Assembly (NCBI GenBank): GCA_024698225.1
Contig: JAILRK010000192.1
Coordinates: forward strand, 1 to 36,740
DNA length: 36,740 bases
Reading direction: 5' to 3'
Source of the DNA: Oscillospiraceae bacterium
GTDB lineage: Bacteria > Bacillota > Clostridia > Oscillospirales > Oscillospiraceae
The position numbers and the translations under genes were made by a program. Positions within the stretch are counted from its first letter, which is position 1, and each line of letters starts with the position of its first letter. Shown piece after piece: positions 1 through 36,740 of the stretch. Below the pieces are notes generated by a model, which saw nothing but the letters and a program-made list of their open reading frames with translations, ran no database searches and was not told where the DNA came from.

Positions 1-2
1 AG

Positions 3-572
3 CAGGTGGACGTGACCTTCCTCGCCCGCCGCGGTCTGCCCTACACAAAGGAATACTACGAGGGCGTCGCCCACACGATTCTTCCGAAGGCGGCGGTGTT
101 CACAAAAGCATACTGCCACAGCGAGCAGAGCTGCGAGGAGATTATTGCGGAGTGGATGGAGCTGGCGAAGGACAGCTATGCGCACGTGGCGCTCAAGCCC
201 CACGCGCGCGAGCTGCTGGAGGCGCTGCGTGCCGCGGACGAGCGGCTTGCCGTGTTTACCAGTGCCGTGCCCGTGCACTGCCGCACGGCGCTTGCGGTCC
301 ACGGACTCACGCCCTGCTTCGAGCAGGTGGTCTACGCCCACGAGCTCGGCGTGAGCAAGGACACGGCGGAAGCGTTTCACCTTGCCTGCCGGCAGCTCGG
401 CGTCGTTCCGGCGGACTGTGTGGTTCTGGACGACTCGGTCGCGTCCTGCCGCGCGGCGAAGGCGGCGGGCGCGCGCGTCATCGGCGTGTACGACCCGTAT
501 TTTGAGGGGACGAAGGATGAGATGCCGCGGGTGTGTGACCGCTATATTCGTAGCTTTGCGGAATTGCTGTAA
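3..572 (+). CDS. HAD-family hydrolase, probably 5'-truncated by the window edge
   Basis: HAD-like motifs (AVFTSAVPVHCR; CVVLDDSVASCRAAKAAGARVIGVYD); frame stays open to the window edge. Confidence 0.75.
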   Translation, partial: QVDVTFLARRGLPYTKEYYEGVAHTILPKAAVFTKAYCHSEQSCEEIIAEWMELAKDSYAHVALKPHARELLEALRAADERLAVFTSAVPVHCRTALAVHGLTPCFEQVVYAHELGVSKDTAEAFHLACRQLGVVPADCVVLDDSVASCRAAKAAGARVIGVYDPYFEGTKDEMPRVCDRYIRSFAELL

Positions 573-623
573 TACGCCGGTGCAGCGCGCGGCGAATTGT
601 ACGCGGTTAACGCAAGGCAACAG

Positions 624-652
624 TTGCAAATCCGTCGACGTTGTGATATTTT
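624..652 (+). promoter_or_regulatory. Putative sigmaA-type promoter of the flavodiiron gene
   Basis: TTGCAA-N17-TATTTT, ~37 bp upstream of the chosen ATG. Confidence 0.4.
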
Positions 653-688
653 ATATGTGTTGTGAAATTTTTTGATACGGAGGACATC

Positions 689-1849
689 ATGGACATCACC
701 ATTACCAAGGACATTCGATACATCGGCGTGGACGACCACGACATCGACCTCTTTGAGGGCATGTACGACGTGCCGAACGGCATGGCATACAACAGCTACG
801 TCATCCTTGACGAGAAAATCGCCGTTATGGACACGGTCGAGGTGCGCTTCGGCGCGGCGTGGATGGCGAAGCTGGACGCCGTGCTGGACGGACGCACGCC
901 GGACTACCTCATCGTGCACCACGTCGAGCCGGACCACAGCGCCAACATCACCGCCTTTATGGACAAGTACCCCCAGGCGACCATCGTTGCCTCGGCGCAG
1001 GCGTTCCGCCTGATTGCCAACTTCTACGGCACGGATTACGCCGCGCGCCGCATCGTCGCCGCCGACGGCGCAACGGTCTCGCTGGGCAGCCACGTGCTCA
1101 ACTTCGTCACCGCGCCGATGGTGCACTGGCCGGAGGTCATCATGAGCTATGAGAGCACGGACAAGGTGCTCTTCTCCGCGGACGCCTTCGGCAAGTTCGG
1201 CGCGCAGGACTATGACGACCCCGAGGGCTGGTCCTGCGAGGCGCGCCGCTACTACTTCGGCATCGTCGGCAAGTTCGGCGCACAGGTGCAGGCGCTGCTC
1301 AAGAAGCTCGCGGGCAAGGAGCTTGCGCACATCTGCTCGCTCCACGGTCCGGTGCTCAGCGGCGATTTGAGCGAGTACCTGCGCCTCTACAACATCTGGT
1401 CGAGCTACGAGGTGGAGACCGAGGGCGTGCTCATCGCCTACACGACGGTCTACGGTCACACGCGCGAGGCGGCGGAGTATCTTGCGGAGAAGCTGCGCGG
1501 CATGGGTGTGCGCGCCGTCATCACCGACCTCGCCCGCGACGACCAGTATGAAGCGGTGGAGGACGCGTTCCGCCACAGCAAGCTGGTGCTCTGCACCACC
1601 ACCTACAACACCGGCGTGTTCCCCGTGATGCGCGAGTTCATCCAGCACCTGACCGACCGCGGCTACCAGAAGCGCACCGTTGCCCTGGTGGAAAACGGCG
1701 GCTGGGCGCCGATGGCGGCAAAGGGCATGCGCGCGATGCTGGAGGGCTGCAAGAATCTGACCTTCGCCGAGACCCCGGTCAAAATCATGGGCGCGCTCAC
1801 GCCCGCGACCTTCGCCCAGCTCGACAAGCTGGCGCAGGAGCTTGCCTGA
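689..1849 (+). CDS. Flavodiiron protein / A-type flavoprotein (beta-lactamase-like diiron domain plus flavodoxin)
   Basis: HVEPDH diiron motif, MVHWPE, SADAFG and HGPVL ligand regions; flavodoxin-like AYTTVYGHTREAA. ATG at 689 preceded by GGAGG, preferred over the track start at 662. Confidence 0.92.
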   Translation: MDITITKDIRYIGVDDHDIDLFEGMYDVPNGMAYNSYVILDEKIAVMDTVEVRFGAAWMAKLDAVLDGRTPDYLIVHHVEPDHSANITAFMDKYPQATIVASAQAFRLIANFYGTDYAARRIVAADGATVSLGSHVLNFVTAPMVHWPEVIMSYESTDKVLFSADAFGKFGAQDYDDPEGWSCEARRYYFGIVGKFGAQVQALLKKLAGKELAHICSLHGPVLSGDLSEYLRLYNIWSSYEVETEGVLIAYTTVYGHTREAAEYLAEKLRGMGVRAVITDLARDDQYEAVEDAFRHSKLVLCTTTYNTGVFPVMREFIQHLTDRGYQKRTVALVENGGWAPMAAKGMRAMLEGCKNLTFAETPVKIMGALTPATFAQLDKLAQELA

Positions 1850-1866
1850 TTCCATCCCAATCATCA

Positions 1867-1900
1867 CAAGAAGGACAGCCTCGGCTGTCCTTCTTGTTTT
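1867..1900 (+). terminator. Rho-independent terminator between convergent genes
   Basis: CAAGAAGGACAGCC/GGCTGTCCTTCTTG inverted repeat followed by TTTT. Confidence 0.85.
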
Positions 1901-1905
1901 CGGTA

Positions 1906-3129
1906 TTACATGTTCACCTTGTGATAGACCTTCTTGCCCTTTTTGAGCATGATGCCATTCGTGGCGAGGCGGTCCTTGTCATAGCGCTCGTCGATGCCGG
2001 AGACCTTGACGTCGTCCACGGTGACGCCGCCCTGCTGCACGAGGCGGCGGGCCTCGCCGCGCGACGCGCAGAGTCCGGTTTTGACCAGCACGCTGAGGAT
2101 GTCGATGCTGCCGTCGCTGAGGTCGGCGTCGCTGAGCGTCGTGCTCGGCACGTTGTCCATGCTGCCGCCGCCGCCGAAGAGCGCGCGGGCGCTCTGCTGC
2201 GCCTTCTCCGCCTCCTCCTCGCCGTGGACGAGCTTGGTGAGCTCGTAGGCAAGAATCTCCTTGGCACGGTTGAGCTCGCTGCCCTCCCACTTGTCCATCT
2301 CGTCAATCTGCTCGAGCGGGAGGAAGGTCAGCATGCGGATGCACTTGAGCACGTCCGCGTCGCCGACGTTGCGCCAGTACTGGTAGAACTCGTAGGGGCT
2401 GGTCTTGTTCGGGTCCAGCCACACCGCGCCGCTGGCGGTCTTGCCCATCTTCTTGCCCTCACTGTTGAGCAGCAGCGTGATGGTCATGGCGTAGGCGTCC
2501 TTGTCGAGCTTGCGGCGAATCAGCTCCGTGCCCGCCAGCATGTTCGACCACTGGTCGTTGCCGCCGAACTGCATGTTGCAGCCCACCGTCTGGAACATGT
2601 GGTAGAAGTCGTAGGCCTGCATAATCATGTAGTTGAACTCGAGGAAGGACAGGCCCTTTTCCATGCGCTGCTTGTAGCACTCGGCGCGCAGCATGTTGTT
2701 CACCGAGAAGCAGGCGCCCACCTCGCGCAGCAACTCGACGTAGTTGAGGTCCAACAGCCAGTCGGCGTTGTTGAGCATCATCGCCTTGTCGGGTCCGAAC
2801 TCGATGAACTTCTCCATCTGGCGCTTGAAGCACTCGGCGTTGTGGTTGATGTCCTCTTTGGTCAGCATCTTGCGCATGTCCGTGCGCCCCGAGGGGTCGC
2901 CAATCATGGTCGTGCCGCCGCCGATGAGGGCGATGGGCTTGTTGCCCGCCATCTGCAGGCGCTTCATCAGGCACAGCGCCATGAAGTGCCCGACGTGCAG
3001 GCTGTCCGCCGTGCAGTCGAAGCCGATGTAGAACGTCGCCTTGCCGTTGTTGACCAGCTCGCGGATTTCATCCTCGTCCGTCACCTGCGCCAGCAGACCG
3101 CGCGCCTTCAGCTCTTCGTAGATTTGCAT
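1906..3129 (-). CDS. tyrS: Tyrosyl-tRNA synthetase
   Basis: Class I aaRS motif HVGH, GGGTTMIGDPSGR, KMGKT loop, C-terminal S4-like domain; T-box leader upstream. Confidence 0.97.
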   Translation of the reverse strand: MQIYEELKARGLLAQVTDEDEIRELVNNGKATFYIGFDCTADSLHVGHFMALCLMKRLQMAGNKPIALIGGGTTMIGDPSGRTDMRKMLTKEDINHNAECFKRQMEKFIEFGPDKAMMLNNADWLLDLNYVELLREVGACFSVNNMLRAECYKQRMEKGLSFLEFNYMIMQAYDFYHMFQTVGCNMQFGGNDQWSNMLAGTELIRRKLDKDAYAMTITLLLNSEGKKMGKTASGAVWLDPNKTSPYEFYQYWRNVGDADVLKCIRMLTFLPLEQIDEMDKWEGSELNRAKEILAYELTKLVHGEEEAEKAQQSARALFGGGGSMDNVPSTTLSDADLSDGSIDILSVLVKTGLCASRGEARRLVQQGGVTVDDVKVSGIDERYDKDRLATNGIMLKKGKKVYHKVNM

Positions 3130-3154
3130 CCGTCTTTCTCCTTTTTCTTATGTG

Positions 3155-3436
3155 TGGGACAGAAAAAGCCCTCTGTCCCCTTGTGTTTGGGACAGAGGGC
3201 GATTGCATCGCGGTACCACCTCTGGTTCGCTGTCTCCTCGCGTAAGACAGCCTCACGGAGTGCCGTTACACTCCTGCGCGATAACGGGCGCAACCGGAAT
3301 ACGCCTACTGGGCAGTTGCCGTTCGGGTATCAGCTCCGCGGTGTATTTCACCGGCCGCCCTCTCCCCTTTCCACCGTCCAGGGGCTCTCTTGGCAGGGCG
3401 CGTCCGCCTACTTCTCCGCTTCCTCGCTGTAACGGG
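3155..3436 (-). ncRNA. T-box leader (tyrosine-type) upstream of tyrS
   Basis: T-box GGTGGTACCGCG on the minus strand (3209-3220); possible TAC specifier in GAAATACACCGCGG; followed by an intrinsic terminator. Confidence 0.92.
3161..3200 (-). terminator. T-box-controlled terminator of the tyrS leader
   Basis: GCCCTCTGTCCC...GGGACAGAGGGC followed by TTTTT on the minus strand. Confidence 0.9.
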
Positions 3437-3439
3437 CAC

Positions 3440-3468
3440 ATTATAGCCGTGCCGTGCGGATTTGTCAA
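3440..3468 (-). promoter_or_regulatory. tyrS leader promoter
   Basis: Consensus TTGACA-N17-TATAAT on the minus strand. Confidence 0.9.
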
Positions 3469-4409
3469 GCCTCGGTTTGATACCGGGCGGCAAGGCGGCT
3501 CAGCCCGTTTTTGAGCAGCGTCAGGTGCTCCTCGTCAATCTCCGTGGCACGAAGCGGACGGATGAGCCTGCCGAAGCCCTTGACCTTGTCGCAGGCGCAG
3601 ATGGCGACGGCGTGGCGGAAGGCGCGGTTGTCGGAGGGATAGTACACCAGCCCGTCGGTTTTGAGGAAGGCGGTGGTGTGCGTGCCGTTTTCAAAGCTCT
3701 CAAGGATGGCGTCAAGCAGTTCGCCGTCCCAGCGGCTGTTCTTGTTCGGCAGAATCAGCAGCTCGTCGCCCTCGGCGACGCAGTTCACATTGATAACGGG
3801 TGTTTCCCGCAGCGCGGGGCAGTCCTTCCGCAGGGCCTTTGCCCCGCTCATGCCGCTGAAGCCGCCGTCCAGAAAGGCAAACGCCACCTCGCCGCGGTAG
3901 CGCGGGGTCAGCGCGGCGGCGGTTTCAAGCAGGGCGGCAACGCCGGAGCTGTTGTCGTTGGTGTTGCGCGTCTCGGCGGGGCCGAAGCGCAGGTACAGCA
4001 GCGCCGAGAGCAGCAGCAGGAGAAACAGCGGCAGCGTCCAGTGCGGGGCGTTGACGGCAAAGGTCAGCGCGAAGGAGAGCACAACGCTGCCCAGCATCAC
4101 CAGCACGGGCGTCAGCGCCAGATACAAAAACGCCGTCATGGGGCGCGTGGGCATGATGAGCGGCGGAAGCAGGGATTTGAGCGGCGTGTCGTAGTGGGCG
4201 ACGAACACCAGCTTTGCCGTCTCCGGGTCGCCCGCGACCACGTTGGTCACGTGTCCCCCGATGCGCAGCGCCGTCTCCCGGCTCTGCAGCTTGGGCGCGT
4301 AGCCCAGCTCGCGCAGCGTGCCCATCAGATAGAGGCGGAACGCCTCTTTTTCCTTCGGCTTGAAGCGCAGGGGGTATTCCCGCGCAATGCGCTCGGCAAA
4401 TCGGCTCAT
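3465..4409 (-). CDS. M28-like membrane protein, probably with a degenerate catalytic site
   Basis: VFVAHYDTPL and NDNSSGVAALLE resemble M28 metal-ligand regions; two hydrophobic segments; the usual Glu-Glu motif is absent. Confidence 0.7.
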   Translation of the reverse strand: MSRFAERIAREYPLRFKPKEKEAFRLYLMGTLRELGYAPKLQSRETALRIGGHVTNVVAGDPETAKLVFVAHYDTPLKSLLPPLIMPTRPMTAFLYLALTPVLVMLGSVVLSFALTFAVNAPHWTLPLFLLLLLSALLYLRFGPAETRNTNDNSSGVAALLETAAALTPRYRGEVAFAFLDGGFSGMSGAKALRKDCPALRETPVINVNCVAEGDELLILPNKNSRWDGELLDAILESFENGTHTTAFLKTDGLVYYPSDNRAFRHAVAICACDKVKGFGRLIRPLRATEIDEEHLTLLKNGLSRLAARYQTEA

Positions 4410-6103
4410 GCTCTCCCCCCTGTCAGCTTTGTTTTGAAGGCGTCCGCCGCGTCCAGCAGTTCCTCTGCGCCGCGGAGCATCGTGTCGCTCGGGTGCTCGC
4501 CGCCGGTGAGGCGCGCCAGCTCCCGTGCGCGCGCGCTGCGGTCCAGTTCCGTCACCCGCGTCAGGGTGCGTCCGCCCTCTTCGCCCTTTTCCACGGAGAA
4601 ATGCGTGTCCGCCATCGCCGCAAGCTGCGGCAGATGCGTCACGCAGAGCACCTGCTTTTCACGGGACACGCGGGCGAGCTTTTCCGCCACGCGCTGTGCC
4701 GCGCGTCCGGACACGCCGGTGTCCACCTCGTCAAAGACCATGGTCATCACGCTGTCCTGCGCGGCGAACACGTTTTTCATCGCCAGCATGATGCGCGCCA
4801 GCTCGCCGCCGGAGGCGATTTTGTGAATGGGCTTGGGCGCCTCGCCCACGTTGGCGGACATGAGAAAGCGCACCTCGTCCATGCCGCTTGCGTCCGGCTC
4901 CTTTTCCGCAAAGTCGATGGTGAAGCGGACCTTGGGCATGTCCAGCTCCCGCAGCTCGCGCAGAATCTCGGCCTCGAGCGTCTGCGCCGCCGCCTTGCGC
5001 GCCGCGGACAGCGCGCGCGCCGCTTCAGCCACGCCCGCCTTCTGCTGCGCCAGCTTCGCCTCCAGCTGCGCGATGCGGTCGTCCGCGTATTCGATGCGGT
5101 CCAGCTCGTCCTTTGAGCGGGCGAGGTAGTCCAGCATCTCGCGCACGGAGCCGCCGTATTTTTTCCGGAGCCGATAGAGCAGGTCGCTGCGCGCTTCCAC
5201 CTCGTCCAGCTCCGCGGGCGAGAAGTCAAAGTCCTCCCGCTTGTCACGCAGGGTGACGGACAGGTCATAGGCCTCGCTGTAGAGCGCCTCCAGCCGGTCG
5301 GAGAGCGCGATGAATTCCTCCCCCAGACCGCGAAGGCCGCGCAGGGCGTCATGCGCCTGACGGATGGCGGAGACCGCGCCGCTGCCCTCGTCTCCGCCGT
5401 TGAGGCAGTAGTCCGCCTCCGTGACGGCGTCGATGAACTTCTCGGCGTTGCGCAGGATGTTTCTCCGCTGCGCAAGCGTCTCCTCCTCGCCCTCCTTCAG
5501 CTCCGCGCGCTCCAGCTCCGCAATCTGGTGACGCAGCGTGTCCACCCGGCGCGCTTTCTCCGTCTCGTCCATGCGCAGCGCGTCGATGGCGCGGCGCGTG
5601 GCGTTCAGGGCGGAAAACTGCGCGCCGTAGCGCTCCAGCTGCGCGTCCATGTGCGCGTAGCGGTCCAGGTAGCTCAGGTGCTGCGTCTCGTCCAGCAGCG
5701 CCGTACCGTCGTGCTGACCGTGGATGTTCAGCAGCTGCGCACCGACGGCGCGCAACTGCGAAACCGTAATCGGACGCCCGTTGGCGCGGCAGACGGTGCG
5801 TCCGTCGCCGCTGAGCTCGCGCTGGAGCAGCAGCGTGCCGTCCTCCTCGATGGAGATGCCGTTTTCCGCAAGCGCGGGCAGGTCGCCGTCCACGCCGTCA
5901 AAAGCGGCGCTGACCAGCGCTTTGGGCGCGCCGCTGCGAATCAGGTCGCGCGAGGTGCGCTGACCCAGCACCGCGCCCAGCGCATCGATGACGATGGACT
6001 TGCCGGCGCCGGTCTCGCCGGTGAGGGCATTGAAGCCGCGCGCGAACAGAATGTCCGCGCGCTCGATGATGGCGATGTTCTCAATGTGCAGTAATTGCAG
6101 CAT
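4406..6103 (-). CDS. recN: DNA repair protein RecN
   Basis: MLQLLHIENIAIIERADILF, Walker A GETGAGKS, KIASGGELARIMLAMK signature, VFDEVDTGVSGRAAQ. Confidence 0.96.
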   Translation of the reverse strand: MLQLLHIENIAIIERADILFARGFNALTGETGAGKSIVIDALGAVLGQRTSRDLIRSGAPKALVSAAFDGVDGDLPALAENGISIEEDGTLLLQRELSGDGRTVCRANGRPITVSQLRAVGAQLLNIHGQHDGTALLDETQHLSYLDRYAHMDAQLERYGAQFSALNATRRAIDALRMDETEKARRVDTLRHQIAELERAELKEGEEETLAQRRNILRNAEKFIDAVTEADYCLNGGDEGSGAVSAIRQAHDALRGLRGLGEEFIALSDRLEALYSEAYDLSVTLRDKREDFDFSPAELDEVEARSDLLYRLRKKYGGSVREMLDYLARSKDELDRIEYADDRIAQLEAKLAQQKAGVAEAARALSAARKAAAQTLEAEILRELRELDMPKVRFTIDFAEKEPDASGMDEVRFLMSANVGEAPKPIHKIASGGELARIMLAMKNVFAAQDSVMTMVFDEVDTGVSGRAAQRVAEKLARVSREKQVLCVTHLPQLAAMADTHFSVEKGEEGGRTLTRVTELDRSARARELARLTGGEHPSDTMLRGAEELLDAADAFKTKLTGGRA

Positions 6104-6109
6104 AGTTCT

Positions 6110-6574
6110 TCACTTCTGAAATTTATTTTGCATTTCATGGATTTCCAGGCAGAATTCCGCCGCGCTGTCCTCATCGCGCATGATGACCAGCACCGTGTCG
6201 TCACCGGCAATGGTGCCGAGCATCTGCGCGATGTCCATCCCGTCAAAGGCGGCGCCGGCCGCCCCGGCAAGGCCCGGCATGGTCTTGAGCACGACGAGGT
6301 TGCGCGCATAGTCCACGCCGATGATGCTCTCGCGCAGAATCGTCTGCAGGCGGTCGGCAAAGTTGAGGCGGGTCTTGTGCGCGGAGACGGCGTAGCGGTA
6401 GCGCCCGCCGCCGGCAGGCTCCTTGATGAGGTGAAGCTGCTTGATGTCGCGCGAGACCGTTGCCTGCGTGCTGTGGATGCCGCGCTGACGCAGACGCTCA
6501 ATGAGCTGCTCCTGCGTCTCGACGCTCTCTTCGGCAATGATGGACAGGATTGCATTCTGTCTGTCATTCTTCAT
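6110..6574 (-). CDS. argR: Arginine repressor
   Basis: N-terminal winged helix (ATVSRDIKQLHLIK) and C-terminal oligomerisation domain (GTIAGDDTVLVIMRDE); recN neighbour. Confidence 0.95.
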   Translation of the reverse strand: MKNDRQNAILSIIAEESVETQEQLIERLRQRGIHSTQATVSRDIKQLHLIKEPAGGGRYRYAVSAHKTRLNFADRLQTILRESIIGVDYARNLVVLKTMPGLAGAAGAAFDGMDIAQMLGTIAGDDTVLVIMRDEDSAAEFCLEIHEMQNKFQK

Positions 6575-7445
6575 GATTCAGCAGTCCTCCAAGCATTTTT
6601 CGCTGCAGCACCTCGCAGAAGCTGCGGTTTTCCAGACGCACCAGCTTGGTGTCATACCGTGAGCGCGTAATCTCCACGGCGTCGCCATGGCGCAGAGAGA
6701 ACGCGCGCCCGCCGTCCACCGACAGCACCACCGGCTTGTAGCCCGTCGCCTCGGTCTGCACCGTGATGGTGCGCTCCGGGGCGAGCACGTAGGCGTTGGC
6801 GTGCACGCTGTGCGCGCAGATGGGACTGACGACGAAATTGCGCGCGGTCGGCTCCACCACGGGCCCGCCCGCGCTGAGCGAGTACGCCGTGGAGCCCGTG
6901 GGGCTTGCCACGACCACGCCGTCGCCCGCAATGTCCACCAGCTTGCCGCTTTCGGTGTAGATGTGCAGGCGGATGACGCGGGAGACGTTGCCGCGGGCAA
7001 TGAGCGCCTCGTTGAGGCCGAGGCTCGAGTAGATGATGCGCCCGTCGCGCTTTACGACGACGTCGAGCATCATGCGGCTTTCAATGGTGTATTTCCCCGC
7101 GCAGAGATTCTTGAGCTTGTGCAGTTCCTTCAGCTCCAGCTCCGCCATGAAGCCGAGGCTTCCGAGATTGACGCCCAGCACGGGGATGTCCTTGTGCGCA
7201 GCGGTTTTGGACAGGTGCAGAATCGTGCCGTCGCCGCCGAAGGAGACGAGCATGTCCGCGCCGCGCAGCTCCTGCTGCAGCGGACGGATTTCCAGCCCGT
7301 AACCCTCCGGCTCCTCGTTGCCGCGGAAGGGAATGCACACGACGTTGGGACAGTTTGCCTCGTCCAGAATTGCCTTGGCCTGCTTTACCACCCGCAGCTC
7401 CTTATCGCGGTAGGGGTTGGGGCAGAGTATCACTTTTTTCAGCAT
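6564..7445 (-). CDS. nadK: NAD kinase
   Basis: GGDGTILH; GDGVVVASPTGSTAYSLSAGGPVV. Confidence 0.95.
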   Translation of the reverse strand: MLKKVILCPNPYRDKELRVVKQAKAILDEANCPNVVCIPFRGNEEPEGYGLEIRPLQQELRGADMLVSFGGDGTILHLSKTAAHKDIPVLGVNLGSLGFMAELELKELHKLKNLCAGKYTIESRMMLDVVVKRDGRIIYSSLGLNEALIARGNVSRVIRLHIYTESGKLVDIAGDGVVVASPTGSTAYSLSAGGPVVEPTARNFVVSPICAHSVHANAYVLAPERTITVQTEATGYKPVVLSVDGGRAFSLRHGDAVEITRSRYDTKLVRLENRSFCEVLQRKMLGGLLNHEE

Positions 7446-7457
7446 GGCGCTTACCTC

Positions 7458-8258
7458 TTATGTGTCCAGCTCTGCATGGGAGTCCGCCACCAGCGCAGCA
7501 AGGTCAAACACGCGCTCGGTGACGGCGCCCTTTTCCAGATAGCCGAGATATTCAATGTTGCCCTCCGGGCCGCGGATGGGCGAGTAGGTCAGGTCCAGCA
7601 CGCCGAAGCCGCTGTCGGACGCGTGGCTCAGAAACTGTGCCAGCACCTCCCGGTGCACCGCCGGGTCGCGCACGACGCCCTTTTTGCCGACCTTTTCGCG
7701 CCCTGCCTCAAACTGCGGCTTCACAAGACAGGCGACGTGTCCGCCCTGCCGCAGCAGCGTGTGCACGGCGGGCAGAATCAGCGAAAGCGAGATGAACGAG
7801 ACGTCGATGGACGCAAAATCCAGCTCGTCCGGGATTTGCTCATGCGTGAGGTAGCGGGCGTTCGTGCGCTCCATGCACACTACGCGCGCATCGCTGCGCA
7901 GCCGCCAGTCCAGCTGACCGTAGCCCACGTCCACGGCGTAGACCTTTGCCGCGCCGTTTTGCAGCATGCAGTCGGTGAACCCGCCGGTGGAAGCGCCGAT
8001 GTCGGCGCAGAGACAGCCGTCGAGCGTCAGTCCAAAGCTGTGCATCGCCTTTTCCAGCTTCAGTCCCCCGCGGCTGACGTAGCGCAGCGCGCTGCCGCGC
8101 ACCTCAACCTTCGCGTCTGCGGGCACGCCGAAGCCCGCCTTGTCCACCTTCCGGTCGTTGACGTAGACGATGCCGCTCATGATGATGGCAAGCGCCTTCT
8201 GCCGCGTCTCTGCCAGGCCATGCTCGACCAGATAGACGTCCAATCTCTGCTTCGTCAT
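7458..8258 (-). CDS. tlyA: TlyA-family rRNA methyltransferase (S4 + FtsJ-like)
   Basis: S4 domain (RLDVYLVEHGLAETRQKA) and ADIGASTGGFTDCMLQNGA. Confidence 0.94.
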   Translation of the reverse strand: MTKQRLDVYLVEHGLAETRQKALAIIMSGIVYVNDRKVDKAGFGVPADAKVEVRGSALRYVSRGGLKLEKAMHSFGLTLDGCLCADIGASTGGFTDCMLQNGAAKVYAVDVGYGQLDWRLRSDARVVCMERTNARYLTHEQIPDELDFASIDVSFISLSLILPAVHTLLRQGGHVACLVKPQFEAGREKVGKKGVVRDPAVHREVLAQFLSHASDSGFGVLDLTYSPIRGPEGNIEYLGYLEKGAVTERVFDLAALVADSHAELDT

Positions 8259-10105
8259 GCGCGCACCACCTCCAGCGCTGTCTCCGCGATGGACGCGGCG
8301 TCAATATGGAACGCCGCACGCAGCTGCTTTGTGCTGCCGTGGGGCGGAAACTGCTTGCCGAGGTTGCACAGGTGCAACCGCTCAAGCGGGGTGCCTTCTT
8401 CGGTCAGTATGGCGGCAAGCCGCTGGCCGACACAGCCGACGCTGGCGCACTCCTCCGCGACGACCAGTTTTTTCGTCCCGGCAAAGGTGCGCCGCACGTC
8501 CCGGTCAAGGAAGGGCGAGATGCAGTTGACCTTGACGACGCGTGCCGAAACGCCCTGTGCAGCAAGCAGCTCCGCCGCGTCGAGCACGGGGGAAATCATG
8601 GTGCCGTAGGCACAGAGGGTCACGTCGTTACCCGCGCGCAACTCGGCAAAGACGCCTTCGCTGCGGTCCTCGTGGTAGCGCTCCTCGCCGCCGCGGGGAT
8701 AGCGGATTGCCACGGGACCGTCCATTTCCAGGACGGCACGGCGCAGCATGCTGCGCAGCTCCGCAAAGCTTGCCGGGCAGAGCACCGTCATGTTGGGGAT
8801 ATCGGACAAAAACGTGGCGTCGAAGATGCCGTGGTGGGTTTCACCGTCCGCGCCGACCAGACCGGCGCGGTCCACGGCAAACACGGTGTGCAGGTTCAGC
8901 AGCGCCGTGTCGTGAATGAGCTGGTCATAGGCGCGCTGCAAAAACGTGGAATACACGGCGAACACCGGCACAAGCCCCTGCTTCGCCATGCCCGCCGCCA
9001 TTGCCGCCGCCTGCGACTCCGCAATGCCAACGTCGAAAAAACGCTTCGGAAAGCGCTCGGCAAAGTCTGCGAGGCCCGTGCCGTCGCACATGGCGGCGGT
9101 GATGGCGCACACGCGCCGGTCCTCCCCGGCGAGGCGGCAGAGCTCCGCGCCGAAGACCGAGGCGAAGTTCTCCCCGCTGCCCTTGCACACGCCGCTGTCC
9201 ACGTCGAACGGACCGACGCCGTGCCAACGGTTCGGCTCGCGCTCCGCAGGCGGATAGCCCTTGCCCTTGACCGTGCGCACGTGCAGCAGCACCGGGCAGT
9301 TGAGCTCCCTTGCCCAGCGCAACGTCTCCTCCAGCTGTGCCTCGTCGTGACCGTCCACGGGCCCGAGATAGGTGAAGCCCATGTCCTCAAACAGCGAGGC
9401 GCTGGGCAGCACCGCATCCTTCACGCTGTTTTTGATGCTGTGGTTGAGCGTATACAGCGCGCGTCCCGCCTTGGTTGCGCGCAGGACGCGCCGGTAGGCT
9501 TTTTTGAAGGCATAGTAGCCGGGCTTGTTGCGCAGCTTGGACAGATGCGCGGATATCGCGCCGACGTTGCGGGAGATGGACATGCCGTTGTCGTTGAGGA
9601 CAACAATCATCGGCTCGCCCGATGCGCCCGCGTTGTTCAGCCCCTCGTAGGCAAGGCCGCCGGAGAGCGCGCCGTCTCCGATGAGGGCAAGCACCGCATA
9701 GTCCTCCCCCAGCAGGCTGCGCGCGCGCGCCATGCCCAGCGCCACGGACACGGAGTTGGAGGCGTGCCCGGCAATGAAGGCATCGTGCACGCTCTCGTTC
9801 GGCTTGGGAAAGCCGGACAGTCCGTTGTACTGACGCAGCGTCGGAAACTGCGCCGTGCGTCCCGTGAGCGCCTTGTGCGCATAGCACTGATGACCTACGT
9901 CAAAAACAAGGCGGTCCCGCGACGTGTCGAACACGCGATGAATTGCCACGGTAAGCTCCACAGCGCCGAGGTTGGAGGCGAGATGTCCCCCTGTCTTCGC
10001 GACGCTGTGGAGCAAAAAGCTGTGTAATTCATCACATAGATGCTTCGTTTGCTCTCCCGAGAGCGCCTTGACATCCTCCGGCGTGTGGATTTGCTCTAAA
10101 ATCAA
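8255..10105 (-). CDS. dxs: 1-deoxy-D-xylulose-5-phosphate synthase
   Basis: DXS motifs (HLASNLGAVELTVAIHRVFD, DVGHQCYAHK, IGDGALSGGLAYEGLNNAG). TTG at 10105 with GAGGTG upstream preferred over the track start at 10174, which overlaps the upstream gene. Confidence 0.95.
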   Translation of the reverse strand: MILEQIHTPEDVKALSGEQTKHLCDELHSFLLHSVAKTGGHLASNLGAVELTVAIHRVFDTSRDRLVFDVGHQCYAHKALTGRTAQFPTLRQYNGLSGFPKPNESVHDAFIAGHASNSVSVALGMARARSLLGEDYAVLALIGDGALSGGLAYEGLNNAGASGEPMIVVLNDNGMSISRNVGAISAHLSKLRNKPGYYAFKKAYRRVLRATKAGRALYTLNHSIKNSVKDAVLPSASLFEDMGFTYLGPVDGHDEAQLEETLRWARELNCPVLLHVRTVKGKGYPPAEREPNRWHGVGPFDVDSGVCKGSGENFASVFGAELCRLAGEDRRVCAITAAMCDGTGLADFAERFPKRFFDVGIAESQAAAMAAGMAKQGLVPVFAVYSTFLQRAYDQLIHDTALLNLHTVFAVDRAGLVGADGETHHGIFDATFLSDIPNMTVLCPASFAELRSMLRRAVLEMDGPVAIRYPRGGEERYHEDRSEGVFAELRAGNDVTLCAYGTMISPVLDAAELLAAQGVSARVVKVNCISPFLDRDVRRTFAGTKKLVVAEECASVGCVGQRLAAILTEEGTPLERLHLCNLGKQFPPHGSTKQLRAAFHIDAASIAETALEVVRA

Positions 10106-10118
10106 AGTGACACCTCTT

Positions 10119-10667
10119 TTATTTTCGTCCGATGTGGAATACGCGCAGCACCTTGGCCGCATGGTATACGACATTCTTGCTGCGTGTCATTGCAATCCGC
10201 TTGCCAATCGCCTTGCCGCCGATGGTCACGCCTGAAATCAGCGCCGTCACCGCAATGGAAATCAGAATGCTGCGGGTGTTGAACCCCGCCTGCAGCTTCG
10301 CCACAATGACTGCGGCGGTGGTGCCGCTGACGATGCCGCAGATGTCGCCCACCACGTCATTGCAGAAGCTCGACACCTTCTCGGCGTTGCGAATGAGATA
10401 CAACGCCTCCTTCGCGCCCTTCTCCCTGTGCGACGCCATGGAATGAAACGGTTTGGCGTCCGCCGCAGTCACGGCGACGCCGATGACGTCGAACACAATG
10501 CCAAGGAAAATGAACGCCAGCAGCACGCAGACCGCCAGCGGATAGCCCGCGTCCTCCAGCGCAACGCCGGAGGCGAGACTCAGCGCCGCGGACAGCACCA
10601 CGGAGAGAAGAAAAATGCGCAGAACCCAAGGGGCATAACTTCGCGGCTTTGCCTCTTCTTTTTTCAT
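10119..10667 (-). CDS. oapA: Small multi-TM membrane protein, OapA-like (OLE-associated protein A)
   Basis: Starts MKKEEAKPRSYAPW; several hydrophobic helices; lies directly between the candidate OLE RNA and dxs, the expected OapA position. Confidence 0.75.
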   Translation of the reverse strand: MKKEEAKPRSYAPWVLRIFLLSVVLSAALSLASGVALEDAGYPLAVCVLLAFIFLGIVFDVIGVAVTAADAKPFHSMASHREKGAKEALYLIRNAEKVSSFCNDVVGDICGIVSGTTAAVIVAKLQAGFNTRSILISIAVTALISGVTIGGKAIGKRIAMTRSKNVVYHAAKVLRVFHIGRK

Positions 10668-10729
10668 ATGACCTCTCAAAACGACCGCCCGAAGGCGGCA
10701 GAATAACAGCAAAAAACTGAAGAGCGGCG

Positions 10730-11380
10730 GCAGAATAGAGTAATCCTACGGCTTTGGTCGGGTTGGCTTTCCCCGCGGTCCGCCTCCCGTTGCCGGTCAG
10801 GTGGTTCCCCTTTAAGGACCGTGCCGCGCCGTTGCCAACGCGCGATACCCGATTGCCACTTAGTCCGCACTGTAACCCCTACTCTGCCCCAAACGGACAG
10901 CCTAGGCGATTTCCGCCGCAGTCAAACCGTCTCTTAGCCTCTTTTGCAACGGCGGTTTCACGGAGCAATCGCCCTATCCCCTGGCCGGGGGATTTGGTTG
11001 TGTTCTCCGATTCGTCGCCGCCACGCAAGGCAGGCTACTCCGCGCACAGCGTTCACGGCGCTCGGGCCGGGTAGCACCGCAACGCGGGTTCTTAGCCCGC
11101 TCCGTACCAAGGTCGCTTACCAACAAGGGGAGTACGCCTGGCACGAGGGCGGGTCTCCACGGAAACAGGGTCGCGACCCCCATGCCATTAGGGGACGCCC
11201 GGAATCCGCAGGCTCCGCTTCTTCCGAGTTCGAAAGGCATAGCCTCCCTTCAGCACCCACCCCAAACTGGGCGTAAGCAGCAGGCACCAAAGGTTTCATA
11301 GTTGTGCCCTTTAAAGGATTTTTAGGCCCTTCTTAGGAGACGGCAGATCTGACTAGGATACTGCGCCGCTGTTCAGTTAT
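10730..11380 (-). ncRNA. Candidate OLE (ornate, large, extremophilic) RNA
   Basis: About 650 nt non-coding stretch with many short complementary segments, its own consensus-like promoter, and oapA-like, dxs, tlyA, argR and recN genes downstream. Boundaries approximate. Confidence 0.83.
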
Positions 11381-11385
11381 CGCTT

Positions 11386-11414
11386 ATTATATACAACTGA
11401 ATCTGAATATTCAA
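11386..11414 (-). promoter_or_regulatory. Promoter of the candidate OLE RNA and downstream operon
   Basis: TTGAAT-N17-TATAAT on the minus strand. Confidence 0.85.
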
Positions 11415-11457
11415 GCCATTCCTGCATATTTACAAAAAGTTTCCATCTGTTCCCATC

Positions 11458-11482
11458 TTCCAATGAAACAATTTCATTGGAA
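11458..11482. repeat. Perfect 11-bp inverted repeat upstream of the OLE promoter
   Basis: TTCCAATGAAA-CAA-TTTCATTGGAA. Confidence 0.9.
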
Positions 11483-11505
11483 CGGCGCATGTTTTGTGCG
11501 CTGCA

Positions 11506-11551
11506 GAAAAAAGCCCTGCCCCCGCAAACCCGTGGAGGCAGGACGTTTTTT
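11506..11551 (-). terminator. Terminator of the nitrite-reductase operon
   Basis: Minus strand CGTCCTGCC...GGCAGGGC followed by TTTTTT. Confidence 0.8.
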
Positions 11552-11562
11552 GCGCTGTGGGG

Positions 11563-12153
11563 TCATTCCGGCTGCTCGCCGCGGTGCTTTGCCTTGCAGA
11601 TGAGCTGCGTCATGCTGCCCATCGGGCAGAAGCTGCACCAGGTCCGCGGGCGGTAGAGCGCCATCACGATGAGGCCGATGAGTGTGGAGGTCAGCATCAG
11701 GCTGTAGAAGCCGAAGCTGAACTGCGCGACCCAATCCGCTGTCGTGCCGGCGGTATACGCCCAGCCCCAGGGCACGCGGAAGGTCCAGAACAGCTTCACG
11801 ACCTCCCGCAGCGACGACGCCCCGGCATAGACCAGGTAGGTCTGATGCACGATGTTGGCGAACATCGTGAGGAAGAACAGCAAAAACCCGTAGCGGAACC
11901 ACTTCGACGACAGCCACGCGGGCGCGGGCTTCCCGCGCGAGCACTTCAGAGCGCGCGGCAGGACGGTGAACAACTGTCCCCTGCCGCAGAGGTGATTGCA
12001 GAAGAATTTGTCGCCGCCGAAGAGCGCCAGAAGCAGCGGCAGCAGAAAGTCAATCATGCCCAGCCAGGCAAACAGAATGTTGAAAAAGCCCAGCGTGAAG
12101 TAGAGAATGGACCAAATCCAGAGATAGTCGTACCATTTTTTGCTCTTTTTCAT
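11563..12153 (-). CDS. NapH/NosR-like membrane 4Fe-4S protein
   Basis: Several TM helices; CNHLCGRGQ and CSFCPMGSMTQLIC cysteine motifs; ATG at 12153 (MKKSKKWYDYLW) overlaps the ferredoxin stop. Confidence 0.85.
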   Translation of the reverse strand: MKKSKKWYDYLWIWSILYFTLGFFNILFAWLGMIDFLLPLLLALFGGDKFFCNHLCGRGQLFTVLPRALKCSRGKPAPAWLSSKWFRYGFLLFFLTMFANIVHQTYLVYAGASSLREVVKLFWTFRVPWGWAYTAGTTADWVAQFSFGFYSLMLTSTLIGLIVMALYRPRTWCSFCPMGSMTQLICKAKHRGEQPE

Positions 12154-12356
12154 GCGTCCGCCTCCCTCAGCTTCATGTCGATGCAGTCGGCAGGACATGC
12201 TTTTTTGCATTTTCCGCAGCCGATGCAGCGCAGTGGGTCGACAAGGGCGAAGCAGCCCTTCCAGACCCGAATCGCGTCCCTGGGACACTCGTGGGTGCAG
12301 GCCCCGCAGGAGACGCAGCGCGTGCGCGCGACCTGCGCATAGAATTTAGATGCCAT
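12150..12356 (-). CDS. 2x[4Fe-4S] ferredoxin
   Basis: CVSCGACTHECP and CIGCGKCKKACP. Confidence 0.95.
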   Translation of the reverse strand: MASKFYAQVARTRCVSCGACTHECPRDAIRVWKGCFALVDPLRCIGCGKCKKACPADCIDMKLREADA

Positions 12357-12427
12357 CGTTCCTCGCCGGGCGCCGCGCCCGGCGTCCTCCTCTCCTGTTG
12401 TTTCCGTTATTGTGGTTCAAACGGCGC

Positions 12428-13216
12428 TCAGCCGTAGGAATGCAGACCGGGCATGAGCATGTTGACGCCCGCAAAGGTGAACAGCACCACCGGCACGGCG
12501 ATGATGGCATACCACGCCATCTTCACGCCGCTGCGCTTTGCGCGCAGCCGCAGGTGCAGATACACCGCATAGAGAATCCAGGTGATGAGCGCCCAGACCT
12601 CCTTCGGGTCCCAGGTCCAGAACGACGACCACGCCTGCTCCGCCCAGATGGCGCCGGTGAGGATGGTCACCGTCAGCAGGAGGAAGCCCAGCGCGATGAG
12701 CCGATACGCCAGGTAGTCCATCTGGTGGAGCTTCAGCTCGTCCGTGTCCTGCCGTCCGGACAGGACGACGTAGCGAAGCCCCGCGCCGCCTGCGAGCATG
12801 AACGACGAGTATGAGAACACCGCCGAGCCGATGTGGAACGCGAACCAGGACGAGCGCAGCGCGGGCATCAGCTCCGTGATTTCCATGGGCTGCAGCGCGG
12901 CATACGACAGGACGAGGAAGGCCATCGGCATTACCGCCACGGACAGCCACTCGGCGCGGTAACGCAGGCGCGCCACGCAGAGCATCACAGAGATGCCCCA
13001 GGAAAAGGCGGCGGAAAACTCGAACTGGTTGCTCAGCGGCAGGCGGTGCGCCGCAAGCCCGCGGAGCACGAGAAAGACCGTGTGCGCGGCAAGACCGGCG
13101 AGAAACAGCGCCCACGCCAGCCTGCCAAGCGCCTCGCGCTTGAAGACCGACGCGGCAAACTGCAGCACGGAGGCGGCGAAGTAGACAATCAAAATCCCAA
13201 AAAACAATGCGTTCAT
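12428..13216 (-). CDS. ccsA: Cytochrome c biogenesis protein CcsA/ResC
   Basis: WTWDPKEVWALITWILYAVYLHLR signature; multi-TM; adjacent resB. Confidence 0.93.
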   Translation of the reverse strand: MNALFFGILIVYFAASVLQFAASVFKREALGRLAWALFLAGLAAHTVFLVLRGLAAHRLPLSNQFEFSAAFSWGISVMLCVARLRYRAEWLSVAVMPMAFLVLSYAALQPMEITELMPALRSSWFAFHIGSAVFSYSSFMLAGGAGLRYVVLSGRQDTDELKLHQMDYLAYRLIALGFLLLTVTILTGAIWAEQAWSSFWTWDPKEVWALITWILYAVYLHLRLRAKRSGVKMAWYAIIAVPVVLFTFAGVNMLMPGLHSYG

Positions 13217-14460
13217 TCCTGTTTCTCCTTGTCCTTATTGTTCAGCAGCAGCGCAAGCTCCATGCGCATGCCCTCCGGCTTCGGTCCGCCGACGGCGTAA
13301 CCCGCGGCGTCGGTCCGGACGAGAACGGGCTGCATGAAAAACGTGACGTACAGCCCGACGGTCATCAGCACGAACGCCGCAATCAGCAGCGCGTTGATGA
13401 GCGTGGGCGTGCGCTTGATGCGAAGGCCCGGGTACTCAATCGGGTCGTTGAAGCGGAACGTGAGCCCCCCCACCTGCACCGTGTCGCCCGGAAACGCCAG
13501 CGTCGGCGTATAGACGCCGTCGGAGGCGACCTGAACGCGATACACAGGGTCGTCATAGCTGCCCGTCGTGTTGGTGATGAGCGTCACGTTGCCGCTGGGG
13601 TCCTTGATGTAGCCGGGAAACAGCGCCTCATACCAGACGCCGTTGCGCCCGTCGGCGGAGAGGAAGACCGGCTCGGTCAGCGTGAAATCGTCCGCGCCGC
13701 CCTCGGCGTTCGTCACGGTCAGCGAGCCCGCCGTGCCGTAGGTCTGCTGGTAGACCTTGTACGCGCCGAAGCTTGCGGGCTCGTTGACGCTCACGCGCCG
13801 GCTGCCGCTCATCCTCCCGTCGCTGAGGAGAATGCGCAGCTCACTGGCATAGTCCAGCCGGCCGTTCTCATCCTCAATGGAAAAGGCGTCCACCGAAATC
13901 ACCGTGCCGTCCGGCATGGTCAGCGACTCGCCGGGAAGGCAGGTCCGGTCGGTGACGGTGGGCAGATACAGCGCCGCCGCGCCCAGAAGCACCGTGAGCA
14001 GGATGGACAGATGCGTGATGAAGGTGCCCCAGCGTCCGAAGCCGTTCTTGTGCCAGACGGTCACGCCGCCGTCAAGGTGTTCCGCCTTACATCGTTTGGA
14101 AACCAGATAGGCGCGCAGCCGTTCTGACTCCTCGGGGGAGGTCTCCGCCTCGTTGGGCAGTTGCGCGGCGGCTGCAACGGCGTTCCGTCCGCCGCGCGCC
14201 ACGACGCGCACGCGCACGACGGAGCAGAGCGTCAGGTTGAGACACAGCAGGGCGAGCAGCAGCGCGAAGTACCAACTGGAAAACACATGGTGCAGCCCGA
14301 GCATCAGCACGATGCCGTGGGCGGCACGGTACGTCTGCGCGTAATACGCGACCTCCCTGCCCTGCGGAATCAGCGTGCCGACCACGGAGAACGCCGCAAT
14401 CAGTCCGAGCAGAATCAGCCCGAAGCGCATGGAGCGCAGGAACTGCCAGATTTTTTTCAT
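13213..14460 (-). CDS. resB: Cytochrome c biogenesis protein ResB
   Basis: MRFGLILLGLIAAFSVVGTLIPQG start, ResB-like TM/periplasmic pattern, overlap with ccsA. Confidence 0.92.
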   Translation of the reverse strand: MKKIWQFLRSMRFGLILLGLIAAFSVVGTLIPQGREVAYYAQTYRAAHGIVLMLGLHHVFSSWYFALLLALLCLNLTLCSVVRVRVVARGGRNAVAAAAQLPNEAETSPEESERLRAYLVSKRCKAEHLDGGVTVWHKNGFGRWGTFITHLSILLTVLLGAAALYLPTVTDRTCLPGESLTMPDGTVISVDAFSIEDENGRLDYASELRILLSDGRMSGSRRVSVNEPASFGAYKVYQQTYGTAGSLTVTNAEGGADDFTLTEPVFLSADGRNGVWYEALFPGYIKDPSGNVTLITNTTGSYDDPVYRVQVASDGVYTPTLAFPGDTVQVGGLTFRFNDPIEYPGLRIKRTPTLINALLIAAFVLMTVGLYVTFFMQPVLVRTDAAGYAVGGPKPEGMRMELALLLNNKDKEKQE

Positions 14461-14527
14461 AAAGCCCTCACAAAAACGGGACCCGCCCTCCGGAACGGTG
14501 GGCGGGCGACCCGCTTACGGTATGATA

Positions 14528-16702
14528 TCAGGATTGCGTTTTGAACAGCAGCATTGCCTGGTTGCACAGTGCCTCTGCCTTGTCCAGGCACTCGTGCGTC
14601 AGCGCCGGGTTGTGCGCGCCCTCGGCGTTCTCCACGAACACGAAGTCCCAGTAGAACTGCGCGTCGCGGGCGATGGCGCGGATGGCGTTGAGCTCGTCCT
14701 CGGTATACGCACCGCTCGCAACCGCCGCGGCAAGGCGCTCGGTGAGGTACTGCAGCTCGTAGCCGATGGCGTAGGTGCGGCGCTCTGCCTCCTCCTGCAC
14801 CGCGTGCACCTCGGAGACGAGATCCGCATGGCACTGGGCGCAGTTGTTGGCAATCAGCTCCGGGTCATCGAGCGGGCTGACGAGGTTGTGGCTGGGATAG
14901 GTCGTGCCGTCCGCCCGCGTTGCCTCGGGCATGTGGCAGTCGGCGCAGGTGAAGGTGTCGCGGTGCGGGCTGCCCTCGAGCAGGAAGGTTTCTATCTCAG
15001 GGTGCTGGACCTTAATCTGGCGCACACCGGTGCGCGGGTTCGTCCAGTCCGCAAAAGGCTGCCCGTCGACCATCAGGTTGTTAAAGAAGTCAAGGATGGC
15101 GTCCGGATGCATGGATTCGATGCTGTTGTGTCCGATTTTCGCCGCCTTGGTGACGGGGTCGAAGTAGTACTCGTTGTGGCACTGACCGCAGGCAAGCGTC
15201 GCCGCATCGATTTTGTCAAAGTCGTCGCCGACGGAGTCGGTGAGGTAGGTGTGCGTCACAACCACGGTGCCGGGGGTGTTGGCGTGGCAGTTGTAGCAAC
15301 TGATGCCCTCGTTGATCTGCTGCTGCACGTCCTCAAACGCCAGACGGTACGCCTCGTCGCCCATCTCGTTGACCATGTTGGTGAACTGCGGGGTCTTGCA
15401 GGTGAAGCAGTTGGCGAGCGCGTGGGGGCGTCCGGTTTCCAGCAGGTCGTCCACGTCGTAGTAGTGACCGCGGGCGCTGGAATAGGAGATGGCGAAGCCG
15501 TAGCCCTCGTAGAGGGTGCGCAGCATCGGATAATCCTCGAGATAGTCGGTGACCTCGTCGCTCTCGCGGGTCTGCATCCAGCTTTCGTAGATTTCGGGAT
15601 ACTCGTCCTGCCAGTCGGCGGCGGTCATGACGACGACGCCGGAGTGCGTCTGCACCTTTTCCGCCACGGCGTTGACCTTGATGACGGCGTGCTCCACCGC
15701 TTCGACGGAGGCGACGGCGCCCTCATACAGCGGCGCGATGTCATAGGCCTTGCTCTCGTCGAGATAGGGCTTCGCCGCCTCAACGGCGCGCAGCACACAG
15801 GTGGTCACCGCATCGCAGCTAATGGTCGCGCCGGACACGGCGTCCACCCCGCCGTCAATCTGCGCGGCGTCCTTGCCGAGGAACTGGAAGAGGAAGTAAT
15901 CCTGTTCAATCAGGTCGCCCTTGCCGGGGGTCTCCTGATGCTTGGCGGGGTCGATGTAGATGCCGGCGACCTGTCCGCTGTGCGCGACGCCAACCTGCAC
16001 CTGAATGTCGCCGTTGCGGCCCTTGCCGGTGACATAGACCACCGCGCCGGCGTCAGAGGTGTAGAGCTCGTCCACGCCCTCGGGCGCGGGGCTGACCGCT
16101 TCCTTCGTCGTCGCGCCGGGCAGCACGCCGCCGAACTGCGTGTCCTCCGGAAGGTCAAGCTCCGGCGAGGGCGAGACCAGCTTCTGCAGGAAGTAGCCGG
16201 AGCTGTTCACCGCAGAAACAACGGAGGCGGAGCTGATGGTCGCGCCGGACACGGCGTCCACCGTCTCCTTGAGCTTCAGCGGCACGGCGAGACCGGCAAA
16301 CTGGTCAAGGAAGGCGGGCTCCTGCACGCGCGAGCCGAGACCCGGCGTCTCTTTGAACTTCTGCCCGCCGGGCTGCACGGCAAGGATATTGCCCTCGAGG
16401 TCAAAGCCCGTGAGCACCTCGACGGGGCCCTGGCAGCCGGTGACCGTCAGTTGTGTGACGTAGCCAATCAGCTCGCCGTTGCTGTAGGCCTCGTAGCAGG
16501 CGTCCACGCTGCTGTCCTCGCCCAGCTCGACGCTGCGGAATTCGTCGGCCGCGGCAAAGACCGCCTGGCGGTCACGCACCGCCTGACGCTCTGCGTTCTC
16601 GGCAATTCTGTCGCGCGTCATCAGGTCCACCCCGCCAAGCAATGCGGCGACGATGACGCCGATGAGCGTCAGAACCAGCCAGGAGGGTAGCTTGTTTTTC
16701 AT
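14528..16702 (-). CDS. nrfA: Fusion: N-terminal TM anchor, two FMN-binding (RnfG/NqrC-type) domains and a pentaheme NrfA nitrite reductase domain
   Basis: DAVSGATIS motif twice; heme motifs CFTCK, CYNCH, CGQCH, CADCH, CAQCH; NrfA-like ARGHYY, CGQCHNEYYF, KVQHPEIET, CADCHMPEA. Confidence 0.93.
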   Translation of the reverse strand: MKNKLPSWLVLTLIGVIVAALLGGVDLMTRDRIAENAERQAVRDRQAVFAAADEFRSVELGEDSSVDACYEAYSNGELIGYVTQLTVTGCQGPVEVLTGFDLEGNILAVQPGGQKFKETPGLGSRVQEPAFLDQFAGLAVPLKLKETVDAVSGATISSASVVSAVNSSGYFLQKLVSPSPELDLPEDTQFGGVLPGATTKEAVSPAPEGVDELYTSDAGAVVYVTGKGRNGDIQVQVGVAHSGQVAGIYIDPAKHQETPGKGDLIEQDYFLFQFLGKDAAQIDGGVDAVSGATISCDAVTTCVLRAVEAAKPYLDESKAYDIAPLYEGAVASVEAVEHAVIKVNAVAEKVQTHSGVVVMTAADWQDEYPEIYESWMQTRESDEVTDYLEDYPMLRTLYEGYGFAISYSSARGHYYDVDDLLETGRPHALANCFTCKTPQFTNMVNEMGDEAYRLAFEDVQQQINEGISCYNCHANTPGTVVVTHTYLTDSVGDDFDKIDAATLACGQCHNEYYFDPVTKAAKIGHNSIESMHPDAILDFFNNLMVDGQPFADWTNPRTGVRQIKVQHPEIETFLLEGSPHRDTFTCADCHMPEATRADGTTYPSHNLVSPLDDPELIANNCAQCHADLVSEVHAVQEEAERRTYAIGYELQYLTERLAAAVASGAYTEDELNAIRAIARDAQFYWDFVFVENAEGAHNPALTHECLDKAEALCNQAMLLFKTQS

Positions 16703-16766
16703 TTCGTTGCACCTCTTCAGACATCATCGTTTCCCATTTCAAACATGCATAGCTACATGTCTATAT

Positions 16767-16795
16767 ATCATAGCATACCCGTTTGCTTCTTGCAA
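16767..16795 (-). promoter_or_regulatory. Putative promoter of the nrfA-fusion operon
   Basis: TTGCAA-N17-TATGAT on the minus strand. Confidence 0.65.
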
Positions 16796-16856
16796 GAGGA
16801 TTCTCAAAATCATTTCAGAAACTGGCGGCGTGCGGGTGTACGGACGGCGCGGCAGG

Positions 16857-18263
16857 TCAATGCTTCCGCGCGCTTTGGACGACCATACCGGTGAGCGCAA
16901 AGAGCGCAACCACGTTCGGCAGCACCATGAAGTTGTTGAGCAGGTCCTGCAGGTCCCAGACGAAGTCGCTGGAGAACACCGTGCCGAGGAACACGAACGA
17001 GAGCGCGATGACGTTGTAGACCGCGGCGGCGCGCTTGGGATGCTTGCCGCCGAAGAGATACACGGCGTTGATTCTGCCGAACAGGTTCCAGCTCAGAATC
17101 GTGGAAAAGGCGAAAAACAGCAGACAGATTGCCACGAACATTGCGCCGAAGCTGCCGAACACGGTGCCAAACGCGGTCTGGGCAAGGTTGTTTTTGCCCA
17201 GTTGCTCCGTCACCGCGCCGCTGTAGCCGCCGGCAAGCGGGCCGTCGGCGGTGTAGAGTGTGGAGATGATGACCAGCGCGTTGAGCGTCAGCACGACAAA
17301 GGTGTCGATGAACACGCCGACCATGGCGACGACGCCCTGCTCATGCGCGGTTTTGACGTTCGCCTGCGCGTGGGCGTGCGGTGTGGAGCCCATGCCCGCC
17401 TCGTTGGAGAATAGGCCGCGCTTTGCGCCCTGGGTCACCGCCAGCTTGATGGCCGTGCCAAAGCCGCCGCCGAGAATCGCCTGCGGCTGGAAGGCGTAGC
17501 GGAAAATCATGCCGACCGTGGCGGGCAGATAGCGAACGCGCGCCACAAGCACCACCAGACCGCCGAGCAGGAACACCGCCGCCATCAGCGGGACAATCTT
17601 CTCGGTCACCGCGGCAAGACGCTGTACGCCGCCGAGGAAAATCACCGCACAGACCGCCACCAGCACGATGCCGACCACCCAGGCGGGAATGCCGAAGGCG
17701 CTTTCCAGATTGCCGCCGATGGAGTTGGACTGCACCATGCAGCCCATGAAGCCGAGCGCGAGGATGATTGCAACGGCGAAGAAGCCGGCGAGGAATTTCC
17801 CGAAGCCGCCCCGGAACGCCGTGGTGATGTAATACACGGGTCCGCCGTGGATTTCGCCGTCCGCTCCGGTTCTGCGCGTCTGCACCGCAAGCGTCGCCTC
17901 GGCGTAGATGGTCGCCATGCCGAGGAAGGCAATGAGCCACATCCAGAAGATTGCGCCGGGACCGCCGGTCAGAATCGCGCCGGACGCGCCGACGATGTTG
18001 CCCGTGCCGACCTGCGCGGCAATGGCGGTGGCGAGCGCCTGAAAGGAGCTCATGCCGCTGTTCTGCTTCTCGCCGAAGAGGCGGATGCTGCCGAAGGTGC
18101 GGCGCAGACCCTCGCCGAAGCAGCGAATCTGCACGAAGCGCGTGCGCAGCGAGTACCAGAGCCCGATGCCGATGAGCAGGAACACCAGCAGATTGCCGAT
18201 GCCGCTGTCCAGCGAGGATACGACGGGGTAAAGCGTGGATTCCAGGGTGTGCATGGGTTTCAT
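16857..18263 (-). CDS. AGCS-family sodium:alanine/glycine symporter
   Basis: GTGNIVGASGAILTGGPGAIFWMW; FSNEAGMGSTPHAHA; glycine riboswitch upstream. Confidence 0.94.
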   Translation of the reverse strand: MKPMHTLESTLYPVVSSLDSGIGNLLVFLLIGIGLWYSLRTRFVQIRCFGEGLRRTFGSIRLFGEKQNSGMSSFQALATAIAAQVGTGNIVGASGAILTGGPGAIFWMWLIAFLGMATIYAEATLAVQTRRTGADGEIHGGPVYYITTAFRGGFGKFLAGFFAVAIILALGFMGCMVQSNSIGGNLESAFGIPAWVVGIVLVAVCAVIFLGGVQRLAAVTEKIVPLMAAVFLLGGLVVLVARVRYLPATVGMIFRYAFQPQAILGGGFGTAIKLAVTQGAKRGLFSNEAGMGSTPHAHAQANVKTAHEQGVVAMVGVFIDTFVVLTLNALVIISTLYTADGPLAGGYSGAVTEQLGKNNLAQTAFGTVFGSFGAMFVAICLLFFAFSTILSWNLFGRINAVYLFGGKHPKRAAAVYNVIALSFVFLGTVFSSDFVWDLQDLLNNFMVLPNVVALFALTGMVVQSARKH

Positions 18264-18280
18264 TCTCCTTTGTTTGCTGA

Positions 18281-18314
18281 CAGAAAACGGACCGCGGAAA
18301 AGAGTCCGCGGTCC
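18281..18314 (-). terminator. Terminator hairpin downstream of the glycine riboswitch (likely expression platform)
   Basis: GGACCGCGGA/TCCGCGGTCC stem followed by GTTTTCTG on the minus strand. Confidence 0.8.
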
Positions 18315-18365
18315 GGTCAGGTCAAAAGAGACGACGGCGCAGCGCAGAGACGCCGTGTCGAATCG

Positions 18366-18545
18366 TCAATTTCTCTGTCCTTTTGCCTGAGAGATTCACG
18401 CCTGCGCGCTTTCACCTTCGGCACCCGCGGTGCGGGCTTCTCCAGAGTCACATCCACGCACAGTCCTCTCCCCTTTCGGGTCGCCTGAGAGTTTCGCTCC
18501 TTCGGCAAGCCGTATGCTTCGGCTTTTTCCTGTGCGCTTCATCTG
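18366..18545 (-). ncRNA. Tandem glycine riboswitch
   Basis: Two aptamer-like units on the minus strand: GCCGAAGGAGCGAAACTCTCAGGCGACCCGAAAGGGGAGAGGACTG and GGTGCCGAAGGTGAAAGCGCGCAGGCGTGAATCTCTCAGGCAAAAGGACAGAGAA. Confidence 0.95.
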
Positions 18546-18567
18546 TCAATATTGAATTGCAGGAGGC

Positions 18568-18597
18568 ACTATAGCACGTTTGGGCTGTGTTTGTCAA
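18568..18597 (-). promoter_or_regulatory. Promoter of the riboswitch-AGCS transcript
   Basis: TTGACA-N18-TATAGT on the minus strand. Confidence 0.75.
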
Positions 18598-18620
18598 GTT
18601 CAATCCGGCGGAACGCACCA

Positions 18621-18650
18621 ATAAAAATGACCGCCCGTTTGGGCGGTCAT
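18621..18650 (-). terminator. Terminator downstream of the ThDP-enzyme gene
   Basis: ATGACCGCCC/GGGCGGTCAT stem followed by TTTTAT on the minus strand. Confidence 0.85.
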
Positions 18651-18679
18651 TTGACAGGACGGTGCGTGGTGGCTGCGCA

Positions 18680-20512
18680 TCAGGCGTGGTGGCTCTTGGC
18701 GTGAGACGGCGTGACATAGCGGCCGTTCTCCTTCTTGACCAGCTTGCCCTCAGCGACCAGCTCGTTCGGGCTGTAGATGTCGTTGATGTTCCAGCAGCCG
18801 GGGGTCGGGACCACGATGTTCTCCATAATCGCCTCGACCAGGAAGGGCTTGCCCGCCTTGTTGGCGGCGACGGCCTGCTCCATGGCGGGCTTGAACTCCG
18901 CCGCGCTGGTGACGCGGATGGCGTCCACGCCGTAGGCCTTGGCAACGTCTGCCCAGTTGGGGCTGTACGCCTCGCCATTGGGGGTGTGGAACACGGTGCC
19001 GAACTTGGTGCCGTAGTTGGCGTTCTCAAGACCCGCGATGGTGCCGAAGGCCTGGTTGTTCATGACGACCCAGGTGCAGGCGATGCCCTGCTCGACTGCG
19101 GTGGCAAGGCAGGTCGGGTTGACGCCGAAGCCGCCGTCGCCGGTGAGCGTCAGGCAGATCTTGTCGGGGGCAGCCAGCTTGCCGCCGAGCACGGCGGAGG
19201 CGCCGAAGCCCATCGTGGCAAGACCGGAGGAGTGATGGATGGTACCGGGCACGGTGATGTCGAACTGCTGGGCAACGCCGTTCTTGTTCCAGCCCACGTC
19301 GGTGAAGATGTGCGCGTCCTCGGGGATGGTCGCCTTCACGTCGCGCAGGATGCGCTGCGGCGTCATCGGGAAGCGGTCATCGGTGGAAATCGCCTCGTTG
19401 GACTGCTTGAACGCCGCCTTTGCCGCGGCAATCTTCTCGCGCAGACCCTCGCGCTTGATGCCGTTCGGGCAGAGCTTCTTCGCCTCGTCGAGAATCTGGG
19501 CGAGCGCCAGCTTCAGGTCGGCGACGGCGCCGATTTCCACGGGATAGTTGCGCCCGATTTCGGTGGGGTCAATGTCAATCTGCAGGAAGGTGGTGGTCTG
19601 CGGGTCGAAGGTCACGCCCTGATACCAGCTGGAGCTGTCCGCCTCGGCGAAGCGGGTGCCGAGACCGAGGATGACGTCGGCGTTGAGCGTGAAGCTGTGG
19701 GTGCTCTCCAGGCCCCAGAAGCCGGTCTGACCAATCATCAGCGGGTGCAGGTCGGACAGGCAGCCCTGGCCCATCAGCGTGCGGGAGACGGGGATGTCGA
19801 GGAACTCCGCCAGCGCCGCCAGCTCGTCGCTCGCCTTGGCAAGCAGAATGCCGCCGCCGGCGTGCAGCACGGGCGCCTTCGCCTCGACCAGCTTCTTTGC
19901 GATGGCTTTTGCCGCCGCGGGGTCGAGCGCGGGCTTGCAGGTGAAGTGGCTGTCATGCTTGGTGCGCTCCCACAGGTCCTCCTCGACCTCGCGGGAGAAC
20001 ATGTCCATCGGCATGTCAATCAGGACGGGACCGGGACGACCGGACTCGGCAAGACGGAACGCCTTGTCCATGATGTCGGGCAGGGACTCGGCGTCGTCCA
20101 CGCGCCAGCAACGCTTGCAGACGGGCTCGAGCACCTTGTACTGCGTCGCGTCGCCGTGCATGTTGACCTCCTGGTGGGGATGCTTGCCGAAGTAGTAGCT
20201 CGGCACGTCGCCGGCGATGACGACCATGGGGATGGAGTCGAACGCGGCGTTGGCAACGCCGGTAAGCACGTTGGTGATGCCAGGCCCGAGGTGGCACATG
20301 CACACGCTCGCCTTGCCGGTCACGCGGGCATAGCCGTCCGCGGCGGTGGAGGCGACGGCCTCGTGGCGGTTGGAGATGTACTTGACCTTCTCGCTGCGGG
20401 AGAGCGCATCGAGCATGCCAATGACGGTGTGACCGCACAGACCGAACACGTACTTGACGTCGCGGCGCTCCAGATAATCGACCATCAGGTCGGAAACAAG
20501 TTTCTTAGCCAT
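18680..20512 (-). CDS. Thiamine-diphosphate-dependent enzyme (acetolactate synthase/IolD/decarboxylase superfamily)
   Basis: NRHEAVASTAADGYARVTGK, GPGITNVLTGVANA, LTGDGGFGVNPTCLATAVEQ...MNNQAFGT. Start at MAKKLVSDL. Confidence 0.9.
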   Translation of the reverse strand: MAKKLVSDLMVDYLERRDVKYVFGLCGHTVIGMLDALSRSEKVKYISNRHEAVASTAADGYARVTGKASVCMCHLGPGITNVLTGVANAAFDSIPMVVIAGDVPSYYFGKHPHQEVNMHGDATQYKVLEPVCKRCWRVDDAESLPDIMDKAFRLAESGRPGPVLIDMPMDMFSREVEEDLWERTKHDSHFTCKPALDPAAAKAIAKKLVEAKAPVLHAGGGILLAKASDELAALAEFLDIPVSRTLMGQGCLSDLHPLMIGQTGFWGLESTHSFTLNADVILGLGTRFAEADSSSWYQGVTFDPQTTTFLQIDIDPTEIGRNYPVEIGAVADLKLALAQILDEAKKLCPNGIKREGLREKIAAAKAAFKQSNEAISTDDRFPMTPQRILRDVKATIPEDAHIFTDVGWNKNGVAQQFDITVPGTIHHSSGLATMGFGASAVLGGKLAAPDKICLTLTGDGGFGVNPTCLATAVEQGIACTWVVMNNQAFGTIAGLENANYGTKFGTVFHTPNGEAYSPNWADVAKAYGVDAIRVTSAAEFKPAMEQAVAANKAGKPFLVEAIMENIVVPTPGCWNINDIYSPNELVAEGKLVKKENGRYVTPSHAKSHHA

Positions 20513-20586
20513 AGTTGTTCCTCCTAAATTATATTGAATGCGACCCGGCATCGCAAGGACCGTGCGGTGCCGGACCCGCTGCGGGT

Positions 20587-21426
20587 TCAGTCAATGCCGT
20601 TGGCCTTGAAATACGCCTTGGCGGTCTCGAGGCAGCGGGCGGCGTGACCGGCCTGACCGCGCGCCTCAATCTCCTTGAGGTTCGGCAGCTCGATGGACAG
20701 CGGAATCTCCGGCATCGCCTTGACCATGCCCGCGATGTCCATGCAGCCCTCGCCCGGATAGAAGCGCGCCTCGCGCGCGGTGTAGAGCATCAGGTCATCC
20801 TTGATGTTGTCCAGCACGGGGTCGCCGTCGGGACCGGCAGGACCGTCGCAGAGGTGGATGAAATTGAAGTACTTGCGCGGCGTACGGGCAAGCTCCTTCG
20901 CGGTCACGCCCGCGCGCCCGGCGTGGAGCGTGTCGACCATGACGAAAACGTTGTCGCGACCGAGGTCATCGACGAGGGTGATGTCCTCCTGCAGGTTGCG
21001 CACGCCCGCCCAGGGCAGGAACTCGATGTTGAACTTCAGACCAAACTCCGCCGCATAGTCCGCGACCTTGCCGGCGGTGTCGGTGTACCACGCCTTGTCA
21101 CGGCTCCACACGCTGCCCAAAACGTCGGTTGCGCCCAGCTTCGCCGCCGCCTCAAACGCGGGACGATACTCCTCAATGTCGAGGTCGGGACGGATGCGCG
21201 CCAGCTCGATGTCCATCAGCGGCATGTCGTACTCCTTGAGCGCCTTTTTGATGGCGTCAAAGAGCGCGGCGTCCTTCTGCGGCAGGAACTCCGGCTCACC
21301 GGGCAGATGCATCGGAATCGTGCGCAGGCTGACGAAGTCGTAGCCCGCTTCCTTGGCAATCTTAATCTGGTTGACGGGGTCAACGCCGGGAATGGTCAGG
21401 TACGCGAGAGAAAACTTTCTTGCCAT
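20587..21426 (-). CDS. Xylose-isomerase-like TIM-barrel protein (sugar phosphate isomerase/epimerase or dehydroshikimate-dehydratase-like)
   Basis: Metal-site-like NIEFLPW, VDTLHAGR, FIHLCDGP, SIELPN pattern. Confidence 0.85.
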   Translation of the reverse strand: MARKFSLAYLTIPGVDPVNQIKIAKEAGYDFVSLRTIPMHLPGEPEFLPQKDAALFDAIKKALKEYDMPLMDIELARIRPDLDIEEYRPAFEAAAKLGATDVLGSVWSRDKAWYTDTAGKVADYAAEFGLKFNIEFLPWAGVRNLQEDITLVDDLGRDNVFVMVDTLHAGRAGVTAKELARTPRKYFNFIHLCDGPAGPDGDPVLDNIKDDLMLYTAREARFYPGEGCMDIAGMVKAMPEIPLSIELPNLKEIEARGQAGHAARCLETAKAYFKANGID

Positions 21427-21560
21427 GGTGTGTCACTCCTTATCCATTTTTGTCATTGATACAGACATCCATACGCTCACCGAAGGAGCGCAGCATACGC
21501 TGGGCGCATGGATTTCCGTACAAAACGACTGAAATGCGAGCGTTTTTCGGAATTTTGGGC

Positions 21561-21597
21561 GCAAAAGCGGCGAGGCGAGAAGCCTCGCCGCTTTTGT
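21561..21597 (-). terminator. Terminator between dctP and the TIM-barrel gene
   Basis: 15-bp stem CAAAAGCGGCGAGGC/GCCTCGCCGCTTTTG with A/T flanks on both sides. Confidence 0.85.
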
Positions 21598-21629
21598 GCG
21601 TTGTTGATGCGGTTGTGAGCGCGCGTGAA

Positions 21630-22718
21630 TCAGCCGAGGGCCGCCGTCAGCTTGCTGCCAAGACCGTTGGTGTCGCCGTCAATCTTGGTGTAGAGGTTCT
21701 TCACGCCGTCCAGACCGAGGATGGTGTCGAAGAAGTCGGCAGGATACTCGATGATGGTCATGCCGCCGTCCTCAAGAACCTTCTTGTTGTCGGCGTCGAT
21801 GCTCTCAAGCTGGGGACGCATGTAGGCGATGGCGTCGGTGACGGCCTGCTCAAGCGCTTCCTGATAGGCGGGGTCAAGCGCATCCCAGGCGTCCTTGCTG
21901 ATGCAAATCTGGTTGCAGTACAGGATGTGGTTGGTGCAGGCGAGGTACTTCTGAACCTCCTGGAAGCTGGCGCCCACGCAGGTGTCAGCCGCGTTCTCCT
22001 GCGCATCGATGGCGCCGGACTGCAGGGAGAAGTAGACCTCGGCCCAGGCAAGCGGAGTCGGCTGGGCGCCGATGGCCTGCCAGAACGCCATGTGGTTCGC
22101 GTTTTCCATCGTGCGAATCTGCAGGCCGGCGAAATCAGCCAGCGTGGACAGGTCCTTGTTCGCGGTGGTCAGACGGTAGGTGGCGTTCTGCAGGAAGCCC
22201 AGCAGGTGCAGCTTCTGCGCCTCGTAGGCAGCGCCCATCGCCTGGGTGAACTCGTTGTCGCCGTTGAGGACCTCGTCAATCTTGTCGCCGTCATACTTGG
22301 CGAAGACCATCGGCAGGTCGAACACCGCCATCTCGGGGATGAAGGAGACGGTCGGAGCGGTCTGGCAGACGACGAGCTGAATCTCGTTGTTCTGCATCTG
22401 ACGGATCAGGTCGGCGTCGCCGCCGAGGTCGCCGTTGGGATGGTAGTCGATGGTCAGCTGACCGCCGGTGATTTCCTCCACGCGGGAAGCGACGTACTCA
22501 CCGAAAATCTGGCCGGCGGCACCCTTGCCGGTGGAGTCCGCGCCAATCAGCTCGACGGGGTCAAGCGCGGCGTAGGCGTCGGCATCGCCCGCGGGGGCAG
22601 CGCCGCTCTGGGCAGGTGCGGAGCTGCTCTCGCTGCTGGTGGAGCTGCTGCCGCCACCGCAGGCAACGAGCGCCAGTGTCATGACAAGCGCCAGGACGAT
22701 TGCAAGAAACTTTTTCAT
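21630..22718 (-). CDS. TRAP transporter substrate-binding lipoprotein (DctP family)
   Basis: Lipobox LALVACGGGSS; FAGLQIRTMENANHMAFWQAIGAQPTPLAWAEVYFSLQSGAIDAQENA. Confidence 0.93.
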   Translation of the reverse strand: MKKFLAIVLALVMTLALVACGGGSSSTSSESSSAPAQSGAAPAGDADAYAALDPVELIGADSTGKGAAGQIFGEYVASRVEEITGGQLTIDYHPNGDLGGDADLIRQMQNNEIQLVVCQTAPTVSFIPEMAVFDLPMVFAKYDGDKIDEVLNGDNEFTQAMGAAYEAQKLHLLGFLQNATYRLTTANKDLSTLADFAGLQIRTMENANHMAFWQAIGAQPTPLAWAEVYFSLQSGAIDAQENAADTCVGASFQEVQKYLACTNHILYCNQICISKDAWDALDPAYQEALEQAVTDAIAYMRPQLESIDADNKKVLEDGGMTIIEYPADFFDTILGLDGVKNLYTKIDGDTNGLGSKLTAALG

Positions 22719-22785
22719 GATACGTTTTTCCTCCAATTTGTTTTGTTTATTTTTGTTTACGCCCTTGCGGGCGATGAACAACGAA

Positions 22786-24081
22786 TCAGCTCACAAGAGC
22801 CGTGGAGAACCAGGGTATGTAGGTGATGAGCAGCAGCGCCACCAGGAATGCGATGATGAACGGAACTGCCTTTCTCGCCACCGCCATGGGCTGCTCGTCG
22901 CCGATGTTGCCCGCGACGAAGAGGTCGAGGCCGAAGGGCGGCGTGGCAAGGCCGATGGACAGGCAGCAAACGAGGATGACGCCGAAGTGAACCTCATTGA
23001 CGCCGAGCTCCTGCACGGCAGGCAGCAGCACGGGCGCGAGGATGATGATGGCAGGACCGGTGTCCATGACCATGCCGAGAATCAGGAAGATGACCACCAG
23101 CACCGTCAGCACCGTCCAACTGGAGTGGAAGTTGCCGGTGATGAACGCCGTGACCGCCTTGGTCGCCTTGGTCAGCGAGAGCACGCGGCCAAACGCCGTG
23201 GCGAACGCCAGCACGAAGGCGAGACCGCCGTAGGTCTTGACGGACGCGCAGAGCATCGGAATGAGGTCGGAGAGGTGAATGGATTTGTAGATGAACAGGG
23301 AGACAATCAGCGCATAGAACACGGAGATGACCGCAGCCTCGGTCGGAGTGACGTAACCGGCATAGATGCCGCCGAGCACGATGATCGGGCAAAGCAGCGC
23401 CCAGAAGCTCTCCTTGAACACGGGCCAGAGACCGTTGGCGTGCAGCTCGTTCATCTTCTGGTCAATGAGCTTGCGGTCCTCGCCCTTGGTGATGCAGTAG
23501 AACACCGCATACGCCATCAGGAACACGCCGATGAGGATGCCGGGGAAAATGCCGCCGAGGAACAGCGCGCCCGTGGAGACGCCCGTTGCCAGCGAGTAGA
23601 GCACGAAGGGGATGGACGGCGGGATGATGACGCCCAAACCGCCCGCAACGGCAATCAAGCCGGCGCTCCATTTCTTTTCATAGCCCAGAGAGACCATGAA
23701 CGGGATGCACATGGAGCCGACCGCCGCGGTGGTCGCCGGACCGGAGCCGGAGATTGCACCGTAGAACAGGCAGGTGATGATGACCGCGCAGGGGATGCCG
23801 CCGGGAATGCGGCCGATGAAGTACGCGAAGAAGTTGAACAGCTTCTTGGAGATGCCGCCCTCCGCCATGATGACGCCGCCGAGGATGAACAGCGGCACGG
23901 CGAGAATCGGCGTGGAGTTTGCGCCGGAGAAGGTGTTGTTGAGCACCTGGGTGATGGTGCCGCCCTTCCCCATCAGCAGAATCGGCGCGAGGGAGCCGAG
24001 GACCATGGACGTGCCGATGGGAATCGACACGGCGATGCCGACGAGAAATACAACGAATACCAGTAACGCTGCGCTTGCCAT
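22786..24081 (-). CDS. TRAP transporter large permease (DctM family)
   Basis: Multi-TM; GGIMAEGGISKKLFNFFAYFIGRIPGG, GSGPATTAAVGSMCIPFM. Confidence 0.94.
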   Translation of the reverse strand: MASAALLVFVVFLVGIAVSIPIGTSMVLGSLAPILLMGKGGTITQVLNNTFSGANSTPILAVPLFILGGVIMAEGGISKKLFNFFAYFIGRIPGGIPCAVIITCLFYGAISGSGPATTAAVGSMCIPFMVSLGYEKKWSAGLIAVAGGLGVIIPPSIPFVLYSLATGVSTGALFLGGIFPGILIGVFLMAYAVFYCITKGEDRKLIDQKMNELHANGLWPVFKESFWALLCPIIVLGGIYAGYVTPTEAAVISVFYALIVSLFIYKSIHLSDLIPMLCASVKTYGGLAFVLAFATAFGRVLSLTKATKAVTAFITGNFHSSWTVLTVLVVIFLILGMVMDTGPAIIILAPVLLPAVQELGVNEVHFGVILVCCLSIGLATPPFGLDLFVAGNIGDEQPMAVARKAVPFIIAFLVALLLITYIPWFSTALVS

Positions 24082-24644
24082 TATGCCTCGCCTCCTTCCG
24101 CTCTCTTGCCGGCCTCAGCCTCTTCGGCGGCTTCGGCCATGGTCTGCTCCAGCGTGGTAAGTTCTTTTTCTTTGAAGTGCATGACGTGGACAATCGCCAT
24201 CTGCACGCCGCGCACCGCGCCAAGGCCAAAGCCGACGAGCATGATTGCGTAGATAATCCACATCGGCCAGAGCATGGCGGGCGACGCCTCGCCGCTGACC
24301 TTGATGCCGTTGACAACCTGAATCGCGTTGACGAACAGAATCGCCATGACGGCTGCGTTGATGAGGTCGATGAGGATGTTGACGCTCTTGCGGACTGCCT
24401 GCGGCAGCATGTCAACCAGCACGTTCACGCGCAGCATGCTGCCCTTGCGAATGGTATACGGCAGGGAGAGAAACACGCTCCAAATCCAGCAGAAGCGGCA
24501 GAATTCCTCCGGCCAGGTCAGCGCGTCAACAAAGGACAGGTTGCGGAAGATGACCTGGACCAGTTCGACGCAGGAGATGAGCACCAGGATAACGACGAGG
24601 AAAAATTCCTCGAAATGCTCATCCAGCCATTTCAGGACTTTCAA
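24081..24644 (-). CDS. TRAP transporter small permease (DctQ family)
   Basis: Four-TM protein with FVDALTWPEEFCRFCWIWSVFLSLPYTIRKGSMLRV; overlaps dctM start. Confidence 0.92.
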   Translation of the reverse strand: MKVLKWLDEHFEEFFLVVILVLISCVELVQVIFRNLSFVDALTWPEEFCRFCWIWSVFLSLPYTIRKGSMLRVNVLVDMLPQAVRKSVNILIDLINAAVMAILFVNAIQVVNGIKVSGEASPAMLWPMWIIYAIMLVGFGLGAVRGVQMAIVHVMHFKEKELTTLEQTMAEAAEEAEAGKRAEGGEA

Positions 24645-24692
24645 AATACTTCCTCCATTCTGTTTTATTACGCTCTTGGACGGCAGCGGGGT

Positions 24693-25565
24693 TTACTTCT
24701 GCTCCTCCATGATCGTCATGAGTTCCTTGCGCATCGCATCGAGCGGCGCGCACTGACCGCCGGTCCAGAGCTGAATCTGGCGCAGTCCCTGATAGAGCGA
24801 CATGTCAAGACCGTTGATGGTCTTGCAGCCGACTTCCTTCGCCTCGCGCAGGAAGCGGGTCTCGGGGGGATTGTAGGTCGCGTCGAAGCAGACGTGCTCG
24901 GGCTTGAGGTATTTCTTGTCCACGCAGGTCGTGTCTTCCTTGCCGCGCATGCCGGCGCCGGAGAGGTTGAGGATGATGTCGGTCTCGTCAAGAGCCTTGG
25001 CGATGGCCTCTTCATTTGCCGCGCGGACGGGGACGCAGACGCCGGGATAGAACTTGTTCAGCTCTGCGGAAAGCTCCTCGCAGGCACCGGAGCGGGAGCA
25101 GATGTAGATGCGCTTGGCACCGGCGTTTGCCAGCTCAAAGCAGACGCTGCGGCCCGTACCGCCTGCGCCGAAGGAGAACATGGTCTTGCCCTTGAGCTCG
25201 CCCAGCTCCTCCTTGAGGGAGCGCAGCGCGCCGTAACCGTCGGTATTGTAGCCAATGAGGCGGCCCTCAGCGGTCTTGACGACGGTGTTGCTCGAACCCA
25301 TCTTCTTGCACAGAGGGTCGAAATCATCGAGATAGCGCATAACTTCAACCTTGTTCGGCTTGGTCACCGCCGCACCGGCGAAGGCGGGCATGTAGCGCAC
25401 GGCGTTGATGGCGTCGCTCAGGTGGTCGTTGCCGACCTCGGTGTAGAAATACACCATGTTGTAATTGGCCGATTCATACCCGGCGTTCTGCATGCGAGCC
25501 GCGAAGGACTGGCTCAGAGGCGTTCCGATTAAGGTAATAAATCTGGTGTTGATGTCGATGTTCAT
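24693..25565 (-). CDS. Shikimate/quinate dehydrogenase-family protein (AroE-like)
   Basis: GTPLSQSFAARMQN, GAAVTKPNKVEV, SSNTVV, GYNTDGYGALRSL, GAGGTGRSVCFELANAGAKRIYICSRS. Confidence 0.92.
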   Translation of the reverse strand: MNIDINTRFITLIGTPLSQSFAARMQNAGYESANYNMVYFYTEVGNDHLSDAINAVRYMPAFAGAAVTKPNKVEVMRYLDDFDPLCKKMGSSNTVVKTAEGRLIGYNTDGYGALRSLKEELGELKGKTMFSFGAGGTGRSVCFELANAGAKRIYICSRSGACEELSAELNKFYPGVCVPVRAANEEAIAKALDETDIILNLSGAGMRGKEDTTCVDKKYLKPEHVCFDATYNPPETRFLREAKEVGCKTINGLDMSLYQGLRQIQLWTGGQCAPLDAMRKELMTIMEEQK

Positions 25566-25890
25566 AGGGCTCCTCCTGTTCTAATTTATGAAAAACTAAT
25601 GAAGTTTCTCTGTTTGCATTCTGATTTTATTGGTAATCCGTTCAAATGTCCAATGTTATCTTTTCACGCATTGATTGAAAAAAATCATAGGAAACGAGGG
25701 CCTTCCGTTTCTTTCTGTTTCCTACAAATTCGCTTTCTCATTTTCGTAAAAAACTTACAAAAAAACAGGGCATCCTGCTATCAGGCGAGCGAAAAGACCG
25801 CTTTCTATCGCATGATTGATTTTCTCTATCACGCGAAAGGGCGCGCCACGCAGCAAAAAAGCGTTGCACGAACGTCATTGTTTCGTCGGC

Positions 25891-26220
25891 TCAATCCGGT
25901 GACCCCGGCTCCGAGAGCGCCGCGAGCACCTCCCCCGTCTCTGCGTCAATCCGGTAGTGGTAGTCCCGCTGCGCGGTTTCAAATTCGATTTCATACCACG
26001 CCTTACCCGCCTTGGTTTCCAGGTCAATGTCCGTGTCCGCCGCATCCTCCTGCGAAAGGCCGGCGTCCGAAAGCGCAATGCCCAGCGCCTCCTCCCCGCT
26101 GAGGTAATTCTGCCGGAACTGCTCAATCAGGTACCATGCGACGACAATCTCAATCAGGATGAGGATGACCAGCGCGCCGGTCACCACCTTGTAGTTTTTC
26201 TTCAGCCATTCCATGTCCAT
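25891..26220 (-). CDS. Single-TM PepSY-domain protein
   Basis: N-terminal TM; EALGIALSDAGLSQEDAA...WYEIEFETAQRDYHYRIDAETGEVLA. Confidence 0.85.
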   Translation of the reverse strand: MDMEWLKKNYKVVTGALVILILIEIVVAWYLIEQFRQNYLSGEEALGIALSDAGLSQEDAADTDIDLETKAGKAWYEIEFETAQRDYHYRIDAETGEVLAALSEPGSPD

Positions 26221-26343
26221 CTGCCTCCTTTCGCTTCAGCATACTGCCGACGCCTCAAAAAAGCAAGGAAAAATGACCGTATGCGTGTGAAACCGCCATA
26301 GAAAACCTGTCTGAGCCGATAGGCTTTCTCAATCCGCAAACGA

Positions 26344-26373
26344 TTGACTTTCGGGGACCAAAAGGACTACTAT
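26344..26373 (+). promoter_or_regulatory. Putative promoter of the zinc-ribbon gene
   Basis: TTGACT-N18-TACTAT. Confidence 0.5.
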
Positions 26374-26403
26374 TGAGAAAACGCTGAAAGGAAGTCATTT
26401 GTC

Positions 26404-26667
26404 ATGTCTGCTGAAAAGAAACTCTGCTATGCCTGCAACACCGAGCTGACGCTTGTCTCCGCCTCCTTCCCGATGGGCAGCACCTTTGCCCATGAGCGCT
26501 TCCACGCCGATATCTACCGTTGCCCGCAGTGCGGCCGCGTTGAGTTGTTCGCCGCGGAGATGGAGGAAAACGTTATCTGCCCGGTGTGCGGGGCCTCCCA
26601 CAGTCCCAAAGAAAAATGCCCTGTCTGCGCCATCAACGCCGCCTTTTCCAACCACGCGGCACAGTAA
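26404..26667 (+). CDS. Small zinc-ribbon protein
   Basis: Cys pairs CYAC, CPQC, CPVC, CPVC; RBS-like AAGGAAG upstream. Confidence 0.8.
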   Translation: MSAEKKLCYACNTELTLVSASFPMGSTFAHERFHADIYRCPQCGRVELFAAEMEENVICPVCGASHSPKEKCPVCAINAAFSNHAAQ

Positions 26668-26698
26668 CACCGGTTTCCGTCTCTTTTCCTTTATAATA

Positions 26699-26747
26699 AG
26701 GGCCTCCTTCCCCACTGCGGCATCCGCAGTGGCAGGAGGTCCTTTTT
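26699..26747 (+). terminator. Terminator after the zinc-ribbon gene
   Basis: CCACTGCGG-CAT-CCGCAGTGG nested in CCTCCT/AGGAGG, followed by TTTTT. Confidence 0.85.
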
Positions 26748-26888
26748 CCGTCCGTTCGCCGCGGCAGGCGGAAGGTTTTCCTTGTGTTTCAAGTTTCGTT
26801 GTGCTAAAGTGAATCTGTCTGTATGCCCCTCTGTCGCGCGGTTATGAGCAGTTGCGACATATTCCGTTATGATTTGGAGAAAAGCACT

Positions 26889-28304
26889 ATGGATACACAC
26901 AAAAAAACCCTGAGCCGAAGCATCGCGCTTGGCTGTGTCCTGTTCACGGTGATTCTTTGTCTGACTCTGAGTTTTTTGAACTACTACACCCTGAGAAAAG
27001 CCCTGCGGGAGCGCTATCATTCCCAGATTACGGACCTGCTGCGCTATGTGGACCGTCACATCGACGATACGGACCTCAGACGCTGCACCGAAACCGGCGT
27101 TGAGAGCGACGCTTACCGCGAATTGCTGCGATTTATGGACGGGATTATGGACGATTTCAGTGTCCACTACCTCTATGCAATCAAGCCCGTCAGTCTCAGT
27201 GAGACACACAACGTCATGGTCATCCTCAGCGCCGAGGACTATCACAACCGCTATGAGGACACGGAGGGCAACCTGTATCTCGGCTGGGTCTCGGACGATG
27301 AGTACGACATTGAGACGGTGCGCAAGCTCTATGAGATTATGGCGCAGGACGACATCGTGTTCTTTATCGAAAAGACCGAGTGGGGCACCGACTACACGGG
27401 CGCTCTGCCGCTGCGGGACGACAGCGGCGCGTGCTACGGCATTCTTTGCGTGGACATCGACGTCACGGCGATGTTTGACGAGCTGACGCGTAACGCCCTG
27501 AACAACTCCGGCGTCGTCGTGCTGCTCGGGCTACTCTATACCGTTGCATTTATGCTGTGGTCACGAAGGAACATCACGGCGCCGGTTCAGGATCTGGAAA
27601 AGGGCGTGGTGGATTTCGCCGGCAGAAGCCATGGTCAGCGCAGCGTGGACGCGCTGAAATTTGAGGCGCCCGTTATCCGCACGGACAACGAGGTGAAGTC
27701 CCTTGCCAGAGCCATTACCCAGATGACGGAGGATATGCAGGACTACGTTCGGGAGGTCCTGTCGGCTGAGGCGACCTCCCGTGACATGAAGAAGCTGGCG
27801 GACGCCATGAGCACACTGGCGACGGTTGACCCGCTGACCGGCAGCGGCAACCTGACGGCATGCATGCGCGAAGAGGAGGCAATCAACCGTCAGATTGCCG
27901 AGGACCCGAGCGGCGTGGACTTCGCCCTTGCCATGATTGACATCAACTGCATGAAGTACATCAACGACGGCTTCGGACATGAAAAGGGCGACGCGGCGCT
28001 GCGCTGTCTTGCCGAAACGGCAACGCGGGCATTCCCCCATTCGCAGGTCTTTCGCATCGGGGGAGACGAGTTCATCGTTATTCTGCGTAAACAGGACTGC
28101 CGGGACGCCGAACAGCTTCAGGAGCGCTTCCACGCCGAGACCTCCTGGCCGAAAAACGACGAGCCTTGGGTCAAACTCTCCGCTTCCATCGGCGTGGCAC
28201 ACTACACCCCGGGAAGAGACCACAGCATGGACGACGTGCTCAAGCGTGCCGACCAGGCCATGTACGATATGAAACAGGCGATGCACGCGGCATGGGAGCG
28301 CTGA
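26889..28304 (+). CDS. Membrane-bound diguanylate cyclase (GGDEF)
   Basis: Two TM segments flanking an extracellular domain; VDPLTGSGN, DINCMKYINDGFGHEKGD, RIGGDEF. Confidence 0.92.
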   Translation: MDTHKKTLSRSIALGCVLFTVILCLTLSFLNYYTLRKALRERYHSQITDLLRYVDRHIDDTDLRRCTETGVESDAYRELLRFMDGIMDDFSVHYLYAIKPVSLSETHNVMVILSAEDYHNRYEDTEGNLYLGWVSDDEYDIETVRKLYEIMAQDDIVFFIEKTEWGTDYTGALPLRDDSGACYGILCVDIDVTAMFDELTRNALNNSGVVVLLGLLYTVAFMLWSRRNITAPVQDLEKGVVDFAGRSHGQRSVDALKFEAPVIRTDNEVKSLARAITQMTEDMQDYVREVLSAEATSRDMKKLADAMSTLATVDPLTGSGNLTACMREEEAINRQIAEDPSGVDFALAMIDINCMKYINDGFGHEKGDAALRCLAETATRAFPHSQVFRIGGDEFIVILRKQDCRDAEQLQERFHAETSWPKNDEPWVKLSASIGVAHYTPGRDHSMDDVLKRADQAMYDMKQAMHAAWER

Positions 28305-28400
28305 GGCGCACGCCGCCGTGACAGAGAACCTGCACAAGACTGCCTGCTTTGAACATTCGTGCCGGAGCAGGCAGTCATCACAATGAAACGGAGGAACAGG

Positions 28401-31007
28401 ATGGAAAAGCGGCTGGTGATTGGAATCCTTGCCCACGTGGACGCGGGCAAAACCACGCTGAGTGAGGCGTTGCTCTACACCGCGGGGGCACGGCGCACGC
28501 TCGGGCGCGTGGACCACGGGGATGCCTTTCTGGACACGGACGCCATCGAGCGCGAGCGCGGCATCACAATCTTCGGAAAAACCGCGCTGTTTTCCGTAAA
28601 GGATGTTCACATTACACTGGTAGATACACCAGGTCATGTGGACTTCTCCTCCGAGACGGAGCGCACACTCGGCGTGTTGGACTGCGCGATTCTGGTCATC
28701 AGCGGCACCGACGGCGTGCAGAGCCACACGCGCACCCTTGCGCGCCTGCTCGAGCGCTACCGCGTGCCCGTGCTGGTGTTCGTCAACAAGCTCGACCTCG
28801 CGGGCGCGGACCGGGAGCGCCTGCTCGCGGAGCTTTCGGACGCGCTGCCCGGCTGCGTGGACTTTGCCGCGCCGGAGCGCGACGAGAACGCCGCCATGAC
28901 CGACGAGGCGGCGCTGGAGGAGTATCTCACGCGCGGCGCGCTGAGCGACGACACGCTTTGCGCACTGGTTCGCAAGCGCCTGCTCTTCCCCGTGTTCTTC
29001 GGCTCGGCGCTCAAGCTGCAGGGCATTGACGCCTTGCTCGACGCGCTCTCCCGCTTCGCGCCCGCGGCAGTGGACGAGGGTGCATTTGGCGCGCGCGTCT
29101 TCAAAATCAGCCGCGATGCGCAGGGCGCACGCCTGACCTGGCTGCGCGTTACGGGAGGAGCGCTGCGCGCGCGCACGGCAATCCGCTACGCCGTCGGCGG
29201 TGTGAGCTATGAGGAAAAGGCAGACCAGCTCCGTCTCTACTCCGGCGAGCGCTTTGTCCCCGCGGACGAGCTGACGGCGGGCATGGTCGCCGCGGTGACC
29301 GGCTTGACCCACACCCGCCCCGGTCAGGCGCTGGGCGCGGCGCTGCCGACGGAGGAGCCGACGCTTGAACCGGTGCTGACCTATCAGCTCATGCTGCCGG
29401 AGGGCGTCGATGCGCATGCCGCGCTGCCGCGGCTGCGCGAGCTGGAGGACGAGGACCCCATGCTGCACCTCGTCTGGGACGAGCGCCTGCGCGAGCTGCA
29501 CGTCCGATTGATGGGTCCGATTCAGCTGGAGATTCTGCAGCGGCTCATCCATGACCGCTTCGGCTGGGACGTGCGCTTCGGCGCGGGCAGCATCGTCTAC
29601 CGCGAGACCATCGCCGCGCCCGTCATCGGGCGGGGACATTTTGAGCCGTTGCGCCACTATGCGGAGGTGCACCTGCTGCTCTCGCCCCTGCCCCGCGGCA
29701 GCGGCGTCCGCTTTGCCTCGGCGCTGGGCACGGACGCCCTTGCGCTGAACTGGCAGCGCCTCATTGCCACGCACGTGTTCGAGTGCGCGCACCTTGGCAC
29801 GCTGGTCGGCGCACCTGTAACAGATATTTCCTTTACACTCGTTGCGGGGCGTGCCCACCTGAAGCATACGGAGGGCGGCGACTTCCGCCAGGCGACCTAC
29901 CGCGCCATCCGCCAGGGGCTGATGAAGGCAGAGGGCGTGCTGCTCGAGCCGCATTACGACTTTCGCATGGAGCTTCCGCCGGAGTGTCTTGGACGCGCGA
30001 TTGCGGACGTACAGGGCATGGGCGGCGAAACCGACCCGCCGGACACGGCGGGCACGCTGACGCTGCTGACCGGTCACGCGCCGGTGGCGGGGCTGCGGAG
30101 CTACGCCCAGACACTCTCGGTCTACACCCGCGGCGCGGGGCGCCTGTCCTGCGCGCTGCGCGGCTATGAGCCCTGCACCGACGCGCGCGCTGTCATCGAC
30201 GCCGTCGGCTATGACGCGCAGCACGACACGGAGCACCCGGCGGACTCGGTGTTCTGCACGCACGGCGCGGGCGTGACGGTGCCCTGGCAGGAATCGGACG
30301 CGTGGATGCACTGCGAAAGCGCGCTGCAGCCCGACGCCCCGGCGGAGGAGGACCCGCCGGAGCAGACGCGGCATACGGGCAGCGTCCATGCGGATGAGAG
30401 CGAGCTGCAGGCAATCTTCGAGCGGACCTACGGAAAAGTCGAGCGCCACGCCTTTGCGCCGACAAAGCCGCCGGCGCGCCTGCCCCTGAGCGACGCGAAG
30501 TACAGCGTCGCGCTGCGCAACGACCCGGAATACCTGCTGGTGGACGGCTACAACGTCATATTCGCCTGGGAGGAGCTCAAGCGCCTTGCCTCGGTGGATA
30601 TCTCCGACGCGCGCGCCGCGCTCACCGGCGTGCTGTCCAACTATCAGGCGTTTCGGGACAGCCGCGTCATTCTGGTCTTTGACGCGTACAAGGTCAAGGG
30701 CAACCCCGGCTCCGTGGAAACGGTGGACGGCGTGAAGGTCGTCTACACGAAGGAGGCGCAGACCGCCGACGCCTACATCGAGCGTGCGACCTATGAGCTG
30801 CGCAAGGAGCGGCGCGTGCGCGTGGCGACGAGCGACAGCTTGGAGCAGGTGATTATCCTTGGTCACGGGGCAACGCGCATCTCCGCCGCGGCGTTTCACG
30901 CGGAGGTGGAGGCGGCCAACGGCGAGATTGCCGCGCTGGTCGAGCGCTGCAACGAGCGCAACCGGCTGAGCAACCGCCTCGAACACGTTGCGCACATCAG
31001 CGAGTGA
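28401..31007 (+). CDS. EF-G/TetM-like translational GTPase fused to a C-terminal YacP/Rae1-type NYN nuclease domain
   Basis: AHVDAGKTTLSEALLYTAG (G1), RGITIF (G2), DTPGHVDF (G3), NKLD (G4); C-terminal YLLVDGYNVIFAWEELKRLA, VILVFDAYKVKGN, TADAYIERATYEL, VATSDSLEQVIILGHGA. ATG at 28401 preceded by GGAGGA. Confidence 0.93.
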   Translation: MEKRLVIGILAHVDAGKTTLSEALLYTAGARRTLGRVDHGDAFLDTDAIERERGITIFGKTALFSVKDVHITLVDTPGHVDFSSETERTLGVLDCAILVISGTDGVQSHTRTLARLLERYRVPVLVFVNKLDLAGADRERLLAELSDALPGCVDFAAPERDENAAMTDEAALEEYLTRGALSDDTLCALVRKRLLFPVFFGSALKLQGIDALLDALSRFAPAAVDEGAFGARVFKISRDAQGARLTWLRVTGGALRARTAIRYAVGGVSYEEKADQLRLYSGERFVPADELTAGMVAAVTGLTHTRPGQALGAALPTEEPTLEPVLTYQLMLPEGVDAHAALPRLRELEDEDPMLHLVWDERLRELHVRLMGPIQLEILQRLIHDRFGWDVRFGAGSIVYRETIAAPVIGRGHFEPLRHYAEVHLLLSPLPRGSGVRFASALGTDALALNWQRLIATHVFECAHLGTLVGAPVTDISFTLVAGRAHLKHTEGGDFRQATYRAIRQGLMKAEGVLLEPHYDFRMELPPECLGRAIADVQGMGGETDPPDTAGTLTLLTGHAPVAGLRSYAQTLSVYTRGAGRLSCALRGYEPCTDARAVIDAVGYDAQHDTEHPADSVFCTHGAGVTVPWQESDAWMHCESALQPDAPAEEDPPEQTRHTGSVHADESELQAIFERTYGKVERHAFAPTKPPARLPLSDAKYSVALRNDPEYLLVDGYNVIFAWEELKRLASVDISDARAALTGVLSNYQAFRDSRVILVFDAYKVKGNPGSVETVDGVKVVYTKEAQTADAYIERATYELRKERRVRVATSDSLEQVIILGHGATRISAAAFHAEVEAANGEIAALVERCNERNRLSNRLEHVAHISE

Positions 31008-31041
31008 GCGGCTCTGCGCCGGATTGTTTACACTTTTTTCA

Positions 31042-31069
31042 TTGATTTTATTCCAATCTCTATTATAAT
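31042..31069 (+). promoter_or_regulatory. Putative promoter of the ABC operon
   Basis: TTGATT-N16-TATAAT in an AT-rich gap. Confidence 0.6.
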
Positions 31070-31104
31070 AATCATTTATACTTTTTCTATAAAGGAGGCT
31101 GCGT

Positions 31105-32841
31105 ATGCTCAAACGACTGGCGCAGTGTGTGCGCGAGTACAAAGCGCCTGCGCTGCTGACGCTGCTGTTCATCGTCGGCGAGGCGGTGATTGAAGCAATC
31201 ATCCCCTTCCTGACCGCGCGGCTGGTCAACGAAATCAAGGGCGGCGTGGACATGGGGGAGCTGCTGCGTCTTGGCGCGGTGCTGGTGCTGCTGGCGCTCT
31301 CGTCCCTTGCCTGCGGCGGTCTGGCAGGCTTCACATCTGCGCGGGCGGCGTCCGGTTTTGCCAAGAATGTCCGCCACGACCTGTTTCACAAGGTGCAGGA
31401 GTTTTCCTTTGAGAACATCGACCGGTTCTCCTCCTCATCGCTCGTCACGCGCATGACCACCGACATCAACAACGTGCAGATGGCGTTTATGATGATGATT
31501 CGCATCGCCGTGCGCTCGCCGTTGATGCTGATTTTCTCCATCGTCATGGCGTACATCATGGGCGGCATGCTGGCGACAAGCTTTGTGGTCATCATCCCCG
31601 TGCTGGTGTGCGGGCTGCTGCTTGTGGCGCGCTACGCCATGCCCGCCTTCCGCGCCGTGTTCCGAAAGTATGACCGGCTGAACGCCTCGATTGAGGAAAA
31701 CGTGCGCGCGATGCGCGTGGTCAAGGGCTTTGCCCGCGAGGCGTACGAGAAGGAGAAGTTCGCCAAGGCGTCCACCGACATCTGCGCGGACTTCACCCGT
31801 GCCGAGCGCATCGTGGCGCTCAACATGCCCTTGATGCAGCTGTGCATCTACGCGAACATGGTGTTCGTGATGATAGTCGGCTCGCGCCTCGTCATCACCT
31901 CGCACGGCACGGTGCTTGAGGTCGGGCAGATTTCCGCCATGCTGACCTACGGCATACAGATTCTGATGTCGCTGATGATGCTCTCGATGATTTACGTCAT
32001 GCTGACCATGTCCACCGAGAGCGCGAAGCGCATTGTAGAGGTGCTGGACGAGACGCCCGCCATCCGCGCCGGCGACGCGCCCGTCACCGAGGTGCGCGAC
32101 GGCTCCATCTCCTTTTCCGACGTGCGCTTCAAGTACTCCGCCGCGGCGGAGCGCAACGCGCTTGACGACGTTGACCTGCAGATTGCAAGCGGCATGACCG
32201 TCGGCATTCTGGGTGGAACGGGCGTCGGCAAATCGACGCTGGTGCAGCTCATCCCCCGCCTGTACGACGCGACGGAGGGCGTCGTCCGCGTCGGCGGCGT
32301 GGACGTGCGCGACTATGACCTCGACGCGCTGCGCAACGCGGTGGCGATGGTGCTGCAGAAAAACGAGCTGTTCTCCGGCACGATAGCCGAGAACCTGCGC
32401 TGGGGCAACCCGGACGCCACGGACGAGGAGCTTACGCAGGCATGCCGCCTTGCGCAGGCGGACGACTTCGTGCGCGCCTTCCCCGACGGCTACCGGACGA
32501 AGATTGAACAGGGCGGCACGAACGTCTCCGGCGGACAGAAGCAGCGCCTGTGCATTGCCCGCGCACTGCTCAAAAAGCCGAAGATTCTGATTCTCGACGA
32601 TTCCACCAGTGCGGTGGATACGCGCACCGACGCATTGATTCGTCAGGGGCTGCGGAGCTATCTTCCCGAGACGACGAAGCTCATCATTGCCCAGCGCGTT
32701 GCCTCCGTGCAGGACGCCGACCTCATCCTTGTGATGGACGGCGGCAGAATCGTCGCCTCCGGCACGCACGAGACGCTGCTGCGCGAGAGCGACATCTACC
32801 GCGAAACCTATGAGCAGCAGACGAAAGGCGGTGAGGAATAA
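31105..32841 (+). CDS. ABC exporter half-transporter (TMD-NBD), Walker B Asp variant
   Basis: GGTGVGKST, NVSGGQKQRL, ILILDDSTSAVD. Confidence 0.95.
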   Translation: MLKRLAQCVREYKAPALLTLLFIVGEAVIEAIIPFLTARLVNEIKGGVDMGELLRLGAVLVLLALSSLACGGLAGFTSARAASGFAKNVRHDLFHKVQEFSFENIDRFSSSSLVTRMTTDINNVQMAFMMMIRIAVRSPLMLIFSIVMAYIMGGMLATSFVVIIPVLVCGLLLVARYAMPAFRAVFRKYDRLNASIEENVRAMRVVKGFAREAYEKEKFAKASTDICADFTRAERIVALNMPLMQLCIYANMVFVMIVGSRLVITSHGTVLEVGQISAMLTYGIQILMSLMMLSMIYVMLTMSTESAKRIVEVLDETPAIRAGDAPVTEVRDGSISFSDVRFKYSAAAERNALDDVDLQIASGMTVGILGGTGVGKSTLVQLIPRLYDATEGVVRVGGVDVRDYDLDALRNAVAMVLQKNELFSGTIAENLRWGNPDATDEELTQACRLAQADDFVRAFPDGYRTKIEQGGTNVSGGQKQRLCIARALLKKPKILILDDSTSAVDTRTDALIRQGLRSYLPETTKLIIAQRVASVQDADLILVMDGGRIVASGTHETLLRESDIYRETYEQQTKGGEE

Positions 32842-34781
32842 TGCCGAGAGCGCATCCAAAATACAGCGCCGACACGAAGCTGAACCGGCGCGGACGCCCC
32901 GCGCTCAACTTTGACGCCGTGCGGCGCACGGTGGGGCTGGTGATGCAGTTCTATCCCCGCCTGTTCCCTGCCGTCTGCCTGCTGACGGTGTTCTCCTCGG
33001 CGGTGAGTGCGGTGCCATCCCTGTTTACGCAGAAAATCATCGCCATCATCGCAGCGTGGACGCAAAGCGGCGACTGGGCGGCGGCAAAGGTGCTGATTGT
33101 CTCGCAGCTTACGCCGCTGATTGTGCTCTACGTGCTCTCGATGGTTGCGGTGGTGCTGCAGACGCAGCTCTCCGCCATCCTGACGCAGGGCTTTCTGGAC
33201 AAGCTGCGCCGCCGCCTGTTCGACACCATGCAGGACCTGCCCATCCGCTATTTCGACACCCATCGGCACGGCGACGTCATGAGCCACTACACCAACGACG
33301 TGGATACGCTGCGCGAGCTGGTGAGCCAGTCGATTCCCGCAGTGCTGCGCTCCGGGGCAATTGTCGTGGTGGTGTTCTGCATCATGCTCTGGTACTCCCT
33401 GCCCCTGACCGTCATGATTCTGCTGGGGATGTGCGCCATGATGATGGTCTCCGGCAAGCTCGGCGGCGGCAGCGCAAAATTCTTCATTGCACAGCAGAAG
33501 TCCGTCGCCGCGACGGAGGGCTATATCCAGGAGATGATGGCGGGACAGAAGGTCGTCAAGGTCTTCTGCCACGAGACGGCCGCCGCCAAGGACTTTGACA
33601 AGCTCAACGAGGAGCTGTGCGAGAACGCGCGCCGCGCCCACGCCTACGCCAACACCCTCGGTCCGATTATCATGAACATCGGCAACATCCTCTATGTGCT
33701 CGTTGCCGTGCTGGGCGGCGCGTATCTGCTGGCGGGGCTGCCGAATCCCAGTGTCTCCGGCATGGCGCTGGACATCTCCATTCTCGTCGCCTTTCTGAAC
33801 ATGACCAAGCAGTTCACCGGCAACGTCAACCAGCTCACGCAGCAGGTCAACGCGGTGGTCATGGGCATGGCGGGTGCACAGCGCGTGTTCTCGCTGATGG
33901 ATGAGACGGCGGAGGCGGACAGCGGCTACGTCACGCTTGTCAACGCCGTGTACACGGACGACGGCGCGGTGACCGAGGCGGACCATCACACGGGCCACTG
34001 GGCATGGAAGCACCCCCACGGCGACGGCACGCTGACCTACACCGAGCTGCGCGGCGACGTGCGGCTGGTGAACGTGGACTTTTCCTATGAAGAGGGCAAG
34101 CAGGTGCTCAGCGACGTGAACGTGTATGCCGAGCCCGGCCAGAAGGTCGCCTTTGTCGGTGCAACGGGCGCAGGCAAAACGACCATCACCAATCTCATCA
34201 ACCGCTTCTACGACATTGAGGACGGCAAAATCCGCTACGACGGCATCAACATCAACAAGATTCGCAAGAAGGACCTGCGCCGCTCGCTTGGGCTCGTGCT
34301 GCAGGAGACCAACCTGTTTACCGGCACGGTGATGGACAACATCCGCTACGGCAAGCTGGACGCCTCGGACGAGGAGTGCCGACGCGCGGCGAAGCTCGCG
34401 GGCGCGGACGATTTCATCACACGCCTGCCGCGCGGCTACGAGACGGAGCTCACGAACAACGGCACGAACCTCTCGCAGGGACAGCGCCAGCTCATCGCCA
34501 TCGCTCGCGCCGCCGTTGCCGACCCGCCGGTGATGATTCTCGACGAGGCGACCAGCTCCATCGACACGCGCACCGAGGCGATTGTCCAGCGCGGCATGGA
34601 CAAGCTGATGGAGGGACGCACGGTGTTCGTCATCGCCCACCGGCTCTCCACCGTCATGAACAGCGACGTCATCATGGTGCTGGACCACGGGCGCATCATC
34701 GAGCGCGGCACCCACGATGCGCTCATCGCCCAGCGCGGCACCTACTACCAGCTCTACACGGGCGCGTTTGAGTTGGAATAA
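32841..34781 (+). CDS. ABC exporter half-transporter (TMD-NBD), LSQGQ signature variant
   Basis: GATGAGKTT, NLSQGQRQLI, VMILDEATSSID; start overlaps the preceding stop. Confidence 0.95.
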   Translation: MPRAHPKYSADTKLNRRGRPALNFDAVRRTVGLVMQFYPRLFPAVCLLTVFSSAVSAVPSLFTQKIIAIIAAWTQSGDWAAAKVLIVSQLTPLIVLYVLSMVAVVLQTQLSAILTQGFLDKLRRRLFDTMQDLPIRYFDTHRHGDVMSHYTNDVDTLRELVSQSIPAVLRSGAIVVVVFCIMLWYSLPLTVMILLGMCAMMMVSGKLGGGSAKFFIAQQKSVAATEGYIQEMMAGQKVVKVFCHETAAAKDFDKLNEELCENARRAHAYANTLGPIIMNIGNILYVLVAVLGGAYLLAGLPNPSVSGMALDISILVAFLNMTKQFTGNVNQLTQQVNAVVMGMAGAQRVFSLMDETAEADSGYVTLVNAVYTDDGAVTEADHHTGHWAWKHPHGDGTLTYTELRGDVRLVNVDFSYEEGKQVLSDVNVYAEPGQKVAFVGATGAGKTTITNLINRFYDIEDGKIRYDGININKIRKKDLRRSLGLVLQETNLFTGTVMDNIRYGKLDASDEECRRAAKLAGADDFITRLPRGYETELTNNGTNLSQGQRQLIAIARAAVADPPVMILDEATSSIDTRTEAIVQRGMDKLMEGRTVFVIAHRLSTVMNSDVIMVLDHGRIIERGTHDALIAQRGTYYQLYTGAFELE

Positions 34782-34800
34782 CCGGAAGAAAAGGCAATTG

Positions 34801-34832
34801 AGCGGCGCTTCCCTGCATCGGGAAGCGCCGCT
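34801..34832. terminator. Hairpin between convergent ABC and cardiolipin synthase genes
   Basis: AGCGGCGCTTCCC/GGGAAGCGCCGCT inverted repeat; no clear T tract. Confidence 0.6.
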
Positions 34833-34856
34833 TGAGCGTTAGATTCTGTTTCGAGA

Positions 34857-36410
34857 TTACATCCAAATGGCGAACAGGCGCATCAGCGGCTCCGCCAGGC
34901 GGCGGTACCAATGGCGGTTCTTCCACTCCTCCGGTGTGACGGCGTGGCTCTGCGCGGCAATGGCGTCCTGGTCCTCAAGCACCTGCTCCACAGCGGGGCC
35001 GCCATAGAGCAGAACGCCGCATTCAAAATGCAGTTGAAAGCTGCGGTAGTCCATGTTGACCGAGCCGACCATGGCGACGTCCCGGTCCACCATGACGGTC
35101 TTCTGGTGGAGGAAGCCGGGTGTATAGCGATAAATCTTTACACCGTGCTCCATCAGCTCGCCAAAGTAGCTCTCCGCCACGATGTCAGTGAAGAGATGGT
35201 CGGGAATGTGCGGCAGCATCAACCGCACGTCCACGCCGCCGTCGCCCGCAATGCACAGCGCGTGCATGGTTTCGGTGTCCGGAATGAAGTAGGGCGTGGT
35301 GATGTAGAGAAAGCGCCGTGCGTTGGCGATGAGCTGCAGATACATGTCCTCGGCGGGGTTGTCCGGGTTGTTGAGCGGACCGTCCGTGAACACCTGGCAC
35401 CAGCCCTCGGCGCGCGTGTCGCCGTGCGGGCGGTAGTAGTCCCGCTCGTGGTTCGGCTCACCCGCTAAGAAGCGCCACATGTCGAGGAAGGACGAGGTCA
35501 GCCCCCAGGCGCCATCGCCCTCCAGACGCACGCCGCTGTCCTTCCAGTACCCAAAGCGCGTGATGAGGTTGGCGTATTCATCCGCCACGTTCGCGCCGCC
35601 TGTCCAGGCGTAGTCTCCGTCCACACAGGCGATTTTCCGGTGGTCGCGGTAGTTGAAATAGAGGCGGTTGACGTAGCGGTGCACGGGGTTGAACACGACG
35701 ACCTCCACGCCCGCTGCGCGCAGTGCGTCAATGGTCTCGCCGCGAAAGCGCTTGAGGTTGCCAAAATCGTCGAAGATGACGCGCACCTCGACGCCGGCGC
35801 GTGCACGCGCGCAGAGGACCTCGTTGAGACGGTCCCAAAGCTGACCCTCCGCCAAGATGAAAAACTCCAGGAAGATGAAGCGCTGCGCCTGCTCGCATTT
35901 GGCGAGGATGTCCTCCAGATAGTGTTTTCCCTCCGGGAAGTACTCCGCCTTCGTGTTCTGATGCACCGCGAAACCACGGCGGCGCAGGCTGTTCATCAGC
36001 CGTGCCCAGTCCGGCATGGCGCGCGCAAGCTTGTCGGCGTTGAGCGCGCCGCGCATGCGCACGCTCTCCGGCTCGTCGCACTTTGCCGGCACCTTGCTGC
36101 GCAGGCGGCGCTGCTCGGCGCTGTAGCCCCAGAGCAGGTAGAGCGTCAGCCCGACCACGGGCACGGTGAGAATCAGGATAATCCAGGTGGATTTGTACAT
36201 CGCGTCGCCGCGGCGGTTGTAGATGCTGACGGCGACCGCAAGTCCGGCAATCTCAAGCAGGGCGTAGACAATGGTGGCATACTGCCGGAGCAGGTACGCC
36301 ATCAGCACGGTCAGCGCGATTTGAATCGCAAGCAGCAGCGCCGCAAGCGCGATGCGCAGCGCCGCCGCAATGCGGCGCTCCCCTTTTTGCTGCAAACCAA
36401 ACCGCTTCAT
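34857..36410 (-). CDS. cls: Cardiolipin synthase (phospholipase D superfamily)
   Basis: Two HKD motifs: HRKIACVDGDYAWTGGANVADEY and HQKTVMVDRDVAMVGSVNMDYRSF; N-terminal TM helices. Confidence 0.94.
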   Translation of the reverse strand: MKRFGLQQKGERRIAAALRIALAALLLAIQIALTVLMAYLLRQYATIVYALLEIAGLAVAVSIYNRRGDAMYKSTWIILILTVPVVGLTLYLLWGYSAEQRRLRSKVPAKCDEPESVRMRGALNADKLARAMPDWARLMNSLRRRGFAVHQNTKAEYFPEGKHYLEDILAKCEQAQRFIFLEFFILAEGQLWDRLNEVLCARARAGVEVRVIFDDFGNLKRFRGETIDALRAAGVEVVVFNPVHRYVNRLYFNYRDHRKIACVDGDYAWTGGANVADEYANLITRFGYWKDSGVRLEGDGAWGLTSSFLDMWRFLAGEPNHERDYYRPHGDTRAEGWCQVFTDGPLNNPDNPAEDMYLQLIANARRFLYITTPYFIPDTETMHALCIAGDGGVDVRLMLPHIPDHLFTDIVAESYFGELMEHGVKIYRYTPGFLHQKTVMVDRDVAMVGSVNMDYRSFQLHFECGVLLYGGPAVEQVLEDQDAIAAQSHAVTPEEWKNRHWYRRLAEPLMRLFAIWM

Positions 36411-36462
36411 CGATGCTCCTCCTTATTCTGCCGGGATGCGTGCTGCCGCCGTGTCCGTGCGT

Positions 36463-36740
36463 TTATCTGCCGCTGGACTGGTGCAGCAGCGTATTGCGTA
36501 TGTCGTAGAGCTTCTGCGACAGGTCGACGGGATAGGTCTGGGGGTTGTCAAACCGCCGGTTCTCCAGCCAGAGCGTGTCCACCTGCTCTTTGCAGTAGGC
36601 GCGGATTTCTTCAATCGTGGGGCGCTGATACACCAGCTTGCCGCCCTGATAGATGGGCACCAGCAGCTCGCGCGCCTCGAAGTTGTAAACCGTTTTGCGC
36701 TTCCAGGTCGCTTCGGGGTCGAAGATTTCGAGGGTGCCGT
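36463..36740 (-). CDS. Nicotinate phosphoribosyltransferase, C-terminal fragment (5' end outside the window)
   Basis: In-frame GTLEIFDPEATWKRKTVYNFEARELLVPIYQGGKLVYQRPTIEEIRAYCKEQVDTLWLENRRFDNPQTYPVDLSQKLYDIRN. Confidence 0.85.
   Translation of the reverse strand, partial: GTLEIFDPEATWKRKTVYNFEARELLVPIYQGGKLVYQRPTIEEIRAYCKEQVDTLWLENRRFDNPQTYPVDLSQKLYDIRNTLLHQSSGR

Follow-up and report, generated by a model that had tools for sequence, protein, structure and literature searches.

The question raised by this locus is how electrons reach an NrfA that is encoded without NrfH and is preceded, in the same polypeptide, by two flavin-binding domains, given that NrfA is classically supplied with electrons by NrfH or by NrfBCD. 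The analyzed window (36,740 nucleotides) is one whole contig (C30) of an Oscillospiraceae MAG of 2.03 Mb that is 89% complete. Five open reading frames were confirmed on its minus strand in the order given in a preliminary description of this DNA: a fused nrfA gene, resB, ccsA, a ferredoxin gene and a gene encoding a NapH-like membrane protein. Their junctions are short or overlapping, with overlaps of 4 bp between resB and ccsA and between the ferredoxin and NapH-like genes, and a gap of 71 bp between ccsA and the ferredoxin gene. A promoter-like site, recognized by a consensus scan only, is located 5' of the fusion gene at 16767..16795 on the minus strand (TTGCAA-17-TATGAT, with TG before the second hexamer).

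The fusion gene (14528..16702, minus strand) encodes a protein of 724 amino acids, which was analyzed with Pfam and NCBIfam models, alignments with NrfA and RnfG, motifs, hydropathy and Foldseek. Its earlier designation as FMN-FMN-NrfA holds for two FMN_bind domains and an NrfA part, with the correction that the first of the two FMN domains is an entire RnfG. Residues 1-176 comprise an N-terminal transmembrane helix, evident from hydropathy and from the RnfG alignment, and a full-length RnfG match whose ETxGxG and SGAT (T155) motifs align with those of the native RnfG; this head is 38% identical (60/156) to the RnfG encoded elsewhere in the same genome. The RnfG model TIGR01947 gave 133.8 bits with the whole fusion (cut-off 102), a score that sums two stretches, and 87.9 bits with the RnfG domain alone in the genome search. 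The second FMN_bind domain spans residues 228-307 (SGAT T293), and the two SGAT motifs suggest that FMN would be bound covalently to this protein. ApbE was not found in the same MAG (89% complete), whereas 20 of the 22 genomes searched contain it, three genus-mates among them.

The NrfA part (residues 362-718) contains the five heme motifs expected of a pentaheme NrfA, the first being of the CxxCK type (CFTCK 432) and the other four of the CxxCH type (CYNCH 469, CGQCH 505, CADCH 586 and CAQCH 621). Alignment with the solved NrfA structures PDB 3ubr and 2j7a places the catalytic residues Arg411, Tyr512 and His567 in the motifs SARGH, CHNEYYF and VQHPE; these residues are invariant across 18 fusions, and the catalytic Lys is likewise conserved. 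The Pfam model PF02335 scored 240.9 bits, above its gathering score of 24.1, and the NCBIfam NrfA equivalog model NF008339 reached 192.1 bits against a cut-off of 595, so that the NrfA of the fusion must be considered divergent. An AlphaFold model of the fusion was of low confidence (pLDDT 64); Foldseek retrieved NrfA and RnfG folds only, and the RnfG matches obtained with this low-confidence model were the solved RnfG proteins of C. tetanomorphum and A. woodii.

The two genes that follow the fusion encode the cytochrome c maturation System II proteins ResB (13213..14460, minus strand; PF05140, 1.2e-43) and CcsA/CcsB (12428..13216, minus strand; TIGR03144, 227.6 bits with a cut-off of 187.6, and PF01578). 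A scan of contigs yielded 258 related stretches. The 80 that were retained came mostly from gut and rumen Oscillospiraceae, judging by their titles, and the order NrfA-ResB-CcsA was conserved in most of these 80. NrfA is uncommon in the family (31 of 401 genomes), and the same search, which listed eight genus-mates, found it in none of them; plasmid records contained only ordinary NrfA proteins with less than 60% identity. ResB was present in all 17 genomes with NrfA and in none of 31 genomes without it, a count that corresponds to fewer independent events because the genomes are related. Since ResB tracks NrfA in this way, the ResB/CcsA system of these genomes probably serves NrfA alone.

The block itself contains no NrfH gene, as previously described, and a genome-wide search with TIGR03153 found none in the MAG (89% complete) nor in 27 other NrfA-containing genomes of the family. 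The sole match in this set (16.7 bits) fell inside the NrfA gene of genome G773, and a positive control from another family (G643) was recognized with 88.9 bits. Of the earlier interpretation, an NrfA without NrfH, a dedicated ResB/CcsA and the entry of electrons through flavin domains are supported, the last as a prediction from sequence.

Other arrangements were observed among the relatives. In four loci (L040, L042, L043 and L077) a second NrfA gene, unfused and encoding 424-429 amino acids, lies between the RnfG-FMN-NrfA gene and resB. In the closest fused relative (L044:8995-11398) the stretch that separates the two SGAT motifs carries a deletion in frame, and resB is shortened internally, which may reflect either real decay or assembly collapse.

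The authenticity of the contig has been considered from its DXS gene, whose product is most similar to those of genus-mates (79-82% identity for several of them and 69-71% for others) and to that of the L044 genome. The gene order around DXS is kept in genus-mates, where the nrf block is missing. A misassembled contig was therefore ruled out, and the block was interpreted as a patchy insertion in an authentic contig. Just after the block an OLE RNA was found at 10708-11385 on the minus strand (RF01071, 388 bits), and downstream of it are DXS and a CNNM-like membrane protein of 197 amino acids (10119-10712) that is an OapA candidate. On the other side, a glycine riboswitch (RF00504, 59.6 bits) at 18365-18455 on the minus strand is located upstream of an open reading frame of 468 amino acids (16857-18263), named an AlsT-like symporter by inspection only.

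The last two genes of the block encode a 2x[4Fe-4S] ferredoxin of 68 amino acids with Fer4 matches (12150..12356, minus strand) and a membrane Fe-S protein of 196 amino acids (11563..12153, minus strand, with ATG at 12153). The name NapH/NosR-like given to the latter is based only on its Fer4_5 domain (PF12801), since the NCBIfam NapH models reached 14.8-14.9 bits against cut-offs of 213-234. In the preliminary description this pair was regarded as part of a redistributed NosR, in which the local ferredoxin and the NapH-like protein would convey electrons through the membrane, first to the FMN domains and then to NrfA. Such a route in this lineage is consistent with the location of the pair on the same strand 71 bp past ccsA, with no promoter-like site in the gap, and with the possible terminator 3' of the NapH-like gene (about 11506..11551, minus strand), which is legible as a stem-loop followed by T6, although its loop exceeds the criteria of the terminator scanner and it was consequently unlisted. 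A NapH-like protein beside a separate FMN-binding protein is also a described class, with 539 gene clusters (PMC8238504). However, among the 74 distinct NrfA-ResB-CcsA loci in which 1 kb or more of sequence extends past ccsA, the NapH-like gene was adjacent only in this contig, and the other 35 of 36 NrfA-containing genomes lacked a homologue anywhere, including that of L044, in which no ferredoxin/NapH pair follows ccsA. The pair is not kept with fused NrfA in relatives, which is a refuting outcome named in the preliminary description, and a redistributed NosR is not supported as the conserved electron input.

The NapH-like gene was present in 41 of 221 family genomes, 40 besides this one, as a stand-alone module in varied contexts, and the ferredoxin gene immediately preceded it wherever its surroundings were read in those genomes. 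In genus-mates a thioredoxin gene and a CoA-disulfide-reductase-like gene are located 3' of the pair. The two genes form a conserved module in the family (L123-L151 and L172-L191). Together with an FMN header that matches RnfG and with relatives that tie NrfA to Rnf operons, these contexts make electron input from the pair very unlikely even in this lineage. The most likely interpretation is that the pair is a neighbor unrelated to the NrfA block or recruited locally, and it may have a private role or have been recruited recently in this lineage.

Linkage to Rnf was found in relatives of the block. In ten related loci NrfA is located directly after rnfB of an Rnf operon. The order rnfC-rnfD::rnfG-rnfE-rnfA-rnfB-nrfA-resB was found in L152-L155, L157 and L093 (six or seven of the ten loci were readable in full); in L158 and L159 rnfC, rnfD::rnfG, rnfE and rnfA were listed and RnfB was masked by overlapping ORF choices, and L097 and L156 are cut by the ends of the contig or of the fetched sequence. 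All six Rnf proteins of L152 were recognized by NCBIfam models, with RnfC, RnfD, RnfG, RnfE and RnfA above the cut-offs and RnfB passing TIGR01944. In L116/L233, in addition, the FMN-NrfA cassette and rnfCDGEAB are arranged convergently. The NrfA proteins linked to rnf appear at two separate places of the NrfA tree, and one group of RnfG-fused NrfA proteins has those of L093 and L097 as its sister (SH-aLRT 95).

The RnfG heads of the seven fusions group together in a single clade (100/98), separate from native RnfG, whereas the AU test rejected a common origin of the NrfA tails joined to them (p-AU 9e-10). Heads and tails have therefore been reshuffled.

The genome under study has its own rnf operon on contig C270 (L222), with a normal RnfG and a contig end within rnfB. 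The fusion is located outside this operon. Replacement of a missing RnfG by the fusion was ruled out, as rnfG is present in the operon. Rnf is common in the family with or without NrfA, so that co-occurrence of both systems is uninformative.

Because close relatives have an unfused NrfA inside an Rnf operon and this genome encodes its own RnfG-NrfA fusion, electrons are probably dumped from ferredoxin onto nitrite through Rnf and not through NrfH. The reading that we favor, and consider somewhat probable, is that NrfA serves as an extracytosolic electron sink for Rnf, receiving ferredoxin electrons via covalent flavins with no quinol dehydrogenase. Several observations weigh against it, namely the location of the fusion outside an rnf operon that keeps its own RnfG, the lack of a detected ApbE in this MAG, the weak model of the fusion, and the diversity of the region preceding NrfA, which encodes RnfG-FMN in 7 loci, a single transmembrane-FMN header other than RnfG in about 50 and no FMN header in about 29, most of the loci of the last two types having no Rnf gene nearby.

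The numerous headers unlike RnfG are also compatible with another donor. The FMN domains could be generic adaptors fed by a different membrane donor, such as an NADH or quinol oxidoreductase, as in FMN-tethered extracytosolic FAD reductases, the likeness to RnfG being ancestry only. The about 50 loci with a transmembrane-FMN-NrfA protein that is not of the RnfG type would fit this explanation, as would an extracytosolic reductase with FMN_bind and FAD_binding_2 domains encoded directly upstream of FMN-NrfA in L059, L060, L064 and L071, and a separate FMN_bind protein encoded in trans after ccsA in L162 (2606-3091, minus strand), where NrfA is unfused. The retention of the full RnfG, including its transmembrane helix, in seven fusions and the presence of NrfA within rnf operons in two separate NrfA clades speak against an adaptor of this kind, and we regard a different donor as rather doubtful.

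In the favored route to NrfA from Rnf, the cassette would be a patchily distributed NrfA-ResB-CcsA system of gut Oscillospiraceae that forms ammonium from nitrite on the outer side of the membrane. Rnf would receive electrons from reduced ferredoxin (or NADH) and release them at its outer face through covalently bound FMN. The RnfG-like FMN domain of the fusion could act as an alternative RnfG or dock beside the native one, and electrons would then pass to the second FMN domain, to the five NrfA hemes of the same polypeptide and finally to nitrite, the presumed substrate. ResB and CcsA would attach the hemes, including that at the lysine motif. Flavinylation, topology, docking to Rnf and the direction of electron flow are predicted from domains, motifs and gene neighborhoods. 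In a broader form of this proposal, which we give an even chance, Rnf in these gut Oscillospiraceae would be a ferredoxin:nitrite oxidoreductase, and a dedicated RnfG paralogue fused to NrfA, or an NrfA ending the rnf operon, would turn nitrite ammonification into the outer exit for electrons from the ion pump, that is, a quinone-independent nitrite respiration of fermenters.

The same electron route may serve a different purpose, with detoxification of nitrite, NO or hydroxylamine as the main role instead of respiration. A hydroxylamine reductase gene (hcp) is found near the fused NrfA in L040, L041, L042, L043 and L077, and four of these five loci have tandem NrfA copies. There is no hcp neighbor in the window analyzed here, and NrfA enzymes can perform both functions, so that this point concerns the role more than the mechanism; detoxification as the main role seems unlikely.

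NrfA and RnfG are known proteins, and so is a multi-flavinylated RnfG that carries hemes. Two NrfA reviews (PMC12285233 and PMC8840924) name neither Rnf nor FMN in their text. In the literature searched, no description was found of rnf-nrfA operons, nor of an NrfA that lacks NrfH, comes with its own ResB/CcsA and is joined to RnfG or encoded in rnf operons. If the proposal is correct, a widespread NrfH-less NrfA tied to Rnf would be a ferredoxin-driven nitrite sink for fermentative gut and rumen Clostridia, with a bearing on ammonia formation and on the competition for reducing equivalents.

Compared with known systems, the fusion shares the pentaheme NrfA, the CxxCK motif and the catalytic Arg, Tyr and His with NrfHA, represented by Desulfovibrio NrfHA (2j7a) and by the Parabacteroides nrfHA-resB-ccsA locus (L121), and the nrfA-resB-ccsA gene order of Bacteroidota is the same as in this block. 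In contrast to NrfHA, the block has no NrfH, and the anchor and donor domains are RnfG and FMN domains fused to NrfA. NosR and NapH-like FMN systems (PMC8238504) resemble the block in that FMN_bind domains occur in the neighborhood of a Fer4_5 membrane protein, but here the genes are separate, their pairing with NrfA is not conserved and the FMN header is of the RnfG type. As in the FMN-FAD_binding_2 extracytosolic reductases of Gram-positive bacteria, an FMN_bind domain tethers a reductase domain outside the membrane, the catalytic domain being a flavoprotein in those enzymes and a pentaheme cytochrome in the fusion.

A multi-flavinylated RnfG with a multi-heme domain has been proposed as a branch from Rnf in Christensenellales (PMC8238504, Fig. 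6H). Both this protein and the fusion are RnfG proteins with more than one FMN domain joined to a multi-heme domain, a comparison made by description only; in the text of that work the heme domain is not named as an NrfA, and neither a link with ResB/CcsA nor rnf operons carrying NrfA are described. In Methanosarcina acetivorans the multiheme cytochrome MmcA, encoded in the rnf operon, receives electrons from Rnf outside the membrane (PMC11024163). Both systems are precedents for the favored route. MmcA is a relative of octaheme tetrathionate reductase and an electron conduit and, unlike the protein described here, is neither an NrfA nor fused to RnfG. If electrons do reach NrfA from Rnf, the archaeal principle of MmcA and Rnf would be extended to a bacterial terminal reductase.

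Follow-up and report, generated by a model that had tools for sequence, protein, structure and literature searches.

NrfA is a main route from nitrite to ammonium, and the enzyme usually receives its electrons from quinol through NrfH or NrfBCD. A gene of an Oscillospiraceae bacterium, located on the window of 36,740 nucleotides analysed here (contig JAILRK010000192.1 of assembly GCA_024698225.1), encodes an NrfA domain that is preceded, on the same polypeptide chain, by two flavin-binding domains, raising the question of whether such a fusion is genuine and, if so, how it would receive its electrons. The initial annotation had described a 724-aa open reading frame with an N-terminal transmembrane anchor, two DAVSGATIS motifs and five heme motifs, all of which were found as described. 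The gene and its parts are as follows.

14528–16702, minus strand: FMN_bind-FMN_bind-NrfA fusion gene, 724 aa (Pfam, NCBIfam RnfG model, PDB sequence matches)
16616–16684, minus strand: N-terminal membrane helix, about aa 7–29, an RnfG-like anchor (hydropathy and structure model)
16202–16438, minus strand: core of FMN_bind domain 1 (E 6.4e-12), with the predicted flavinylated Thr155 at codon 16238–16240
15782–16021, minus strand: core of FMN_bind domain 2 (E 1.2e-15), with the predicted flavinylated Thr293 at codon 15824–15826
14549–15619, minus strand: NrfA pentaheme catalytic domain, aa 362–718 (Pfam Cytochrom_C552, PDB sequence matches, fold match to 1gu6)
15395–15409, minus strand: CFTCK, the catalytic heme-1 site with Lys436 (motif and alignment)
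16767–16795, minus strand: sigma-70-like promoter, TTGCAA-17-TATGAT with TG (consensus match only)

The frame starts with ATG and is uninterrupted, with zero internal stops. It encodes, in this order, an N-terminal membrane helix, two FMN_bind domains of the RnfG/NqrC type and the NrfA domain. In the scan with Pfam models, which had been proposed as a check, both families were found: FMN_bind matched twice (E 5.9e-28 for the whole protein) and Cytochrom_C552 once (aa 362–718, E 3.4e-71, 240.9 bits versus a curated cut-off of 24.1). The NCBIfam RnfG model TIGR01947 reached 133.8 bits (cut-off 102) over the first flavin domain and the membrane helix, and a sequence search against solved structures assigned aa 8–171 to RnfG and aa 364–717 to NrfA. 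The RnfG-like domain with its membrane helix, marked by a hydropathy peak at aa 9–27, is thus the N-terminal flavin domain, and the second flavin domain is a repeat of its soluble part. The sequence DAVSGAT occupies positions 149–155 and 287–293, and the heme motifs follow as CFTCK, CYNCH, CGQCH, CADCH and CAQCH, i.e. one CXXCK and four CXXCH. Chance cannot account for these domains and motifs, given their E-values and their conservation in relatives.

An AlphaFold2 model of the protein, built from a 67-row alignment, has a mean pLDDT of 85.2; its pTM of 0.58 leaves the interdomain geometry uncertain, and flexible linkers are predicted at positions 181–188 and 325–338 (pLDDT < 50). The anchor forms a helix from residue 7 to 48 in the model. 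The best PDB match found by Foldseek is NrfA of E. coli (1gu6; E 1.3e-20, target TM 0.74), while the N-terminus matches the RnfG structures of C. tetanomorphum (7zc6, target TM 0.70) and A. woodii (9eri, target TM 0.67).

Concerns that the domain might lack NrfA catalytic residues were dispelled by alignment. R106, K126, Y216 and H264 of E. coli NrfA correspond to R425, K436, Y512 and H567 of the fusion protein, and the E. coli calcium ligands E215, K261 and Q263 to E511, K564 and Q566; all of these residues of the fusion protein recur unchanged in 82 of 82 aligned relatives. Of the distal histidines, H413, H605 and H697 share their columns with those of E. coli NrfA, and H580, near-invariant among the relatives, lies one column off E. 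coli H275. Their roles in catalysis, calcium binding and heme ligation we take to be those of NrfA enzymes in general. The NCBIfam equivalog models of ammonia-forming NrfA did not reach their cut-offs (PRK11125, 192.1 versus 595; TIGR03152, a model of type "exception", 163.1 versus 692.5). Since these models are narrow, the scores argue against orthology with the modelled enzymes, but not against the NrfA fold or chemistry.

One scan of genome contigs yielded 258 stretches encoding relatives, 80 loci of which were kept; those with a source in the title are mostly rumen or gut Clostridia MAGs. The survey of fused architectures called for by the initial annotation recovered the same two-flavin fusion in five other, independent MAGs (loci L012–L015 and L049) and one-flavin versions, which are frequent among Oscillospiraceae of the rumen and gut, in about 50. 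The 83 tree rows (E. coli excluded) comprise six proteins with two flavin domains, 50 with one and 27 with none, a few of the latter beginning at a contig end. A sample of 401 genomes of the family gave matches in 35, mostly over the NrfA domain and in four over the flavin part only; in a sample of the order outside the family, only flavin domains were matched. The congener at locus L016 possesses a form of 605 aa, shortened by an internal deletion, whose single flavin domain is a hybrid. Closely related pairs of two-flavin fusions show dN/dS values of 0.05–0.10 when the entire frame is compared; the value is about 0.25 each between the fusion studied here and locus L122 (flavin half) and L016 (NrfA half). 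The fusion is a real, conserved enzyme architecture. In four further loci (L031, L032, L036, L043), genes for FMN_bind-containing proteins of 640–680 aa precede the nrfA fusion by about 2 kb; in L031, the one examined, the protein carries a FAD_binding_2 domain of the fumarate/urocanate-reductase type.

In L012–L015 and L049, the two-flavin gene is followed in tandem by a second, stand-alone nrfA. In the tree of NrfA domains, the fusion of the window clusters with L016; the L012-type two-flavin proteins stand apart from both and pair with their respective tandem copies. A single origin of the two-flavin form was rejected on the NrfA domain (AU test, p 6.8e-05), a result that recombination between tandem copies could mimic; accordingly, either the flavin module and NrfA were united on at least two occasions, or the NrfA part was replaced. 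As known NrfA enzymes are dimeric, the tandem copies might form a heterodimer. A match of any kind to the fusion protein occurs in only three of 18 genomes of the genus, and the block tyrS-recN-argR-nadK-tlyA-dxs continues in congeners devoid of the nrf cluster, which is a patchy accessory trait in this genus. Contamination was rejected as a source of the contig, because its recN is 70–85% identical to that of congeners, and no PHROG match suggested a relation to phages.

The threonine of the flavinylation motif is kept in seven of seven rows for domain 1. For domain 2, GAT is kept in 46 of 48 rows and replaced by GAS in another; in the last one, L073, the aligned stretch is probably no flavin domain. 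The claim of a flavin-bearing NrfA on the outer face of the membrane gained support from the domain models, active-site conservation, fold comparison and comparative genomics; as to the expected flavin transferase ApbE, none was found in the assembly that contains the fusion (89% complete, 281 contigs). Taken literally, this is an outcome that the initial annotation had named as a refutation, although here it comes from an incomplete assembly. ApbE was detected in 16 of 17 congeners, in five of five two-flavin and 22 of 24 one-flavin genomes, and also in 18 of 20 genomes with a flavin-free NrfA. The only congener in which ApbE was not detected (G401, 78% complete) is the other carrier of the fusion, so that the lack of a detected ApbE in both fusion-bearing congeners is a loose end. 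A motif search of the flanks of the fetched relatives did not reveal apbE genes. Congener G407 contains the flavin half alone, as a 332-aa double-flavin protein (74% identity) whose gene immediately follows the 3' end of an apbE gene, which ties the flavin module to its expected transferase. The genome under study moreover has a separate rnf operon on contig C270, whose ordinary RnfG carries DAISGAT and therefore should need ApbE as well.

Another contig of this genome, C91 (L126), encodes a 1511-aa protein (2802–7337, minus strand) that combines two FMN_bind domains with a subtilase domain and SLH repeats; judging from its sequence, it would be a flavinylated cell-wall protease, an unusual combination. 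Divergent from it, a gene for a second FMN_bind protein (7635–9176, plus strand) is followed by an [FeFe] hydrogenase-like gene.

Downstream of the fusion gene, four genes follow in the order given, the last two of which end the operon.

13213–14460, minus strand: ResB-like cytochrome c maturation protein, System II (Pfam ResB, E 1.2e-43)
12428–13216, minus strand: CcsA/CcsB-type heme lyase subunit (TIGR03144, 227.6 bits, cut-off 187.6)
12150–12356, minus strand: 68-aa ferredoxin with two [4Fe-4S] clusters (Pfam Fer4, E 5.7e-14, frame checked)
11563–12153, minus strand: 196-aa NapH-like membrane Fe-S protein, Fer4_5 (Pfam PF12801, E 7.2e-10, over cut-off, frame checked)

The genes resB and ccsA follow nrfA at nearly every relative locus whose contig extends far enough; in G401 (L016/L121), resB appears to be broken into two short frames of 166 and 60 aa. 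Neither a NapH-like homologue nor the ferredoxin was found beside nrfA at the fetched relatives' loci, which makes the case for these two proteins as electron donors a weak one. A PF12801 Fe-S membrane protein encoded beside an FMN_bind protein fits the definition of a NapH-like flavinylation system given by Meheust et al. 2021 (PMC8238504). Just downstream of the cluster, an OLE RNA (RF01071, 388 bits) extends from 10708 to 11385 on the minus strand, next to a gene (10119–10712) for a 197-aa membrane protein with a weak CNNM match, which may be the OLE-associated protein. An ordinary glycine riboswitch (18365–18455, minus strand, 59.6 bits) precedes the gene of an AgcS amino-acid symporter.

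NrfH/NapC (PF03264) was not found in the genome of the fusion and was absent from 50 of 51 genomes tested, the remaining one (G805) giving two weak partial matches. As relatives with a stand-alone NrfA likewise lack NrfH, a fused flavin domain is not strictly needed to replace it. From these data we infer, with a probability of roughly two in three, that the fusion protein is a membrane-tethered, extracytoplasmic nitrite (N-oxide) reductase which operates independently of NrfH by flavin-to-heme transfer; the loading of its cofactors, the electron path, the donor and the substrate are deduced from homology and gene context. ApbE would attach FMN to the predicted sites Thr155 and Thr293; attachment of the five hemes would fall to the ResB/CcsA lyase of the adjacent genes. 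Electrons might cross the membrane by an Fe-S/flavin route, most likely via the neighbouring ferredoxin and NapH-like protein or via an Rnf complex, then hop from the first to the second FMN and on to the heme chain of NrfA, where nitrite would be reduced to ammonium at the CXXCK heme. The flavin module would thereby take over the job done elsewhere by NrfH or NrfBCD. Nitrite is the likeliest substrate because the active site is complete, and since no molybdopterin nitrate reductase (Nar/Nap) was found in the genome assembly, nitrite would come from outside.

The same enzyme may, with a substantial but somewhat less than even chance, serve not in respiration but in nitrosative-stress defence, detoxifying nitrite, NO or hydroxylamine alongside Hcp under the control of a CRP/FNR-type regulator. 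All five tandem two-flavin loci contain a gene for Hcp close to the fusion: in L012, L013 and L049 it lies immediately upstream, and in L014 and L015 it follows the cluster at a distance of 3–5 kb. CRP-like regulator genes adjoin many relatives; both kinds of neighbour fit the handling of nitrite, NO or hydroxylamine. The missing Nar/Nap and the scattered occurrence within the genus point in the same direction. However, Hcp was not found in the assembly of the fusion itself, the membrane anchor and the dedicated flavin wiring suit sustained electron flow, and an rnf-nrfA operon of a relative points to energy coupling.

This operon, present in two MAGs (L065 and L069) that are nearly identical where they overlap, consists of an rnfD::rnfG fusion, rnfE, rnfA and rnfB running directly into nrfA; rnfC is found in L065 only, where the operon spans 2885–9131 and is continued by resB and ccsA. 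By analogy, it suggests a possible route from Rnf to NrfA akin to that of MmcA, the Rnf-linked multiheme cytochrome of Methanosarcina (PMC11024163). Extended to the fusion protein, this precedent would cast it as a paralogue of RnfG, docked to the Rnf complex, with ferredoxin oxidation directly driving nitrite reduction, and the score of the N-terminal domain in the RnfG model and its RnfG-type fold agree with such a role. Nevertheless, we regard docking as rather unlikely: rnf genes were found neither beside the fusion of the window nor beside any other two-flavin fusion, the genome has an rnf operon with an rnfG of its own, and the nrfA of L065 is not fused to a flavin domain.

NrfA-type enzymes have side activities, and the NrfA part might use another acceptor such as sulfite, with the flavin domains passing electrons elsewhere, to extracellular flavin, metal or other acceptors. 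The connection of multi-flavinylated proteins with redox work at the Gram-positive cell wall, as drawn in PMC8238504, would agree with this, but the complete nitrite-reductase active site and the nitrosative-stress neighbours in relatives render it improbable. That a flavoprotein gene and an nrfA gene were joined artificially in assembly or annotation, as the division of the MAG into 281 contigs and the solitary flavin half of G407 might suggest, and as had been considered at the outset, can be dismissed, given the intact frame, the shortened form in L016, the placement of the contig in the genus by recN, the recurrence of the fusion in five independent MAGs, the existence of some 50 one-flavin versions, and the dN/dS values of 0.05–0.10 along whole two-flavin fusions.

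What we infer for the fusion is an NrfH-independent reductase that would bind FMN covalently, be loaded with hemes, relay electrons and reduce nitrite. More tentatively, and with odds that we consider distinctly unfavourable, gut and rumen Oscillospiraceae might possess a quinol-independent pathway from nitrite to ammonium, in which covalent flavins, loaded by ferredoxin via Rnf or a NapH-like Fe-S protein, feed NrfA directly, and the oxidation of ferredoxin by nitrite might be coupled to ion pumping. A family of NrfA enzymes supplied by covalent flavins of the same chain would explain nitrite reduction by clostridial gut bacteria that lack NrfH, give the rumen a further sink for reductant in competition with methanogenesis, and provide a single-chain enzyme for the study of flavin-to-heme transfer. 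With about 50 one-flavin relatives at hand, this idea can be tested across many genomes.

With the NrfA cytochrome c nitrite reductases of E. coli, Shewanella and Desulfovibrio (NrfHA), the fusion protein shares the pentaheme arrangement, the CXXCK motif of heme 1, the active-site Arg, Tyr and His, the calcium ligands, the distal histidines and the fold. It differs from known NrfA proteins by its membrane anchor and two flavin domains in one chain and by the lack of NrfH or NrfBCD; it also lacks the final ~70 residues present in E. coli NrfA, and sequence identity to 1gu6 is about 27%. With RnfG/NqrC it has in common the membrane helix, the FMN_bind fold, the [ST]GAT flavinylation motif and a score above the RnfG cut-off, whereas its flavin domain is doubled, joined to a terminal reductase and encoded outside any rnf operon. 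MmcA of Methanosarcina acetivorans likewise connects a multiheme cytochrome c with a flavin system of the Rnf type and parallels the L065 operon, but it is a separate heptaheme archaeal protein and not a nitrite reductase.

In flavinylated terminal reductases (FMN_bind joined to a fumarate-reductase type enzyme; NosR/PceC of the NapH-like type), a covalent flavin domain also feeds an extracytosolic reductase, and a NapH-like Fe-S membrane protein close by is a further likeness. What sets the fusion apart is its catalytic unit, a pentaheme NrfA to which the flavin domains are joined directly. The 2021 flavinylation survey (Meheust et al., eLife 66878) describes multi-flavinylated proteins, clusters of the NapH-like type that include NirS and, in Christensenellales, some multi-flavinylated RnfG proteins that bear a multiheme domain. 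The latter resemble the fusion in combining several FMN_bind domains and a multiheme cytochrome in one chain; they differ in being RnfG proteins of Rnf clusters from another taxon, with a multiheme domain that the main text does not name NrfA. Among the texts of open-access papers, none describing FMN-NrfA fusions was found. The fusion of flavin domains with NrfA represents a widespread, apparently undescribed architecture, and a variant of the flavinylated extracytosolic reductases.
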